Assembly: GCA_029245345.1 (NCBI GenBank)
Contig: JAQWPM010000019.1
Coordinates: 1-64,000 of the forward strand
DNA length: 64,000 nucleotides
DNA from: Longimicrobiales bacterium
GTDB lineage: Bacteria; Gemmatimonadota; Gemmatimonadetes; Longimicrobiales; Gaopeijiaceae
Reading direction: 5' to 3'
Shown here: piece after piece, positions 1 through 64,000 of the stretch
How positions within the stretch are numbered: position 1 is the stretch's first letter
Layout: each line of letters opens with the position of its first letter
Translations under genes and position numbers: made by a program
Notes under the pieces: model-generated
Told to the model about the DNA's origin: nothing
Database searches by the model: none
Seen by the model: the letters and a program-made list of their open reading frames with translations, nothing else

Positions 1-2
1 CG

Positions 3-524
3 CCGCCGCCGCCGCCACCGGACGTACCCGATCTCGACGAGGCCGGGGCGGTTGTGGACGGACGCTCGCTCACGACGCGCGAACGGATGGAGGTCCACCG
101 GGCCAACCCTACGTGCAATTCGTGCCACCGATTCATCGATCCGATCGGGCTCGCGCTCGACAACTTCGATGTTTCCGGGAAGTGGAGGATCCGTGAGAAC
201 GGCCAACCGCTCGACACGCGCGGTGAGTTATATGACGGCACGCCGGTCACGTCGCCGGCGGACCTGCGGGCCGCGCTGCTCGCACGCCCCATTCCGCTCG
301 TGCGTGCTTTCACGGAAAATCTGATGGCCTACGCGCTGGGTCGCCGCGTCGAGTATTTTGATCAGCCGACTGTGCGCCGGATTGCCGCCGCCGCAGCGGC
401 CGACGGATACCGGATGTCGTCGTTCGTCCGCGGTGTGATCGCGAGTGACGCGTTCCGGATGCAGGTTGCAGGAAGTGGCGTGAAGGCGAGTGCCGACCTC
501 GAAGGACAGCCAGGAGCCAGGTGA
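3..524 (+). CDS. C-terminal part of a DUF1588/DUF1585 (planctomycete-type cytochrome) protein, 5' truncated by the window
   Basis: The reading frame is open from base 3 to the TGA at 522-524 and enters from outside the window, so only the C-terminal ~170 residues are seen. It begins with a proline run, then DLDEAGAVVDGRSLTTRERM and ANPTCNSCHRFIDPIGLALD. This is the DUF1588 pattern with a CxxCH-type motif. It is followed by a DUF1585-like end (ENLMAYALGRRVEYFD, SFVRGVIASDAFRMQ). Full-length members usually carry DUF1587/1592/1588/1585 and a haem-c-like domain and are secreted. Their biochemical role is not established. The DUF1552 gene starts 2 nt after the stop with a ribosome site inside the end of this gene, a pairing known from Planctomycetes, Acidobacteria and relatives. 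Family assignment is firm; function is unknown. Confidence 0.85.
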   Translation, partial: PPPPPPDVPDLDEAGAVVDGRSLTTRERMEVHRANPTCNSCHRFIDPIGLALDNFDVSGKWRIRENGQPLDTRGELYDGTPVTSPADLRAALLARPIPLVRAFTENLMAYALGRRVEYFDQPTVRRIAAAAAADGYRMSSFVRGVIASDAFRMQVAGSGVKASADLEGQPGAR

Positions 525-525
525 G

Positions 526-1911
526 ATGAATCTGATCAGTGGTGTGCACCTCCCAAGGCGGACGTTCCTCCGCGGGGTCGGGGCGTCGGTGGCGCTTCCG
601 TTTCTCGATGCGATGGAGCCCGCCGGGCGTGTATGGTCCAGGGCGGCCCGTGCAAGCGATCCGACCCGACTCGTCGCAATCGAGATCGTCCACGGAGCTG
701 CGGGGAGCAACGCCTGGGGCGCGAGCCAGAACCTGTGGTCCCCCGCGGCCGAAGGCAGAGACTTCGATCTCACACCCAGCGCGCTTTCCCCGCTCGAGTC
801 CTACCGGAAGGCCCTCACGATCATCAGCAACACCGACGTGCGCATGGCCGAGGCGGCTCAGGCCCCGGAGATCGGTGGTGATCACTTTCGTTCGAGCGCC
901 GTATTCCTCACTCAGTCGCACCCCAAACAGACCGAGAGTTCCGACGTCCACGTCGGCACCTCGCTCGATCAGATCTACGCTCGCCGTTTCGGGCAAGACA
1001 CGCCGATTCCCTCCATGCAACTCTGCATCGAGAACGTAGACCAGGCTGGTGGATGCGCGTACGGCTACGCTTGCGCCTACACGGACACGATCAGTTGGGC
1101 GTCTCCGAGCGATCCGCTCCCGATGATCCGCGATCCGCGAGTCGCCTTCGATCAGCTGTTCGGCGCGGGGGGGACCGCTAGGGAACGGGCTCGCCGTCGC
1201 AATACGACGGTCAGCATTCTCGACTGGATCACTTCAGATATCGCGCGCCTCAAGCGCGAGCTCGGCGCGCAGGACATGGAGCGCCTCGACCGCTACCTGG
1301 ACAATGTTCGGGAGTTGGAGAGGCGCATTCAGGCCGTCGAGTCCCAGAACGCGAGTGGTGAGCCCCGCGAACTGCCGACCGCGCCGGCCGGCGTCCCGGA
1401 CTCGTTCAGTGATCACGTCAAGCTGATGTTCGATCTTCAGGCACTCGCGTTCGCCTCCGACATGACGCGGGTGTTCTCATTCAAGCTCGGGCGTGACGCA
1501 TCGTCTCGCGTTTACCCGGAAAGTGGCACTGACACCGGATTCCACCCCGCGTCGCACCACGGCGGTCGGGAGCAAGCGGTGGTCGACTTTGCGAAGATCA
1601 ACCAGTATCACGTGAGCCTGTTGCCGTACTTCCTGGAGAAGCTCGAGGGACTCGCCGAGGGTGACTCGAACCTCCTTGAAAAGACGATGATCCTCTACGG
1701 TTCGCCGATGGCGGATGGAAACCTCCACAACCATCGTCGCTGCCCACTCATCGTTCTGGGCGGCGCGAAGGGGCGCTTGCGCGGCGAATCGCACGTGCGT
1801 GCGCCCGACGAGACACCAATGGCCAACGCGCTCCTCGGCCTGATGCACACGCTTGGAATGGACGACCTCGAGTCCTTCGGAGACAGCACCGGCGTGCTGC
1901 CGCTGAGCTGA
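526..1911 (+). CDS. DUF1552 family Tat-exported protein
   Basis: 461 residues. The ATG at 526 follows CAGGAG by a few bases and sits 2 nt after the upstream stop. An in-frame start further up at 490 would overlap the previous gene and is not preferred. The N-terminus carries LPRRTFLRGVGASVALPFLD, a twin-arginine signal (RRTFLRG) of the kind typical of DUF1552. The body matches the family: the regions around HGAAGSNAWG, GGDHFRSSAVFLTQ and MTRVFSFKLGRDAS resemble the sulfatase/alkaline-phosphatase-like fold suggested for DUF1501/1552. No function is proven for the family. It is the second gene of an operon with the DUF1588 protein and the ankyrin gene, whose ATG overlaps its TGA. Confidence 0.87.
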   Translation: MNLISGVHLPRRTFLRGVGASVALPFLDAMEPAGRVWSRAARASDPTRLVAIEIVHGAAGSNAWGASQNLWSPAAEGRDFDLTPSALSPLESYRKALTIISNTDVRMAEAAQAPEIGGDHFRSSAVFLTQSHPKQTESSDVHVGTSLDQIYARRFGQDTPIPSMQLCIENVDQAGGCAYGYACAYTDTISWASPSDPLPMIRDPRVAFDQLFGAGGTARERARRRNTTVSILDWITSDIARLKRELGAQDMERLDRYLDNVRELERRIQAVESQNASGEPRELPTAPAGVPDSFSDHVKLMFDLQALAFASDMTRVFSFKLGRDASSRVYPESGTDTGFHPASHHGGREQAVVDFAKINQYHVSLLPYFLEKLEGLAEGDSNLLEKTMILYGSPMADGNLHNHRRCPLIVLGGAKGRLRGESHVRAPDETPMANALLGLMHTLGMDDLESFGDSTGVLPLS

Positions 1912-3614
1912 TGAGATCCGCCGCTTTATTGGCCCTGTTGGGTCTGGCGTTTCTCGGCGCGGCGCTCCCTGAGTCACCGGTCGCGGACGCCGCGATGCGC
2001 GGTGACGTCGTTGAAGTGCGGGCGCTCCTCGCTCGCGGGGCGGAGGTAGACGCCGCGCAGGGGGACGGCATGACCGGTCTCCACTGGGCTGCCGACCGTG
2101 GCGACGCCGAACTCACCGCCGTCCTTCTCGCCGCCGGTGCGCACACCACCGCAGTGACGCGACTGGCGGCCTACACCCCGGTCCATCTCGCGGCGCGTAG
2201 CGGTCACGCGGGCGTCGTCGATGCGCTCCTCGCAGCCGGTGCCGATCCCGCGGCGGTTACGACCTCTGGGCAGGCGACCGCACTCCACTTTGCTGCAGCC
2301 GCGGGAAGCGCCCCGGCCGTAGGGGCCCTGGTGAAGGCCGGGGCCGACCCGAATGCTCGGGAGACCTCGTGGGGACAAACACCCCTCATGTTCGCTGCTG
2401 CTGCGGGGCAGGTGGTCGCTGTACGGGCGTTGCTCGCCGAAGGCGCCGACCCATGGCTCACGGCACGCGTGATCGACATGGAGAAGAGGGATGCGGCCGA
2501 TCAGGCCGATCAGTCTCGCCGTAATCGCCGCATCGAGGCTCAGCGCGCTGGCGTGCCGTTCGCCGAGCTCCCAGAGGGACCGACGTCCCAGAACGTGAAC
2601 GAAGCTCAGCGCGACCGTGTCGCCCAACCGATATCGCGGGCTAAAAGACTCGGGCCCTACGGGGGACTCAGCGCGCTCCTCATGGCCGTGCGTGACGGCC
2701 ACGCGGAAGTCGCTGCTGCGCTCCTTCAGGGAGGTGCCGATGTAGATCAGCCGAGTGCCGGCGATCGTACCACGCCACTCTTGATGGCCTCGATCAACGG
2801 GCACTTCGACCTCGCGATGCGACTCTTGGAAGCTGGGGCCGACGCGAACGCCTCGAGCATCGCGGGCGCCACCCCTCTCTACGTTACCGTGAATGCGCAG
2901 TGGATTCCCCGGTCACGGCATCCTCAGCCGGCAGCTCGGCTACAGCAGGCCGTGACGTATCTGGAGTTGATGAGCGCGCTTCTGGAGGCCGGCGCCGATC
3001 CGAACCGACGACTCGAGATGTCGCTTTGGTTCACCACCTTCGGGGACGACTACCTCGGTGTGGACCGGATGGGTGCGACGCCCTTCTGGCGGGCGGCGTA
3101 CGCGCTCGATATCGACGCGATGAAGCTCCTGCTCGCGCATGGTGCGGATCCCAATATTCCGACGCTCAAGCCGGCCGGCCGCAGCCGCGGCCGACCTGTC
3201 GGGGCTGACGAGTCAGGACTGCCTCCAGTGCCGGTCGGCGGTCCCGGTGTCTGGCCGATCCATGCCGCTTCGGGTGTAGGGTACGGGGAGGGTTTCGCGG
3301 CCAACATCCACGAACATGTGCCCGAAGGCTGGCTGGCTTCGGTGAGGTTCCTGGTAGAAGAGGTCGGCGTAGATGTGAACGCGCGGGACTTCAAGGGCTT
3401 CAACGCCATCCACCACGCGGCGGCGCGCGGCGATGACGAGTTAATCATGTACCTCGTCGGAGAAGGCGTCGACGTGACGGCGGTCGCTAGGAGTGGTCAG
3501 ACCACCGCCGACATGGCGAACGGGCCGGTCCAGCGTATTTCGCCGTTCCTTGGGACCGTAGCGCTACTCGAAAGCCTCGGATCGAAGAATAATCACAGGT
3601 GCGTCGGCTGCTAG
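1911..3614 (+). CDS. secreted ankyrin-repeat protein
   Basis: 567 residues, starting with an ATG that overlaps the DUF1552 stop (TGATG), so it is probably translationally coupled. Residues 1-25 look like a signal peptide (MRSAALLALLGLAFLGAALP). The rest is roughly ten ankyrin repeats with the usual TPLH...A...GH...V..LL..GAD pattern. Clear copies are GLHWAADRGDAELTAVLLAA, TPVHLAARSGHAGVVDALLA, TPLMFAAAAGQVVAVRALLA and TPLLMASINGHFDLAMRLLE. A charged insert around residues 185-245 (EKRDAADQADQSRRNRR) interrupts the array. Ankyrin repeats bind proteins; the partner is unknown, but the operon suggests it works with the DUF1588/DUF1552 pair in the periplasm. It ends 1 nt from the convergent DUF5916 gene. 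Confidence 0.85.
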   Translation: MRSAALLALLGLAFLGAALPESPVADAAMRGDVVEVRALLARGAEVDAAQGDGMTGLHWAADRGDAELTAVLLAAGAHTTAVTRLAAYTPVHLAARSGHAGVVDALLAAGADPAAVTTSGQATALHFAAAAGSAPAVGALVKAGADPNARETSWGQTPLMFAAAAGQVVAVRALLAEGADPWLTARVIDMEKRDAADQADQSRRNRRIEAQRAGVPFAELPEGPTSQNVNEAQRDRVAQPISRAKRLGPYGGLSALLMAVRDGHAEVAAALLQGGADVDQPSAGDRTTPLLMASINGHFDLAMRLLEAGADANASSIAGATPLYVTVNAQWIPRSRHPQPAARLQQAVTYLELMSALLEAGADPNRRLEMSLWFTTFGDDYLGVDRMGATPFWRAAYALDIDAMKLLLAHGADPNIPTLKPAGRSRGRPVGADESGLPPVPVGGPGVWPIHAASGVGYGEGFAANIHEHVPEGWLASVRFLVEEVGVDVNARDFKGFNAIHHAAARGDDELIMYLVGEGVDVTAVARSGQTTADMANGPVQRISPFLGTVALLESLGSKNNHRCVGC

Positions 3615-3615
3615 A

Positions 3616-6294
3616 CTACCCGCCGACGAGCCCGCCGAGCCAATAGCTCGCCTTGATCGCGAAATAGTTGCTCCCCGTAGCGCTCAACGCGCGGAATGGA
3701 TCGTCGAGGCCGACCCGGTTCCCGATCGCCTCGGTGTCGCTGCGATCCTGCTGCCACACTAGGTAAAGGGTGCTTCCAGGGCGCCACTCCCACTGCAGCA
3801 CCATCGTGCTCCGAAACGACTTCACGTTGAAGTCACGGTTCGGAATTACGAACGAGTCGGCTCCGTCTACCACGGTGCGCGCGCCGGTTCCGGGGGCGCT
3901 GATGGTGGTGCCGTCGGTCCCGTAGGTGCGTAGGAATCGGCTGCCGGCGGCTTCGAGCTCGCCGAAGTTGTAGTATCGCCCGCTCGCGGCGAAGGGCTGG
4001 GCGTAGAGTTCAAGATTCACATCGGGCTTGAGCGTGAAGCTGAGCCGCGTCTCCATCGCGAACGTGGTGCGGTCGGTGAACGCGAAGAGGTATCGGCTTC
4101 CATAGGTCGCTGGCCCGCCACCGCCGCGTACCGATACGTACTGCCTGGGATTGATCTCGTGGTCATAGGAAGGAGACAGCGACACCTGCCAACGTGGGCT
4201 CGGCACCATCGACACCCTGCCGTTGACGCCCTCGGTTCGCCGACCGAGGTCGTCACGTCCGTAGTCGAGCTTGAGCGTCCACCGGGTCTGAGACGAAGCT
4301 CGGTTGCCGAGGTTGAGCGAAGAGGTCCACCCGAACGGCGTTCCCATGGACGGACCACCCCGTGTCAGGCGTTGGCTTTGTGCCGGTAAGCTGAAGCGCG
4401 CCGAGAGCCGGGTCGTCCAGAAGTTGGTCCATGTGAACGAGGCCGAGGGCGCGAGAAACGTCGACTGGTGCTCGTAGGCGAAGTTCCACTCCGACGTGTC
4501 GCTGAAGTCGAACCGATAGTTGCGGAATAACCTGCCAGGGGTCAACTCGCGGTACGTGATCGAAGGACGCAGTTGCAGCCCATCTCCAGTGACGAGGCGG
4601 CCCAGGTTGTTGAACTCTCCCTCAGGGGACTCTAGGTCGGCAGTGATGTTCCAGAGCCAGTGCCGTCCGCTGATCTTCTCGGCTTGAACGGTTGCCTTGG
4701 CACCCACCATGCTCGTTCGCTCAGGATCCACGCGGACGTGCGTGGCATCCGGCCTCTGGAAATACCGCGAACTGTTCCGTTGCAGCCGAGTGATCGCCTC
4801 TTTTTCTCCACCGACGTAGGTGAGGCCCCCGCTTATCGACAACTCGTGCGTCGCGTCGGCGAGCCGGAGGAAGGTGTTTCCGTTCACCGTCACCGAGTTC
4901 TGCACGAGGGATGAAGCAAGCGGATCATCCGCCGCGAGGTCCCGATGAACACCCGTGACCATCACGCCCGCCGATGACCCGTCGGGACCGAATTCCTGCT
5001 GGACTCGAGCGCTGCCATATGCGGTGCGGGGCGCGACCACCACCTCGTCGAAGGCCTGGGACCCGACATCGTAGGTCTTTGCGGACTCTTGTCCCGTGAC
5101 CGCGGCGAGCACCCCGATGAGTGTTCCCGAAGGGAGGCGGCCCGTGACCTTCGCCGCGCCGATGATCGTAGAGGTATTCGGTCGGTCCACGAAATCGCCC
5201 TGGGCCGAGCCTGGGGGTGCGGCCCCGATGCGCCTGGAGTAAAAATAGTTGTTCACGGGACCGTTGATGAGCGCGTTCCCCTCGGTGAAGAAGGGCCGCC
5301 GCTCTGGGAGGAGCGTTTCTGCGTCGGTCAGGTTCACGACTGCGGGATCCGCCTCCACCTGCCCGAAGTCCGGTGTGATCGTGGCGTCGAGCGTCAGGTT
5401 CGGACCGACCCCCATCTTGAGATCGAGACCGATCCGACCTCGCAGGTTCACACCGTCGTCAAAGGGGTTCGCGCGGTCCCGGTCGCCGTTGCGGCTCGAA
5501 CCCGCAGTCGCGTATGGGCGGAGTTCGACGCGCCGCCCGAGGTCCTCCGTCCGAACGCCGCGCAGTTCACCGAAGCGAGACGCCCACGCGCGCTCGGTCC
5601 GGGGGACCGCGATCCAGTAGTCCGACTCGTTCTTCGAGGGGATCGAGCGCTCCATATTCAGACCCCACGCCTGTTCCCCCAAGGCGCTGTAGCGGAGCTG
5701 AGAGAGCGGGATCCACATCTCGGCGGTCCACCCCGTGTCATCGGTCGTAACGCTCGCCCTCCAGACCGGATCGAAGCCGCGATCGACCTCGCTCTCGCTA
5801 TCGCTTCCGTGAAAGTGGTCGAGGCGCACACCGGCCGCGGTGACTCCGAACGAATATGCGGTGCGGCGGTCGAGGTGCGTGTCCAGAGAGACGAGGAGGT
5901 ATTCGGCGAGGTCTCCCGCGTCGCGTCGCCCCAGAGGCGCCTGAATCGCCGCCCGCCCACCACTACTGAACATCCGTGCCCCGACGTACAGAGCTTCGTC
6001 GTCGAACGCGAAGCGGACCTCCGTTCGCTCGGTGGGATCCGCACCCTCGACGGGCTCCTTCTGTGTGAAGTCCGCCACAGGGGGGATCTGCGCCCAGAAT
6101 ACTTCGTCCAGCCGTCCGTCAACGCGTATGCTCCCCGGGGGGACTGCGACTGCGACAGCCCGCTTGAGCGACATGCCCGGGACTCCTAGGCTCGGCTCCT
6201 GAGCGCTTGCCAGCCCGGCCCCACCGAGGAGACCGATCAGGTTCGCCGCGGCCACCCATTTGGCCAGCGTCGGAAACACCCTTCGACGAGTCAT
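3616..6294 (-). CDS. DUF5916 outer-membrane protein with CBM9-like N-terminal domain
   Basis: 892 residues. The N-terminus has a basic start (MTRRR), a hydrophobic stretch and a cleavage-like GLASAQ, so it is exported. Residues ~50-230 resemble the carbohydrate-binding family 9-like domain found in front of DUF5916: IRVDGRLDEVFWAQIPPVAD, FAFDDEALYVGARMF and TGWTAEMWIPLSQLRY. The remainder fits DUF5916, a predicted outer-membrane beta barrel (PERRPFFTEGNALINGPVN, alternating strands, and a terminal NYFAIKASYWLGG). The family is abundant in Bacteroidota and Gemmatimonadota and is often annotated only as a hydrolase or membrane protein; the ligand is unknown. It is transcribed alone, convergent with the ankyrin operon. 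Confidence 0.87.
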   Translation of the reverse strand: MTRRRVFPTLAKWVAAANLIGLLGGAGLASAQEPSLGVPGMSLKRAVAVAVPPGSIRVDGRLDEVFWAQIPPVADFTQKEPVEGADPTERTEVRFAFDDEALYVGARMFSSGGRAAIQAPLGRRDAGDLAEYLLVSLDTHLDRRTAYSFGVTAAGVRLDHFHGSDSESEVDRGFDPVWRASVTTDDTGWTAEMWIPLSQLRYSALGEQAWGLNMERSIPSKNESDYWIAVPRTERAWASRFGELRGVRTEDLGRRVELRPYATAGSSRNGDRDRANPFDDGVNLRGRIGLDLKMGVGPNLTLDATITPDFGQVEADPAVVNLTDAETLLPERRPFFTEGNALINGPVNNYFYSRRIGAAPPGSAQGDFVDRPNTSTIIGAAKVTGRLPSGTLIGVLAAVTGQESAKTYDVGSQAFDEVVVAPRTAYGSARVQQEFGPDGSSAGVMVTGVHRDLAADDPLASSLVQNSVTVNGNTFLRLADATHELSISGGLTYVGGEKEAITRLQRNSSRYFQRPDATHVRVDPERTSMVGAKATVQAEKISGRHWLWNITADLESPEGEFNNLGRLVTGDGLQLRPSITYRELTPGRLFRNYRFDFSDTSEWNFAYEHQSTFLAPSASFTWTNFWTTRLSARFSLPAQSQRLTRGGPSMGTPFGWTSSLNLGNRASSQTRWTLKLDYGRDDLGRRTEGVNGRVSMVPSPRWQVSLSPSYDHEINPRQYVSVRGGGGPATYGSRYLFAFTDRTTFAMETRLSFTLKPDVNLELYAQPFAASGRYYNFGELEAAGSRFLRTYGTDGTTISAPGTGARTVVDGADSFVIPNRDFNVKSFRSTMVLQWEWRPGSTLYLVWQQDRSDTEAIGNRVGLDDPFRALSATGSNYFAIKASYWLGGLVGG

Positions 6295-6538
6295 GGACTC
6301 GCCCGTGGTCGGGCGTTCCAGTTAGGGCCCAACCCGGTCCAAATCACCCACCGCCATCGGTGCAGGCCAGGAAGCGCTTGAATTACCAACCCTTGGTGGC
6401 TTGTAGCTGGCCCCGACCGGGTAGGCCACACGTCGCAGGCCAGCTCCGTCTTGGACGGGCGAGTCCACAGCAAAAGCGAGCAACCAGTTCATGCGCGAGT
6501 CCAACGAGAGGGGTCAGGCCGACCTGAGACGGGTCAAT

Positions 6539-6830
6539 ATGCGAGTGTCTATGGCGGACCAACAGGCCGAGCGGGTGTGCTCACTGTGGTCGTCAAGGAA
6601 AGGGCCTACCTGCTCATAATCGGGCTCGTGATCGGGTCGGTGGGTTCCGTCTTCGCCTCGAGCGTCCTGTCGCGACGGATCTTCGGCGTGAGCCCCAACG
6701 ACCCGGTCACCCTGACCACAGTCATGCTCCTCATGAGTGGCGTGGGGATCATCGCCGCCTGGGTGCCCGCAGCGCGCGCGTCGAGCGTTCATCTCGTCGA
6801 AGCGCGTCGGCAGGACGGACCCTACTCGCC
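6539..6830 (+). pseudogene. relic of an ABC transporter permease (MacB/FtsX, ADOP-like) C-terminus
   Basis: Frame 1 across 6571-6813 reads GVLTVVVKERAYLLIIGLVI, then LLFGVSP-like RRIFGVSPNDPVT, a second hydrophobic stretch and AAWVPAARASSVHLVEA. This is the last transmembrane pair of the MacB/ADOP permease family (compare the usual LLFGVSPTDP...ARRAARVDP). Frame 2 just upstream (6539-6573) reads MRVSMADQQAERV, which matches the preceding family motif (VRMALGAQ..EVL), so there is a frameshift near 6573. The expected N-terminal ~700 residues are missing. The end overlaps the creatininase gene on the other strand. This is interpreted as a decayed gene end; no start or ribosome site is evident. 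Confidence 0.6.
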
Positions 6831-7646
6831 CCGCCCCCGTCGCGGTGGCGCCTTGATCGCCTCGTACTGCTGCATGGCTGCCACGACTTTGAATGTGACG
6901 ACCATCCGTCCGATCTCGGGTGTTGCCAGGGTGGGATCACCGGTCACGCCGGCGTCGGGCCGCCCGCCCAAACGGTATCGGCGGTCCTTTCGCACGCCTT
7001 CCGCAAACACGTACATCACCGCCGACGTGTCTGTGATGCCCGCGTGGCTTCCGATCGTCTCCATGTCGTAACCGTATGCGGCCTTGAGCCAGGCTCGGGA
7101 ATATTCTTGCCCCTTCTGGTAGTAGTCTGTGAGCGCGAAGACCTTCGTCGCTCCGCCGGCCCACTCGGTGTTGAGCCTGCCGGCTACCTCGGCCATTCCG
7201 GGCTGGTCTCCACCGCTGTCGGCGATGAAGATGATCTCGGTGAAGCCGTGTGATGCCAGGCTCCGGGCTGCGGCCTCGAGAAGGTTGTTGTAGCTCGGCG
7301 AAGGGTTGGTGATCACACCGGGCTTGTCACCGAAGCCGTCCGCCTCATAGCTGCCCTCGGGAACCCAGGCGACGGTCGGGGCGACGAGCGCATCTCCGAG
7401 TTGTCTCGCCATCAAAGCCGCGGCGAAGGTAACGACGTAGTTGTGCTTGCCCATGACCATGTGGGGCCCGTTCTGCTCGGTCCCGCCGATCGGCACGATG
7501 ACCTTGGTCGTGCCTGCGGCCATCGCGTCGCGGATCTCCGTCCACGTCATCTGCTCGATGTAGGGGTCACCGGTCGTTTGGGCGTTGAGCCCGCCGGAAA
7601 TGAGAAGGACCGAGGCGAGCGCGAAAGAGAGTTGTCTGATGTCCAT
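6822..7646 (-). CDS. secreted creatininase-fold protein, copy 1
   Basis: 274 residues from the ATG at 7646, which is preceded by AGGCGG at 6 nt. An ATG at 7652 and a longer frame to 7679 are possible but fit the ribosome site less well. It has a signal peptide (MDIRQLSFALASVLLISGG, cut near LNAQ), whereas classical creatininases are cytosolic. The fold is recognised from TKVIVPIGGTEQNGPHMVMG, IADSGGDQPGM and SHAGITDTSAVMY, the counterparts of the family's EQHGPHLPLGTD, NGHGGN and HAGxxETS. Several canonical metal ligands are changed: Asn59 replaces His, His68 replaces Asp, and Ser replaces the His of NGHGGN. Substrate is unknown; it may bind a different metal or none. The tandem paralogue upstream ends 10 nt before its start, so the two form one operon. 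Confidence 0.8.
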   Translation of the reverse strand: MDIRQLSFALASVLLISGGLNAQTTGDPYIEQMTWTEIRDAMAAGTTKVIVPIGGTEQNGPHMVMGKHNYVVTFAAALMARQLGDALVAPTVAWVPEGSYEADGFGDKPGVITNPSPSYNNLLEAAARSLASHGFTEIIFIADSGGDQPGMAEVAGRLNTEWAGGATKVFALTDYYQKGQEYSRAWLKAAYGYDMETIGSHAGITDTSAVMYVFAEGVRKDRRYRLGGRPDAGVTGDPTLATPEIGRMVVTFKVVAAMQQYEAIKAPPRRGRGE

Positions 7647-7656
7647 GATCATCCGC

Positions 7657-8475
7657 CTAGCGGGTTCCGACGCTGGCACGGATCTGTGCCAGAGCGTTGT
7701 CGATCTTGATTCGAAGCTGTGCCTCGCCCAGCGCGGCGGTAGCGAGCGACGGATCGCCGCTCACCCCCGACCCCGCAAAACCGCCGTTGGGCACGGCCTT
7801 GTCCATGCGCACGTGGTGCGGGTTCACGAACAACATCTGCGAAGTGTCGATCAGCCCCGCGTGGGTGCCGATCTGGGCATCGGCGAAGCCCAGAGCCCTT
7901 AGGTATGCGTTGATGTCGTCGTTGCTCTTCGCGTAGTAGTCACCGATGAAGTGCGCGCGTATGCCGGTGTCGGCCCACTCGTGGTTGAGTTGATCGGTCA
8001 CGGCGCTCATGCCGCGTTGGTTCCCACCCGAGTCGCCGATGAAGACGATGTCGGTGAAGCCCCCGGTAGCGTGACTCTTCGCGGTATGGATCAGCAGGTC
8101 ACGAAACCACTCCTCGGGCAGCGTGATCGTCCCGGGCATGCGCATGTGACCGGTCGGTTGTTCTCCCCAGTTGCCTTCGGGCACATAGGTCATGATGGGC
8201 GACACCAGCGCGTTACCGAGCACGCGGGCCACCTCGTTCATGGTGTACTCCATGACGTACTTGTGCTCGCCCATCACCATGTGCGGACCTTTCTGCTCGG
8301 TCCCGGCGGTCGGAATGATGATCGTCGTCTTACCCGCGGCGATGTCGTCACGGATCTCCTCCCACGTAAGAGCTTCGATGAACACTGAATTGGGGGGAGC
8401 CTGGGAGAGCAGCAGGGCGGGGGCGACGGCGAGCGCGCCGACGGCCAGAAGCCAACTTCTTTTCATGGACTTCAT
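7657..8475 (-). CDS. secreted creatininase-fold protein, copy 2
   Basis: 272 residues. The start at 8475 abuts GGAG; the ATG three codons in (8466) has better spacing to the same GGAG and may be the true start. It has a signal peptide (MKRSWLLAVGALAVAPALLL...SQA). It is a paralogue of the following gene, with the same motif set: IIIPTAGTEQKGPHMVMGEH, FIGDSGGNQRGM and GTHAGLIDTSQMLFV. Relative to classical creatininase the metal-site residues are altered as in copy 1, but with Lys62 in place of His, so the two copies differ from each other at this site. Both copies share a conserved C-terminal SGDPSLA/TGDPTLA segment. The role is unknown. It is the first gene of a two-gene operon. Confidence 0.8.
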   Translation of the reverse strand: MKSMKRSWLLAVGALAVAPALLLSQAPPNSVFIEALTWEEIRDDIAAGKTTIIIPTAGTEQKGPHMVMGEHKYVMEYTMNEVARVLGNALVSPIMTYVPEGNWGEQPTGHMRMPGTITLPEEWFRDLLIHTAKSHATGGFTDIVFIGDSGGNQRGMSAVTDQLNHEWADTGIRAHFIGDYYAKSNDDINAYLRALGFADAQIGTHAGLIDTSQMLFVNPHHVRMDKAVPNGGFAGSGVSGDPSLATAALGEAQLRIKIDNALAQIRASVGTR

Positions 8476-8512
8476 CTCCAGAGCAAAACGTGAGGGCTCA
8501 GACGTCTGTATA

Positions 8513-8816
8513 CTAATCCACGATGGGCCGCCGGCGCACCGTGATCTGCGTGAGTCCCGCTGCGGCGAGCCGGCGATTCAGCACAGGCAGCTCTTCGGCG
8601 CGCAGCCGATTCGGTTCGGAAAGGTGAGTGTCGAGCTCGACGGACAGCTCTTCCAGCACCGCCGCATACACCCCGGCAGGCGTTCCATCGCCTCGCTAGA
8701 GGTGGCTCCGGAGCCCGGTCAGCCTGTCGTTGAGTTCGATGGGGGACGCGATCTTGTCCGTGGGACCCTGATCGCCGACCTGATAGAGTTCGGCCTCCAC
8801 CGCGCCGCTCAGCCTC
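8513..8816 (-). pseudogene. relic of the C-terminus of a VPS10/sortilin-type BNR (glycosyl hydrolase-like) protein
   Basis: On the minus strand a single frame reads LSGAVEAELYQVGDQGPTDK, then IASPIELNDRLTGLRSHL, an in-frame TAG (8698-8696), and then RGDGTPAGVYAAVLEELSVE through ELPVLNRRLAAAGLTQITV to a TAG at 8515-8513. This is the helical C-terminal tail that closes VPS10/sortilin-like BNR proteins, with the layout 'LY...P..L...L..L...GDG.PT...Y.....LS..LD....ELP..N..L...GL'. The intact protein at 13.3-16.5 kb ends the same way ([17 protein letters not shown]). No upstream propeller domain exists here. It is read as the decayed end of a former paralogue. The in-frame stop could be a sequencing error, but the missing N-terminus argues for decay. 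Confidence 0.6.
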
Positions 8817-8852
8817 GTGACCGCGGCGACGCAGAAAAGCCGCGACAAACAC

Positions 8853-9358
8853 CGGGCCTATGGAGCCCCCCCCTCATTTTCTCATTTCCCTTTGTTGTTT
8901 CTGAACGGATCTGTCGATCGCGTCAGCGTAGGGGTTGAAGGGTTATTGGAACGCACCAGGAATGTGAGCATTGACGCTTCCCAGCACGCAGATTAATCCG
9001 CCATTGTTCACCTATGGAAGGTGTATACGAACGAAGCTATGGCAGAGAGTTTGGCATTGTACCCAAGCTTGGTTTTCAGGTAATTGAACACAAGATACGA
9101 GCAGGCCTCAATCGGATGCTTTGACGGTTCCCGCACCCAGGGCCTGCTCCATGAAAGAGGTGTCGATGCTGAATCCTTTCTCCCCGAATCCACCGGATGT
9201 TCTGCTACGCCTGCCGGATCAACTCGATCGTCTTGCCTCCCAATCACCACCGCTCTAACCTGCGTTAAACCCTGAGACTGAACCGGATTGTTTCATATAT
9301 GTTCACCTCTGGTCTCGGGGAATGATGACCATGAGAGGAATCAACCGAGGTGTGAGTG
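8853..9358. other. ~500 bp gap with no convincing gene
   Basis: Base composition becomes visibly more AT-rich from about 8870 (runs such as TTTTCTCATTTCCC) and stays so into the PI-PLC-like gene. Two very short frames exist, 36 codons from ATG 9014 and 35 codons from ATG 9151, but neither has a clear ribosome site or a recognisable motif. No terminal inverted repeats, transposase motif or tRNA-like fold was seen. It may hold the promoter of the PI-PLC-like gene. Confidence 0.4.
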
Positions 9359-10402
9359 ATGGCATTGTCGGACTGGATGGCAGACTATCAGAATAGGCGG
9401 TTGGCGGAGCTTCACTTGCCCGGAAGTCATGACGCGGGAACGGTCAAGGGCTTCGTTGACCTAACGCGTTTGGGGACGGTCTCTAATGCGGTGACACAAA
9501 ATCTGACGATCACCCAGCAGTTGGCGGCGGGAACCAGATTTTTTGATCTCCGACTGGCATCGAAATCGACTGGGGAAGTTGTTCCTCATCATACGACGGC
9601 GGGGCAGGGCGCGTATGGCAGTCTCTCCGTCGACAGAACATTGGAATCAGCAGCCCTGTGGTGCTCGGTACATCGAACTGAAGTTGCGATCTTCCGGATA
9701 TCCCACACGAGTCTGGACACAAGGGCGCATGAAATTGTGAAGAGAAGTGGGATGGGGTCCCTGCATACGGGCAACGGAAATCTGGCTACAAAGACGCTGG
9801 CTGAGATCACTAGAGCGGGTGGCGGGATGGTGTGCATCTTCGATGAAGAGAGCTTTGCCGGTGTGATCAATCAGGGGGAAGGAATTCACAGCTTCTCGAA
9901 GCACAAGAAAAAGCCAGTTAATGATCAAGGGCTCAGCATCTGCGGCGTCTATGAAGGGACGCATACGCTGGATACGGTGATCGGCAACGGATTGCGTGGA
10001 CAATATGAGCACAATGTTGACCACTTCGAGGGAATCCGTTCACACCTCTGGCAACTCTACTGGCAGAAGACGTACCTGAACCCAGCGTCACGGACGGGGA
10101 TCGAATCCGGAGCAACAAAGGCCTTCTCGCAGTCCGGCGGGAAGGCTCACGGCGGGACCCATGCCGCGACGGATCATATGATCCAACTGATGACCACACG
10201 TGCAGGCGCTGAGGGCGAAGATTACACACTCCAAAAGGAAAAGTCGCACCGGGAGGGTTTCTTCAGGAAGAAAGTGGTCGACAAGCAGAAGGTGTTGATG
10301 TCGACTCGTCCTGCGAGAAATTTTATGCTGCCAAACATCTTCAGCTACGACTTCGTCAACGTGGTGCAGAATCAGAAAATCGTCGACCTGAATCGACCCT
10401 GA
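9359..10402 (+). CDS. phosphatidylinositol-specific phospholipase C-like protein (PI-PLC X domain)
   Basis: 347 residues from the ATG at 9359, preceded by CCGAGG at about 8 nt. A GTG one codon earlier is the alternative. Residues 15-30 read LAELHLPGSHDAGT, with the catalytic-type His24 of PI-PLC X domains. They are followed by GTRFFDLRL and VVPHHTT, which correspond to the Asp/Arg and second catalytic His regions of bacterial PI-PLC. VAIFRISH and the terminal FSYDFVNVVQN (near the end of the barrel) also fit the TIM-barrel family. These enzymes cleave phosphoinositol head groups to cyclic inositol phosphate and are usually secreted, but no signal peptide is visible here. Codon use is AT-richer than the neighbours, suggesting transfer. 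It is monocistronic. Confidence 0.78.
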   Translation: MALSDWMADYQNRRLAELHLPGSHDAGTVKGFVDLTRLGTVSNAVTQNLTITQQLAAGTRFFDLRLASKSTGEVVPHHTTAGQGAYGSLSVDRTLESAALWCSVHRTEVAIFRISHTSLDTRAHEIVKRSGMGSLHTGNGNLATKTLAEITRAGGGMVCIFDEESFAGVINQGEGIHSFSKHKKKPVNDQGLSICGVYEGTHTLDTVIGNGLRGQYEHNVDHFEGIRSHLWQLYWQKTYLNPASRTGIESGATKAFSQSGGKAHGGTHAATDHMIQLMTTRAGAEGEDYTLQKEKSHREGFFRKKVVDKQKVLMSTRPARNFMLPNIFSYDFVNVVQNQKIVDLNRP

Positions 10403-10475
10403 GCTGAGTCGACACGACCTGATCGCACGTATCGCTCGGTACCCGTCCTGCCTGCCCCTGACTGGCGCCCGGACC

Positions 10476-10553
10476 GTGGCAGAGTTCGAAGAACGCACGC
10501 CGGAGACTGAACCGCTCATGCTTCGCTTCCTTAACACGGTGATGCAGGCGTGA
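10476..10553 (+). other. short reading frame coupled to the DUF4159 gene, possibly a gene relic
   Basis: An open frame running from about 10400 to the TGA at 10551-10553 ends with EFEERTPETEPLMLRFLNTV before MQA. It has protein-like composition and overlaps the next gene's GTG in a GTGA junction. A GTG at 10476 could start a 25-residue peptide, but no ribosome site is evident. The sequence resembles the tail of a larger protein, of a family that could not be named. It may be only a remnant. Confidence 0.25.
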
Positions 10554-11407
10554 TCCCCGGGTGGGTGGCGACGCACAAGGCCCGGGTGATCGTCCCGATC
10601 GTGTGTTTCCTCCTGCTCACCGCGTTCCAAGTCCGTACCCGCGCGGGGTGGGGCACAGGGTGGAGACCGACCCCACTTCGGGAAGGTCTCCCGACGGCTT
10701 CCAACGGGGTCCCAAACCGGAGTTTCACGTTCTGCCGGCTCTTGTATCAGAGCGTGAGACGCGAACCAGGTGGGTATGGGTGGAATACTGACTATCCCGG
10801 TTCGGACTACAACTTCGTGCTCCGCATGGAGGAGCTCACCACGACCCGGCCGGCGAAGTGGGCGGATGGAGAACCGGGCTACGCTGTAGTCCGTCCCGAC
10901 CAGGACGAACTCTACGAGTGCCCCTTCATCTTCATGTCGGATGTGGGCACGCTGGGATTCGATGAAGGCGAAGTGGACCACCTCCGCGACTACCTCCTCA
11001 AGGGCGGCTTCATCTGGGTCGACGACTTCTGGGGGAGTAACGCTTGGGATCAATGGGAGAGCCAGATTCGCCGTGTGCTTCCGGATCACTCAATCGTTGA
11101 CATCGGACCGGATCATACGCTGATGCACACGCTCTATTCCGTAGAGGAGATCCCACAGATTCCCTCCATCCAGTGGTGGCGCAGGAACGGAGGATACGAG
11201 ACCTCCGAACGTGGCCGAGACAGCGAGACGCCGCACCTGCGGGCCATCTTTGACGAAGAGGGCCGCCCTCTGGTGATCATGACGCACAACACCGATATCG
11301 CTGATGGATGGGAACGAGAGGGGGAGGAGGACGACTACTTCTTCGCCTACTCTCCCCAGGCGTACGCCCTCGGTATTAACGTCGTTCTCTACTCACTGAC
11401 TCACTGA
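10550..11407 (+). CDS. DUF4159 domain protein
   Basis: 285 residues from a GTG at 10550. Residues 8-25 form a hydrophobic segment (ARVIVPIVCFLLLTAFQV) that is either an uncleaved anchor or a signal peptide. The body matches DUF4159: FTFCRLLYQSVRREPGGYGW, then YECPFIFMSDVGTLGFDEGE, DYLLKGGFIWVDDFWGS and the terminal AYALGINVVLYSLTH. In many bacteria DUF4159 proteins lie near MoxR ATPases and DUF58/BatA-type genes and have a glutamine amidotransferase-like fold; no activity is established. Here those partners are absent. It is convergent with msrQ; a weak 6-bp inverted repeat (CTCCCA/TGGGAG at 11420-11443) lies between them. Confidence 0.82.
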   Translation: MIPGWVATHKARVIVPIVCFLLLTAFQVRTRAGWGTGWRPTPLREGLPTASNGVPNRSFTFCRLLYQSVRREPGGYGWNTDYPGSDYNFVLRMEELTTTRPAKWADGEPGYAVVRPDQDELYECPFIFMSDVGTLGFDEGEVDHLRDYLLKGGFIWVDDFWGSNAWDQWESQIRRVLPDHSIVDIGPDHTLMHTLYSVEEIPQIPSIQWWRRNGGYETSERGRDSETPHLRAIFDEEGRPLVIMTHNTDIADGWEREGEEDDYFFAYSPQAYALGINVVLYSLTH

Positions 11408-11449
11408 CTGCTCACCACGCTCCCACGGATTCACCCTTGGGAGGTGTTC

Positions 11450-12055
11450 CTAATGGGACGCCTTCTGACGTTTCTTGAGAGCTTCCGTGACGCGGAATCC
11501 AAAGAGAACGACGAGGGCCGCCGCAAAGAGAAGCGGAAGTCGCAAATCGGCTTTCACCAGCCAAAAGAAGTGGACAACCCCCAGGATGGCCGCGACATAC
11601 ACACCGCGATGCAGTACAGCCCACCGCTTTCCTAGACGTCGGATCCAGCCCCTGGTCGACGTAAGCGCCAATGGGATGAGGATCACGAACGCACTGAAGC
11701 CCACCGTGATATACGGACGCTCTAGAATGTCCTCGACCATCCACTCCCAAACCAAAGTCATATCAAGCCCGGCCCAGATCCCGAAATGGGAGAACGCGTA
11801 GAAGAACGCGAACAACCCCATGGGTCGCCGGAGCTTGATGACCGGATTCCATCCTGTCATGCGCCGTAGTGGAGTGATCGACAGGGTGAGCAGCAGCAAT
11901 ATGAGGGCCGTCATCCCGGTGACGTGTGTCAGTTTCTCGATTGGGTTGGCACCCAGCCATTCCTGAAACACACCTGCGATCAGCCACGCCCCAGGCGCCG
12001 ACGCACCGAGCCATAGCAGGACCTTTAGGAGAAGGACGCTCTTCTTCTGATCCAT
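11450..12055 (-). CDS. msrQ: MsrQ, haem-binding membrane subunit of the periplasmic methionine sulfoxide reductase
   Basis: 201 residues from the ATG at 12055 (MDQKKSVLLLKVLL). A longer frame upstream overlaps msrP and is unlikely. About six hydrophobic helices are present, with the ferric-reductase-type layout of YedZ/MsrQ. Histidines at LTHVTG, FSHFGIWAG, LHRGVY and VVHFFWLVK are plausible haem ligands. MsrQ passes electrons from the quinone pool or cytosolic flavins through haem b to MsrP, which repairs oxidised methionine in periplasmic proteins. It lies 40 nt downstream of msrP in the same operon. Confidence 0.92.
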   Translation of the reverse strand: MDQKKSVLLLKVLLWLGASAPGAWLIAGVFQEWLGANPIEKLTHVTGMTALILLLLTLSITPLRRMTGWNPVIKLRRPMGLFAFFYAFSHFGIWAGLDMTLVWEWMVEDILERPYITVGFSAFVILIPLALTSTRGWIRRLGKRWAVLHRGVYVAAILGVVHFFWLVKADLRLPLLFAAALVVLFGFRVTEALKKRQKASH

Positions 12056-12095
12056 AGGATGTCTATTCAGCCAAGAGGGCCCGAGGGAGCAGCGA

Positions 12096-13055
12096 CTACT
12101 TCCAGCGCTGGAGATCCATGCCGGCGTACATATGGGCGACCTCATCACCGTATCCGTTGAACATCAACGTCCGGCGACGGCGGATCTCACCCAATCGACG
12201 TTCCCGAGCCTGCGTCCACCTAGGATGATCGACTTCGGGGTTCACGTTCGCGAAGAAGCCGTACTCGTTGGAGTTCTGTACCTGCCAAGTGTTGACCGGC
12301 ATCTCCTCCACAAAACGGATGCTCACGATCGACTTGACCCCCTTAAAACCGTACTTCCAAGGAGTGATCAACCTAAGCGGCGCACCGTTTTGGTTGGGCA
12401 GGTCCATCCCGTAGACACCGTTGGCCAAAAGGGCCAGCGGATTCATGGCTTCATCCAGGCGTAGCCCTTCGATGTAAGGCCAGTCGAGTATTCCCCTGCG
12501 CTGCCCGACCATCTCCTCTGGTCGTACGACGGTCTTGAACTCGAGGTATTTGGCATTCCCCGTGGGTTCGACCCGCCGGACGAGGTCAGCCAGCGGGAAG
12601 CCGCGCCACGGGATGACCATGGACCAAGCCTCGACGCACCTTAGTCGATACACTCGGTCCTCAATCGTGTGCGGCGCCAGGAAATCCTCGAGCTGATAGT
12701 CACCCGGTTTGTTGACATGCCCGGAGATCGAGACGGTCCAAGGATTCGGATTGAACGGTCCCGAATTTTTTGCCGGATCGCCTTTTGCGGTGCCGAATTC
12801 GTAGAAGTTGTTGTACGTCGTGACATCTTCGTACGAGTTCAGATCCTCCCCCAACTCGGATTTCATGTTCTGGAAACGAGCCGGGATTTGTTGGCGAGGA
12901 CGACCCTCGGCGGCACCGAGCAACTTCGGCGCGAGCGCAAGCGCCGCCGCACCAGCGGCCGCGTCCCTGATGAACCGACGACGGTCGACATAGACGCTCT
13001 CCGACGTGATCTCAGATGAGGGCAGATCAGAAGGCTTTCGAACACGGATGATCAT
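12096..13055 (-). CDS. msrP: MsrP, molybdopterin-dependent protein-methionine-sulfoxide reductase
   Basis: 319 residues from the ATG at 13055, with GGGAG upstream. Residues ~20-50 carry a Tat signal ([20 protein letters not shown]), as expected for a folded molybdoenzyme. SUOX-fold motifs follow: [38 protein letters not shown] with the Cys that binds molybdenum, and [20 protein letters not shown]. The end ([13 protein letters not shown]-like [20 protein letters not shown]) is typical. It acts in the periplasm with MsrQ to reduce methionine sulfoxide. It is divergent from the BNR protein gene across a ~240-bp gap that should hold both promoters. Confidence 0.93.
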
Positions 13056-13298
13056 GGAGGGTCTCCCGCATGTTGGCTCGTACTTCTCGACTGGGTCGGC
13101 CGCTCTCGCACCTGGCCGGAACAATGGACAATATGGGACGGCTCCGGCCCCTCCAACACCCTGTCGGCATCGACCCCGATAATGTTTTCGGGTGTCCAGA
13201 AGCCGCAAGGCCGCTTTCTCGCACATACGGGGTGGTCTACTTTTCCTCGCACTGTTCTCCTTGTGAACATGTCCGCGAACCCCCCTTCGGAGTCCCGT

Positions 13299-16200
13299 AT
13301 GCCGTCGCCAATCCGACGCCGTCACCGCCCGTGTTCGTTGTCTCTCGCGATCGCGTGTGCGTCTGTCCTGACCCCGGCCACGGCGTCATCTCAGTCGCTG
13401 TCGTCGCTTCCTGGCGACTTCTTCGCCTCGGCCGACTATAGACATGTCGGACCGGTCGGGAACCGCGTTAGCGCTGTTGTCGGTGAGCCAGGCAACGGCA
13501 ACGTTTACTACGTCGGCGCAGCGTCGGGGGGTGTCTTCAAGAGTGAGGACGCGGGTCACTCGTGGCGTCCCGTGTTCGACGGACAGGCAGCCCAGTCCAT
13601 TGGTGCCCTCGCCGTCGCACCGTCTGACCCCAATGTGGTATGGGCCGGCACCGGTGAGGCGTTCATTCGCTCGAACGTGTCGATAGGAAACGGCGTCTAC
13701 CGATCGACCGACGGTGGTGAGAGCTGGACCCATATGGGACTCGACGAGACCGGACGCGTGGGGCGAATTGCGATCCACCCCGACAACCCCGACATCGTCT
13801 TCGTTGCGGCCACAGGGCATCTCTACGGGCCCCAAGAAGAGCGCGGCCTCTTCAGGACGGAAGACGGAGGAACGACCTGGGAACGCGTGCTGTTCTCCGG
13901 CGTGAATTCGGGTGCCGTAGATGTCGTCATGAATCCTGCGAACCCGCGCATCATGTTCGCCGCGACGTGGCAGATGCAGATGTGGACGTGGGGCAGGGAA
14001 AGCGGGGGGCCCGAGTCGGGTCTTTGGATGAGCCGCGATGCGGGAGACACGTGGACCCGCCTCGAAGGAAACGGCCTGCCCCGCGGCACGATGGGCAAGA
14101 TCGGGCTGGGCGTCTCTGCAGATAACCCAGATCGAGTCTTCGCCCTCATCGAGACGAACTCGAACCGCAACTTCGAACCGCTCGATGACCACGAGGGGAC
14201 GCTATGGAGATCTGATGACGGCGGCGCACGCTGGACCATGGTGAACGCAGACCATGCGCTCGCGCAGCGACCGCTCTACTACTCCCGCATGGCCGTCGCC
14301 CCGGACGACGCGGATGAAGTGCACTTCATGTCCACCGTGTACACGAAGTCGTTGGACGGAGGGGTGACCTTCAGTTCGATCTTCGGAGGTGATAACCACG
14401 ACATGTGGATCGATCCGCTGCTTCCCGATCGTATGATCATCGGAAATGACGGAGGCGTGCGCATCTCCACAAACCGTGGACGGAATTGGTACCAACCGCT
14501 GCTGCCCATCGCGCAGATGTACCACGTGTATACCGACACCAAGGTGCCCTACAACCTGTACGGCAATCGACAGGACGGTGCATCGCGTGGCGGGCCCTCG
14601 AATTCACTGAGTGGCGGTTCGATTCCCATTAGCGCGTTCAAGTCCGTCGGTGGGTGTGAGTCAGGATTCGCGATTCCGGATACGGTGACGAACGATGTCG
14701 TGTGGTCGGGATGCTACGAAGGAATTCTGGACCGCCATCAACCGTCGACAGGCATCACACGTACGGTAAGCGTGTGGCCGGACAACCCCGAGGGATGGAG
14801 CGCGGGCGACGTGCAATACCGCTTCCAATGGACGTTCCCGATCGCGATTTCTCCCTATGACGGCGAAACCGTCTACGCCGGGTCGCAGCATGTGCATCGC
14901 ACGACGAACGGCGGGCAGAGCTGGGACGTGATCAGCCCAGACCTGACCCGTAACGACCTGAGCAAGCAGCAAAAGACAGGTGGACTCACGACGGAGGATG
15001 TCAGTCCAACCTACGCATCGGTGCTCTTCGCTATCGCCGAATCGTCCGTGGAACCCGGACTGATTTGGACAGGCTCCAACGACGGCCTGGTCCAAGTGAC
15101 GCGGGACGGGGGCACGACATGGACCGACGTCACTCCGAACATTCCGGACCTCCCCGAGTGGGGGACAGTGAGCAATGTCGAGCCCTCCCGATTTGCGGGG
15201 GGCACGGCGTATATCACCGTCGACTTCCATCAACTCGGGAATACCGACCCCTACGTCTACAGGACGTCAGACTACGGTGCCTCGTGGACCTCGATTAGTG
15301 GTGATGTCCCACGCAGCGTCTTCAGCTACGCCCACGTGATCCGCGAGGACCCGACGCGTGCTGGTCTGCTTTACCTGGGAACGGAGAATTCAGTTTTCGC
15401 ATCCTACAACGACGGAGAGTCTTGGATTTCGCTCCAGGGTGATCTGCCCCATGCACCTGCGCACTGGCTGACGGTACAGCCGCACTTCAACGATCTCGTC
15501 ATCGCGACGTATGGGCGTGGCTTCTGGATCCTGGACGACATCACGGCAATCCAGCAATTGACGGATGAAGTCCTGGCCAGCTCCGTCCACCTGTTCGAGC
15601 CACGACCCGCCTACCGCTTCCTTCCTCGGGAGTCTCCAAACAGCCAGCCCGGTGATCCCGCAGCCGGTGAGAACCCCGACTACGGTGCCTCGATCAACTT
15701 CTACCTCGCAGAAGCCGAAGGCGGTGGGACGATCACCATCGAGACCGAAGCAGGTGACCCCGTGCGGACGCTTCGCGCAGGAGGTCTCCAAGCCGGCCTG
15801 AACCGGGTCCAGTGGAACCTGCGCTACGATGCTTCTCAGACGCCGCGTCTGCGCACACCGGCCCTCGAACACAGTCACCGTGACGTAGGACCGTCAGGCT
15901 GGCGTTCTGCTCCTGACGGTGGTGCCATCCGGCCTTTGGCTGTCCCCGGTCGCTATCGGGTGACGCTTAACATCGCGGGCGAGGAGCAAACGACGTGGCT
16001 CGAGGTGCTTCAAGACCCGGCCTCGGATGGCAGCGCCACAGACATGATGGCGCAGCTTGACCTGCACCTGGAGTTAAGAGAGATGAGCGACTCGACCGCG
16101 GCTTTGATCGATCGGATCGAGTGGGCACGAAAGGGGCTCATGGACCTCGAGGAGCGCGTACGCGGAGAAGCTCGATACAGTGACGTCGTCGAGGCGGGGG

Positions 16201-16508
16201 AGGCGCTCGGCCAACTCCTGATGGAACTCGAGATGCGCCTCTTCGACCTGAGGCTCACCGGTGAGAGCGCGCGACAAGATACGATCCGTTGGCCCCGACA
16301 ACTCTACGCCAAACTCGCGAGTCTGACCGGGTACTCCTCAGGGACAGACGACGCCCCGACGAATCAGGCCAACGAGATTCAAGAGGTTTACCGCCAGTGG
16401 CTTGAAGAGAGTTTGGACATGTGGGATGAGCTGTCTGCGGACGAACTGGCTCGATTCAATCGGATGCTCGTCGAGCGGGGGCTGCCTCCTATCGTCTCGG
16501 AGCCCTAG
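13299..16508 (+). CDS. secreted VPS10/sortilin-type BNR-repeat protein (glycosyl hydrolase-like)
   Basis: 1069 residues from the ATG at 13299, preceded by CGGAG at 6 nt. Starts further up (13269, 13182) lack a ribosome site. A signal peptide ([20 protein letters not shown]) is followed by a beta propeller with many Asp-box (BNR) repeats: [58 protein letters not shown] and [11 protein letters not shown]. After residue ~800 comes a beta domain and a helical tail ([20 protein letters not shown] ... [17 protein letters not shown]). Proteins of this kind are numerous in Gemmatimonadota and Bacteroidota and are annotated as glycosyl hydrolase or sortilin-like; no substrate is proven. It shares its tail with the relic at 8.5 kb. 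Confidence 0.85.
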
Positions 16509-16550
16509 CCAGCGGGACTTCCTCAGCGCCGTGTGAACGAGGCCCGCTGG
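16509..16550 (+). terminator. possible terminator-like inverted repeat
   Basis: Immediately after the BNR-protein stop, CCAGCGGG (16509-16516) is repeated inverted as CCCGCTGG (16543-16550), giving a perfect 8-bp stem with a 26-nt loop. No T-run follows, so intrinsic termination is uncertain. The rest of the gap up to 16776 shows nothing recognisable. Confidence 0.3.
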
Positions 16551-16776
16551 AGCCGTCCGCCCACGTAATGCGACTCCTTAACACTTGGCTCTTTTCCGGT
16601 TGCTTTCACCGGTCGCAGTCTTGACGGCGGTGCTGGGCCTCGGAGCGCTCGACCCCGTGGAGGGGAGCGCCCCAGAGATGGAGTCGGAACCGTCCTCGCG
16701 AGCGCTGTAGGGTGCGAAGAAGAAGGGACGTAATCGCCTCTCCGTGTGAAGCATCAGCACTATGCTCGGGGCGCCC

Positions 16777-17874
16777 CTAAAAGATGCTCGCCAGCAGTGC
16801 TTCGGCAGCTGCATACCACACGTTATCCGTGACCTCTTGGCCCTCATGCATCCCACCGACCAAGAATACGTTACCACCTGCCACCCCCAAATTCCGATGA
16901 TCCATACTGGGTAACGGTGGCGCAGCGAGGTGTCGCCATTCGCCAGATGCCGGCGAGTAGGCCAGAACCTGGCGAACCGGATCAGATGGGTTTCCGTCGT
17001 ACCCGATTCCATTGTAGTTGTAGGGGTTTTCACTCCCGCCCAAGAAGACGGCGAGGGTGCCCACGGTACCACCGGCACCTCTGTAGAGGACTGGCCCAGG
17101 ATGGTCCCCGAGCGACCGCCACTCGATAGCCCCTGCGCTGAGATCCCCGCGCCACGAACTGCGGTCGATTGCGAATCGCGGATCATCGTCCACCACGGCG
17201 GCACCGTCGACGTAGATGACAGAGTTCCCAGCAACGGCTCCCGTGTGGCCGAACACCGGGGTCCCAGGAATCGGGGTCGACGACGTCCACCGGTCCGTGC
17301 TTGGGTAGTAAATCTGCACATCGGGGACGTTGCCATCATCATGCCATCCCGAAACGAGAACTACGGCCGTATCCCCCCAAACACCTGCCACCGCATCGTC
17401 CGTGGGAAGCGGTATATTCGCGCCTCGGCTCCAGCTATCTGACGCGGGATCATAGACGTTCACATCGGGCACAGATCGCTCCTGCCCGTCCGCGGCCACA
17501 GTGTATCCGCCAATCAGGTAGATCAGTCCGTCGATCACCTGTGCTGTCGAAGCCAAGCGTCCGGGGCCTGGCACTTCAGCGACGGTGATCCACGCGTCCG
17601 ACCCTACGTCCCACCTATAGGCCGCGTTCGTGATGCCGTCCCAGACCTTCGTCGAATCGAGCCCCAGGAAGGAGAAGACGGCGACGCCCAGATCCGATTC
17701 TATCGCGGCCACCGCGTTGTTCGTGATGGGCTGTGGCAGGGCCGGACCTGCGCGCCAGACGACACCTTGCCTATTCTCGCGCTCGGACCCCGTCGTATCG
17801 GCGCACGCAGCCGACGACGCTAGCAGCGCACACACCGCGATGAAACGCAAAGAAGTCGGGATTAAGCTCGGCAC
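16777..17874 (-). CDS. secreted kelch-repeat protein
   Basis: 365 residues if started at the GTG at 17874, which has GAGG 8 nt upstream. A TTG further up (17937) would place an unlikely proline-rich stretch before the signal peptide. Residues 1-27 are a signal sequence (FIAVCALLASSAACADT); the Cys after SAA could be a non-canonical lipoprotein site. Kelch-type blades follow: LIYLIGGYTVA, YDPASDSWSRGANIPLPTDD, YYPSTDRWTSSTPIPGTPVF, LAVFLGGSENPYNYNG, YSPASGEWRHLAAPPLPSMD and VFLVGGMHEGQ. This is probably a six- or seven-bladed propeller that binds proteins or sugars outside the cytoplasm. Function is unknown and it is transcribed alone. Confidence 0.8.
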   Translation of the reverse strand: MPSLIPTSLRFIAVCALLASSAACADTTGSERENRQGVVWRAGPALPQPITNNAVAAIESDLGVAVFSFLGLDSTKVWDGITNAAYRWDVGSDAWITVAEVPGPGRLASTAQVIDGLIYLIGGYTVAADGQERSVPDVNVYDPASDSWSRGANIPLPTDDAVAGVWGDTAVVLVSGWHDDGNVPDVQIYYPSTDRWTSSTPIPGTPVFGHTGAVAGNSVIYVDGAAVVDDDPRFAIDRSSWRGDLSAGAIEWRSLGDHPGPVLYRGAGGTVGTLAVFLGGSENPYNYNGIGYDGNPSDPVRQVLAYSPASGEWRHLAAPPLPSMDHRNLGVAGGNVFLVGGMHEGQEVTDNVWYAAAEALLASIF

Positions 17875-18043
17875 CTGATCTGCCTCTGGTGTGGCGGGAG
17901 CGGGAAGGGGTACAGCGGCGAACCTGCCCACCCACAAATGCTGCTGAAACCAATGCCTCGGACGGGGGACAATCTTTAAGCTTTGTTAGGTTTGGGACCA
18001 AGCCTCGCCGTCACCGCGCCGGCCACAGCCCTCCCTAGGGCGC

Positions 18044-18157
18044 TCCCGACACTCGTGCATGTATGCCCCTCGGGTCGGATACCGTGCGGTGGCACAGATG
18101 CTTTTGACCGCCGGCGCCAACCCGACGGACACAAACCGCGGAAGTGGGCTGAGCTGA
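18044..18157 (+). pseudogene. relic of an ankyrin-repeat gene end
   Basis: In the gap between the kelch and thioredoxin-fold genes, one plus-strand frame reads SRHSCMYAPRVGYRAVAQML, then LTAGANPTDTNRGSGLS and a TGA at 18155-18157. The segment fits a single ankyrin repeat (TPLMYAARxGyxxVvqmLLxaGAnp). Too little remains to be a functional protein, and no ribosome site precedes the ATG at 18059. It looks like what is left of a gene related to the ankyrin gene at 1.9-3.6 kb. Confidence 0.5.
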
Positions 18158-18158
18158 C

Positions 18159-18803
18159 CTAGCGACCACAAACGGCTCGACCACTGGCCGCCGCTTCGAG
18201 GATCGAGACCAACTCCGCAACGGTCTCCTGGCCAGCGTTCTCCGCGTACCACTCCATCTTTTGCTTGATGAGGTCAGCGCGGGCGATCTTGCCGTCGTTC
18301 GCCAACATCCAATCTTGCAAAGAGATCGGACGCTCGATGAAACACCCCGCCTCTTCATATTCCGAATCCAAAAGAAGCACGGTCGGAGTAGAGGCTCGGC
18401 CGTCCGGTGTACGGTGTCCTTCCATCACAGCTCGTCCAGCCGTCGGATCAACGATCCGGACTTCCAAGCCATCGACCTGAGCCGCCAACTCTGCGAGGTA
18501 AGGCACGGTGGAGACCGAGTCGGAGCAGGAGTCGATCGCGACCACTAAGAAGTGCCAGGTGCCACCGACCGCACGGGCTCGTTCCACCACGGACATCGCA
18601 ATCCCTTCTGCCTTCGCCGAATTGCCGTGCCACAGATCTTTCCGACGATTCGCGGCCTCGAGGAACGCTTCGTATCCGATGCCGGCCTGATACAGCTCGC
18701 GGTAATTTTCGATCACCTCAGTGGGACCAGGGGCCACACAAATCGAAGGTCCGACGGCGGGGCTGAAGGCGAAAAGCGAAGCGAGCGTCAGAGTAGTGAG
18801 CAT
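18159..18803 (-). CDS. thioredoxin-fold protein with a degenerate active site
   Basis: 214 residues from the ATG at 18803, which lies 22 nt after the stop of the S9 peptidase gene, so the two are probably cotranscribed. A weak signal peptide (MLTTLTLASLFAFSPAVGPS) is present. The centre has a thioredoxin-like core: WHFLVVAIDSCSDSVSTVPY, then LEVRIVDPTAGRAVMEGHRT and a cis-Pro segment STPTVLLLDSEYEE. The usual CxxC is reduced to Cys-Ser-Asp-Ser, so normal dithiol chemistry is unlikely unless the lone Cys acts with a partner. Similar proteins are annotated simply as thioredoxin family proteins. The role is unknown. Confidence 0.7.
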   Translation of the reverse strand: MLTTLTLASLFAFSPAVGPSICVAPGPTEVIENYRELYQAGIGYEAFLEAANRRKDLWHGNSAKAEGIAMSVVERARAVGGTWHFLVVAIDSCSDSVSTVPYLAELAAQVDGLEVRIVDPTAGRAVMEGHRTPDGRASTPTVLLLDSEYEEAGCFIERPISLQDWMLANDGKIARADLIKQKMEWYAENAGQETVAELVSILEAAASGRAVCGR

Positions 18804-18825
18804 ATCGGGTTCAGAAGCGAGGGAA

Positions 18826-20922
18826 TTAAGAAATCGGACGCCGCAGTTTTCGGCCGAGGAAGTCCAACGACGCCTCGTACGCTGCAAGCCAGTTCTTGTG
18901 GAGGAGGAATCCGTGCACTTCGTCGGGGAAGATCAATTGTTCAAAGTCGACCCCGCGTTTTGCAAGGGCCTCCGCAACATCTACGGTTTCACTGAAGGGA
19001 ACGTTCCGGTCGTCATCCCCGTGGATCAAGAGCACCGGCGAACGCCACCCATCCATGAACGCCATGGGAGACGACTCGTAGGCGACCCGTGAAAACTCGG
19101 GGTAGTCCTCGGGCTCATAGGACGGACGGAAGCCGTTGATGACCACGTTCCAATCATGAACCCCGTGGAGATCTACTCCGGCGGCGAAAAGATCGGAAGC
19201 GCGGGCTAATCCCAGGGCGGTCAGATAACCACCATAGGATCCACCCCAGAGCCCGATGCGATCCGGATCCACATCGCTTCGCCCTTTCAGGTAGAGGCCC
19301 GCACCCAGCACATCCGCGAACTCACTGGCTCCTGTAGCACCGTAGTTCTCGGCTTCGCGGAACTCCATCCCGTATCCGACGCCGGAGCGATAGTTCACGG
19401 CCAGGACCACATATCCCGCAGACGCCAACACCTGGTTGAAGGCGTAAGCGTTGTGGTAGTACCCGCGGTGGTGGAAACCCAGGAGCATCTGCCGTCTGGA
19501 CCCTCCGTGGAAAAAGAGCATGGCGGGATGCTGTTGACCTGGTTCGTGACCCGGCGGCAGGAACAGCTGGCCGTGGATCTGCATGCCGTCCGCGGCTGTG
19601 AATACGACCTGTTCGGGTGTGACCAACCGATCTTTTGGGAACGATGAGGACAGTTCTGGGCTGACCCAGTTTCGGTCCCCGTCCACCAGCACCTCCGTAT
19701 GGGACGGCTCATTCACAGACCCTGCGTGGAACGCGACTGTGCCCGCTCCGGTCACGACCGCACCCCACTCGAGGCCGTCTCCTGGAGTCAAGATCTCCCT
19801 CTGGCCCCCGGCCACACGTGTGCGCCAAACGTGTTTGCGGTCGATGTCGCCGTCGTTCGAATCGTAGATCATCGAACGACCATCCGGAGCGAGCGAGGCG
19901 AACTGAACTTCAGCAGCTCCAGGCGTCAGATCCATGGCTCGGCCACCTGTGACCGGAACGCTATACAGATGCTTCCAGCCAGTGCCCTCCCACGGAAAGA
20001 CGATCCTGTCACCCTCACCCCAAAACAACTGGCTCGACGCATTTACTCCACTGAACGCACTACCCACTCCTGGGTCTGCCTTCCAAACCTCGGTCGAGGT
20101 CGTGCCCGCCGCGTCTGCCACGTGGATCGAGAAGGGGAGGGCCTCACGCCGCGGTGCGAACATGTGCACGACTCGCTCGTTGGGAATGCGTAGGAACGCA
20201 ATGCGTCGCCCATCCGGGCTCCACACGGGGTTCCCGTCGTGGTGCACGCTTGGCGCCACATACCGAACCTCAGCACGGTCCCCGTCGTACACCCCCACAA
20301 AAGAGTGATCACCCCGATTGCTGACAAAAGCCAAGTCAGAACCATCCGGGGACCACGTCAGCCCGCTGGCTCCACCACGAAGACGCGCCAACCGTCGGGG
20401 CTCGGCCCCATCCGCGAGTGGCAACTCCATGAGGTCCCGCCCGCGACTGAAGGCGATCCGGTCACCTCTGGGAGAGAGCGCAAAGCCACCTCCCTCCATG
20501 ATCTGGGCCGGCACCCCTCCCGCGAACGGGACCAGCCAAATCGCTCGCCCTTCCTCGTCGGGCGTGAAGAGAGGGTCAGGGATCTCGCCCTGGCGATTCG
20601 GTGCGCCTCCTCGGACGAAAAGCAGCCGGTCGGCATCGGGCATGAAGACGAGCGAAGCGAGTTCCTGGCCGTCGTCGCCACTATAGTCGGTCAGCTGCCG
20701 GCCTTCCCACGATGGGCCTTCAGCGACCCAGATGTTGCGTTCACCTTCTCGATTTTCGAACCACGCGATGCGATCGGCGGTCTGAGAGGCCACCAAGCCC
20801 GACGCAAACGAATAGGACATTACGTCGCGGATGGAGAGCGGAGCCTGAGATGCCGCCGGCGTACCAGCCAGGAAGAACACGCCAACGACGAAACCAACCG
20901 CCTTCACAAGACGATCCAGCAT
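18826..20922 (-). CDS. secreted S9 family (prolyl oligopeptidase/dipeptidyl peptidase type) serine peptidase
   Basis: 698 residues from the ATG at 20922; a GTG four codons earlier is the alternative. There is a signal peptide (LVKAVGFVVGVFFLAGTPAA). An N-terminal WD40/TolB-like propeller spans residues ~40-420 (LTWSPDGSDLAFVSNRGDHS, PVWSPDGRRIAFLR). A C-terminal alpha/beta hydrolase follows: nucleophile Ser in GLWGGSYGGYLTALGLAR, Asp in LLIHGDDDRNVPFSE, and His in FPDEVHGFLLHKNW. The enzyme should cleave short peptides in the periplasm, probably in peptide scavenging. It is followed by the thioredoxin-fold gene and preceded by a class V aminotransferase on the same strand. Confidence 0.92.
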   Translation of the reverse strand: MLDRLVKAVGFVVGVFFLAGTPAASQAPLSIRDVMSYSFASGLVASQTADRIAWFENREGERNIWVAEGPSWEGRQLTDYSGDDGQELASLVFMPDADRLLFVRGGAPNRQGEIPDPLFTPDEEGRAIWLVPFAGGVPAQIMEGGGFALSPRGDRIAFSRGRDLMELPLADGAEPRRLARLRGGASGLTWSPDGSDLAFVSNRGDHSFVGVYDGDRAEVRYVAPSVHHDGNPVWSPDGRRIAFLRIPNERVVHMFAPRREALPFSIHVADAAGTTSTEVWKADPGVGSAFSGVNASSQLFWGEGDRIVFPWEGTGWKHLYSVPVTGGRAMDLTPGAAEVQFASLAPDGRSMIYDSNDGDIDRKHVWRTRVAGGQREILTPGDGLEWGAVVTGAGTVAFHAGSVNEPSHTEVLVDGDRNWVSPELSSSFPKDRLVTPEQVVFTAADGMQIHGQLFLPPGHEPGQQHPAMLFFHGGSRRQMLLGFHHRGYYHNAYAFNQVLASAGYVVLAVNYRSGVGYGMEFREAENYGATGASEFADVLGAGLYLKGRSDVDPDRIGLWGGSYGGYLTALGLARASDLFAAGVDLHGVHDWNVVINGFRPSYEPEDYPEFSRVAYESSPMAFMDGWRSPVLLIHGDDDRNVPFSETVDVAEALAKRGVDFEQLIFPDEVHGFLLHKNWLAAYEASLDFLGRKLRRPIS

Positions 20923-20957
20923 AAGTGATTCCACGATCTGGGGTTGTGGCTTCCGAA

Positions 20958-22268
20958 TTAGGCGGGCAATCCGTGGCGCGCGACACCGTCTACTGCTTCC
21001 ACAAAACGGTCGAGCTCAGGCAACGTCGAATAGACGCTCGGGCTCACTCGGATTCCCTGGAACTCGGCATGGTTGATGGACACCGTGATGATCCGGTGTT
21101 CACGCCAGAGATAGTCACGTAAGTCGTTGGGCGCGACGCCGACGATTTCAACGTTTGCGATCCCGCAGGCCAGGCCAGGCTTGAGGCTGGTATGGAGTCG
21201 CACATTGTCATTCTGAAGAAGCTGTTCGGCCCAGTAATTTCTCAGATAGACCAGTCGCGCGTCCTTCCGGTCCGGGCCGATCCCTTGATGGAACGTCAGA
21301 GCTTCCGCAATCGCGAGGTAGTTGGCCGCAGGATGGGTCCCGATCTCTTCGAACTTCCGGATGTCGGTGTCCATCCGCTCCGGCGCGGCCATAAGCGGCC
21401 ACACCTCCTGGATCTTCTCCTTACGCACGTAGAGCATGCCCGTGCCGTGCGGAGCAAAGAGCCATTTGTGCAGGCTCGTCGAATAGTTGTCGACGTCCAG
21501 TTCATCCAATGTGAAGTCGAAGTGCGCAAGCGCGTGCGCACCGTCGATGATCAACGGGATTCCGTGGCGACGTGCCAGAGCGTTCAGTTCGGTGACCGGC
21601 AGAATTTGGCCGGTCAAGTTGATCATATGGGACGCCAGGATCGCCTTGGTCTGCGGAGTGATCGCCTGCTCGAACAAGCGGACCACCTCCGCCGGGTCCT
21701 CCGCCGGAACCGGAATCTTGATCTGGTTCAGCGTAATGCCTTCCCGTCGCGCCCTCTGCTTGAACGTCGTGATCATCCGACCGTAATCCTGCGTGGTCGT
21801 GAGGACCTCGTCGCCCCGATGCAAATCGATGCCCAGTTGCATGGTCTGCAGGCTCTCTGACGCGTTCCTCGTAAAAGCGATCTCTTCGGCGTCCACACCC
21901 CACTGCCGGGCCATCCGCTCGCGGACCCCCTCACGTTGAGGCTCAAGGATCTCCCACATCGTGTAGGAGGGGGCGAGGTTTGAGAAATCCAAATGGCGCT
22001 TCATGGCATCCTGAACCCAACCGGGTGAAGGACTGACACCGCCATTGTTCAGATTGACCAGGGTCCGGTCCACGGTGAAGGCGCGCGCCACCTCAAACCA
22101 AAAATCCTCGTTGCGTGCGATGTCCGCAGCGAGCCCGGGATGCGCCCGGAGTGACGCTGCGACGTCGGTTGCACTGGCACGTAATTCAGACGGCCGAAAT
22201 CCTACTCCGGCAACTGCTGCGAGGGCAGGAAATGACGCGGCTCCGAGGAATTGACGGCGACTGTGCAT
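20958..22268 (-). CDS. Tat-exported class V aminotransferase (isopenicillin N epimerase-like)
   Basis: 436 residues from the ATG at 22268, which is preceded by GGAGG. The N-terminus has SRRQFLGAASFPALAAVAGV, a twin-arginine signal, so this PLP enzyme is predicted to be exported folded. Class V features are LVNLNNGGVSPSPGWVQDAM, FTRNASESLQTMQLGIDL, PLIIDGAHALAHFDFTLDEL with the Asp contacting PLP, and the Schiff-base Lys in YSTSLHKWLFAPHGTGMLYV. Relatives include isopenicillin N epimerase and cysteine desulfurase-like proteins; the true substrate is unknown. A gap of 35 nt separates its stop from the S9 peptidase start, consistent with an operon. Confidence 0.88.
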   Translation of the reverse strand: MHSRRQFLGAASFPALAAVAGVGFRPSELRASATDVAASLRAHPGLAADIARNEDFWFEVARAFTVDRTLVNLNNGGVSPSPGWVQDAMKRHLDFSNLAPSYTMWEILEPQREGVRERMARQWGVDAEEIAFTRNASESLQTMQLGIDLHRGDEVLTTTQDYGRMITTFKQRARREGITLNQIKIPVPAEDPAEVVRLFEQAITPQTKAILASHMINLTGQILPVTELNALARRHGIPLIIDGAHALAHFDFTLDELDVDNYSTSLHKWLFAPHGTGMLYVRKEKIQEVWPLMAAPERMDTDIRKFEEIGTHPAANYLAIAEALTFHQGIGPDRKDARLVYLRNYWAEQLLQNDNVRLHTSLKPGLACGIANVEIVGVAPNDLRDYLWREHRIITVSINHAEFQGIRVSPSVYSTLPELDRFVEAVDGVARHGLPA

Positions 22269-22480
22269 CGGGTCCTCCACTATGTGGTCTGAGTTGAGCT
22301 CAGGATACGCCCCGCCCGGCCCTGTGTCCAACGACTACTGGGTCGATTCGGTCAACGATCTCATTACTTTCCGTGTTCATCGGGCGAGACACAGGTGCGT
22401 GGGTCGGAACATCTGTCGTCGGGTGTCCTAGATGGTTGCGCGCGGCTCAATCCTAAAAAACCCAACTCTGTTCGGAATAG

Positions 22481-24544
22481 ATGCGATTTCTACGTCTCAT
22501 TCTCGCAGCACTCATTCTGTCAGCGCCGGCCGTGCTTTCGGCCCAGGCGACTCAGGACTCCACTCGTGTGGACTCCACACGAGTGGCACGCCAGTACGAT
22601 ATCAAGGGGCTGACCATCAGCGTGCCGCGGCCTGCCCTCACGACAGGCGGATCGAGTGCTGTCGAAATGCGCTTGGATTCACTGCGTTCGGTGCCCGCCC
22701 CGACCATGGAAGACGTCGTGCGCGCGATGCCCCTCCTGGTCATTCGCCAAAACAGCCGCGGAGAGTCTCAGCCCTCTATTCGTGGATCTGAAGAACGGCA
22801 AATCGGCATTTTTCTGGACGGAGTGCCGCTCACGGTGGGGTGGGATCACCGGACAGATCTGTCCATCATCCCACTCACCGCGGCGCAGGGGATCCGGCTG
22901 ATAAGGGGACTCTCGTCCGTGCTCTACGGACCCAACACGCTGGGTGGGGTCATCGAAGTCGATGTTGCCCGAGTCCCAGGCAGCATCGAAAGCGTGAATC
23001 CGATGGATGTCGGCATTTCGGTGAACGAATCGGGTGGGACGAACATCGCCGTGGGTGCGGCCCATCTCATAGACCGAGACGAGACCCAGTGGCTGTTTCG
23101 GGCCGGGGCTGGCTTCAGTGACCGCCCCGGTTACACCGTGCCCAACGGCGCCTCGGACGACCCGGACATCCGGCCTGAGTTCCTGCGGAACGCAGACGGC
23201 CTGCGGCTGAATAGTGACACGAGGAGAATGGACGCCTATTTCGCGGCTCGGGTGCGAGGGGAGGACGGTGGTTGGGCCTCGCTCGCCACGACGGCGTACG
23301 ACGTCGAACGCGGCGTCCCGCCGGAAGCACATCAGGACGAACCACGCTTCTGGAGGTACCCCGAGCAGACCCGCCTCCTCACAGCACTCTCGTTTGGGAC
23401 CGGCTCGCGGTCCACGGGGTCGGGCAGGGGCGATGTCGAGGTCAGTCTCGGCATGGACTTAGGCAGCACCCGAATCGACCAATACGATACGGGGGCTTTT
23501 CAGTCCGTCGTGGAGCGTGAGGATTCAGACGACCGTAACCTGTCGTTCCGGCTCGAGGGTGAGCACACACTCGGGGACCAGGGAGACTTCCGCGCCTCTG
23601 CGACGTACGCGGATGTGAATCACGACGAAGTACTCACGCCAGGAGGGTCAAGCGAATTTCGCCAAAGGCTTTGGAGTCTGGGTGCCGAAACGGAATGGAA
23701 GCTCGGGCCGACGGACGGGACCCGCCTGTCGCTCGGAGCGGTGCTCGACGGTGCCGATACCCCGGAGAGCGGGGACAAGCCTCCACTCGCGCGCCTAAAT
23801 GACTTCGGTGCCCGGATCGGGATTAGTTCGTTGTTGAGCGGGGGCCTCCTCGTGCATGGAGGCGCGAGCCGGCGGGCCCGCTTCCCCTCGCTTCGCGAAC
23901 TCTATTCAGGCGCCCTCGGGCGCTTCATCCCGAATCCGTCGCTCGAGGCCGAGATCATGTTGGGAGCCGAAGGCGGATTCACAGTCCACACCGGCGATCT
24001 CGAGATTCAGGTCGTAGGATTCCATCAGCGGCTCGCAGATGGAATCATTCGGACGACCGTAACTGACGATTCTGGCACACGGCTCTTCAAGCGTGTGAAC
24101 CAGGACCAGATCCAGAGCACGGGCATCGAGATGCTGGCGATCGGCACCTTGGGGGTCGCGACGATCTCCACGGACCTCACGCTGCAGCACGTGCGTGGAG
24201 TGGAGCCCGACGGGACACGAATCGAGCTGGAGTATGAGCCGTCAGTGACAGGGAAGTTCTCTCTGGAGAGCCCCTTGGGGGGCGGTTACAGGGCCGCATC
24301 GGACTTCCGCTTCGTAAGCGATCAGCGGTGCGCGAACCCTGAGATTGGGGGGCTACAATCGTTCGGGGCCAGCGGATCGGCTGACTTCTCGCTGCGAAAG
24401 ATCTTCCAGTTTGGTGGCCGTGGAGCCTTGTCGCGTGTGGACGCCTCTGCGAGCGTGCGGAATGCTACGAACTCGACTTCCTACGATCAGTGCGGTCTTC
24501 CACAGCCCGGCCGTACCCTCCAGGTGCAATTCCGCGTCTGGTAG
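22481..24544 (+). CDS. TonB-dependent outer-membrane receptor
   Basis: 687 residues from the ATG at 22481. A signal peptide (RFLRLILAALILSAPAVLSA) is followed by a plug domain: PAPTMEDVVRAMPLLVIRQN, PSIRGSEERQIGIFLDGVPL and RLIRGLSSVLYGPNTLGGVI. The remainder is a 22-strand-type barrel ending in an aromatic-rich terminus (RTLQVQFRVW), as needed for outer-membrane insertion. No clear TonB box or carboxypeptidase-like N-terminal domain is seen. It imports an unknown ligand (siderophore, cobalamin or oligomer) using TonB energy. It is followed 12 nt later by rnz. A perfect 27-nt palindrome lies in codons 27-36. Confidence 0.92.
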   Translation: MRFLRLILAALILSAPAVLSAQATQDSTRVDSTRVARQYDIKGLTISVPRPALTTGGSSAVEMRLDSLRSVPAPTMEDVVRAMPLLVIRQNSRGESQPSIRGSEERQIGIFLDGVPLTVGWDHRTDLSIIPLTAAQGIRLIRGLSSVLYGPNTLGGVIEVDVARVPGSIESVNPMDVGISVNESGGTNIAVGAAHLIDRDETQWLFRAGAGFSDRPGYTVPNGASDDPDIRPEFLRNADGLRLNSDTRRMDAYFAARVRGEDGGWASLATTAYDVERGVPPEAHQDEPRFWRYPEQTRLLTALSFGTGSRSTGSGRGDVEVSLGMDLGSTRIDQYDTGAFQSVVEREDSDDRNLSFRLEGEHTLGDQGDFRASATYADVNHDEVLTPGGSSEFRQRLWSLGAETEWKLGPTDGTRLSLGAVLDGADTPESGDKPPLARLNDFGARIGISSLLSGGLLVHGGASRRARFPSLRELYSGALGRFIPNPSLEAEIMLGAEGGFTVHTGDLEIQVVGFHQRLADGIIRTTVTDDSGTRLFKRVNQDQIQSTGIEMLAIGTLGVATISTDLTLQHVRGVEPDGTRIELEYEPSVTGKFSLESPLGGGYRAASDFRFVSDQRCANPEIGGLQSFGASGSADFSLRKIFQFGGRGALSRVDASASVRNATNSTSYDQCGLPQPGRTLQVQFRVW
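22560..22586. repeat. perfect inverted repeat in the start of the TonB-receptor gene
   Basis: CCACTCGTGTGGA (22560-22572) and TCCACACGAGTGG (22574-22586) are exact reverse complements around a single C. The same DNA encodes a tandem DSTRV-DSTRV repeat just after the signal peptide. It would form a 13-bp hairpin (with a tight loop) in the mRNA, or a symmetric protein site. Confidence 0.75.
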
Positions 24545-24556
24545 AGGGGGCGTCAC

Positions 24557-25489
24557 ATGATCCGAGTGACCTTTCTCGGCACCGCTGCATCTCGTCCCAC
24601 GGTGGGCCGAAATGTGAGCGCGATCGCCGTCCAGCGAGAAGGTGACCACTACCTCTTCGACTGCGGTGAGGGGACCCAGCGTCAGATGATGCGGTACGGT
24701 ACCGGCTTCTCAGTTCGAGCCATTTTCGTGACGCATACGCACGCCGATCACTTCCTCGGGATCACTGGACTGCTCCGGACCATGGCGCTGCAGGGCCGCA
24801 CCGAAACTCTGGACATCTATGGGCCTCCCGGCTCGTCCAGAATTTTGCGGGACGCCGTCGCATTGGGAAATGATCGGGTCGGCTTTCCGGTAGAGGTCCA
24901 TGAAGCTCCTCCCGGACATGGCTTGGTTCTCGACGAATACAGAATCGAGGCCTTCGAAGTCCAACACGGAACGCGTGCGGTCGGCTGGGCTCTTATTGAA
25001 GAGGATCGCCTGGGTCGCTTCGATGTGGAGCTAGCCAGGGAAATGGGCGTACCTGAAGGGCCATCCTTCGGTAAACTCCACAAGGGCGAGGACGTCGAAG
25101 TCGACGGCAATACGGTGAGAGCTGCCGACTTGGTCGGCGCCGCGCGGCCGGGCAGGACCGTCGTATACACAGGAGACACGAGACCCGCTGACTCAACCGT
25201 TTCTCGCGCGATGGGTGCGGATCTTTTGATCCACGAAGCGACGTTCGAAGAAAAAGAAAAGGACCGCGCCGGAGAGACATTTCATTCTACGGCGGCGGGC
25301 GCGGCCGGCATCGCGAAACGAGCTGGAGTCCAACGTCTCGTCGTCACGCACCTATCGGCTCGGTACTCGGACGACTCGTCCCCCCTGAAGGACGAGGCAG
25401 TCGAGATCTTTGCGGACTCGAAAGTGGCGAAGGACGGTCTCGTCATCGAGATCCCGTTCCGCACTGAGATGAAGCGCGCCGGCTCGTGA
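24557..25489 (+). CDS. rnz: ribonuclease Z (tRNA 3' endonuclease)
   Basis: 310 residues from the ATG at 24557, with GAGGGGG upstream. The metallo-beta-lactamase core is complete: [26 protein letters not shown], the zinc motif [18 protein letters not shown], later [15 protein letters not shown] and [10 protein letters not shown]. The Glu/His region before the exosite ([20 protein letters not shown]) and length match bacterial RNase Z. The enzyme removes 3' trailers from pre-tRNA, needed where CCA is not encoded. It heads a run of overlapping genes; its TGA overlaps the GTG of a 43-codon ORF. Confidence 0.95.
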
Positions 25490-25617
25490 CTGCGTTTCTT
25501 GCTGATCTCATCAAAGGCCCGACCCCGGAACCGGTTCATGCGGCGCTTCGTCAGCGCTGGGACGTCGGGGGCCTCCTTCACCTGGAGGGTCCGTTTGCCC
25601 GCGTCGACGTTCACTGA
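25486..25617 (+). CDS. small coupled ORF of unknown function
   Basis: A 43-residue frame starts at a GTG that overlaps the rnz stop (GTGA) and ends at TGA 25615-25617. It encodes [20 protein letters not shown] ... [14 protein letters not shown]. Codon use resembles the neighbours, and the overlap type is the same as elsewhere in this operon, which supports translation. No known family was recognised. It could be a genuine small protein or the end of a once larger gene. Confidence 0.4.
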
Positions 25618-25637
25618 AGGAACATGAGGAGATCTTC

Positions 25638-25712
25638 ATGTCCTGCGTCACGAGAGACCCAATTCTCTCCCGAGTGGATCTGATCTATGTCGTCGACCCC
25701 GAAACGAACTGA
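25638..25712 (+). other. candidate upstream ORF overlapping the tyrA start
   Basis: An ATG at 25638 has AGGAG at 6 nt and opens a 24-codon frame (MSCVTRDPILSRVDLIYVV...) that ends at TGA 25710-25712, inside tyrA. The tyrA ATG at 25687 itself has only a weak ribosome site. The short frame may couple translation into tyrA. An imperfect inverted repeat (25618-25644) covers its ribosome site. Confidence 0.3.
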
Positions 25713-26547
25713 GTCCAGTTTCCGCCGGATCGCGGTAATCGGGTTGGGCGCGATGGGTGGCTCGTTCGCCCGTGCCGCCACGGCTACGACGTCGGCCGAG
25801 GTGGTCGGGTGGTCTCCGGATCCCGCTGAGCGCCTCTCCGCCGTTGATGCAGAAGCGGTGGCCGCAGCACCCGAACGCTGGAGCGATGCGGTCGCGGGGG
25901 CTGACCTCGTGATGCTCGCCATTCCCCTGGGACCGACATGCAAGATGATGGCAGAGTTGGCATCGACTCTTGAACCCGCCGTGGTCGTAGCGGACGTGGC
26001 GAGTCTCAAGGGCCCGGTCGCCGAGGCTGCCGCAGAGGCCGGACTCACTCGGCGGTGGGTCGGGTGTCACCCTATGGCTGGCGTTGCCGAGTCTGGGTTC
26101 GCGGCATCGAGCCCCACGCTGTACGACGGAGCCACTGTTTGGATCACGAACGACCCGGAAGCCGAAGATTCCGCTGACCGAATGCGCACGCTATGGGCCC
26201 GGTTCGGGGCGACACCTCAACAAGCGGATCCCCACGAGCACGATCGCATGATCGCTTTGGTCAGCGCGCTACCCCAGCTCACGGCCAACGCTCTGGCGAC
26301 GACGTTGGCAGAAGCAGGCATCGGCCCGGAACAACTCGGGTCAGGCGGTTCGGACATGACGCGTCTCGCCACATCCAGCCCGGACATATGGATCGACATT
26401 CTTTCAGCGCTCCCGGAAGACCTGGTTGTGGGACTCCGGCTCCTTGGGAAAACCGTCAGCGACCTGACCGACGCCGTGGAGGGTGGGGACATGCAGGAGG
26501 TGCGCGAAGCCATGATGCGATCCGCGAAGTGGAAGGCCGGCTCGTGA
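25687..26547 (+). CDS. tyrA: prephenate dehydrogenase
   Basis: 286 residues from the ATG at 25687. The N-terminal Rossmann fold is clear: RIAVIGLGAMGGSFARAAT, with the acidic or small residue of strand 2 replaced by GWSPDP. It is followed by ADLVMLAIPLGPT, VVVADVASLKGPV and the catalytic region WVGCHPMAGVAESGFAASSP (GCHPMAG is the TyrA signature with the catalytic His). The C-terminal helical domain includes HDRMIALVSALPQLTANALA. It oxidises prephenate to 4-hydroxyphenylpyruvate for tyrosine. Its stop overlaps the aroA GTG, placing it in an aromatic amino-acid operon. Confidence 0.92.
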   Translation: MSSTPKRTESSFRRIAVIGLGAMGGSFARAATATTSAEVVGWSPDPAERLSAVDAEAVAAAPERWSDAVAGADLVMLAIPLGPTCKMMAELASTLEPAVVVADVASLKGPVAEAAAEAGLTRRWVGCHPMAGVAESGFAASSPTLYDGATVWITNDPEAEDSADRMRTLWARFGATPQQADPHEHDRMIALVSALPQLTANALATTLAEAGIGPEQLGSGGSDMTRLATSSPDIWIDILSALPEDLVVGLRLLGKTVSDLTDAVEGGDMQEVREAMMRSAKWKAGS

Positions 26548-27833
26548 GGATCACAGTGCCAGGCGATAAGTCGCTTACCCAGCGAGCGCTGATTCTGGCA
26601 TCGATTGCGTCCGGAACGAGTTCGCTTCGCGGCCTCTTGTTCGGCGGCGACGCTGAATCGACCGCCAATGCACTGAGGGCTATGGGTGCCAATATCCCGC
26701 CGATCCCTCAAGACGGAGGTGCGATCGAAGTTGAGGGCGTTGGGCTCGATGGGTTGGCCACCCCAGATGCGCCTCTTGATCTAGGAAACAGCGGGACGGG
26801 CACGAGGCTCCTCCTGGGACTGTTGGCAGGAGCGGGGGTGGGAGCGACGCTTACCGGGGACACATCGCTCCAAAGCAGACCCATGAAGCGGGTGACCGCC
26901 CCGCTCTGTGCGATGGGCGCTTCGTTCGAATTTCTGGAGGAGCAGGACCGGCTTCCGCTCACGATCACGAGTGCGGCTGGGCTCTCCGCGGTCGATTGGC
27001 CGAGTCATGTCGCCAGCGCTCAGGTGAAGAGCGCGATTCTCCTCGCCGGACTGACGGGCCACACATTCGTTCAGGTCACCGAACCCCGTCGCTCCCGAGA
27101 CCACTCTGAGCGTATGCTGAATCAGCTCGGTGTCTCGGTGATTTCGCATGCTGTCGCTGGCGGATGGCGTGTCGAGCTCAGAGATCCTCCAGCGCAGATC
27201 GAGGCCTTCGACTTCGCCGTACCCGGTGACATTTCCTCTGCAGCTTTTGTGCTCTCCCTCGCTGCACTGGGCGCCACGCAGGACGTTCTGACCGTGGAAG
27301 GCGTCGGACTCAACCCGACCCGGACGGCGTTTTTGGATGTACTTCGCCGGATGGGTGTCGACCTCAACATCGCCCTGAGACCAGACAGCGGAGCGGAGCC
27401 CGTGGGCACGATCTCTGCGGAATCAGCCGATCTGCGTGCCACGGTGATCGCCCCCGACGAAGTACCTCGACTAATCGACGAGCTTCCGCTGGTGGCGATC
27501 TTGGGTGCACGTGCCAAAGGGACGACGATCATCCGCGACGCGTCGGAGCTCCGGACCAAGGAGTCCGATAGGATCTCGGCGCTCGTCGAGAACCTCCGAG
27601 GGTTAGGCGTCTCGGTCGAAGAGTTTGCAGACGGACTGGCGGTCGAGGGCTCTCGGGAACCTCTGTCTGGCCGAGTTAAGTGCTTTGACGATCATCGCAT
27701 CGCGATGGCTTTCGGCGTTCTCGGAGCCCAACCGGGTAACTCAATAGAGATCGATGACCCCGATGCAGCCTCGGTGAGTTTCCCTGGATTTTGGGAAATG
27801 CTCCACAACGTTTCGACAGAGGGAGGGGAATGA
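26544..27833 (+). CDS. aroA: 3-phosphoshikimate 1-carboxyvinyltransferase (EPSP synthase)
   Basis: 429 residues from the GTG at 26544 in a GTGA overlap with tyrA. An upstream in-frame extension lies within tyrA and is rejected. Family motifs are VPGDKSLTQRALILASIASG (substrate-binding Lys and Ser), LDLGNSGTGTRLLLGLLAG, DTSLQSRPMKRVTAPL, VKSAILLAGLTG, the RDASELRTKESDRISALVEN signature and DHRIAMAFGVLGAQ. It condenses shikimate-3-phosphate with phosphoenolpyruvate. The NSGTGTR segment has Gly-Thr-Gly where glyphosate-sensitive enzymes usually have GNAGTAMR, a variant seen in divergent lineages. It overlaps cmk by ATGA. Confidence 0.95.
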   Translation: MRITVPGDKSLTQRALILASIASGTSSLRGLLFGGDAESTANALRAMGANIPPIPQDGGAIEVEGVGLDGLATPDAPLDLGNSGTGTRLLLGLLAGAGVGATLTGDTSLQSRPMKRVTAPLCAMGASFEFLEEQDRLPLTITSAAGLSAVDWPSHVASAQVKSAILLAGLTGHTFVQVTEPRRSRDHSERMLNQLGVSVISHAVAGGWRVELRDPPAQIEAFDFAVPGDISSAAFVLSLAALGATQDVLTVEGVGLNPTRTAFLDVLRRMGVDLNIALRPDSGAEPVGTISAESADLRATVIAPDEVPRLIDELPLVAILGARAKGTTIIRDASELRTKESDRISALVENLRGLGVSVEEFADGLAVEGSREPLSGRVKCFDDHRIAMAFGVLGAQPGNSIEIDDPDAASVSFPGFWEMLHNVSTEGGE

Positions 27834-28516
27834 CGCGCGAAGGCCCCGTCGTCACGCTGGACGGGCCAGCAGGCTCAGGTAAGTCCAGCACAGCGAAAGA
27901 GGTCGCCAAGCGACTGTCCTTCCGGCACCTCGACTCTGGGGCCTTGTACCGCGCTCTAACCCTGGCGCTTACGCAAAGAGGGGTAGCGCAGGAGGAATGG
28001 CCGCGGTTGACCGAAGCCGATCTTGGGGCGCTCGACGTAGACATCACACCGACAGACGATGGCTTCCAGGTTCTGGTGTCTGGTCAGGTGGTCGACGCCG
28101 AGCTACGCACGCAGGAGGTCACGGAGGGTGTGTCTCATCTCGCGAAACTGCCGGCCGTACGAGCCATCTTGTTAGACCTCCAGCAACGCGCCGGTGAGTG
28201 CGGGAGACTTGTCGCGGAGGGGCGTGACATGGGCACCGTCGTATTCCCAGACGCCGAAGTGAAGGTGTACCTCGTGGCCGACGTTGCTGAACGAGCCAGG
28301 CGACGCCTGTTGGACGAGGGCGCGACGGACGACGACCCAGCCGAACTCCACCGTCAGATCGAGGCGATTCGTGCCCGTGACAGTCGAGATTCGGAACGTG
28401 AACTTTCACCACTGAAGAAAGCCGAAGACGCCGTTGAAATCGATACCACAGGGCTCACCTTCGACGCCCAAGTGGCCGCGGTTGTCCAACTGGTTCTCCG
28501 ATTGACTCCATCTTAA
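27830..28516 (+). CDS. cmk: cytidylate kinase
   Basis: 228 residues from the ATG at 27830 (MTREGPVVTLDGPAGSGKSS), in an ATGA overlap with aroA and with GGGAGGGG upstream. The P-loop is GPAGSGKSS. CMP-binding features are RHLDSGALYRALTLAL and VAEGRDMGTVVFPDAEVKVY; the lid region is ERARRRLLDEG and RDSRDSERELSPLKKAEDAV. It phosphorylates CMP/dCMP to the diphosphates. The aroA-cmk-rpsA order is common in bacteria and supports all three assignments. Confidence 0.95.
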   Translation: MTREGPVVTLDGPAGSGKSSTAKEVAKRLSFRHLDSGALYRALTLALTQRGVAQEEWPRLTEADLGALDVDITPTDDGFQVLVSGQVVDAELRTQEVTEGVSHLAKLPAVRAILLDLQQRAGECGRLVAEGRDMGTVVFPDAEVKVYLVADVAERARRRLLDEGATDDDPAELHRQIEAIRARDSRDSERELSPLKKAEDAVEIDTTGLTFDAQVAAVVQLVLRLTPS

Positions 28517-28631
28517 GCCGTATCTAGCTTTCCTGGCTGTCATCCTTTCACGTACACCCTAACCCGCGCTCGTCCCCCGAGCCCGGCAAAGCGCCGCCTC
28601 GATTTCTCTCGAGAGTGGCCGCAGGATACCC

Positions 28632-30917
28632 ATGACTGAGAACGAAACCCCCGATGTCGACCCGACGGACGAACTCCCTGAGGGAGTAGAGGTTGTTGTC
28701 GACGCGATGACCGGCGAAGTCACCACCATGACTGCCGAAGAACTCGCCTCCGAAGAAGCCGCTGAGGAGGCTGCAGAAGCTGCTCGTGCAGCCGCACTCG
28801 CCGCTATGCCAGACGGCATCTCACCGGAACTCTTCCACGATCCGTACGGCGAAGAGCCGCTGTCGACCTCGAAGGAGGAGTTCGAAGCTCTCCTCCTGGA
28901 GTTCAGTGCGGACTTCCAGGAGTTCCGTGAAGGCGAAATCGTCAACGCGAAGGTCCTCCGTGTTACGGATGCTTCCGTCATTCTCGAGTTCGGCTTTAAG
29001 AGCGAAGGCTCGGTCGCACTCGACGAATTCAAGGACCCGCCCGAGGCAGGCGACGACGTCGAAGTTCTCCTTGAGAGCCTTGAAGACGACGACGGTGTTG
29101 TCGTGCTCTCTAAGAAGAAGGCTGACTTCCTCCGCGTCTGGGAGAAGATCCGCGAAGCACACGATGCGGATCGCCCGGTGAAGGGAACACTCGTTCGCAA
29201 GATCAAGGGTGGCGTTACCGTCGACCTCATGGGCGTCGACGCCTTCCTCCCGGGCTCGCAGATTGCTCTGCGCCGGGTTCCGAACATCGAGGACCTCATT
29301 GGCGAGGTCTACAAGTTCAAGATCATCAAGCTCAACAAGCGTCGCCGGAATATCGTTGTTTCGCGTCGCGTGATTCTCGAGGCCGAGCGCGAGACGAAGC
29401 GCGAGACGCTCGTGAAGGAGCTCTTGGTCGGTCAGGTCCGCGAGGGTCAGGTCAAGAACATCACCGACTTCGGTGCGTTCATCGATCTGGGCGGCCTGGA
29501 CGGACTGCTCCATATCACGGACATGTCGTGGGGCCGCGTTGGGCACCCGTCCGAGGTCGTCGACATCGGCGCTGGGCTGGACGTGAAGGTTCTCGACATC
29601 GATTGGAACCGCGAACGGATCTCGTTGGGGCTCAAGCAGCTCCTCCCGTATCCGTGGACGGACATCGACAAGAAGTACCCGGTCGGTTCGCGTGTGAAGG
29701 GCAAGGTCGTCTCGATCACGAACTACGGTGCCTTCGTCGAGCTCGAGAAGGGCGTCGAGGGTCTCGTGCACATCTCCGAGATGTCGTGGACGCGCAATGT
29801 GCGTCACCCCTCGAAGGTCGTGTCGATTGGTGAAGAGATCGAAGCTGTGGTCCTCAAGGTCGATCCGAACGACGAGAAGATTTCGCTCGGTATGAAACAG
29901 ATCGAAGAGGACCCGTGGTTGTCGCTGCCGGTGAAGTACCCGACCGGCACCAAGCTGGCCGGTACGGTCCGCAACCTGACCTCGTTCGGTGCGTTCGTTG
30001 AGATCGAGCCGGGAATCGATGGTCTGGTGCACGTTTCGGACATGAGCTGGACCAAGCGGGTCGAGCACCCGTCCGAAATCGTCCAGAAGGGTCAGGACCT
30101 CGAAGTCATCGTCCTCGACGTGGATGCCGAGAACAAGCGCATCTCCCTCGGTGTGAAGCAGATCGCGGACGATCCGTGGCCTGCGATCTCCGAACGCCTC
30201 GCGCCGGGAGTCGAGCAGGATGGATCGGTCGTCCGCGTGCAAGACAAGGGCGTCGTTGTCGACCTCGGAGACGATGTCGAAGGCTTCGTGCCGGCAGCGA
30301 ACACTGGCATTGAAGACGTCGAGAAGCTCGAGGAGTACTACGGCGCCGGTGACTCGGTCAGCCTACGTGTGATCGAGTCGGATGGGGCCAACCGCCGCAT
30401 CGTGCTTGAGGTGACGGAAACGCCTGAGCGTAAGCCGCAGGAAGAGATCGAAGCGGCACGCCTCGCTGCAGCAGCTGCGATCGCCGCGAAGGCCGAAGCC
30501 GAGGGCGGACCGGACGACGAGGAGGACTTCCAGAAGAAGGCCGTCGTACCGAAGCCGGAAGTGGCTGAGGTGTCTGACGGAGAAGCCGCAGTGCCGAGCG
30601 GGCTGGAATCTGCAGCGGCAGCCGCGGGAGCGGATGCAGCGGCAGCTGAGTCAGCAGCCGAAGCCGCGGAGGCACCTGAAGCTGAGGGAGAAGCCGAAGA
30701 GGCACCTGAAGCCGAAGAGGCGCCTGCAGCTGAGGCGGAAGCTGAAGAAGCACCTGAAGCTGAGGCGGAGGCTGAAGCTGAGCCTGAAGCTGAGGCGGAA
30801 GCGGAGGCTGAAGCGGAGGCTGAAGCTGAAGAAGCACCTGAAGCTGAAGCTGAGCCTGAAGCCGAAGCGGAAGAGACAGCTGCCGACGACGTCGAGGAAG
30901 GCGCCAAGGAGGAGTAA
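28632..30917 (+). CDS. rpsA: 30S ribosomal protein S1 with long acidic repeat tail
   Basis: 761 residues, about 200 longer than E. coli S1. Residues 1-95 are an acidic, Ala/Glu-rich lead. Six S1 (OB-fold) domains follow from about 98 to 600. The typical ones include NITDFGAFIDLGGLDGLLHI, SITNYGAFVELEKGVEGLVH and NLTSFGAFVEIEPGIDGLVH, each with a downstream SWT/SWG segment. Residues ~610-761 are a low-complexity tail of Ala, Glu and Pro (EAEAEAEPEAEAEAE-type repeats) ending GAKEE. S1 binds mRNA at the ribosome and helps initiation. The gene has a 115-nt leader with a small palindrome (CTCTCGAGAG, 28606-28615) that may allow autoregulation. A strong hairpin follows it. Confidence 0.95.
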   Translation: MTENETPDVDPTDELPEGVEVVVDAMTGEVTTMTAEELASEEAAEEAAEAARAAALAAMPDGISPELFHDPYGEEPLSTSKEEFEALLLEFSADFQEFREGEIVNAKVLRVTDASVILEFGFKSEGSVALDEFKDPPEAGDDVEVLLESLEDDDGVVVLSKKKADFLRVWEKIREAHDADRPVKGTLVRKIKGGVTVDLMGVDAFLPGSQIALRRVPNIEDLIGEVYKFKIIKLNKRRRNIVVSRRVILEAERETKRETLVKELLVGQVREGQVKNITDFGAFIDLGGLDGLLHITDMSWGRVGHPSEVVDIGAGLDVKVLDIDWNRERISLGLKQLLPYPWTDIDKKYPVGSRVKGKVVSITNYGAFVELEKGVEGLVHISEMSWTRNVRHPSKVVSIGEEIEAVVLKVDPNDEKISLGMKQIEEDPWLSLPVKYPTGTKLAGTVRNLTSFGAFVEIEPGIDGLVHVSDMSWTKRVEHPSEIVQKGQDLEVIVLDVDAENKRISLGVKQIADDPWPAISERLAPGVEQDGSVVRVQDKGVVVDLGDDVEGFVPAANTGIEDVEKLEEYYGAGDSVSLRVIESDGANRRIVLEVTETPERKPQEEIEAARLAAAAAIAAKAEAEGGPDDEEDFQKKAVVPKPEVAEVSDGEAAVPSGLESAAAAAGADAAAAESAAEAAEAPEAEGEAEEAPEAEEAPAAEAEAEEAPEAEAEAEAEPEAEAEAEAEAEAEAEEAPEAEAEPEAEAEETAADDVEEGAKEE
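30655..30886 (+). repeat. Ala/Glu-coding minisatellite in the rpsA 3' end
   Basis: Imperfect tandem units of about 6-12 nt built from GAAGCT/GAGGCG/GAAGCA codon pairs, with phrases such as GAAGAAGCACCTGAAGCTGA recurring several times. They code the EAEAEA and EEAPEAE parts of the S1 tail. Such runs expand and contract by slippage, so length variation between strains is expected. Confidence 0.8.
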
Positions 30918-30921
30918 CGAC

Positions 30922-32802
30922 TTGTCTCTAGTGACACGCTACCTCCGAAACGCCCGGACGCTTAATGCGTCCGGGCGTTTCCTGTGGCTCCTAGTACTAC
31001 TCGGAGCCTGTCAGGTGTCAGGAATGTCCACTGCGGAACCGGCCCGGGACATGGGCCCCGCAGACCCAGTCATCACCGACGCCCCAATCTCGTCGGGTGA
31101 CGTCGACCGAGCCGCGCAGATATTTGCACAGGCTCGTGAGGCGTTCGCCGTCGGTCGGCTCGATGTCGCAGCCGAGCTCGCGGACCAAGTCATTGATGAG
31201 TATCCGAGCAGTGCGGTGTCGGGGCGGGCGCTCATTCTGCGGGCACAGGTCGCCCGTGACGGAAAGGACGCTGCAACGGCCGATGCGTCCGCGGAGCGAT
31301 ACATCTCGCTACTCGCAGCAGACGACTCACGCATTGCTGCCGCACGACTACTCCAGGCCGAGGCCTTCGTGGACGATGCGTCGGCGCGGGTCGACCGCCT
31401 CATGCGGATCCCGCACACAGTGCCCAGGACCGAATTGGATCGCGCGACGCGAATGGCGCGTGAAGCGGTGGGGACTCTCGTTGAAGCGGACGTGGTCTCG
31501 GGCCTTTCTCGGACGTCCGACGACGCGCCACTCCGGTGGGTCCTGGAGATCCGAGCCGGTGTGTTGGCCCTAGAGGCCGGTGACGACGCAGCGGCCACCG
31601 CCTTTGCGGAGCGAGCGCTCGTGCTGGGTGCCGCTGGGCCGGATTCAGTGATTGCAGAAGGGCTCCGTCGAGGTGAACTGCCGGGGGACGGGGGCAGGCA
31701 ACGCGTGACGACGCTCGAGATCGCCACCGTCCTCCCAACTGGAGGTCCGCCGGCCTTAGCCAACTACGCGGCTCTCGTGGCTGAAGGCGTCGAAGTCGCA
31801 GCGGCTTCTGTGCTGGGCCGCCGATTCGATGTCCGCGTGACAGCCAAGGACGACCAAGCTGATCCGGCTCTGGCCGGTACGCTCGTTCGTGAGATTGAGC
31901 GGGGATCTGCGGTCGGGATCGTTGGCTTTCTAGAAGATGCGTCGCTCGAAGCGGGAGGGCGCGCGCGAACACGCGATCTGCCGCTGATTTCACCGACTGC
32001 CCGTAGCGCCTCACGTGCTGGGGATGGTGCCTATTCGCTTGAAGGACCGGACCCGTTGGCGGCGGCCTCGATGGCGCACTACGCTGCGGATGAGGGATAC
32101 CTACGCGTCGCGATCGTCCACTCCGACGCATTAGAGTCGGTGGCGGAAGCAGATGCCTTCGAAGCGACCATGCAAACGCTTGGGATCCCGGTCGTGGGGC
32201 GATACGGATACCCTCTTGGGGTCACGAACTTCGAGGACCAGATCCTCGGGGCCCGTGACGCGCTCCGCCGGGCCGAGATCGCTGCCCTGGAACTCGGGGA
32301 AGAAGACACCCTCCATGTGGAACTGCTCGAGCCCGTCGCGGTGTTCGTCCCGATTCCGACGGAAGACGTCGAATTAGTGGCACCACAGATCACTCATTAC
32401 GCCTTGGACACGCTCGCCATCGCCGTCCTAGGCACTTCGGCGTGGACCGATCCTCAGGTGCTTGCTGATGTGGACTCGCGTCACACAAATGGCGTGGTAG
32501 CCACGGCACCGGAAGGTCGAGGCACTGGCTCTGCCGGCGCCGGGCGCTTCCGTGAGGCTTACGAGGCCCACTTTCAGCGAAGTCTGGTCTCGTCCGTACC
32601 AGCAGTTGGCTACGACGCGGCCTTGCTCCTCCTTGAGGGGCTTAGGCCCGGCCCCTCGTCCCGACGGCAACTCCGAGCGAACATGGAGCAACTCCGCGAT
32701 ATCGAAGGCGCCACAGGTGTCTTCTCCGTGATCGACGGAATAGTGGTGCGCCGCTCGGAAGTCGTTTATATCGACAACGGTACCCTCATCCCGATCGGAT
32801 AG
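30922..32802 (+). CDS. lipoprotein with TPR-like part and periplasmic binding-protein fold (LpoA/PBP-activator-like)
   Basis: 626 residues from a TTG at 30922, 4 nt after the rpsA stop. AAGGAGGAG ends 7 nt upstream, which decides for this start over the GTG at 30931. The signal peptide ends in the lipobox LLVLLGAC, so the protein is a lipoprotein. Residues ~65-170 look like helical TPR repeats ([20 protein letters not shown]). From ~270 a type-1 periplasmic binding fold is seen: [60 protein letters not shown] and the terminal [15 protein letters not shown]. This layout is that of penicillin-binding-protein activators (LpoA) and branched-chain amino-acid receptors. The role as activator is inferred. 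Confidence 0.8.
30947..30981 (+). terminator. strong hairpin after rpsA, inside the next gene's signal-peptide codons
   Basis: GAAACGCCCGGACGC (30947-30961) and GCGTCCGGGCGTTTC (30967-30981) are perfect 15-nt inverted arms around TTAAT. The GC-rich stem ends in a short T-run (GTTTCCT), as in a rho-independent terminator. It lies 30 nt after the rpsA stop and within codons 9-20 of the lipoprotein gene, so it probably both trims rpsA readthrough and limits expression of the next gene. Confidence 0.7.
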
Positions 32803-32809
32803 AGACCTG

Positions 32810-34360
32810 ATGTCCATCCACGAAAAGCTGGACCGACTCGACGAACTCCGCCGCTCAGCCGAAGAGGGTGGGGGCGCAGCCCGCCTGGAAGCGCAACACA
32901 AGCGGGGAAAACTCTCGGCCCGGGAACGTCTCGACCTTCTACTCGACGAGGGCTCCTTCGTTGAGTTGGACAAGTTCGTCACGCACCGATCGACCGATTT
33001 TGGGCTGGAGGACCAACAATACCTGGGTGACGGAGTCGTCACGGGTTACGGCACGGTTCACGGTCGCCTGGTTTACGTCTTCAGCCAGGACTTCACCGTT
33101 TTCGGAGGGTCTCTCTCAGAGACGCACGCCGAGAAGATCGTGAAAATCCAGGAGATGGCTCTCAAGAATGGCGCCCCCATCATTGGGTTGAACGACTCGG
33201 GAGGAGCCCGTATCCAGGAGGGTGTCGTCTCTCTGGGCGGTTATGCCGACATCTTTCTACGAAACACACTGGCTTCGGGCGTCATTCCGCAGATCAGTGT
33301 GATTTTGGGTCCATGTGCTGGTGGAGCTGTGTATTCGCCTGCCATCACGGACTTCATCTATATGGTCCGAGGCACGAGCTACATGTTCGTGACCGGCCCG
33401 AACGTGGTGAAGACTGTGACGCACGAGGACATCGATATGGAAGGTCTGGGGGGCGCGGACGTTCACGCGTCCAAGTCGGGTGTCGCCCACTTCGCACTGG
33501 ACTCAGAGCCCGAGTGCCTCGGTGCGGTGCGAGATCTCGTGAAGTACCTCCCGCAGAACAACATGGAGCTCCCAGAGTCTCTCGAGACCTCCGATCCACA
33601 TGACAGACAGGACGAGAAATTACTCGAGATCGTGCCAGATAACCCTAATCGCCCCTATGACATGAGAGATGTCATTGGTCGCGTAGTTGACCACGGGGAT
33701 TTCTACGAAGTTCACAAAGACTTCGCAGGAAATATCCTCGTCGGATTCGCGCGGCTTGGTGGTCATTCTGTGGGAATCGTAGCGAATCAGCCTTCGGTCC
33801 TCGCCGGAGTATTGGATATCGATTCATCCGACAAAGGCGCTCGCTTTGTCCGCTTCTGTGACTCGTTCAACATACCGATCGTCGTGTTCGAAGACGTACC
33901 TGGGTTCCTGCCCGGCGTAGCTCAGGAGCACGGCGGAATTATCCGCCATGGAGCCAAGCTCCTCTACGCCTTCGCAGAGGCGACCGTGCCCAAGATCACC
34001 GTGATCACACGGAAAGCGTACGGTGGTGCCTACGACGTCATGAATTCCAAACACATCAGAGGCGACATCAATCTCGCTTGGCCACAGGCCGAGATCGCTG
34101 TGATGGGACCGAAAGGGGCAGTCGAAGTGCTCTTTCGAAAAGAGATTGCTGCCTCCGACGATCCGCAGGCTGCTACGGACGCACGCATCGAGGAGTACCG
34201 GGAGAAGTTCGCGCATCCCTACATCGCGGCTGCCCGCGGATACGTGGACGACGTGATCGACCCTCGCGTAACCCGCCCGAGGCTGATTAACGCGCTCGAT
34301 ATGCTCCGCAACAAGCGCGATGAGAATCCAGCCCGCAAGCACGGAAACATCCCGCTCTAA
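32810..34360 (+). CDS. pccB: acyl-CoA (propionyl-CoA) carboxylase carboxyltransferase subunit
   Basis: 516 residues from the ATG at 32810, 7 nt after the lipoprotein stop. The carboxyltransferase fold shows [60 protein letters not shown], the oxyanion-hole glycines in [20 protein letters not shown], and [20 protein letters not shown] with [19 protein letters not shown]. The C-terminal [19 protein letters not shown] is typical of the propionyl-CoA type. It transfers CO2 from carboxybiotin to propionyl-CoA, giving methylmalonyl-CoA. The mutase encoded 3.6 kb downstream makes the propionyl substrate the likely one rather than acetyl-CoA. Confidence 0.93.
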
Positions 34361-34380
34361 GGGGCTTTTCACACATTCGC

Positions 34381-34500
34381 GGGAACCCGTTCGACCGAGC
34401 ACGACGGATCCTGACGAGCTACCAGGAAGACGAAGAAATCACCCTGCACATCATGCGGCAGGGGCCGGAGATGAGTGTGGCCGGACGACTCAGCGACTAG
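34381..34500 (+). pseudogene. possible relic of a PDZ-domain gene end
   Basis: In the 276-bp gap after pccB, one frame reads NPFDRARRILTSYQEDEEIT, then LHIMRQGPEMSVAGRLSD and a TAG (34498-34500). The last two strands of a PDZ domain in HtrA-type proteases read much like this (rIL.sy..deeI.L.vmRqG...tv..rL). There is no start codon or ribosome site. The match is by eye and short, so this is tentative. Confidence 0.3.
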
Positions 34501-34526
34501 CTCTTCTCACGGATCACATGGAGGCA

Positions 34527-34566
34527 GGGCCGGGTTTCTGAAGACTCGGGACCCCGCCCGCTTTTT
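34527..34566 (+). terminator. candidate rho-independent terminator before the biotin carboxylase gene
   Basis: GGGCCGGGT (34527-34535) pairs with ACCCCGCCC (34551-34559) with one mismatch around a 15-nt loop, and CTTTTTG follows at 34561-34567. It would end pccB transcripts and separate them from the TTG-started gene at 34637. Confidence 0.45.
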
Positions 34567-34636
34567 GTGGGCACTCCCTCATCGAAGGGAGGGGGCTTAA
34601 CTTCGGGGCCGCATCTTCCTTTTCGAGGCATCACGC

Positions 34637-36145
34637 TTGATCCGGTCCCTACTTGTCGCGAACCGCGGTGAGATCGCAGTTCGAATCGTCCGAGCCGCTC
34701 GAGAACGCGGAATTCGCACGGTGGCGGTCTTCTCCGAGCCTGATCGGCTGGCGCCTCATGTTTTGGAGGCGGATGAGGCATATCTGATCGGCCCAGCACC
34801 GTCTGCGGAGAGCTATCTGCGAGCCGACAAGCTCATTGCGGTCGCCCTAGCCGCAGGCGCCGAAGCGATTCATCCCGGATACGGATTCCTCGCGGAACGT
34901 GCATCGTTTGCGGCGGACGTGGAAGCCGCTGGTTTGATCTTCGTCGGGCCCACCGCGGATACGATCTCCTCTATGGGAGACAAGACCGAGGCGCGGCGCC
35001 GAATGGCCGACGCCGGCGTCCCCATCGTGCCGGGTCTCACGGAAGCCCTCGCTGATCCTGCGGAGGCGCTCCGGGCGGCTGGCGAGATCGGATATCCTGT
35101 GCTCCTCAAGGCTTCTGCTGGAGGTGGCGGGAAGGGAATGCGCGTCGTTGAAGGCCCGGACGACATCGAACGTGCCTTCGACGCTGCTGTCCGGGAGGCC
35201 ACGGCTGCTTTTGGAGATGGAGCTGTCTATCTAGAGCGGTACTTGGACAATCCGCGCCATGTCGAAATTCAGGTCCTAGGCGATTCACACGGCAACGTCG
35301 TGCATCTGGCGGAGCGCGAGTGCTCGATCCAAAGGCGACATCAGAAGTTGGTTGAAGAAGCGCCCTCGGCCGTGCTCACCCCCGAGGAACGTGCAGCCAT
35401 GGGCCAGGCCGCAGTCATGGCCGCACAGGCAGTGAACTACCGAGGTGCGGGAACTATCGAGTTTCTCTACCAAAACGGAGAGTTCTTCTTCCTAGAAATG
35501 AACACCCGACTTCAGGTGGAGCACCCGGTGACGGAACTCGTCACAGGTGTTGACCTGGTGGACTGGCAGCTCAGGGTTGCGTCCGGAGAAGAGCTCGACT
35601 TCAGTCAGGACGACATCACGCTGTCGGGGCACGCGATCGAGTGTCGAATCACGTCAGAGGACCCTCTTTCAGGCTTCCTTCCGTCAACCGGCGTGGTCAC
35701 CCACCTCGAGGTCCCCACCGGACCGGGCGTACGCTGGGACGGAGGCATCCAGGAAGGCTTCGAGGTCTCGCTGCACTACGACCCGTTGCTGGCAAAACTC
35801 ATCGTGCATGGTCCTTCCCGCGAGATGGCGATCGAACGCATGGCACGCGCGCTCGACGAGTTGGTCATTTCGGGCATCGACACCTGCGCCCCGTTCCACC
35901 GTCGCGTGATGGACGAACCTGATTTTCAAGAGGGCCGGCTGACCATCCGGTACTTGGACGAGCACCCCGAGCTTTTGGAGCCCGACGCCGACGAGTCGTC
36001 GCTGGTTGCCGTGGCCGTGGCCGCCGCGCTCCTAGAAGACGAAGACCGGCAGCGTCATCGTTCTCCTCGGATCGGCACCTCGGACGGCTCGGGAATGTCT
36101 CCCTGGCGAGCAGCGATTCTCCCGGGACGGGATGGAGCACGATGA
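34637..36145 (+). CDS. accC: biotin carboxylase subunit of acyl-CoA carboxylase
   Basis: 502 residues from a TTG at 34637, preceded by CGAGG at 8 nt. The start matches the universal N-terminus (LVANRGEIAVRIVRAARERG). ATP-grasp features are HPGYGFLAERASFA, KASAGGGGKGMRVVEGPDDI, VQVLGDSHGN-like EIQVLGDSHGNVVHLAEREC, SIQRRHQKLVEEAPS, then FLEMNTRLQVEHPVTELVTG and GHAIECRITSEDP. It carboxylates biotin on the carrier protein with ATP and bicarbonate. No biotin domain is fused; the carrier is the separate gene at 37.4 kb. Overlap with the next gene is ATGA. Whether it serves propionyl-CoA only or acetyl-CoA too is not visible. Confidence 0.93.
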   Translation: MIRSLLVANRGEIAVRIVRAARERGIRTVAVFSEPDRLAPHVLEADEAYLIGPAPSAESYLRADKLIAVALAAGAEAIHPGYGFLAERASFAADVEAAGLIFVGPTADTISSMGDKTEARRRMADAGVPIVPGLTEALADPAEALRAAGEIGYPVLLKASAGGGGKGMRVVEGPDDIERAFDAAVREATAAFGDGAVYLERYLDNPRHVEIQVLGDSHGNVVHLAERECSIQRRHQKLVEEAPSAVLTPEERAAMGQAAVMAAQAVNYRGAGTIEFLYQNGEFFFLEMNTRLQVEHPVTELVTGVDLVDWQLRVASGEELDFSQDDITLSGHAIECRITSEDPLSGFLPSTGVVTHLEVPTGPGVRWDGGIQEGFEVSLHYDPLLAKLIVHGPSREMAIERMARALDELVISGIDTCAPFHRRVMDEPDFQEGRLTIRYLDEHPELLEPDADESSLVAVAVAAALLEDEDRQRHRSPRIGTSDGSGMSPWRAAILPGRDGAR

Positions 36146-37431
36146 GCGGCGAAGCGACGGACCAAGAGTTGGTAGAAGTCTCTGTGCGCGCCCTGTCATC
36201 GAGCGGTGCGGGCGTAGCGGATCTTCCCGAAGGACAGGTGGTGTTCGTCCCCAGGACCGCGCCCGGCGACCGCGTGCGTATCCGGCTCGGCAAAATGAAG
36301 AAGCGCTGGGGAAAGGCCACCATCGACGAAATGCTGGAGCAGTCCGCTAATCGCGTGAAGCCAGCATGTGCTCTCTTCGATGAATGCGGTGGTTGCTCGC
36401 TTCAGCACATTCCATACGAGACGCAGCTCGAGTGGAAAGCCCAATGGGTTCGAGATGCCCTGGAGCGGATCGCACACATCCAGGTGGAGACCCCAGATGT
36501 GACGCCATCTCCAGCCCCGCTCGGATACCGGAACAGGGTGACCTACACTCTTCGCAGGCTCCGAGGCGGACGGATCATCGCCGGCTTCCATGCGCTGGGA
36601 CGTCCGGCACACGTCATTGAAGTCAAGCATGAATGCATGCTTCCCGAGCCTGAACTCAAGGGCGCTTGGATTCAACTGCGCGCCGTTTGGGGCATGGGGG
36701 CGCGCCTCTTGCCCGGCGCCGGACGGCTACGTCTGACACTGCGCAAGTCTGCGGGCGGCGTCGTCCTCCTCGTGGAGGGTGGTGAAGCCGGGTGGCGGGC
36801 CAAGGCGCTCGCGGAAGCCGCAACGCAACTCGTCGCAATCTGGCACCGGCCCTCAGGCAACGAGCCCGCGGTACGTATCACGGGCGACCAAGTATTCGAG
36901 GCTTGGGAGGACGAGTCCGTGCCGGTGGCCGCCGGGGCATTTCTACAGGTCAACCGCGCAGTCGCGAAAGAGATGCAGCAGTACGTCGGTGTCCAAGTCG
37001 GCGAAGCTGATTCCGTGGTCGATGCTTATTGTGGCGTCGGTGCGTACGCCCGGGTGCTCGCCCGACGCGGAGCCTCTGTAACCGGGATCGAACTGGACCC
37101 TGAAGCCTGCGAAGCGGCGCGATTCGAGGCCCCCGCGACGCTCCAGATCGTCGAGGGAAGCGTGGAGGAATGTCTCGCCGAGACACTACCAACCGAGGTG
37201 TTGATTCTCAATCCACCACGCACCGGACTGGACGAGTCTATTCCCGCCGTGATTCAAGCGAGCCCTCCGAAGCGGGTGATCTACGTGAGCTGTGACCCAG
37301 CGACGTTAGCCCGGGACATCGATCGTCTGTCGCCGGCCTTTAAGCTGGTCCGAATCCAAGCGTTCGACCTTTTCCCTCAGACCGCCCACATCGAGACTGT
37401 CGCAGTCTTGGAAGCGGCGTCCGAAGAATGA
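36142..37431 (+). CDS. TrmA/RlmC/RlmD-type class I RNA (uracil-5) methyltransferase
   Basis: 429 residues from the ATG at 36142. An N-terminal TRAM domain (ALSSSGAGVADLPEGQVVFV, APGDRVRIRLGK) is followed by a four-Cys iron-sulfur site (CALFDECGGCSLQH plus a later Cys in KHECMLPE). Then comes a SAM-binding fold (VVDAYCGVGAYARVLARRGA, LILNPPRTGLDESI) and the catalytic Cys motif YVSCDPATLARD. The family makes m5U in tRNA or 23S rRNA; which target cannot be told from sequence. It sits, with 4-nt overlaps on both sides, between the biotin carboxylase and biotin carrier genes. Confidence 0.92.
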   Translation: MSGEATDQELVEVSVRALSSSGAGVADLPEGQVVFVPRTAPGDRVRIRLGKMKKRWGKATIDEMLEQSANRVKPACALFDECGGCSLQHIPYETQLEWKAQWVRDALERIAHIQVETPDVTPSPAPLGYRNRVTYTLRRLRGGRIIAGFHALGRPAHVIEVKHECMLPEPELKGAWIQLRAVWGMGARLLPGAGRLRLTLRKSAGGVVLLVEGGEAGWRAKALAEAATQLVAIWHRPSGNEPAVRITGDQVFEAWEDESVPVAAGAFLQVNRAVAKEMQQYVGVQVGEADSVVDAYCGVGAYARVLARRGASVTGIELDPEACEAARFEAPATLQIVEGSVEECLAETLPTEVLILNPPRTGLDESIPAVIQASPPKRVIYVSCDPATLARDIDRLSPAFKLVRIQAFDLFPQTAHIETVAVLEAASEE

Positions 37432-37952
37432 TCTACCACGTCTCGATCGGTGACCGGAGCTTCGTGGTCGACATAGGCGTTGAAGGGGTACAGGTCGATG
37501 GCTCACCCGTTCGAGTCGATATGGCGCACGTCGACGGCACCGACGTCAGAAACCTGCTTTTGGACGACGCATCGCATCGCCTGGTGGCGCGAAATGACGG
37601 GAAGGGTCGATGGAGTCTTCATCTGCGTGGACGGCGATTCGAAGCCGAAGTCCTGGACGAGAGAACCCGATCGATCCGCGAAATGACGGGCGCAGGGGCG
37701 GGCCCGACCGGCCCGGTACCTGTGAAGGCTCCGATGCCCGGCCTCATGGTGAAGGTGGAAGTTGAGGTAGGCGACATCGTAGAGGCTGGCCAAGGCGTCG
37801 CCGTCGTGGAGGCCATGAAGATGGAGAACGAACTGAAGGCCCAGGGCCGGGGAAGGGTCGACGCCATCCACGTGGCCGAGGGAGACACAGTCGAAAAGGA
37901 CCAAGTCTTGGTGGATTTCACATCGCTGGAGGAGGAGCCCGTCAGTGAGTGA
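37428..37952 (+). CDS. biotin carboxyl carrier protein of acyl-CoA carboxylase
   Basis: 174 residues from the ATG at 37428 in an ATGA overlap. The C-terminal ~75 residues form the biotinyl domain: [20 protein letters not shown], then [20 protein letters not shown] with the biotin-accepting Lys in AMKM. The N-terminal ~90 residues resemble the BT/linker domain found at the end of PccA-type alpha chains ([20 protein letters not shown]). The split of an alpha chain into AccC-like and carrier parts is common in bacteria. It carries carboxybiotin between the gene products at 34.6 and 32.8 kb. Confidence 0.9.
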
Positions 37953-39498
37953 GCCGAAAGACCCGCGATTCACTACAGACAGTGGCCTAGACGTCGAACG
38001 GCTATACGGGGACGAGACGGCACGAGGTGCGCCGGGCTCTTTTCCGTTCACACGAGGCATCTACCCCAATATGTACCGTGGGCGTGTATGGACCATGCGC
38101 CAGTACGCCGGCTTCGGGACGGCTGATGCGACCAACGAGCGCTTCAGGTACTTGCTGGATCAAGGACAGACCGGGCTCTCTGTAGCGTTCGACCTACCCA
38201 CACAAATGGGGTACGACTCGGACGCGTCCATAGCCCAGGGCGAGGTTGGCCGCGTCGGTGTCGCGATCGACTCGCTGGACGACATGAGGCGGTTGTTCAG
38301 TCAGATCGACCTGGGCGAGGTGTCCACGTCCATGACGATCAATTCAACCGCTGCTGTACTCTTGGCCTTCTACGTGGCGCTGGGCGACGAGCAAGGCGTG
38401 TCGCGTGACCGGCTTTCAGGGACCGTCCAGAACGACGTACTCAAGGAGTACATCGCTCGGGGGACGTACATCTATCCGGTCGATCATTCGCTTCGGCTCG
38501 TCTCTGACATCATCGCCTTTTGTTCGAAAGATATCCCGAAGTGGAATACGATCTCGATCTCAGGCTACCACATCCGGGAAGCGGGATCGACCGCTCCTCA
38601 GGAAGTGGCCTTCACATTTGCGAACGGCCTGGAGTACGTGTCACAGGCTCTGGAAGCGGGACTCGACATAGAGTCCTTCGCACCTCGCCTGTCTTTCTTC
38701 TTCGCGGCACATAACGACCTCTTCGAAGAAGTGGCCAAATTTCGAGCCGCCCGCCGTCTTTGGGCGACGCTCCTCCGAGAACGTTACGGCGCCTCGGACA
38801 AGTCCAGCCGGCTGCGTTTTCACACGCAAACGGGAGGATCGACGCTGACCGCTCAGCAACCGCACAACAATGTGGTTCGGGTCACAGTTCAGGCGCTCGC
38901 TGCTGCGTTGGGGGGCACTCAGTCTCTGCACACCAACGGCTTCGACGAAGCATTGGCGCTTCCTACGGAGGAGTCGGCCAAAGTCGCGCTCCGGACGCAG
39001 CAGATCCTCTCTTCCGAGTCTGGTATCACACGCACGGCCGATCCGCTCGGGGGCTCCCACTACGTGGAAGCTCTGACGGATGAAATCGAGCGCATCGCGC
39101 TGGAGTATCTCGAGAAGATCGACGAATTGGGCGGCGCGTCGAAGGCGATCGACTACATGCAGGAAGAAATCCACCAGGCCGCCTACGCGCACCAGATGGA
39201 CATTGAGTCGGGCGAGCGTGCGGTGGTCGGAGTCAACGTGCATGCGGAAGACGAGGGCAGCCCTCATATCGGAAAGCCGGACTACGGAGAGCTAGAGGAA
39301 GGCCAACTCGGTCGACTGTCTGAGCACAAGTCGGCGAGGGATGTCGGAGAGGTCTCTGCCCGACTCGACGCGATCGGCAACGCTGCGCGGGGGAGCGACA
39401 ACCTGATGCCACATATCATCGAGGCCGTCAAAGCCGGTGTGACTCTAGGTGAGGTCAGCAACCAGCTCAGGTCTGCCTGGGGCACATACGACGGATGA
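37945..39498 (+). CDS. methylmalonyl-CoA mutase, catalytic (large) subunit without B12 domain
   Basis: 517 residues from a GTG at 37945 that overlaps the carrier gene by 8 nt. Mutase TIM-barrel motifs are [93 protein letters not shown] and [20 protein letters not shown]. The protein ends before a cobalamin-binding domain, so it belongs to the split (archaeal/actinobacterial MCM alpha) type and needs a separate B12 subunit not encoded in this window. It isomerises methylmalonyl-CoA to succinyl-CoA, completing propionate entry into the TCA cycle. Confidence 0.92.
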
Positions 39499-39598
39499 CG
39501 CTCTACCCACGACGGTTCATCCGCGCGTCGCTGACAGGATAGGCCGCCAACGTTAGTTTTTTGGGCTCTATCAAGCCCTGTCTTGGCCCGCGCCTCCT

Positions 39599-39901
39599 AT
39601 GCCCACGTACGACTACAGCTGCCCGAACGGACACCGTTTCGAGGTGTTCCAACGCATGTCCGACGAACCCGTGTCCGAGTGCGCGGAGTGCGGTGCTGTC
39701 GCAGAGCGCGTGATTTCCGGCGGCGTGGGCTTTCTCTTCAAGGGTGACGGGTTCTACATCACCGAGTCCCGCTCGGATGACTACAAGAAGAAGGCGTCAG
39801 CGGATTCGCCTTCAGACTCGTCTTCGGCCTCGGGCGACTCGCCTAAGAAGGCGGCCGCGCCCAAGAAAGACGCGGCTCCACCCATTCCTTCGAAAGACTG
39901 A
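39599..39901 (+). CDS. FmdB-family zinc-ribbon protein
   Basis: 100 residues from the ATG at 39599. The N-terminus is a classic FmdB ribbon: MPTYDYSCPNGHRFEVFQ, then ECAECGAVAERVISGG, with one canonical CxxC pair (CAEC) and a single Cys-Pro-Asn-Gly-His at the first knuckle, where CxxC is more usual, so His may serve as a zinc ligand. The second half is a Lys/Ala/Ser-rich disordered tail (KKKASADSPSDSSSASGDSP, KKAAAPKKD). FmdB proteins are regulators or accessory proteins of unknown mechanism. It stands 4 nt before argS. Confidence 0.85.
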   Translation: MPTYDYSCPNGHRFEVFQRMSDEPVSECAECGAVAERVISGGVGFLFKGDGFYITESRSDDYKKKASADSPSDSSSASGDSPKKAAAPKKDAAPPIPSKD

Positions 39902-39905
39902 AGCA

Positions 39906-41600
39906 ATGGAGCACGAAGAGATCAGAGCTGGGTTAGCGGTAGCCCTCGAGACCATGGGCGTTTCAGGCGCTAAGATCCAGCTTGTGCGCCCCAAGGACCC
40001 TTCGCACGGCGACGTGGCCTGCAGTGTGGCGATGACGCTCGCGGGCGAGCTGAAAAAGGCACCCCGGCAGATTGCGGAAGACATCGTCGCGGCGTTGGAC
40101 CTGGGTGCCATGGGTGTGGAGGCAGCAGAGATTGCCGGTCCAGGATTTCTGAACTTCAGGCTGTCCGCCGGTGCTGTCGCTTCCATCCTCGGAGAGATCC
40201 TCACCAAGGATCGTGACTTCGGGCGTACCGAGACCGGTGCTGGACAATCAGTGATGGTGGAGTTCGTCTCGGCAAACCCGACCGGCCCACTACACCTTGG
40301 TCACGCCCGACAAGCGGCACTCGGCGATGCGGTCGCTGAGCTCCTCGATTGGACCGGATGGACCGTCCACCGGGAGTACTACTACAACGACGGTGGTCTC
40401 CAGATGGAGCGCCTCGCGGAAAGTGTGCGAGCCCGCTATCTGCAGCACTTCGGACACGAGGCGGAAATCCCTGAGGGCGGTTATCACGGCGACTACGTCA
40501 TCGACATTGCCCGGAGTCTCGTCGACGACCATGGCGATCGCTTCATAGCCGACGCTTCTCCGGAAGCCATGGATGCCATCAGAAGCATGGCGGTGAAGAT
40601 CGTCCGTGCGGACCAAGACCGTGACCTAGGTCAGTTCCGGGTACACTTCGATGAGTACTACCTAGAGTCCTCTCTCTACGACGAGGGGCGCGTCGACGGG
40701 ACCATCCAGGCGCTGAAAGATACCGGGCTCACCTACGAACTCGATGGTGCCACGTGGCTCAAGACGACCGAATTCGGAGATCAGAAAGACCGGGTGATGG
40801 TGCGTAGCAATGGTCTGCCCACGTACTTCCTTCCCGACACCGCCTACCACAAACACAAGTGGGAGCGAGGGTATCACCGGGTGATCAACGTGCAGGGTGC
40901 GGATCACCACGGCACAGTAGATCGAGTGCAGAGTGGTGTTCGCGCGCTGGGCATGCCCGAAGGCTTCCCGGAGTATGTCATTCACCAGATGGTGCGCGTA
41001 GAACGGGACGGTGTTCCGGTGAAATTCTCGAAACGGTCGGGTTCGGGAATGACTTTGCGAGAGCTTGTCGACGAGGTCGGCGTAGACGTCACGCGCTATT
41101 TCTTCCAAATGCGGAAGCCCGATGCGCACATGCTCTTCGACATCAATGCTGCTTTGGATCAGTCGGATAAGAATCCGGTCTTCAAGGTCCAATATGCGCA
41201 CGCGCGCATGTGTTCGATCTTCGTGAAAGCGGGGGTAGAGCCGGAGGACATTTCAGCGGAATCGGTCGATCTCTCCGTTCTGAGCCACGATCTCGAGCGT
41301 GAACTCCTGAAGCAACTTGGGGAGTTCACCAAGACGCTTGAGCGAGGTGCTGCCACGGCTTCGGCCCATGGGGTAACCGAGTACCTCGAGAAGACCTCTG
41401 GTGCGGCCAACGCCTGGTACCATGCCGGCAATCCAAGTCGGAACCCCGAGTTGGCTGTATTGGTGGACGATCCCGACCTGCGCAACGCTCGTCTCGCGCT
41501 CGCCAGGGCGGTCCAAGTCGTTCTTCGGAACGGCCTCGCAGTGTTGGGCATCGATGCACCACAGCGCCTCGATCGTCCTTCCGACGACTCTTCTTCTTGA
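39906..41600 (+). CDS. argS: arginyl-tRNA synthetase
   Basis: 564 residues from the ATG at 39906. An earlier in-frame start would lie inside the FmdB gene. Class I features are VEFVSANPTGPLHLGHARQA (the HIGH-like HLGH), the tRNA D-loop-binding N-terminal domain (PKDPSHGDVACSVAMTLAGE), FGDQKDRVMVRSNGLPTYFL, DHHGTVDRVQSGVRALG, and VKFSKRSGSGMTLRELVDEV in the place of KMSKR. The C-terminal anticodon-binding domain has DKNPVFKVQYAHARMCSIF. The KFSKR variant with SKRSG is normal in this family. It charges tRNA-Arg. Confidence 0.96.
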   Translation: MEHEEIRAGLAVALETMGVSGAKIQLVRPKDPSHGDVACSVAMTLAGELKKAPRQIAEDIVAALDLGAMGVEAAEIAGPGFLNFRLSAGAVASILGEILTKDRDFGRTETGAGQSVMVEFVSANPTGPLHLGHARQAALGDAVAELLDWTGWTVHREYYYNDGGLQMERLAESVRARYLQHFGHEAEIPEGGYHGDYVIDIARSLVDDHGDRFIADASPEAMDAIRSMAVKIVRADQDRDLGQFRVHFDEYYLESSLYDEGRVDGTIQALKDTGLTYELDGATWLKTTEFGDQKDRVMVRSNGLPTYFLPDTAYHKHKWERGYHRVINVQGADHHGTVDRVQSGVRALGMPEGFPEYVIHQMVRVERDGVPVKFSKRSGSGMTLRELVDEVGVDVTRYFFQMRKPDAHMLFDINAALDQSDKNPVFKVQYAHARMCSIFVKAGVEPEDISAESVDLSVLSHDLERELLKQLGEFTKTLERGAATASAHGVTEYLEKTSGAANAWYHAGNPSRNPELAVLVDDPDLRNARLALARAVQVVLRNGLAVLGIDAPQRLDRPSDDSSS

Positions 41601-41618
41601 AGGAATTCCGACGCCACA

Positions 41619-42548
41619 ATGTCGATTCTTTGTGTAGGTAGCGTAGCCCTCGACTCCGTCGAGACGCCCTTTGCCAAGGCTGAGCGCGTTCTCGGCGGTT
41701 CCGCGACGTTCTTCACGTCAGCCGCGACCCTGTTCAGTCCAGTCCAAGTGGTTGGAGTGGTCGGTGACGACTACCCCCTCGCTAAGCTGGACTTTCTTTC
41801 CAAGAGAGGTGCGGACCTTTCCGGCATCGAACAACGCCCGGGGGAGAGCTTCTTCTGGGCAGGGAAGTACCACTTTGACCTGAACACGCGTGACACGTTG
41901 GAAACGCGGCTCGGCGTCTTCGCAGATTTTCAGCCGAAGATCCCGGACGCGTTCAAGTCCTCAAAATACGTCTTCCTCGGCAACATCGATCCAGACCTAC
42001 AGCACGACGTTCTCGACCAAGTCGACACCCCTGATGTCGTAGCCTGCGACACGATGAACTACTGGATCGAGGGCAACCGTGAGTCGCTGAATTCCCTGCT
42101 CGAGCGGGTGAACATCCTCATTGTGAACGACGAAGAGGCTCGTCAGCTCGCCGACGAACCAAACCTCCTTAAGGCGTCGCGGTGGATTCGCGACCGCGGT
42201 CCCGACATCGTCGTCATAAAGAAGGGTGAACACGGAGCGATTCTGTTCGCGGACGACTGGCTCTTCTTTGTACCGGGATATCCGCTCGAAGAGGTCTTCG
42301 ATCCCACCGGCGCAGGCGACGCCTTCGCCGGCGGCTTCATGGGCTCCCTAGCTCAGGCAGGGAACCTCGAAGCAACCTCGCTTCGGCGAGCCATGGTGTT
42401 CGGCTCTGTGATGGGGTCGTTTGCAGTAGAGCGCTTCAGCGTGGAACGACTCATTGACCTGTCTCGTCCTCTTGTGGACAAGAGGTTGCAGGAGTTCCAT
42501 GAAATGACCGCCTTCGAAACTCACATGGGGATCGAGCAACGTGTCTGA
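41619..42548 (+). CDS. PfkB-family carbohydrate/nucleoside kinase
   Basis: 309 residues from the ATG at 41619, with AAGGAA upstream. The ribokinase fold is shown by the N-terminal VGSVALDSVETPFAKAERVL and GGSATFFTSAATLFSPVQVV, and by the signature DPTGAGDAFAGGFMGSLAQ with the catalytic Asp. ILIVNDEEARQLADEPNLLK and IVVIKKGEHGAILFADDW fit the C-terminal ATP-binding part. Substrate cannot be assigned; orthologues in this position are often called sugar kinase. It overlaps purM by 8 nt. Confidence 0.88.
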   Translation: MSILCVGSVALDSVETPFAKAERVLGGSATFFTSAATLFSPVQVVGVVGDDYPLAKLDFLSKRGADLSGIEQRPGESFFWAGKYHFDLNTRDTLETRLGVFADFQPKIPDAFKSSKYVFLGNIDPDLQHDVLDQVDTPDVVACDTMNYWIEGNRESLNSLLERVNILIVNDEEARQLADEPNLLKASRWIRDRGPDIVVIKKGEHGAILFADDWLFFVPGYPLEEVFDPTGAGDAFAGGFMGSLAQAGNLEATSLRRAMVFGSVMGSFAVERFSVERLIDLSRPLVDKRLQEFHEMTAFETHMGIEQRV

Positions 42549-43572
42549 CCGCATGAGCTACCGTGACGCCGGTGTGGACCTCGACGCCGCAGAACGAGCT
42601 AAAGACGGACTCAAGGATCTGGTCGCGTCGACGCGGGACCGATTCACGCTGTCCGAGCTCGGTGCTTTCGGGGGCTTGTACCAAGTTCCGGACGACCTCA
42701 AAGGCCCCGTCCTGGTATCGAGTGCGGACGGCGTGGGGACGAAGCTCAAGCTCGGCTTCGCGTCCAATCGGCATGACACCGTAGGTCAGTGCTTGGTGAA
42801 CCACTGTGTGAACGACATTCTGGTCCAGGGCGCCAGACCGCTCTTCTTCCTGGACTACCTAGCGACCGGAGAAATGGACGAAGCGGTCGTAAATGACGTC
42901 GTCCGAGGCGTCGCCATCGCCTGCCGCGAAAATTCCTGCGCGCTTCTGGGCGGAGAAACGGCTCAGATGCCTGAGTTCTACGCCGCCGACGAGTACGACC
43001 TCGCGGGCTTCATCGTGGGCGCAGTAGAGCGGGACGCGATCATCGACGGATCGCAGATCAGGGCCGGTCAGACTCTGGTGGGAATCGAGTCTTCGGGCAT
43101 GCATACGAACGGGTACACACTGGCCCGAAAGATCGTCTTCGACCGCATGGGTCTAGGGGTTGAGGACGAGTACCCGGGAACGGGTCACTCCGTGGGCGAG
43201 GAAATGCTCGCAATCCACAGAAGTTATGCACCGCTTTTCTTGCCCCTTCTCGCAGATGGCGTGTCCATTCGCGGCCTCGCCCATGTGACAGGGGGAGGCA
43301 TCCCCGGGAACCTCCCGCGTGTTTTACCAGAAGGACTCGGCGCTCGCGTCGATCGCTCTAGCTGGGAGGTGCCAGCAACGTTCCAGACGCTACAGGACGG
43401 GGGAAACGTCACCAGGGACGAAATGGATCGTGTGTTCAACATGGGAATCGGCATGATCGCCGTTGTCGACGAGGACGGGGCCGACGCCATTCGGGGCGCA
43501 GCGGATACCGCGGGCCTCGCGTCCTACGTCATCGGGCAGATCGAAGACGGCGAAGGGGTGTCCTACTCCTGA
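42541..43572 (+). CDS. purM: phosphoribosylformylglycinamidine cyclo-ligase
   Basis: 343 residues from a GTG at 42541 (then SDRMSYRDAGVDLDAAERAK). Key regions are SYRDAGVDLDA, VLVSSADGVGTKLKLGFASN, NHCVNDILVQGARPLFFLDY, ALLGGETAQMPEFYAADEYD and HVTGGGIPGNLPRVLPEGLG, all typical of PurM/AIR synthetase. It closes the imidazole ring in purine synthesis using ATP. Its TGA overlaps the ATG of the following barrel gene, so a biosynthetic gene drives an outer-membrane protein here. Confidence 0.96.
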   Translation: MSDRMSYRDAGVDLDAAERAKDGLKDLVASTRDRFTLSELGAFGGLYQVPDDLKGPVLVSSADGVGTKLKLGFASNRHDTVGQCLVNHCVNDILVQGARPLFFLDYLATGEMDEAVVNDVVRGVAIACRENSCALLGGETAQMPEFYAADEYDLAGFIVGAVERDAIIDGSQIRAGQTLVGIESSGMHTNGYTLARKIVFDRMGLGVEDEYPGTGHSVGEEMLAIHRSYAPLFLPLLADGVSIRGLAHVTGGGIPGNLPRVLPEGLGARVDRSSWEVPATFQTLQDGGNVTRDEMDRVFNMGIGMIAVVDEDGADAIRGAADTAGLASYVIGQIEDGEGVSYS

Positions 43573-44531
43573 TGTTTATTCGGGCTGCGCTCTGTTGTTT
43601 GGTGGTGTTTGTGGCCGGAGTCGCACCAGTGGGTGCCCAGGACATCGGCTCTCTCCAAGGTCAATGTGTTGCATCATCGCCCGGAACCGCGTCGGGATGC
43701 GCTGAGGCGGCGGTGGCAGCGCGCGCGCTTATGGGCCACATCGGACTGTTGAGCGCCCTCGGCTCCTCTGTGCCCGGCGCAGCATCGACTCTCGGTCGCC
43801 GACTCGGCAATACCCCGCGTGTCTCAGTCAGCCTGCGTGGAGCTGGACTTCAGCTCCGCATGCCTGATCTCACGGATCGACAAAACCAGCCCGCTGGTGA
43901 GTTAAACATTTTCGTCCCCACCCTCCACGGAAACGTTGCCCTAGGCCTCTTCGACGGGTTCCGGCTCATGCCAACCGTGGGAGGCTTTCTCTCCGTCGAC
44001 TTCGTGGGTCAAACGAGCGTCGCATTCCTTCCCCGGAGCGAAGGCTTTTCCGGCAAGGTTTCGTCTCTCGGACTCGGCGCTCGAATCGGCATTCTCACGG
44101 AATCGTTCACGCTGCCCGGTATCTCGCTCTCAGTCATGCGTAATTTCCATGGCACGGTGAGCTTCGCGAACGCGACGCTCGGGGACCCTGCCCAGGTCGA
44201 CCTGGATCCGGGCACGACTTCGTATCGCTTGACCGTAGGGAAGGACCTGTTGGCCGTTGGATTGGTGGCGGGAGTCGGTTGGGACTCGTACTCCGCTAAT
44301 GCATCGATCCTCCTGAATTCCGGGACCGGAGTGATCGCGTCCACTGCGGACGTCGGAGCGGGTCGCAAAATTCTGTTCGGGGGTGCCGCACTGAACTTCC
44401 TCATCCTGCAGCTTTCCGCCGAGGTTGGATGGGCTCAAGGGTTCGAGGCGACCACGGGATACGCAGGGGCGCCATTCGACCCGACGAAGGGAACGATCTT
44501 CGCAGGTTTGTCCGCGAGGCTCACGATCTGA
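43572..44531 (+). CDS. predicted outer-membrane beta-barrel protein of unknown function
   Basis: 319 residues from an ATG overlapping the purM stop (TGATG). A signal peptide (MFIRAALCCLVVFVAGVAPV) is followed by two Cys about 11 residues apart (GQCVASSPGTASGCAEA), which could form a disulfide. The rest shows alternating hydrophobic strands and turn-rich loops (FDGFRLMPTVGGFLSVDFVG, LGLGARIGILTESFTLPGIS, LTVGKDLLAVGLVAGVGWDS), ending IFAGLSARLTI, as expected for a barrel. The family was not recognised. It sits between purM and the riboflavin operon, with 1 nt before ribD. Confidence 0.7.
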   Translation: MFIRAALCCLVVFVAGVAPVGAQDIGSLQGQCVASSPGTASGCAEAAVAARALMGHIGLLSALGSSVPGAASTLGRRLGNTPRVSVSLRGAGLQLRMPDLTDRQNQPAGELNIFVPTLHGNVALGLFDGFRLMPTVGGFLSVDFVGQTSVAFLPRSEGFSGKVSSLGLGARIGILTESFTLPGISLSVMRNFHGTVSFANATLGDPAQVDLDPGTTSYRLTVGKDLLAVGLVAGVGWDSYSANASILLNSGTGVIASTADVGAGRKILFGGAALNFLILQLSAEVGWAQGFEATTGYAGAPFDPTKGTIFAGLSARLTI

Positions 44532-44532
44532 C

Positions 44533-45651
44533 ATGAACGACGACGCTCTCTCTCGAGAGGACCACGCCCACCTCGAGTGGTCCCGTATGTTGGCGCGGCG
44601 TGGCTGGGGCCGAGTCCACCCCAATCCACTCGTGGGGTGTGTGCTGGTCCGAGACGGACGCGTCGTCGGAGAAGGTTTCCACAAAGAATTTGGTGGCCCT
44701 CATGCGGAGATCGCGGCGCTTGAGGCAGCTCGCTCACAAGCGGAGGGGGCCACGGTCTACGTGAGCCTCGAGCCGTGTAATCACGAAGGGAAGACGCCCC
44801 CCTGCGCGAAGGCCCTGATTCAGGCTGGTGTCTCGAGGGTCGTGTTCGGAGTCGCGGAACCGGGTGAAACCGCCGGTGGCGGGACCGAGACCCTTCGAGC
44901 AGCCGGGATCGAGGTCGACGGCCCCGTGTGGAGTGCCGAGGTCGGCCGGTCAGAGAATCCCGCCTTCTTCCACGCCCGCGCGTCCGACACGCCCTACGTC
45001 GCATTGAAGCTGGCGATGAGCATGGATGCCCGCATCGGGACCAACGGCCCTGAGCCGACTCGAATCACCGGAATCGAGGCAGAGCGCGAAGTACACCGCT
45101 TGCGGACCGGCTTCGACGGGGTCTTGATCGGAGCGGGCACCGTGAGATCCGACGATCCGCGTCTCACGGTGCGCATGGCACCTCTCGGACGAAAAGCTGT
45201 CCGGCGCCTGGTGCTCGACCCGTCCGCACAGCTTACGAAGTCCGCAGCGTTGTTCGACGACGCCGCGGAGACTCCGGTGCACGTGTTCACGAGTAGGGCC
45301 ACATCCGAACTCGACATCGAGCGACTTGAAGAGGCTGGCGCACAGGTACACCCCGTGCCGGTCGACTCCGAGGGTCGCCTCGACCTTAGCGCGGTTCTCC
45401 GTATCGCCGGCGACCTCGGTATCGAGTCGATCCTGTGCGAAGGCGGATCGACGCTCGCGGGAAGTCTGCTTCGGGAAAGTCTCGTACAGAGGTTGTACCT
45501 GTTCGTGGCACCCATGACGTTGGGTCCGGAAGCTGTCCCGGCCTTCTCGGACACGGTGCATCCATTGGACTGGGAGCACTTCTCACCAGCCTTCGCTCCG
45601 GAAGTGCACGGGCACGACACGCTCATCGTTCTGGACCGAGAGGAGTCCTGA
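44533..45651 (+). CDS. ribD: bifunctional riboflavin deaminase/reductase RibD
   Basis: 372 residues from the ATG at 44533, immediately after the barrel stop. The deaminase half has HPNPLVGCVLVRDGRVVGEG, GGPHAEIAALEAA and LEPCNHEGKTPPCAKALIQA, which supplies zinc ligands His, Cys and Cys. The reductase half has LAMSMDARIGTNG, EREVHRLRTGFDGVLIGAGT, RSDDPRLTVR and ESILCEGGSTLAGSLL. It performs steps 2 and 3 of the pyrimidine branch of riboflavin synthesis. The usual DPNPxVAGGG loop is changed to EPGETAGGG. It overlaps ribE. No FMN riboswitch is visible upstream, as the preceding gene abuts. Confidence 0.95.
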   Translation: MNDDALSREDHAHLEWSRMLARRGWGRVHPNPLVGCVLVRDGRVVGEGFHKEFGGPHAEIAALEAARSQAEGATVYVSLEPCNHEGKTPPCAKALIQAGVSRVVFGVAEPGETAGGGTETLRAAGIEVDGPVWSAEVGRSENPAFFHARASDTPYVALKLAMSMDARIGTNGPEPTRITGIEAEREVHRLRTGFDGVLIGAGTVRSDDPRLTVRMAPLGRKAVRRLVLDPSAQLTKSAALFDDAAETPVHVFTSRATSELDIERLEEAGAQVHPVPVDSEGRLDLSAVLRIAGDLGIESILCEGGSTLAGSLLRESLVQRLYLFVAPMTLGPEAVPAFSDTVHPLDWEHFSPAFAPEVHGHDTLIVLDREES

Positions 45652-46250
45652 TGTTCACGGGAATCGTTGAAGCCATGGGCGAAATCACGGCTACTGAAGA
45701 CCGCGAGACGACGCGGACTTTCACGGTCCGGGCGCCGGGGCTCGCTCCATCACTGTCGCTGGGGGCTTCGATATCGATCGATGGTGCGTGCTTCACCGCG
45801 GTCACCATTGATGGGGGTGACTTCACCGTTGATGCGATCGGGACGACGCTGGAGCGAACCGTGGCCGCGTCCTATGCAATCGGCACGAGGGTCAACCTCG
45901 AGCGGCCCATGCAACTCGGCGCACGCCTGGACGGGCACTTGGTCCAGGGACACGTGGACGGCGTCGGCCACCTCGTTGAATCGATTAAGTCCGGCGAATT
46001 CTGGCTGATGGACTTCTCGATTCCCGAGGATGTTCTCGGGCTCACCGTAAAACACGGATCCATCACGCTCAACGGGGTAAGCCTCACCGTGAGCGAATTG
46101 CCCGCGCCTGGTGTGTGCCGGATCGGTGTGATTCCGTTCACTCACGAACACACCAACCTCGGCATTCTCGAAGCGGGAGACCGCATCAACATCGAGGGTG
46201 ATATGATCGGCAAATACGTCGGCAGAGTCCTCGCTTCTCGTGACGACTGA
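45651..46250 (+). CDS. ribE: riboflavin synthase alpha chain
   Basis: 199 residues from the ATG at 45651, with AGGAG upstream. Two homologous lumazine-binding barrels are present. The first starts MFTGIVEAMGEITATEDRET and contains SISIDGACFTAVTIDGGDFT and ERPMQLGARLDGHLVQGHVD. The second contains GVGHLVESIKSGEFWLMDFS and HGSITLNGVSLTVSELPAPG. GHLVQGHVDG is the family signature. It dismutates two 6,7-dimethyl-8-ribityllumazine molecules to riboflavin. It is followed 18 nt later by ribBA. The normally conserved second-domain Cys-Leu-Thr is represented here by ACFTAV and VSLTVS. Confidence 0.95.
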   Translation: MFTGIVEAMGEITATEDRETTRTFTVRAPGLAPSLSLGASISIDGACFTAVTIDGGDFTVDAIGTTLERTVAASYAIGTRVNLERPMQLGARLDGHLVQGHVDGVGHLVESIKSGEFWLMDFSIPEDVLGLTVKHGSITLNGVSLTVSELPAPGVCRIGVIPFTHEHTNLGILEAGDRINIEGDMIGKYVGRVLASRDD

Positions 46251-46268
46251 CCGATTGGAGATACGGCT

Positions 46269-47468
46269 ATGAAGTTCGATCGCGTCGAAGATGCCATTGA
46301 AGACGTCCGGCAGGGCAAGATGATCATCGTCGCGGACGACGAGGATCGTGAGAACGAAGGTGACATCGTCATGGCAGCCAGTATGGTCACGCCTGAACAC
46401 GTCAACTTCATGCTCAAGAACGCCCGGGGGCTCATCTGTGTCGCTATGACCCCGGAGCGTGCAGACCGGCTCGACTTGCCACCGATGGCCGACCGGAACA
46501 CCGACCCAAAGGGCACCGCGTTCACGATTGCCGTCGACGCCCACCAGAAGTTCGGGGTCACGACCGGCATCAGCGCGTACGATCGCGCCAAAACCATCGA
46601 GGTCCTCGCAGACGAACACTCCGTGCCGTCGGACCTGACTCGCCCTGGACACATGTTCCCGTTGCGGGCCAAGGCGGGTGGTGTCCTTCGGCGCGTCGGA
46701 CAAACCGAGGCGTCGGTAGACCTCGCCAAACTCGCCGGCCTACCGCCCGTAGGTGTGATCTGTGAAATACTCTCAGATGACGGGACGATGGCGCGCCGCC
46801 CTCAACTCGAAGCCTTCGCGAAAGAGCATGGGCTCAAGTTCGTCACGGTCGCGCAGTTAGTGGCTCACCGCCTGACGCGCACCCGAATCGTGGAGCGCAT
46901 CGCGGAGGTCGACCTGCCGACGCGCCTAGGCGACTTCCGAGTCGTCGCCTACGAAAGTGTCTTGGACAAGCGCGAGCACCTCGCGCTCATCAAGGGTGAT
47001 ATCGACAAGAAGGCCAACGTCTTGGTTCGGATGCACTCGGAGTGCATGACCGGCGACGTATTCGGTTCCATGCGTTGTGACTGCGGAGAACAGCTCGCAG
47101 CGGCCATGGAGCAGATCGAAGAAGAGGGGCAGGGCGCCATCGTATACCTGCGGCAGGAAGGGCGCGGCATCGGGCTGGCGAACAAGCTCAAGGCGTACCA
47201 GCTCCAGGACGAGGGACTCGACACGGTCGAAGCCAACCAGAAGTTGGGCTTTAAGCCAGATCTTCGTGATTACGGCATCGGCGCCCAGATTCTGCTGGAC
47301 CTCGGACTGCACTCGATTCGCCTTCTTACAAACAATCCGAAGAAGATCGTCGGCCTGGATGGTTATGACATCGAGGTTACGGGGCGAGAGCCTTTGCGCG
47401 TCGTGCCGGGGAAGCATAATGAGAAGTACCTCGATACGAAGCGTACCAAAATGGGACATATCATTTGA
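46269..47468 (+). CDS. ribBA: bifunctional 3,4-dihydroxy-2-butanone-4-phosphate synthase / GTP cyclohydrolase II
   Basis: 399 residues from the ATG at 46269, with GGAG upstream. The N-terminal RibB half shows VADDEDRENEGDIVMAASMV, TGISAYDRAKTIEVLADEHS and RPGHMFPLRAKAGGVLRRVG. The RibA half shows VLVRMHSECMTGDVFGSMRC, DCGEQLAAAMEQIEEEGQGA with zinc-binding Cys residues, IVYLRQEGRGIGLANKLKAY and LLTNNPKKIVGLDGYDIEV. It makes both precursors for riboflavin: DHBP from ribulose-5-phosphate and the pyrimidine from GTP. It overlaps ribH by 4 nt. Confidence 0.96.
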   Translation: MKFDRVEDAIEDVRQGKMIIVADDEDRENEGDIVMAASMVTPEHVNFMLKNARGLICVAMTPERADRLDLPPMADRNTDPKGTAFTIAVDAHQKFGVTTGISAYDRAKTIEVLADEHSVPSDLTRPGHMFPLRAKAGGVLRRVGQTEASVDLAKLAGLPPVGVICEILSDDGTMARRPQLEAFAKEHGLKFVTVAQLVAHRLTRTRIVERIAEVDLPTRLGDFRVVAYESVLDKREHLALIKGDIDKKANVLVRMHSECMTGDVFGSMRCDCGEQLAAAMEQIEEEGQGAIVYLRQEGRGIGLANKLKAYQLQDEGLDTVEANQKLGFKPDLRDYGIGAQILLDLGLHSIRLLTNNPKKIVGLDGYDIEVTGREPLRVVPGKHNEKYLDTKRTKMGHII

Positions 47469-47953
47469 GCACTGATGGATCACACGTCGATGGTTCGAAA
47501 GGTGCCTTCGACGCCTCTGGCCGCCGGATCGCTCTCCTTGTGAGCCGATTTAACTCCGAGATCACGGACCGTCTTTTGCACGGGGCGGTTGAGTGCCTCA
47601 CCGAGCACGGAGCAGAGGAGTCGGACATTGACGTCGTGTTCGTGCCGGGAGCTTGGGAGCTTCCGCAGACAGCTGCGAAGGTGGTACGCCAGACGCGTCA
47701 CGATGCGGTAGTGGCTCTCGGGTGTGTCATTCGCGGCGATACTCCACACTTCGACTATGTGTGTAGCGAAGTCTCTGCGGGCCTCGGCGCCGTCGCGCGA
47801 GACGCCGCTATCCCGGTCTTGTTCGGCGTGCTGACCACGGACGATGCGGCTCAGGCGTTGGCCCGAGCCGGGGCTGGCAAAAACAACAAGGGCTACGAGT
47901 GCGCGATCGCCGCGCTCGAGATGATCGAAGTTTTCCGGGAGTTGGAATCTTGA
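47465..47953 (+). CDS. ribH: 6,7-dimethyl-8-ribityllumazine synthase
   Basis: 162 residues from a TTG in a TTGA overlap with the ribBA stop. Active-site motifs are RIALLVSRFNSEITDRLLHG, VDVVFVPGAWELPQTAAKVV (PGAxELP) and VALGCVIRGDTPHFDYVCSE with the catalytic His. It condenses the RibD product with DHBP and usually assembles into pentamers or 60-mers. The overlap with nusB is also TTGA. Confidence 0.96.
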   Translation: MSTDGSHVDGSKGAFDASGRRIALLVSRFNSEITDRLLHGAVECLTEHGAEESDIDVVFVPGAWELPQTAAKVVRQTRHDAVVALGCVIRGDTPHFDYVCSEVSAGLGAVARDAAIPVLFGVLTTDDAAQALARAGAGKNNKGYECAIAALEMIEVFRELES

Positions 47954-48405
47954 GTGACGATGAGACCATCAGCCTTCCGGATCGCATCGATCGGATGCGT
48001 GCGAGGGCATGGATCCTGCAGATCCACTATCGGTGGGAGAGCGCGGCATTCGACGGAACGCTTCGAGACGCCTTGGTCGATACGACAGCGACTCGGCTCG
48101 TGGCCAAGCGGCGGCTGCCCTACATCCGGGAGGTCTTGCAACTCATGGACGAGCACCTCTCTGAAATCGATGCTATGCTGCAGAACTCATTGGACAACTG
48201 GCGGCTGGAGCGACTTTCTACGATCGACCGAGCCGTACTTCGCATCGGGGCAACGGAAATCGTGTACATGGAAGATGTGCCGCCCAAAGTGTCGATTCAG
48301 GAAGGCATCAGGCTCGCGGAAGCGTACGGTGGTTCGGAGTCACCCCGTTTCGTGAACGGCGTTCTGGATGCCCTCTACAAGGGACTTCTGGAAACCATCG
48401 GGTGA
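47950..48405 (+). CDS. nusB: transcription antitermination factor NusB
   Basis: 151 residues from a TTG at 47950 (SDDETISLPDRIDRMRARAW) in a TTGA overlap with ribH. The all-helical NusB fold is seen in ARAWILQIHYRWES, LERLSTIDRAVLRIGATEIV and PPKVSIQEGIRLAEAYGGSE with FVNGVLDALYKG. It binds boxA RNA together with ribosomal protein S10 in rRNA antitermination. The ribH-nusB order is widely conserved and supports the assignment. It is followed 16 nt later by a glycosyltransferase. Confidence 0.94.
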   Translation: MSDDETISLPDRIDRMRARAWILQIHYRWESAAFDGTLRDALVDTTATRLVAKRRLPYIREVLQLMDEHLSEIDAMLQNSLDNWRLERLSTIDRAVLRIGATEIVYMEDVPPKVSIQEGIRLAEAYGGSESPRFVNGVLDALYKGLLETIG

Positions 48406-48421
48406 CGAACGAGGACGGGCG

Positions 48422-49540
48422 ATGAAGATCCTGGTCGCGAACTGGCTGGACCGGGAGAACCCGCAGGCTGGCGGTGCTGAAGAGCACTTGCACCAGATCT
48501 TCGGGCGACTCGTTGCACGAGGTCATGACGTGACCCTCCTTTGCTCCGGCTGGAAGGGCTGCAGGCAGAGGACCGTGCTGGACGGCATTCAGGTTCATCG
48601 CTCCGGGGCGCGCTACACCTTCTCCCTAACCGGGCCCCGGTACTTCAAACGGCACCTCGCCCGCAACGATTTCGACGTGGTCGTCGAAGACCTCAACAAG
48701 GTCCCGCTTTTCACCCCCTACTGGACCGACGCTCCAGTCGTGCCGCTCGTTCACCACCTGTTCGGGACGACCGCCTTTCAGGAAGCTTCGTTCCCGCTCG
48801 CTGCTGCGACGTGGCTCCTGGAGCGCACCATCCCACAGGTCTTCAAAGGGATGCCGAGTATCGCGGTGTCCGAGAGTACGAAAGCGGACTTGATCGGGCG
48901 GGGACTCAAAACCGACATCGAAGTGATCACCAACGGGATCGATCTGGAGAAGTACTTTCCGGCTCCGCCCGCCCAGAAGGCGGCGGATCCCACGTTGCTG
49001 TATTTGGGCCGAGTGAAGAAGTACAAGGGCATCGACCTGTTGTTGCGCGCAGTCGCTCGCCTTGAGGAGGAAGGCCTCCGCCTGCGCTTCAAGGTCGCGG
49101 GTACGGGTGATGCGCGTGCCTCGCTCGAGGCTCTCGCGGTGGGACTGAACATACAAGACCGAGTGGATTTCCTCGGCTTCGTCGACGAAGAAACAAAACT
49201 CGAGCTCCTGCGGACTTCCTGGGTGCATGGCCTGACGTCGCCCAAGGAAGGGTGGGGAATCGCCAATTTGGAGGCCGCCGGATGTGGCACGCCCGCAGTG
49301 TCGAGTGATTCGCCCGGACTCAGAGAATCCGTCGTTCATGAACGCACGGGGCTGCTCGTCCCACACGGTGATATTGGTGCGCTGGCAGAAGCTCTGGGGC
49401 GCCTCGTGAGGGAGCCCGGCCTGCGCGCGGAGATGGGCCGTGCGGCCCGTGCCTTTGCCGAGTCATTCTCGTGGGATGCTTCAACGGAGGCCACCGAACG
49501 CTTCCTCACGCGGGTGGTCGGCAACTCACAGCCCGGCTAA
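48422..49540 (+). CDS. family 4 glycosyltransferase
   Basis: 372 residues from the ATG at 48422. The N-terminal GT-B half has NWLDRENPQAGGAEEHLHQI (the acceptor-side glycine loop). The C-terminal half has LLYLGRVKKYKGIDLLLRAV, FKVAGTGDARASLEALAVGL and the E-x7-E motif SPKEGWGIANLEAAGCGTPA, typical of GT4 retaining enzymes. It transfers a sugar from a nucleotide or phospho donor to an unknown acceptor, perhaps a lipid or exopolysaccharide. No other glycan genes are nearby, so the pathway is open. A T-run (TTTTTT, 49543-49548) follows its stop. Confidence 0.9.
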   Translation: MKILVANWLDRENPQAGGAEEHLHQIFGRLVARGHDVTLLCSGWKGCRQRTVLDGIQVHRSGARYTFSLTGPRYFKRHLARNDFDVVVEDLNKVPLFTPYWTDAPVVPLVHHLFGTTAFQEASFPLAAATWLLERTIPQVFKGMPSIAVSESTKADLIGRGLKTDIEVITNGIDLEKYFPAPPAQKAADPTLLYLGRVKKYKGIDLLLRAVARLEEEGLRLRFKVAGTGDARASLEALAVGLNIQDRVDFLGFVDEETKLELLRTSWVHGLTSPKEGWGIANLEAAGCGTPAVSSDSPGLRESVVHERTGLLVPHGDIGALAEALGRLVREPGLRAEMGRAARAFAESFSWDASTEATERFLTRVVGNSQPG

Positions 49541-49586
49541 CTTTTTTGTGCAACATCCGTCATTCTGTCAGTCCGGAGGCTACCTC

Positions 49587-49931
49587 TTGAGAGTTCAGAT
49601 CGCTCAGCGACACTGCGATGTTACCGATGACGTTCTCCAACGGACCGAAGACTTGGTCCAAAAGCTCAACAAATATGAGCCCCACGTTGGCACCGCCGAG
49701 GTGGTATACAGCGAAGAGAAGCACACCAAGCACATTGAAGTAATTCTCCATATCGACGGAGCCGCCCCGATCGTCGCCAGGGCTGAAGAGAGGGAGTTTC
49801 GCTCAGCTCTCGATAGGGTCCTCGACAAATTGACCCGGATGCTCAAAAAGCAGCGGGGACGCCGGACCGATCACCGAGCCCCGAAACTGTCCGAGGTGTC
49901 GACAGATCTCTCGGAAGCGTCGACTGAATAG
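49587..49931 (+). CDS. hpf: short-form ribosome hibernation promoting factor (HPF/RaiA)
   Basis: 114 residues from a TTG at 49587, with GGAGG at 8 nt. A longer frame upstream overlaps the glycosyltransferase. The fold is seen in RVQIAQRHCDVTDDVLQRTE, AEVVYSEEKHTKHIEVILHI and the basic helix ALDRVLDKLTRMLKKQRGRR, which contacts 16S rRNA in HPF. The short Ser/Glu tail (LSEVSTDLSEASTE) is not the long-HPF dimer domain. It stabilises inactive ribosomes in slow growth. The neighbouring hprK and PTS genes echo the proteobacterial rpoN-hpf-ptsN cluster. Confidence 0.9.
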   Translation: MRVQIAQRHCDVTDDVLQRTEDLVQKLNKYEPHVGTAEVVYSEEKHTKHIEVILHIDGAAPIVARAEEREFRSALDRVLDKLTRMLKKQRGRRTDHRAPKLSEVSTDLSEASTE

Positions 49932-49981
49932 ACTGATGAGTATCGGTTCCGGATCGCATAGCCTGTGAGGACTTCCTGAGC

Positions 49982-50920
49982 TTGAACAGTGTAGGAATCG
50001 GAGACATCCTCGAAGCCAAGAGCCAGACGCTCGGCCTTGAGGTGTTGACCCCAGATGTGTCCCTGGACCGCGCCGCTTCTGATCCGGACATCACCTCGCC
50101 CGGATTGGCCCTCGCGGGACACACAACCCGGACTCCATTCGGTCGAATGTGGGTCTTCGGTGAGACTGAGATGACGTACCTCGAGGGACTCGACGAGGCC
50201 GAGGCTCGGTCGCGGTTGCGCGACCTGTTCGCCTTCGACGTCCCCGCCGTGTTCATCACCAAGGGACAGGTGGTGCCTGAGTATTTCATCGAGGAAGCGC
50301 AGAACGCCGACGTGCCGGTACTTCGATCCAGTGAGAGCACGAAGTACTTCTATGAGCGGATAAAGTCGTTCCTCGAACGGGGGATGGCACCGCAGACGAC
50401 ACTCCACGGCTCCCTCGCAGACGTTTACGGCGTGGGCCTGCTCTTCGTGGGAGAGAGTGGCGTCGGGAAGTCCGAGTGTGTCCTTGATCTTGTGGAGCGG
50501 GGCCACCGACTGGTCGCGGATGACCTGGTCCTTGTCACGAAGCAAGGAAACGACGTCCTCATCGGTCGTGGGCACGAACTGCAAAAGCACCACATGGAGA
50601 TCCGGGGGGTCGGGATCATCGATATCTCGGCGATGTTCGGTGTCCGGGCGATCCGGCAACAGAAGCGGATCGAGGTCATCGTCTATCTCGAAGACTGGAA
50701 CCAGGAGGGCAACTACTCGCGGACCGGACTGGAAGAGGAGTTCGAGGACATTCTCGGGATTCAGATACCGAAAGTCACGGTGCCTCTGAATCCCGGAAAA
50801 AATATTACGGTGATCGCCGAAGTGATCGCTATGGATCATCTCTTGAAGTACTCCGGCGTCCACTCAGCCCGACGTTTCGACGAAAAGATCCGTCAGTACC
50901 TGGAGCAGGATTATGAGTGA
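49982..50920 (+). CDS. hprK: HPr kinase/phosphorylase
   Basis: 312 residues from a TTG at 49982. The N-terminal domain (residues 1-130) binds substrate or dimerises; the catalytic part has Walker A GLLFVGESGVGKSECVLDLV, then HRLVADDLVLVTKQGND and the HprK signature MEIRGVGIIDISAMFGVRAI. A C-terminal KNITVIAEVIAMDHLLKYSG matches the family end. It phosphorylates or dephosphorylates a regulatory Ser on HPr. The HPr gene 2.3 kb downstream has that Ser (GKSIMG), so the pair is likely functional. It overlaps the IIA gene by 8 nt. Confidence 0.95.
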   Translation: MNSVGIGDILEAKSQTLGLEVLTPDVSLDRAASDPDITSPGLALAGHTTRTPFGRMWVFGETEMTYLEGLDEAEARSRLRDLFAFDVPAVFITKGQVVPEYFIEEAQNADVPVLRSSESTKYFYERIKSFLERGMAPQTTLHGSLADVYGVGLLFVGESGVGKSECVLDLVERGHRLVADDLVLVTKQGNDVLIGRGHELQKHHMEIRGVGIIDISAMFGVRAIRQQKRIEVIVYLEDWNQEGNYSRTGLEEEFEDILGIQIPKVTVPLNPGKNITVIAEVIAMDHLLKYSGVHSARRFDEKIRQYLEQDYE

Positions 50921-51299
50921 AGGCGCCGCCATCGGAGTCGTGGTAGCTCATGGCGCTATGGCCGAAGGATTGGTTTCCGCGGCCAAGAAGATCGCTGGAG
51001 CTCCCGCCGAGGCGTTGATCGCCCTTTCCAACGATGGCAAGAGCCCAGTCGAGCTCCGAGCGGAATTGGACTCTTTGGCTGGAAACAATCGAGCGGTGGT
51101 CTTCGTGGACCTTCAGTCCGGAAGCTGTGGCATGGCAGCTTTGTCCTGTTGTAAAGATTCGGTCCGGCGTGTCGTAATCTGCGGCGTCAATCTCCCGATG
51201 ATTCTCGACTTCGTATTCCATAGCGAGGAGCCGCTTCCTGATATCGTGGCGAGAGCCGTGGAAAAGGGCCAAGCCGCGATCGCGCCGGTCGGCAGCTAG
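50913..51299 (+). CDS. mannose-family PTS IIA component
   Basis: 128 residues from the ATG at 50913 overlapping hprK. The phosphoryl-accepting His is in GVVVAHGAMAEGLVSAAKKI, near residue 13, matching EIIA-Man. The core continues VVFVDLQSGSCGMAALSCCK and VVICGVNLPMILDFVFHSEE. It takes a phosphoryl group from HPr and passes it to the IIB encoded next. The fold is the EIIA-Man/DhaM type rather than PtsN-like. The adjoining IIB, IIC and IID genes support a complete permease. Confidence 0.92.
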   Translation: MSEGAAIGVVVAHGAMAEGLVSAAKKIAGAPAEALIALSNDGKSPVELRAELDSLAGNNRAVVFVDLQSGSCGMAALSCCKDSVRRVVICGVNLPMILDFVFHSEEPLPDIVARAVEKGQAAIAPVGS

Positions 51300-51313
51300 T
51301 ATGGGTTCACCGC

Positions 51314-51793
51314 TTGTCGATTGAACTGTTTCGGGTCGACGAACGACTGATCCACGGTCAGGTCGTCATAGGCTGGGGGCACCAGGTCCGCCCGGATCGA
51401 TACGTCGTTGTCGACGACGAACTCGCGTCGAGTGAATGGGAACAGGATCTATATCGGCTTGGAGCCGGTACGGCCGACATCCTCTTTGTGGACACAGCGG
51501 GCGCGGTGTCCCGGATCGCCGAGTGGTGTGACGACGAGCCGAGGACGATCCTGCTGACCCGCGACGTCACAACGATGTGCCGGCTCGGGGACAGTGGAGC
51601 ACTTCGCGACCAGTCCGTGAACCTCGGGGGGATTCATCACGGCCCCGGTCGTCGCGAAGTGCTCACCTATCTGCACCTCACAGAAGCGGAGATGGATGAC
51701 CTGAGAGCCCTTGAGGCTGGGGGCGCGAAGGTTACCGCCCGCGATCTTCCAGACGCACGCGAGGCCCCCCTCTCTCAGCTTGTGGGCCGGTAG
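51314..51793 (+). CDS. mannose/sorbose-family PTS IIB component
   Basis: 159 residues from a TTG at 51314, 14 nt after the IIA stop. The signature IELFRVDERLIHGQVVIGWG contains the phosphorylated His of the family (RLIHGQ). The rest fits IIB-Sor: RPDRYVVVDDELASSEWEQD, ILFVDTAGAVSRIAEW and NLGGIHHGPGRREVLTYLHL. It relays phosphate from IIA to the sugar at IIC/IID. It abuts the IIC gene. Confidence 0.92.
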   Translation: MSIELFRVDERLIHGQVVIGWGHQVRPDRYVVVDDELASSEWEQDLYRLGAGTADILFVDTAGAVSRIAEWCDDEPRTILLTRDVTTMCRLGDSGALRDQSVNLGGIHHGPGRREVLTYLHLTEAEMDDLRALEAGGAKVTARDLPDAREAPLSQLVGR

Positions 51794-52453
51794 GTGGAAC
51801 TCCTCTACATCGGGCTGCTAGGAGGCCTCCTAGCACTTGATACGACGTCCGTCGGGCAGTTCATGTTTTCGCGCCCGTTGGTGGCAGGGGCCGTCACAGG
51901 TTGGGTACTGGGCGACCTCTCGCTCGGCTTGACGATCGGCGTCGTCCTCGAGACCTACATGCTCGTTTCCTTTCCTAGCGGGGGCGCTCGGTTCCCGGAT
52001 GGAACCACCGCCACTGTCGTCGCAGTCGCAGCCGCGTCGGTGGTGCCCAGCGCGGGAGCTTTGCCGTTGGCGGTCGGAGCAGGCCTTTTTTGGGGCCAGG
52101 TCGGCGGATGGTCGGTAACGACGCTCCGGAAACTGAACGGGCGTCTCGTTCCGGAGTCCTCAGATCCATCTGTGACCGTCCGTAGGGTAACCCTCGTTCA
52201 GTTGAGTAGTGTGCTCTTGGACTTCCTCCGAGGGGTGATTGTGACCGTCGTGGGAGCGGGCCTCGGACGGTTGGTCGTCTCTGCTTTGGCCGACTCGTGG
52301 CCCCTCGCAGAAGCTCCGTCCCTGGGACTTCTAGTTGTCGGTGGCGCGGTCTCGGTAGGCATCTTACTTCACGACCTGGGCGGCTTTCGCAAGCGCCGCG
52401 TGTTGTTCGTCGCTGGGCTCGCGCTGGGCATCATCGGGGCGCGCTTTTTATGA
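51794..52453 (+). CDS. mannose/sorbose-family PTS IIC membrane component
   Basis: 219 residues from a GTG immediately after the IIB stop. Hydrophobic throughout with about six helices, and family motifs LLGGLLALDTTSVGQFMFSR, PLVAGAVTGWVLGDLSLGLT and SFPSGGARFPDGTTATVVAV. It is shorter than E. coli ManY (about 266). It forms the sugar channel with IID. Overlap with the IID gene is ATGA. Confidence 0.88.
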   Translation: MELLYIGLLGGLLALDTTSVGQFMFSRPLVAGAVTGWVLGDLSLGLTIGVVLETYMLVSFPSGGARFPDGTTATVVAVAAASVVPSAGALPLAVGAGLFWGQVGGWSVTTLRKLNGRLVPESSDPSVTVRRVTLVQLSSVLLDFLRGVIVTVVGAGLGRLVVSALADSWPLAEAPSLGLLVVGGAVSVGILLHDLGGFRKRRVLFVAGLALGIIGARFL

Positions 52454-53202
52454 GCCCTCCGCTGACCCGCTCCACTGTGATCTCGGCCTTCTTGCGGTCC
52501 TTTTTGATCCAGGGATCGTGGAACTACCGCACCATGATCGGGAATGGCTTCGCCTTTGCGATGCTGCCGGCGCTGAAGCGGATGTTCGGGGACGACCCAG
52601 AGGCGTTGGACGCGTCGCTACGACGCCATGTGAACCATTTTAATGTGCATCCTTACCTATCCGGGCTGGCATTAGGTGCCGCGCTCCGACTCGAAGCTGA
52701 TGGCACCGACGCGGAAACAGTGACGCGGTTCAAGATGGCCATACGCGGCCCCTTGGGAGGCCTGGGGGACGCCTTGGTCTGGGCAACCTGGCTGCCCGCT
52801 GTATCGATGCTTGCCTTGGCCCTGTGGTGGGTCGGAACGCCGGACTGGATGACGGTGGTCTTCTTCTTAGTGCTTTACAACGCGGGGCACCTGGCCTTAC
52901 GAGTGTGGGGCTTCCGCAGCGGTCTCCGAGAGGGTCGTGAGGTGGCGCAGGCGTTGACCCGCGCCAATCTCGTCAACATCCACGATCGCTTACGAGAAGC
53001 GGCGACAGTGATGATCGGACTCCTTGTCGGGGTCGCCTTGGCGAGCCCGACGGGGCTCGTACACACTGGACTGCCTTGGGCTGCCCTGGGGATGCTAGCC
53101 TTCGTCGTCGGACTCAAGATCGGTCATCGGATCTGGAGGCCCACGGCAATCGCGGTGGTAACCGCCATCGCGAGCCTTTCCACTTGGGGAATTGTGACGT
53201 GA
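52450..53202 (+). CDS. mannose-family PTS IID membrane component
   Basis: 250 residues from the ATG at 52450. The N-terminal LRSFLIQGSWNYRTMIGNGF, the conserved FNVHPYLSGLALGAALRLE and MAIRGPLGGLGDALVWATWL match IID-Man, and the C-terminal region holds several transmembrane helices. It is slightly shorter than typical IID (about 280). IID partners IIC in substrate passage. Its TGA overlaps the GTG of ptsH. Confidence 0.9.
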   Translation: MSPPLTRSTVISAFLRSFLIQGSWNYRTMIGNGFAFAMLPALKRMFGDDPEALDASLRRHVNHFNVHPYLSGLALGAALRLEADGTDAETVTRFKMAIRGPLGGLGDALVWATWLPAVSMLALALWWVGTPDWMTVVFFLVLYNAGHLALRVWGFRSGLREGREVAQALTRANLVNIHDRLREAATVMIGLLVGVALASPTGLVHTGLPWAALGMLAFVVGLKIGHRIWRPTAIAVVTAIASLSTWGIVT

Positions 53203-53480
53203 CCGAACAGGCACGGATAGAAGAGGAGGTCCAGATCGTGAACCGGGCCGGAATGCACGCGCGCCCGGCCGCTGAATTTGTGAAGCTCGCCGGGGGGTTT
53301 GCCGCGAACGTGACCATCGAGAAGGACGGCTTGGAAGTGAACGGAAAGAGCATCATGGGTGTTCTCATGCTTGCCGCAGAGCAGGGGAGTACGCTCAAGC
53401 TTACCGCCAGTGGTGAGGACGCCGAGGCGGCTGTGGAAGCTCTCGCGGACCTCGTGAAGCGGGGCTTCGAGGAAAACTGA
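53199..53480 (+). CDS. ptsH: phosphocarrier protein HPr
   Basis: 93 residues from a GTG in a GTGA overlap with IID. An upstream frame lies in IID. The active-site His is in VNRAGMHARPAAEFVKLAGG. The regulatory Ser is in NGKSIMGVLMLAAEQGSTLK, the target of HprK. It carries phosphate from Enzyme I to IIA. Both phosphorylation sites are intact. It overlaps ptsI by one base. Confidence 0.95.
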   Translation: MTEQARIEEEVQIVNRAGMHARPAAEFVKLAGGFAANVTIEKDGLEVNGKSIMGVLMLAAEQGSTLKLTASGEDAEAAVEALADLVKRGFEEN

Positions 53481-55258
53481 TGCCCACGATTCTCGACGGA
53501 CTTCCTGCCTCCGAGGGCATCGCCTCTGGCAAGGTGTTCTTGCTGGACTGGGGTGTCCCAGTCGTTCCCCACCGCTCCATTAAGTCGGAGGAGGCCAAGG
53601 CCGAGGTGGCTCGGTTCCAAGAGGCCCGCGATTGGGCGCGGGAACGCCTGAGCGAGATTATGGCCCGTACCGAGGAACGGCTGGGTACGGTAGAGGCTCG
53701 CATCTTCGAGCCACAGATCCTCATGCTCGACGACCCTGCGGTCGTAGACGGTACGGTCCGCTACATCGAGGAGAACAACCTCTCGGCAGAGCGAGCCTTC
53801 GAGTGGCGCATGCTGGAGCTGAAGGCGATGTGGGCCAGGACGTCACATCCCATGGTGTTGGATCGCCTAAACGATCTTGAAGACTTGATGATCAGAGTTC
53901 TCCATAGGCTCTTGGGACATCATGATCCGACCGATCTGGCCCTGGCTGAGGAAGGCGTGATCATCGTGGCGCCTAACCTGACGCCGAGCCTCACGGTCCA
54001 TCTCGACGCCCTGAAGGTTCGTGGGGTCGCAACAGAACAGGGCACTCGGACCGCGCATTGGGCGATCCTGGCCCGGTCGCTCCAGATCCCGGCAATTGTA
54101 GGCGTCGACGGCATTTCCAAGAAGGCGCGCGAGGGACAGGATGCGATCGTGGATGGGCGATTCGGACGAATCGTGCTCGACCCCGACGGAAGCGACGTCA
54201 CGCGCTTCGAAACGCGCCGTGAGCGCCTGAGAGAATGGGAAGGGGAGATCGCGACGATCGCCGAACTGGATTCCGTCACAAAGGACGGCCAGTTCGTCGA
54301 GCTACGTGCGAACTTGGATCAGCCCGAAGAAGGAGAACAGGCGCGGCTTCACGGGGCACACGGTGTGGGGCTCTTTCGCACGGAATTCCTCGTGGTGGGA
54401 CGTAACACGATGCCCACCGAGGAGGAGCAGTTCGAGGCCTACAAGAAGGTCGCCGAGGCATTCCCCAATAAGGCCGTATACATCCGCACCTTCGACCTGG
54501 GCGGGGACAAATTTCCGATGTTCCTTCACATGCCTCAGGAGGAGAACCCATTCCTCGGGTGGCGAGCGATAAGGGTTTGTTTGGATGAGCCTGAGCTCTT
54601 TCGGACGCAACTACGTGCGCTGCTCCGAGCGACGGCGTTCGGAGACATGCGCATGATGCTCCCTCTCGTGAACGAAGTGGACGAGATCCGCCGGACCCGT
54701 GAGATGGTGCAGGAAGAGGCTGCGAAGCTGGACAAGGAGGGCATCGAGTACAACAAGGGCTACAAGCTGGGGGTGATGATCGAAACGCCAGCCGCTGCGC
54801 TCGAAGCCGCCGAACTCGCTCGCCATGCCGACTTCTTTTCGATCGGGACCAACGACTTGGTCCAATACACACTGGCGGTGGACCGCACGAACACCCGCCT
54901 CGCGAAGCTGTACAACCCGTTCCATCCGGCCGTCCTTCGGCAGATCCAGTTGGTGGCTCGAGCCGGCCGCGCAGCCGGTATCGAGGTGAGCGTATGCGGC
55001 GAACTCGCCGCGAACCCTCTCGCCGCCTTTCTCCTCTTAGGGTTGGACATCACGGCTCTCTCTATGGCGTGGCCGTCCCTCCCTGAGATCAAGAAATTCA
55101 TCCGCGACATTCGTATTTCGGACGCGCGCGACGCCGCCAAAAAGGCGTTGGCTGCCTCGGACAGTCGTGGGGTCACCCGAGCCCTCGCTGAAGGCATAGG
55201 GGACTCCGTCGACCTCAAGCTTTTTCAGGGTCGCTGGAGCTTGTCGGTCCCGGATTGA
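53480..55258 (+). CDS. ptsI: PTS Enzyme I (phosphoenolpyruvate-protein phosphotransferase)
   Basis: 592 residues from the ATG at 53480. The N-terminal swivel domain has [20 protein letters not shown] and the active-site segment [20 protein letters not shown] with the phosphorylated His (usual form GGRTSHSAI). The PEP-binding barrel includes [91 protein letters not shown] and [20 protein letters not shown]. It starts the phosphorelay from PEP. It is the last gene of the hpf-hprK-PTS run. Confidence 0.96.
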
Positions 55259-55319
55259 TTCGGTACGGTTCAGCCGCTCCAGAAGCCGCCCGCAGAACCC
55301 CAACGCCAGGCAGATCACA

Positions 55320-56498
55320 TTGAGTCGCACACTCTTTACTTCAGAGTCCGTCACCGAAGGTCACCCGGACAAGATCGCAGACCAGATTTCGGATGCCGTC
55401 CTCGATCATCTCCTTGCCAAAGATCCCAACTCGCGGGTGGCATGTGAGACGTTGGTGACGACCGGACTCGCCTTTGTTGCGGGTGAAGTCACCACCGATT
55501 GTTATGTGCACATTCCGGATGTGGTGCGTGGTACGCTGGCTCGGATCGGCTATACGAATGCGATGTACGGAATCGACTCGAATACGTGCGCGGTTCTGAC
55601 GAATCTGGACCAGCAGTCTGCCGATATCGCGATGGGCGTGGATACCGGAGGTGCAGGTGACCAGGGCATGATGTTCGGGTACGCCTCGAACGAGACACCC
55701 GAATTGATGCCGGCTACGATCCAGTATGCCCATGCGCTCACGCATCGTTTGGCTGAAGTGCGTAAGTCGGGTGAGGTGCCTTGGCTCCGACCGGACGGAA
55801 AGAGCCAAGTCACGGTCGAATACGACGGCGACAAACCTGTTCGGGTTCACACCGTAGTGATCAGTGCTCAGCATCACGACGATGTGCACCAATCCGACAT
55901 CATCTCGACCCTGACGGAAAAGGTGGTTAAGCCGGTCATTCCGGCCGAGTTGTTCGACGAGGACTGCATCCTGCACATCAACCCGACGGGCCGGTTCGTG
56001 GTCGGCGGACCTCACGGTGATGCCGGCCTGACGGGCCGGAAGATCATCGTGGACACCTACGGTGGTGTGGGACGGCACGGAGGCGGAGCCTTCTCAGGAA
56101 AAGATGCGACCAAGGTGGACCGCTCGGCCGCCTACGCGTCACGTTGGGCCGCAAAGAACATCGTGGCTGCCGGGCTCGCGGACCGATGTGAAATTCAGCT
56201 CGCTTACGCGATCGGGGTCGCGGAGCCGGTGTCGATCCGGGTCAACACGTTCGGGACCGGAAAGGTCGAGGAAGCGGAACTGACTCGCGCACTACGAGAG
56301 GTCTTCGACTTCACGCCATCGGGCATCATCGATCGACTCGGCCTGCGATCGGCCATCTACACGCCCACGGCCGCCTACGGCCACTTCGGGCGCACGCCTG
56401 AGGTCCGAAAGCCTAGTGCGGGGGGTGACGAGGTCCAGTTCTTCTCTTGGGAGCTCACGGATCGAGTGGATGACCTCAAGAATGCGGTTGGTGCCTGA
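55320..56498 (+). CDS. metK: S-adenosylmethionine synthetase
   Basis: 392 residues from a TTG at 55320. Motifs are [20 protein letters not shown] (catalytic His), [80 protein letters not shown] and [20 protein letters not shown]. It makes SAM from methionine and ATP. Only 61 nt separate it from ptsI, and no SAM riboswitch fold is visible there. Confidence 0.97.
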
Positions 56499-56589
56499 GG
56501 GAGTAGAACCGAACGCTCGCTTTGGAGTACTGGTGGGCGCGCATAGGACGGACCGTCCTGTTTTTATCCTCGGTCGGAGGACCTCGCCG

Positions 56590-57135
56590 TTGCTGGTTGA
56601 AGTGAGAGTTCAGGAATTGGGGCTCGACAACTCCAACAAGACGCCTGTCGTGTTATTGCAGGAACTCCAAGGTGAGCGCGTGCTCCCCATTTGGATCGGC
56701 CCCAGCGAGGCGCGCGCTATTGCGGTTCAGATGGCAGAGATCCCGTTCCCGAGACCTCTGACCCACGATCTCTTTTGTTCATTGCTTCACGGGCTGGGCG
56801 GGACACTCCAGAAGGTCATCGTGACCCGAATGGAGGGAGGGACCTACTACGCGCAGCTGCTTGTAGAGCGAAATGGGGAGGTCTTCTCGGTAGATGCTCG
56901 TCCGTCCGACTCGATCGCTGTGGCTTTGAGAGCCAACGCTCGGGTCTTCGTAGACGACGAACTTCTCGAGGCCGACACCATCGAGATCTCTGAGGGCGAA
57001 GAAACGCCCCAGGGACTCCCGTTTGCAGCAACGGAGGAGGGCAATGGCCCGGGCCCGGTGGACATGGGGCCAGAAGAGCTGAAGGAACACCTGCAACGAC
57101 TCGCCCCTGAGGACTTTGGCCGCTTCAATCCGTAG
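56590..57135 (+). CDS. bifunctional nuclease (DUF151/BFN) family protein
   Basis: 181 residues from a TTG at 56590, with GGAGG at 9 nt. The longer frame reaching back to 56416 lies partly in metK and is not preferred. The BFN domain is clear: VRVQELGLDNSNKTPVVLLQ, VLPIWIGPSEARAIAVQMAE, RPLTHDLFCSLLHGLGGTLQ and VDARPSDSIAVALRANARVF. A Gly/Pro-rich C-terminal extension ends FGRFNP. BFN proteins are reported to have RNase/DNase activity in plants; bacterial roles are unproven. It overlaps the next gene by 20 nt. Confidence 0.88.
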   Translation: MLVEVRVQELGLDNSNKTPVVLLQELQGERVLPIWIGPSEARAIAVQMAEIPFPRPLTHDLFCSLLHGLGGTLQKVIVTRMEGGTYYAQLLVERNGEVFSVDARPSDSIAVALRANARVFVDDELLEADTIEISEGEETPQGLPFAATEEGNGPGPVDMGPEELKEHLQRLAPEDFGRFNP

Positions 57136-58264
57136 GCTCTCGTTAGGACGTCGGGACAGGCTGATCAACCAGGCTGCCCTCCTCACGCTCCTGCTGTGCA
57201 GCCCCTTCGCCCTCCAGGCGCAGGTCGTGGGCGACCCCGTCCTGAACGGGACGGTGAGTGTGGGGGATACCATGCTTACCGAGGGTATGGTCACGCTCCA
57301 TCACCTCCGTGCGGACGGTGAGGGCGAAGTCGACTCCGCGACGGTGTCGCAAGACGGGTCTTTCAGCCTCCGGCTACCCAGCCTGCCGGACCCGGACAGG
57401 CAGGACGTCTTCTTCGTGTCGATCGAACACTCAGGGGTTTTCTACTTCGGAAACCCAATCACGTTGGCCGTCCAGCTCGACTCAGCATACACCATTCAGG
57501 CCTATGACACGCTCGTCGCCCCGGTGAGCGGATTCCCCTTCACGCTTCAGGCCCGAAACATCTTCTTCGAGCCTGAAGGGGATCTTTGGCGCGTGACGGA
57601 TCTGTTCCAACTGATCAACCCGCAAGACAAGACGGTGGTGTCCCTCGAAGGCGGAGTCACCTGGCGATATCCGCTCATGGACAACGTCACAGACTTCACG
57701 GTCAGTCAAAGTGACCTGGCTCCTGATGCCACATCGTTCGAGGATGGCGACGTTGTCCTGCGCGCCCCAGTGACACCGGGCGAGCGCCTCGTCGTCGTTC
57801 GTTATGTGACGGACGACGTGTTCGTGACTGTGCCCACGCCCGGCACCACGCTCGCGATGGACCTGCTCGTACGTGAACCAGCGCCGCTCCTCGACGTTGA
57901 GGGACTCAGCTTCGTTGAAAGCACGGAGTTGGAGGAGGGAACCACGTATCGCCACTTCAGTGGGGCTGATGTGTCGAGTCCTTCGCTTCGTTTGATCCCG
58001 GCGGAGGAGCCCTTCGAGCCACCGGTCGAATGGGTTGCCGTCGTGTTGGCTTTGCTTCTGGCAGGGGCGGGGATCGTCACGATGAAGAAGTCCCCTTCGG
58101 CTACCATCCGTGCGGACATGGCATCAAGCCGCGAGGACCTCCTCTTGGCGATCGCTCGGCTCGACGAGTCATTCGACGCTACGGATCCGGCCGATGCTGC
58201 TGCCGCAGCCCAGTACCGTCGATCGCGCGCAGAACTTCTACAGAGAATTCGAGAGGCCGTTTAG
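57116..58264 (+). CDS. exported, membrane-anchored protein of unknown function
   Basis: 382 residues from a TTG at 57116, which overlaps the BFN gene by 20 nt; a start a few codons later cannot be excluded. A signal peptide (AALLTLLLCSPFALQAQ) is followed by beta-rich domains that resemble carboxypeptidase-regulatory-like folds (GTVSVGDTMLTEGMVTLHHL). Near residues 305-325 there is one transmembrane helix (WVAVVLALLLAGAGIVTMKK), then a short acidic cytoplasmic helix region (REDLLLAIARLDESFDATDP). No family was recognised. The stop overlaps the recO GTG by one base, so it is coexpressed with recO and selB. Confidence 0.7.
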   Translation: MAASIRRLSLGRRDRLINQAALLTLLLCSPFALQAQVVGDPVLNGTVSVGDTMLTEGMVTLHHLRADGEGEVDSATVSQDGSFSLRLPSLPDPDRQDVFFVSIEHSGVFYFGNPITLAVQLDSAYTIQAYDTLVAPVSGFPFTLQARNIFFEPEGDLWRVTDLFQLINPQDKTVVSLEGGVTWRYPLMDNVTDFTVSQSDLAPDATSFEDGDVVLRAPVTPGERLVVVRYVTDDVFVTVPTPGTTLAMDLLVREPAPLLDVEGLSFVESTELEEGTTYRHFSGADVSSPSLRLIPAEEPFEPPVEWVAVVLALLLAGAGIVTMKKSPSATIRADMASSREDLLLAIARLDESFDATDPADAAAAAQYRRSRAELLQRIREAV

Positions 58265-59025
58265 TGGCACCTGTCGGTACCCGTGGAGTCCTACTGCGGG
58301 GCCACGACTACGGGGACACGAGTCGCATTCTCCGCTTCTACACGTTGAACTACGGCCTCCTGAGTGTCATGGCGCGGGGCGTCCGCGGGCGAAGCGGGAA
58401 GGGCTCTACGACCATCTCCACCTTCGCCACCGGAGACCTAACGGCCTACGTGAAAACCGGTCGTGATCTGCATACGATGAAGGACTTTTCGTGCACAGAG
58501 CTTCGGGAAGGCATCGGTCAGGACGTGTTGCGCTTTGCGGGGGCCTCAGCCGCCGCGGAGTTGGTGTTGGCCCACGCGGATCAGGAACCTCATCCGGAGC
58601 TTTTCCATGCGATTGAGGACAGCTTGGACTCCCTCGGCTGCGCCGACCGGGAGCACGCGCCCATGGCAGCGCTGTCAGCCCTTTGGCGCATCACCGTAGG
58701 GTTCGGATTCGCCCCGCAGCTCGACGCCTGCGTGCTCTGCGGGCGAGGCCTGGAATCTGATGAGGTGGCGCGCTTCGATTTTGGGGCCGGCGGGGTGCGC
58801 TGTTCTGATTGCGCCGATGAAGCAGCCGGGCCGCGCGTCGGCCCGATCGCACGAGGGCAGGTGGGAGCCCTCATCGCGGGCGACCTCACTGTGGAGATCC
58901 AACATGCTCGCCGACACCTGGGCCTCGTGTCCGACTTCGTCGCTTATCACGTGGTGTCGAAACCCTTGAAATCTCTACACTTCCTGGGCGGCCTGCTGCC
59001 CCACGATCAGGAAGTACCGGAATGA
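58264..59025 (+). CDS. recO: DNA repair protein RecO
   Basis: 253 residues from a GTG at 58264 that overlaps the upstream stop. The N-terminal OB fold is TRGVLLRGHDYGDTSRILRF and TLNYGLLSVMARGVRGRSGK. The C-terminal part has two Cys pairs (LDACVLCGRGLE and GGVRCSDCADEA) that form a zinc site in many RecO proteins. It helps load RecA on SSB-coated DNA. It overlaps selB by 4 nt. Confidence 0.92.
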   Translation: MAPVGTRGVLLRGHDYGDTSRILRFYTLNYGLLSVMARGVRGRSGKGSTTISTFATGDLTAYVKTGRDLHTMKDFSCTELREGIGQDVLRFAGASAAAELVLAHADQEPHPELFHAIEDSLDSLGCADREHAPMAALSALWRITVGFGFAPQLDACVLCGRGLESDEVARFDFGAGGVRCSDCADEAAGPRVGPIARGQVGALIAGDLTVEIQHARRHLGLVSDFVAYHVVSKPLKSLHFLGGLLPHDQEVPE

Positions 59026-60914
59026 AGCACCTGATTCTCGGCACAGCCGGGCACATCGATCATGGAAAGACGGCACTTGTTGCTGCCTTGACCGGAACTG
59101 ACACGGACCGCCTTAAGGAAGAGAAAGAACGGGGCATCACCATCGAACTGGGCTTCGCGGAGCTCGAGCTGCCCGAAGTGCACTTCGGAGTAGTCGATGT
59201 TCCAGGCCACGAGGCGTTCGTCCGAGCGATGGTGGCGGGCGCCGCCGGAATGGATGTCGTCCTCATGGTCGTGGCCGCCGACGAGAGCGTAATGCCCCAG
59301 ACGAGGGAGCACCTCGCCATCATCGAGCTTCTCGATGTGCCGGAACTGGTCGTGGCGATCACGAAGCTCGATACCGTTGACGCTGAATGGCTCGAACTCG
59401 TTCAGGCGGATATCGCTGACCTACTGGAGGGCACCCGGTATGAGGGAGCGCACGCCGTTCCGAACTCCGCTGCGTCCGGAGAGGGCCTGGCCGAGCTGAA
59501 GGACGTCTTGGGCGACGTAGCCACTCGGGTTGAAACGTCTGCATCGGCGGACCTCGTCCGGATCCCATTGGATCGGGTGTTCACCATCCAAGGCACTGGC
59601 ACGGTGGTTACTGGCACCGTGTGGACCGGTTCACTCGCGAAGGGTGACCGTGTGCGGATCTTGCCTGCAGACCTCCAAGCAAGGGTCCGCGGGCTGCAAG
59701 TTCACGGAAAAGAGGTGCAGGATGCGCGCGCGGGTGATCGGGCCGCCGTAGCGTTGACAGGTGACGGCTCAGATCGCGACGTCGTTGCACGAGGGGCAAC
59801 GATGGTCTCATCTCCCGCATGGGACGCCACATGGATGCTGACCGTTCATGTAGGTCTGCTGCCCGACACGACGTGGAATCTTGAGCACAACCAGCGGGTC
59901 CGAGTCCACGTCGGGACAGCCGAGGTCATGGCCAGAGTCGCACTACTCGAACCGGACTCCATCATCGCCGGGGGGCGGGGGTGGGTTCAACTTCGTCTCG
60001 AGGAGCCCGTCGTTGCGCGGGCCAGAGATCGTGTCGTGCTCAGGGCCTATTCGCCGGTCACGACGTTCGGAGGGGGTGTCGTGGCGGAGCCACTTCCTCC
60101 CAAACGCAACCGACTCACTGACGTCGAGCGTGAGCATCTATTCCGGATCGCGGGTGGGGCCGCCGTAGATTGCATCGGCTCTCTTCTGGAAATGTCTGGC
60201 TGGCACGGGATCCGACGAGACTTGCTGCCAGTTCTCAGCGGGCTGCCGCCAGAAGTGGCGGCAGCGGTGCTGGGTCAAATGTCGGAAGGAGAGCTACTCG
60301 CTTCGACGCGTAGGTTGTTTTCGGCGACGATTTTGAAGGCGGGCCGCACCGGTATTCTCGAAGCGGTGTCATCCGCCCACGCCGCAGACCCGATAAAACC
60401 AGCGATTCCGCTCGCGTTGGCCAGGTCAGCTGTCCCGAGATGGGCCAATGAGGAGGTCGCTGACGCTCTGATCGACCGACTGTGCGACGAAGGCACCCTT
60501 GAGCGAGTCGAGGGCGGAGTTAGGGACCCGGAGCACAACGCGGAGCTTTCTGCAGACCAGAGCGCCGCTGTGACTCAGTTAGAGGCCTTCTTCTCCGCGG
60601 AAGGCCTCACTGCACCCCTCGTTGACGAGTATCCAGATGAACTCTTGGCGCGATCCGATCTCTGGTCGCTCCTAAAGCACATGGAAGCGGATGGGCGTGT
60701 TTCTCCCGTCGCGGACCGATACTACGTGTCGGCACAGGTACTCTCCGATGCAATTTCTCGAATCCAGGCGTCCCTGAGCGGCCGGCACGGCCTCGGACCA
60801 GCCGACTTCCGTGAGGTCCTGGATGTATCACGACGACACCTTATTCCCTTGCTCAATCACTTCGATGGGCTGGGGGTTACGTTGCGGGGAGAAGACGGGC
60901 GAGAGGTGCCATAA
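59022..60914 (+). CDS. selB: selenocysteine-specific translation elongation factor SelB
   Basis: 630 residues from the ATG at 59022 in an ATGA overlap. GTPase motifs are GTAGHIDHGKTALVAALTGT, EKERGITIELGFAEL, VDVPGHEAFVRAMVAGAAGM and AITKLDTVD. Domains II-III follow, then the C-terminal winged-helix repeats that bind SECIS RNA (e.g. ALIDRLCDEGTLERVEGGVR, LSGRHGLGPADFREVLDVSR). It delivers Sec-tRNA to UGA codons. No selA, selD or tRNA-Sec gene is seen in this window, and no selenoprotein was found. Confidence 0.94.
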   Translation: MKHLILGTAGHIDHGKTALVAALTGTDTDRLKEEKERGITIELGFAELELPEVHFGVVDVPGHEAFVRAMVAGAAGMDVVLMVVAADESVMPQTREHLAIIELLDVPELVVAITKLDTVDAEWLELVQADIADLLEGTRYEGAHAVPNSAASGEGLAELKDVLGDVATRVETSASADLVRIPLDRVFTIQGTGTVVTGTVWTGSLAKGDRVRILPADLQARVRGLQVHGKEVQDARAGDRAAVALTGDGSDRDVVARGATMVSSPAWDATWMLTVHVGLLPDTTWNLEHNQRVRVHVGTAEVMARVALLEPDSIIAGGRGWVQLRLEEPVVARARDRVVLRAYSPVTTFGGGVVAEPLPPKRNRLTDVEREHLFRIAGGAAVDCIGSLLEMSGWHGIRRDLLPVLSGLPPEVAAAVLGQMSEGELLASTRRLFSATILKAGRTGILEAVSSAHAADPIKPAIPLALARSAVPRWANEEVADALIDRLCDEGTLERVEGGVRDPEHNAELSADQSAAVTQLEAFFSAEGLTAPLVDEYPDELLARSDLWSLLKHMEADGRVSPVADRYYVSAQVLSDAISRIQASLSGRHGLGPADFREVLDVSRRHLIPLLNHFDGLGVTLRGEDGREVP

Positions 60915-61124
60915 CCAGGGAAGGCACCTGGATTTGCAACCATTCGCCCCTCCGACTGTACAAGACCTATCGACTTGGCCGTTTTTCCATATTCTTGAAC
61001 AGATTTCACTTGACCGTGACGTGACTGACCTCGTACTATGGGAAAGGCACGGAGTCGCCGAAACACCACCTCGCATGGAGCGCGATCGACCCTAGGCTAC
61101 TGCACAATATGTGCGGAGGTATCA

Positions 61125-61568
61125 ATGAGACGCATAAGCGTCTTGTTCGTCCTCCTCTCCTTGTTCGTCGTGGCGGAAGGCCTGTCTGCCCAAGATTCAG
61201 GCCCACCCACGTCGTCCGGACAGGCGAACGGATTTCAGTTAATACAGAACTATCCGAACCCGTTTAATCCTGAGACAACCATCCCCTTTATTCTTGAGGC
61301 GGATCTGTTTGTTGACGGACGTCCTGCCCTAGTGTCCGTGCGTATCTTCAATCTTCTCCAGCAGCTGGTCGCATCTCCTGTCGCCCTCGGACATCCCACC
61401 GGCGACGGTATTGAGGTGGTCCAACTCGAATATGCACAGCCTGGGCGCTTTGAGGCATTCTGGAATGGCACGGATCAATCCGGACGCCAAGTCGCCTCGG
61501 GCATCTACCTCGTGCAGCTCACGGTCAACGGGATCAGCAAGACCCGAAAGATGTTCGTTCTCAAGTAG
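61125..61568 (+). CDS. small secreted protein consisting of a T9SS-type/FlgD-like C-terminal domain
   Basis: 147 residues from the ATG at 61125, with GGAGG at 5 nt. A signal peptide (RRISVLFVLLSLFVVAEGLS) is followed almost at once by FQLIQNYPNPFNPETTIPFI, the hallmark of the FlgD-Ig/por-secretion sorting domain that normally ends large secreted proteins. The end (SGIYLVQLTVNGISKTRKMF) is equally typical. A free-standing sorting domain is unusual; it may be a decoy, an adaptor, or what is left of a larger gene that lost its passenger domain. Confidence 0.75.
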   Translation: MRRISVLFVLLSLFVVAEGLSAQDSGPPTSSGQANGFQLIQNYPNPFNPETTIPFILEADLFVDGRPALVSVRIFNLLQQLVASPVALGHPTGDGIEVVQLEYAQPGRFEAFWNGTDQSGRQVASGIYLVQLTVNGISKTRKMFVLK

Positions 61569-61571
61569 AAC

Positions 61572-61589
61572 GAACCTTGGCCAAGGTTC
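61572..61589. repeat. perfect 18-bp palindrome just before the two-TM protein gene
   Basis: GAACCTTGGCCAAGGTTC is fully self-complementary, lies 3 nt after the previous stop and directly abuts the ATG at 61590, covering the place of the ribosome site. It could be an operator or an RNA hairpin that limits initiation. Confidence 0.7.
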
Positions 61590-61949
61590 ATGGCAGATCC
61601 CACCGATGACACCGAACCCCGAGTCGCGGTCGGGCACACCGGAGTACCGAAACTCCCAGACGCCTGGCCGACCGACACGGTCCTCGCGCGTGAGCGGCTC
61701 GCTGAAGCTGAGGCCAACCGTTCCAAGCAACTGACGTTGCTCCTCGTAGGGACCACACCCGCGGCCCTCCTTCCGGTACTCGCGGCCGTCTGGACTGACA
61801 ACAATGCGCTCGCCGTCGTTTTCGTCGTGGGCGCGATGATCATACAAACGGTACGCTGGCGGACCGCAGCCGGCATTGTAAACACGCTTGAAACGGAACT
61901 GGAGGACGCTCTCGTGGAGCAGGAGGGATCGCGTCTCCTGGAGAGCTAG
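61590..61949 (+). CDS. small two-helix membrane protein of unknown function
   Basis: 119 residues from the ATG at 61590. Residues 47-67 and 71-86 are hydrophobic (LTLLLVGTTPAALLPVLAAV and ALAVVFVVGAMIIQTV), connected by a short loop, with charged termini and a C-terminal acidic helix (TLETELEDALVEQEGSRLLE). No family was recognised. It is convergent with ptsN; the two stops share CTAG (61946-61949). Confidence 0.6.
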   Translation: MADPTDDTEPRVAVGHTGVPKLPDAWPTDTVLARERLAEAEANRSKQLTLLLVGTTPAALLPVLAAVWTDNNALAVVFVVGAMIIQTVRWRTAAGIVNTLETELEDALVEQEGSRLLES

Positions 61950-62398
61950 GGCGCCTTTTCGTCGAGCAGGGCCAAGAAGTCCTCAGGCTTCTCGAGTTCC
62001 TTCAGCATCGCCAGCACATCAGCGTCCTTCGCGAACTGTGCGATCTTGCCTAATACCGGCAAATACTGATTGGAGACTTCCAACGGCGGCGCGGCGATCA
62101 GGAAAAAGTTGTGCACCGGAGCGCTGTCGATGGCGTTAAAACCCATGCCCGCAGGCTTCCTGCCATAGGCCAGGCGGAGGCGACTTACGACGAGCGACCG
62201 GCAGTGGGGAATCGCAATCCCTTTGCCAATTCCCGTGGAGCCGAGATTCTCACGACGCTTGAGCGTCTTGAAGAGGATGCCCTCGGACTTTTCGTCGAGC
62301 CCCACGAGTGCCACCAATTCGCGGAGCAACTCGTCCTTGGATCCGGCCTCCAAGTCGAGCTTGACCGCATCGACTGTGAACAGCTCTTTCAACCTCAT
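61946..62398 (-). CDS. PtsN-like PTS IIA component (EIIA-Ntr/fructose type)
   Basis: 150 residues from the ATG at 62398. The fold is EIIA-Fru/Ntr, with the phosphoryl His in GSTGIGKGIAIPHCRS and later NFFLIAAPPLEVSNQYLPVL. Its usual role is regulatory, receiving phosphate from an HPr-type carrier and tuning potassium or nitrogen metabolism. It is separate from the main PTS cluster 7 kb away but would share HPr. It ends inside the stop of the convergent gene. Confidence 0.88.
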   Translation of the reverse strand: MRLKELFTVDAVKLDLEAGSKDELLRELVALVGLDEKSEGILFKTLKRRENLGSTGIGKGIAIPHCRSLVVSRLRLAYGRKPAGMGFNAIDSAPVHNFFLIAAPPLEVSNQYLPVLGKIAQFAKDADVLAMLKELEKPEDFLALLDEKAP

Positions 62399-62531
62399 CC
62401 GTCGCCTCCGAAGTCCGTTTCGGTCGCGGGTCGTTTACCGAGAATCGGAGAATAACCACTCGTTCCCAAGGAGGGCAGGGCCCGCACGCGTCCCGCTTCA
62501 CGGTCGCACGAATCACGGGTAGCTTCGAGGT

Positions 62532-63530
62532 ATGTCTGCGCACCTCCTCTCCATGCTCTCGGGCGACCACACGCCCTTGTACCTCGCGCCCCAAGCTGGC
62601 GTAAGCGAGTCGCCCTTTCGACGACTGTGCCGGCGGTATGGTGCCGACGTCGTGGTGAGCGAGTTCGTGAGTGCGGCTGGTATCGTCATGAATTCGCAGC
62701 GGGCACGGGACTACCTCCGCTTCGACGAAGAAGAGCGACCCATTGGGATCCAGATCTTTGGTGCCGATCCTGGGATGATGGGCGATGCGGCGGCGTACGT
62801 GGCCGAGACATACGGACCGGACTTCATCGACATCAACTTCGGATGCCCGGTTAAGAAGGTCGTGAAGCGTAATGGCGGCTCAGGCTGCCTCAGAGATCTC
62901 GACTTAGTCCAGACCCTCATTCGCGCAGTGGACGACGCCACAGATCTCACCACCACGGTGAAGATCCGGAGCGGCTTCGATCAGAAGAGCCGAGACCCGG
63001 TCGCGATCGGCCTCCGCTGCCAGGACGCCGGCGCCAAGGCTATATGTCTCCATCCCCGCACCCGAGCCGACATGTATTCGGGAGAGGCACAGTGGTCAGA
63101 GATCCGCGACCTCGTCGAGGCCCTCGACATCCCTGTCATCGGAAACGGAGATATCACCTCGGGCGAAGATGCGCGGCGAATGAGGGACGAGACCGGGTGC
63201 GCCGCCATCATGATCGCGCGGGGCTCACATGGGGACCCGTGGATGTTCGCACAGGCACGAGCTGCCCTAGACGGCGATCCCATACTGCCGGACCCGAGCG
63301 TGGAGGAACGCTTCCAGATCTGCCTCGAGCACGCCCGCAATGCGATCGCATTCGAGTCCAATCCGGAACGCGCGATTATCGATTTCCGGAAGCACTTGGG
63401 ATGGTATACGAAGGGGCTGCCCAGCGGGCGTCTGCTACGGATCGAACTGTTCCAGTCCGAGACTCTGGACGACGTGGAACGGCTCCTGGAAGGGTACCTC
63501 GACGAGCACAGGGCCGGGGCGACGGCCTGA
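62532..63530 (+). CDS. dus: tRNA-dihydrouridine synthase
   Basis: 332 residues from the ATG at 62532. FMN barrel motifs are LYLAPQAGVSESPFRRLCRR, IGIQIFGADPGMMGDAAAYV, FIDINFGCPVKKVVKRNGGS with the catalytic Cys nearby (SGCLRD region), ICLHPRTRADMYSGEAQWSE, IPVIGNGDITSGEDARRM and IMIARGSHGDPWMFAQ. The layout is that of the DusB group. It reduces uridine in tRNA. It lies just upstream of ssrA. Confidence 0.94.
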   Translation: MSAHLLSMLSGDHTPLYLAPQAGVSESPFRRLCRRYGADVVVSEFVSAAGIVMNSQRARDYLRFDEEERPIGIQIFGADPGMMGDAAAYVAETYGPDFIDINFGCPVKKVVKRNGGSGCLRDLDLVQTLIRAVDDATDLTTTVKIRSGFDQKSRDPVAIGLRCQDAGAKAICLHPRTRADMYSGEAQWSEIRDLVEALDIPVIGNGDITSGEDARRMRDETGCAAIMIARGSHGDPWMFAQARAALDGDPILPDPSVEERFQICLEHARNAIAFESNPERAIIDFRKHLGWYTKGLPSGRLLRIELFQSETLDDVERLLEGYLDEHRAGATA

Positions 63531-63604
63531 CACGGGTGGACCGGGGCTACCCGCTTCCGGTAGACTTCCTACCACAGCTGTTTGACAGATCATCTGCATT
63601 TTTC

Positions 63605-63960
63605 GGGGGCGTCACGGTTTCGACGTGTTCGGTGAAGGTGGAGTAGCGTGCCGAGGTCTCGATCCTCGTAAATAATTCGGGAAAAATTCTAATTGCCAAC
63701 ACTGATATGGCATTGGCCGCTTAAGTAACCCTTAAGTAGCTCGTTTCCTGAGTCGCCCGCCCGAGGCGTCTCCTGAAGCGACGATAATTCGGGCTGGTCC
63801 CCCCGCTTTGCCACCGGGTGGGGGGCGAGATTTTAGGTGGCTGGCCGAGGGTCCGGTTGTTCGCTGGCCCCCCGAGGCGAGACTAATCAGCGCTCTACGC
63901 ACGTAGAAGCTTCTCGGGATCCGATCGCGGACGCGGGTTCGACTCCCGCCGCCTCCATCA
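63605..63960 (+). ncRNA. ssrA: tmRNA (transfer-messenger RNA)
   Basis: The 5' end GGGGGCGTCACGGTTTCGAC and the 3' end GGGTTCGACTCCCGCCGCCTCC form the tRNA-like acceptor (G1-C7 with the 3' CGCCTCC, one G-U) and T arm. The discriminator A is 63957 and CCA is not encoded (TCA follows), consistent with the presence of RNase Z. The tag frame ends at 63722-63724 (TAA) and encodes NNSGKILIANTDMALAA, with the exact resume codon uncertain (GTA at 63668 or AAT at 63671). The ALAA end is the normal proteolysis signal. It frees stalled ribosomes together with SmpB. Confidence 0.95.
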
Positions 63961-64000
63961 GAAAGACTCTGATAACCTCAAGGTTGTCAGAGTCTTTCTG
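63959..64000. terminator. strong terminator hairpin after ssrA
   Basis: CAGAAAGACTCTGATAACC (63959-63977) pairs with GGTTGTCAGAGTCTTTCTG (63982-64000) over 19 positions with one G-U, around TCAA. TCTTTCT on the plus strand and AGAAAG on the other allow use in both directions. The window ends here. Confidence 0.8.

Follow-up and report, generated by a model that had tools for sequence, protein, structure and literature searches.

The window analysed here, a 64,000-nucleotide stretch of a Longimicrobiales contig, carries eight genes on one strand, from hpf to the Enzyme I gene, that together make up a mannose-family phosphotransferase system (PTS) with its kinase. These genes, their immediate neighbours and a further PTS component downstream are as follows.

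48410..49540, + strand: GT4 glycosyltransferase, upstream neighbour (PF00534, 9e-38; synteny)
49587..49931, + strand: hpf, short HPF-RaiA ribosome hibernation factor (PF02482, 2e-13; TIGR00741 above cut-off)
49982..50920, + strand: hprK, HPr(Ser) kinase/phosphorylase with N and C domains (TIGR00679, 342.9 bits, cut-off 240; 1ko7)
50913..51299, + strand: mannose-family EIIA (IIA) (PF03610, 2.7e-11; single copy in genome)
51314..51793, + strand: mannose/sorbose-family EIIB (IIB) (PF03830, 7e-30; 3eye and 3lfj among matches)
51794..52453, + strand: mannose-family EIIC (IIC), compact, 219 aa, GTG start (PF03609, 3e-15; AF2 model)
52450..53202, + strand: mannose-family EIID (IID), compact, 250 aa (PF03613, 4e-41; ManZ 6k1h, E 2.5e-28; AF2 model)
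53199..53480, + strand: HPr, GTG start overlapping the IID stop (PF00381, 5e-31; single copy in genome)
53480..55258, + strand: Enzyme I (EI), PtsI type (TIGR01417, 549.6 bits, cut-off 341.7; single copy in genome)
55320..56498, + strand: metK, downstream neighbour (synteny)
61946..62398, - strand: PtsN-like EIIA (EIIA-Ntr type), phospho-His in GSTGIGKGIAIPHCRS (PF00359, 4e-25)

Gene content and phospho-sites

The original prediction of a complete hpf-hprK-mannose PTS-HPr-EI cluster with intact phospho-sites is confirmed, every gene lying where it was predicted and the motifs being read directly from the translations. Its description as one overlapping run is accurate for four junctions (hprK/IIA, IIC/IID, IID/HPr and HPr/EI), with IIB abutting IIC, but not for the gaps of 50 bp between hpf and hprK and 14 bp between IIA and IIB. 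Each cluster protein passes its Pfam cut-off (Ribosomal_S30AE 2e-13, Hpr_kinase_C 3e-63, EIIA-man 3e-11, PTSIIB_sorb 7e-30, EII-Sor 3e-15, EIID-AGA 4e-41, PTS-HPr 5e-31, and the EI domains 2e-105 to 9e-21), and chance is therefore excluded. All four parts of a mannose-family permease are thereby present above cut-off (PF03610, PF03830, PF03609, PF03613), and the genome, which is 98% complete, holds one EI, one HPr, one IIA-Man and one IID. The hpf start codon is TTG, with GGAGG 5' of it. A sigma-70 promoter scan found 0 sites against 1.8 expected, a repeat search returned chance-like pairs only, and Rfam matched a tmRNA at 63605-63960 and nothing else.

The window and the loci shown keep the acceptor histidines of IIA (HGAMAEG) and IIB (ERLIHGQ). 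HPr carries its histidine in GMHARP and its serine region as GKSIMGV; the latter, in the form NGKSIMGV, pairs with a TIGR00679 equivalog as expected of an HprK/P with its HPr-Ser target. HprK itself is full length, aligns along its length to 1ko7 and retains Walker A (GESGVGKS), ADD and MEIRG motifs. The phospho-His motif of EI is intact and CGELAA is also readable in this 592 aa protein, which consists of the three PtsI domains only, with no GAF domain.

A fixed cluster and the stepwise loss of its transport genes

IID is present as a single copy in 246 of 298 Gemmatimonadota genomes, compared with 274 genomes for EI. The block ribD..nusB-GT4-hpf-[PTS]-metK occurs in nine families, and 20 loci drawn from these 9 families agree in gene order and, for the most part, in their flanks; across the class, almost every locus has the GT4 gene directly upstream. 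The cluster is fixed across the phylum, which is one of three points that are new here, together with an in-family series of losses and the co-loss of PtsN described below. A same-genus genome (G227) was dropped as a candidate whole-cluster loss because its contig ends inside EI, an assembly gap, and absences in G276 and G121 were likewise put down to assembly gaps.

Nineteen relatives hold the locus without IIB, IIC and IID, in the arrangements hprK-IIA-HPr-EI (11), hprK-HPr-EI (7) and HPr-EI (1). These reduced loci retain the HPr histidine and serine and the EI histidine, with HprK in 18 of 19, and dN/dS is 0.08-0.19 for their hprK, HPr and EI. Loss of IIC/IID in relatives had been named beforehand as the result that would point to a purely regulatory role; such loss is indeed found, but because the phosphorelay persists in these 19 relatives the finding means that the transport part can be separated off and dispensed with, not that the window cluster is purely regulatory. 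One family spans a full locus, loci without IIBCD, loci also without IIA, one without HprK, and total loss together with PtsN. Because all these states occur in one family, with the reduced ones all at one syntenic place, the series offers a clean comparison for working out the role of the relay once sugar import is gone, and the split between transport and signalling roles becomes testable through stepwise loss in close relatives.

Compact IIC and IID and candidate sugars

At 219 and 250 aa, the window IIC and IID fall short of their E. coli counterparts ManY and ManZ (266 and 283 aa). Local truncation is ruled out, since the same compact length is found in all 20 loci compared and throughout the phylum. 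The AF2 model of IIC matches Man-PTS IIC in 9wjr/6k1h (TMq 0.68/0.65) and that of IID matches the same entries (ManZ; TMq 0.67/0.69), supporting a fold of ManYZ type, with IIC lacking the C-terminal part of ManY. IIC has about 45 fewer residues than ManY, and in its stretch aligned to WMNIGAAVAPD a Pro replaces the Asn of ManY, so that the substrate site of IIC may differ from that of ManY. The invariant residues of both proteins are conserved, and in same-genus pairs their dN/dS of 0.12-0.22 indicates purifying selection, the other PTS genes and hprK giving 0.00-0.17.

In small IIC and IID trees the Gemmatimonadota sequences group with those of Elusimicrobia and Latescibacterota and not with Firmicutes or E. 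coli, and same-family pairs cluster together. Recent acquisition of the cluster by horizontal transfer, as a mannose operon of Firmicutes type, would agree with the Firmicutes-like character of the HPr Ser region and the full-length HprK, but both these trees and the synteny across nine families contradict it; we consider it extremely improbable and reject it. There is also a more speculative reading, to which we give little weight: the compact IIC-IID of Gemmatimonadota, a form shared with Elusimicrobia and Latescibacterota, might be a separate Man-PTS branch acting mainly as a membrane sensor, or on an unusual substrate, that couples the PtsN/HprK relay to a sugar outside the cell or in its envelope, IIBCD being dropped and the relay kept where that cue lost relevance.

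No sugar-specific catabolic enzyme is linked to the cluster, as originally predicted. In the window's genome, type I ManA and the NagB/6PGL family have no match and nothing comes close to the cut-off for bifunctional PGI/PMI, so that gene content (type I ManA, PGI/PMI, NagB family) gives no support to growth on mannose or amino sugars. Across genomes, type I ManA is distributed by clade (g2, g7, g8, g17) and not according to whether the transporter is present. The absence of a sugar enzyme alongside, with ManA and the NagB family not found in the genome, favours a purely regulatory relay, in which the window IIBCD would move no sugar and phosphate would serve PtsN, IIA and HprK signalling only, as do the compact IIC with its changed motif and the relay under selection in the 19 relatives without IIB/IIC/IID. 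We nevertheless find this reading unlikely, given that most of the phylum, in every family sampled, has intact IIB, IIC and IID evolving under purifying selection, and that IIB keeps a phospho-His with no evident use without an IIC/IID partner.

PtsN, the proposed relay and comparable systems

The same prediction had placed no regulator alongside; this part does not stand, as a PtsN-type EIIA gene carrying GIAIPH lies 6.7 kb downstream of the cluster. EIIA proteins of this type are the classical regulatory acceptors of HPr~P, and this one probably has the same function. In the window's family a PtsN ortholog is present in 54 of 55 EI-positive genomes versus 0 of 18 EI-negative ones, and within genera g2 and g8 EI and PtsN are both lost, while other members keep both. 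Much of the class shows PtsN in synteny with the cluster; the two do not adjoin in family f5, and one genome (G002) is exceptional in having a PtsN ortholog and no EI match. PtsN is linked to the relay by co-occurrence and proximity. Of the features of a PTS-Ntr, the phospho-His of the PtsN-type EIIA (AIPH) is present, but there is no EI-Ntr (PtsP) with an N-terminal GAF domain, and we therefore do not file the system as PTS-Ntr; nor is rpoN linked (lptB-rpoN-hpf) beside the window cluster. A sister-class locus runs ABC protein, rpoN, hpf, hprK, HPr, EI.

We consider the likeliest reading, with a probability of roughly 0.7, to be a dual system in which one PEP phosphorelay feeds two outlets, IIA-IIB-sugar and PtsN, with HprK as a brake. 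PEP would phosphorylate EI and EI the histidine of HPr; HPr~P would then pass phosphate through IIA-Man and IIB to the IIC-IID membrane complex for uptake and phosphorylation of one sugar, and also to the PtsN-type EIIA, whose phosphorylation state would reflect sugar flux and the balance between PEP and pyruvate. Responding to ATP, phosphate or intermediates of glycolysis, HprK would add or remove the HPr-Ser phosphate and in this way slow transfer through HPr. That phosphate flows in this direction and reaches PtsN, that a sugar is transported and that HprK acts on this HPr we infer from the protein families. The expectation that the cluster imports a sugar while sensing flux through HPr-Ser is partly supported: HprK and HPr-Ser are intact, purifying selection maintains IIBCD across most of the phylum, the dual reading fits, and the cluster probably both imports a sugar and reports the energy state of the cell. 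A sugar importer only, with HprK as ordinary flux control and PtsN in a separate system, would suit the full transport set in one run and the 246 genomes with IID versus 274 with EI; it is very unlikely, as the relay persists without IIBCD in 19 genomes, the window genome has no second EI or HPr to serve PtsN, and within the family EI loss is always accompanied by PtsN loss.

A complete, conserved gene set probably joins sugar uptake and signalling in a Gemmatimonadota bacterium, and the cluster is of a type already known from deltaproteobacteria, where rpoN-linked mannose-class PTS clusters occur in Desulfovibrio vulgaris (PMC2405797) and Pelobacter carbinolicus (Pcar_1929-1936, PMC3543383). 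That type has IIA-IIB-IIC-IID-HPr-EI beside hprK and/or a RapZ-like kinase, as does the window. Locus numbers give the P. carbinolicus order as IIA-kinase-IIA-IIB-IIC-IID-PtsH-PtsI, in which IIA-IIB-IIC-IID-HPr-EI matches the window but hprK, present in the window, is missing. Unlike the deltaproteobacterial clusters, that of the window is without rapZ and rpoN and sits between rib/nusB/GT4/hpf and metK, and its loss series is visible inside one Gemmatimonadota family. Geobacteraceae clusters are without the IIB/C/D part, and it was proposed in 2008 that the ancestral cluster had IIB/IIC/IID, lost in most proteobacterial lineages, making proteobacterial regulatory PTS clusters a mannose-type cluster minus these three (PMC2405797). 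The incomplete regulatory PTS found in alphaproteobacteria such as Brucella (EI-Ntr, NPr, EIIA-Ntr, EIIA-Man, HprK; PMC2937029) similarly feeds IIA-Man and PtsN-type acceptors from one relay with HprK, and is closely resembled by the reduced hprK-IIA-HPr-EI loci of genus g2; the window differs in having IIB, IIC and IID, a PtsI-type EI without GAF, and an HprK with an N-terminal domain. With E. coli ManXYZ the window shares the IIA, IIB, IIC and IID families and the IID motifs QGSWN, FN.HP/FN.QP and GPL.G.GD, but in E. coli ManX is an IIAB fusion, ManY and ManZ are longer, no EI, HPr or HprK gene is linked and the IIC motif is different. An Elusimicrobia locus (hprK-rapZ-IIA-IIB-IIC-IID-HPr-EI) differs by rapZ between hprK and IIA and by the absence of the rib/metK context, and otherwise has the order of the window and similarly compact IIC (227 aa) and IID (253 aa).

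Organisation of the cluster

The eight genes of the original prediction are confirmed at their positions; reading along the plus strand, they are hpf, hprK, IIA, IIB, IIC, IID, HPr and EI. The relevant features of the window are:

48410-49540, GT4 glycosyltransferase, directly upstream of hpf or hprK in nearly the whole class
49587-55258 (+), hpf-hprK-IIA-IIB-IIC-IID-HPr-EI cluster
61946-62398 (-), PtsN-type EIIA, 150 residues, PF00359
63605-63957 (+), tmRNA gene, tag peptide ANTDMALAA

Each of the eight proteins scores above its Pfam cut-off; HprK and EI additionally exceed NCBIfam equivalog-type cut-offs. The acceptor sites predicted to be intact (IIA HGAMAEG, IIB ERLIHGQ, HPr GMHARP) are all present, as is CGELAA, and HprK carries GESGVGKS, ADD and MEIRG in a stretch that aligns with solved structures 1ko7 and 1jb1. 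The genes had been described as one overlapping run; four junctions do overlap (hprK/IIA, IIC/IID, IID/HPr, HPr/EI) and IIC follows IIB directly, but gaps separate hpf from hprK (50 bp) and IIA from IIB (14 bp). The overlapping and abutting junctions suggest translational coupling within the cluster.

The cluster is a complete, conserved PTS of a known cluster type, and probably a dual-purpose one serving both transport and signalling. PMC2405797 covers the Desulfovibrio vulgaris rpoN cluster and proposes that most proteobacterial lineages have lost IIB, IIC and IID; P. carbinolicus Pcar_1929-1936 encodes PtsI, PtsH, IID, IIC, IIB, IIA, a kinase and IIA, sugar unknown, whereas Geobacteraceae lack IIB/C/D (PMC3543383). 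The transporter-less set of Brucella is a working relay in which HprK performs Ser-phosphorylation (PMC2937029). For Gemmatimonadota, the phylum of the window according to genome records, we found no earlier description of this cluster in a search of the open literature that covered few subscription journals. The most informative feature here is an in-family loss series that separates transport from signalling, together with a tie to PtsN.

Conservation and the transporter

IID occurs in 246 of 298 genomes, as a single match each, and EI in 274. The proposed survey of relatives found the block ribD..ribBA-ribH-nusB-GT4-hpf-hprK-IIA-IIB-IIC-IID-HPr-EI-metK largely conserved across 20 loci from nine families, with hpf below detection in some and L052, a family f8 locus, lacking the rib/GT4 flank; gene order in the named contig loci agrees. 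Between same-genus pairs, dN/dS was 0.12-0.22 for IIC and IID, which places the transporter under purifying selection, and 0.00-0.17 for hprK, IIA, IIB, HPr and EI.

AF2 models of IIC and IID (mean pLDDT 85 and 83) match solved Man-PTS IIC and IID. Complete copies are compact throughout the phylum (214-228 and 244-262 aa), and IID retains QGSWN, FN.HP and GPL.G.GD, whereas IIC reads SFPSGGARFPD where E. coli ManY has WMNIGAAVAPD. Trees of IIC and of IID both group Gemmatimonadota with Latescibacterota and Elusimicrobia, apart from Firmicutes and E. coli; an Elusimicrobia contig (L143) carries hprK-rapZ-IIA-IIB-IIC-IID-HPr-EI. The window genome yielded no match to type I ManA or the NagB/6PGL family, and only 20-bit matches to bifunctional PGI/PMI; mannose or amino sugars may still be substrates, but gene content does not support them.

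Loss of the transporter

EI without an IID match occurs in 21 genomes of the window's family; G227 and G276 are cut by contig ends, and the remaining 19 were read.

Reduced loci lacking IIB, IIC and IID
hprK-IIA-HPr-EI, 11 genomes: G053, G058, G059, G061, G064, G128, G139, G152, G174, G198, G248
hprK-HPr-EI, 7 genomes: G017, G098, G153, G161, G193, G230, G240
HPr-EI only, 1 genome: G067 (L183)

All 19 occupy the same syntenic slot before metK. They retain the phospho-sites of HPr (His and Ser) and of EI (His) and, where HprK is present, its motifs. The HPr and metK frames of G193 are both broken, probably by sequencing errors. No HprK was found elsewhere in G067, whose HPr keeps the GKSIMG serine despite that absence. 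Loss of IIC/IID in relatives, which the original prediction took as pointing to a purely regulatory role, does occur, but the PEP-EI-HPr relay is retained there; pairs that lack the transporter show dN/dS of 0.08-0.19 for hprK, HPr and EI. On a tree of five flanking proteins, in which support is weak at some deep nodes, parsimony counts two IIBCD losses (one in the ancestor of genera g2 and g17, one in G230 within g8) and five IIA changes.

Family f11, in the other class of the phylum, has the classical diderm arrangement, hpf-hprK-HPr-EI beside rpoN and an LptB-like ABC protein:

L152, 7351-13759, LptB-like ABC protein-rpoN-hpf-hprK-HPr-EI, a classical sigma-54 cluster with a regulatory PTS

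In class Gemmatimonadetes the PTS lies instead beside rib/nusB and metK.

PtsN and the relay

The window's assembly (3.79 Mb, 98%-complete) has one copy each of EI, HPr, IIA-Man and IID, and several PF00359 EIIA domains. The claim that no regulator lies alongside fails, because the PtsN-type EIIA gene (phospho-His motif GSTGIGKGIAIPHCRS) is inside the window, 6.7 kb after EI. With this protein as query, 271 of 298 genomes matched. In the window's family PtsN occurs in 54 of 55 EI-positive and 0 of 18 EI-negative genomes, counted by hand from two match tables; the lone exception is G212, whose assembly is 88%-complete and split into 830 contigs. Joint loss of EI and PtsN is seen in genera g5, g7, g9 and g12, part of g8 (G154, G257, G278) and one g2 genome (G234), which implies more than one event. 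Outside the family, G002 has PtsN and no EI match. In many genomes of families f1, f2, f3 and f7, but not in f5, PtsN is encoded on the strand opposite to the cluster, ~6-10 kb beyond its downstream end.

Another of the window genome's PF00359 (EIIA_2) domains, with an ALPH motif intact, forms the C-terminal part of an amino-acid-permease-like protein encoded on a different contig (L197, G000:C18, frame at ~1-2073); similarly long frames (720-780 aa) with EIIA_2 matches occur in relatives, some without EI (G045, G078, G103).
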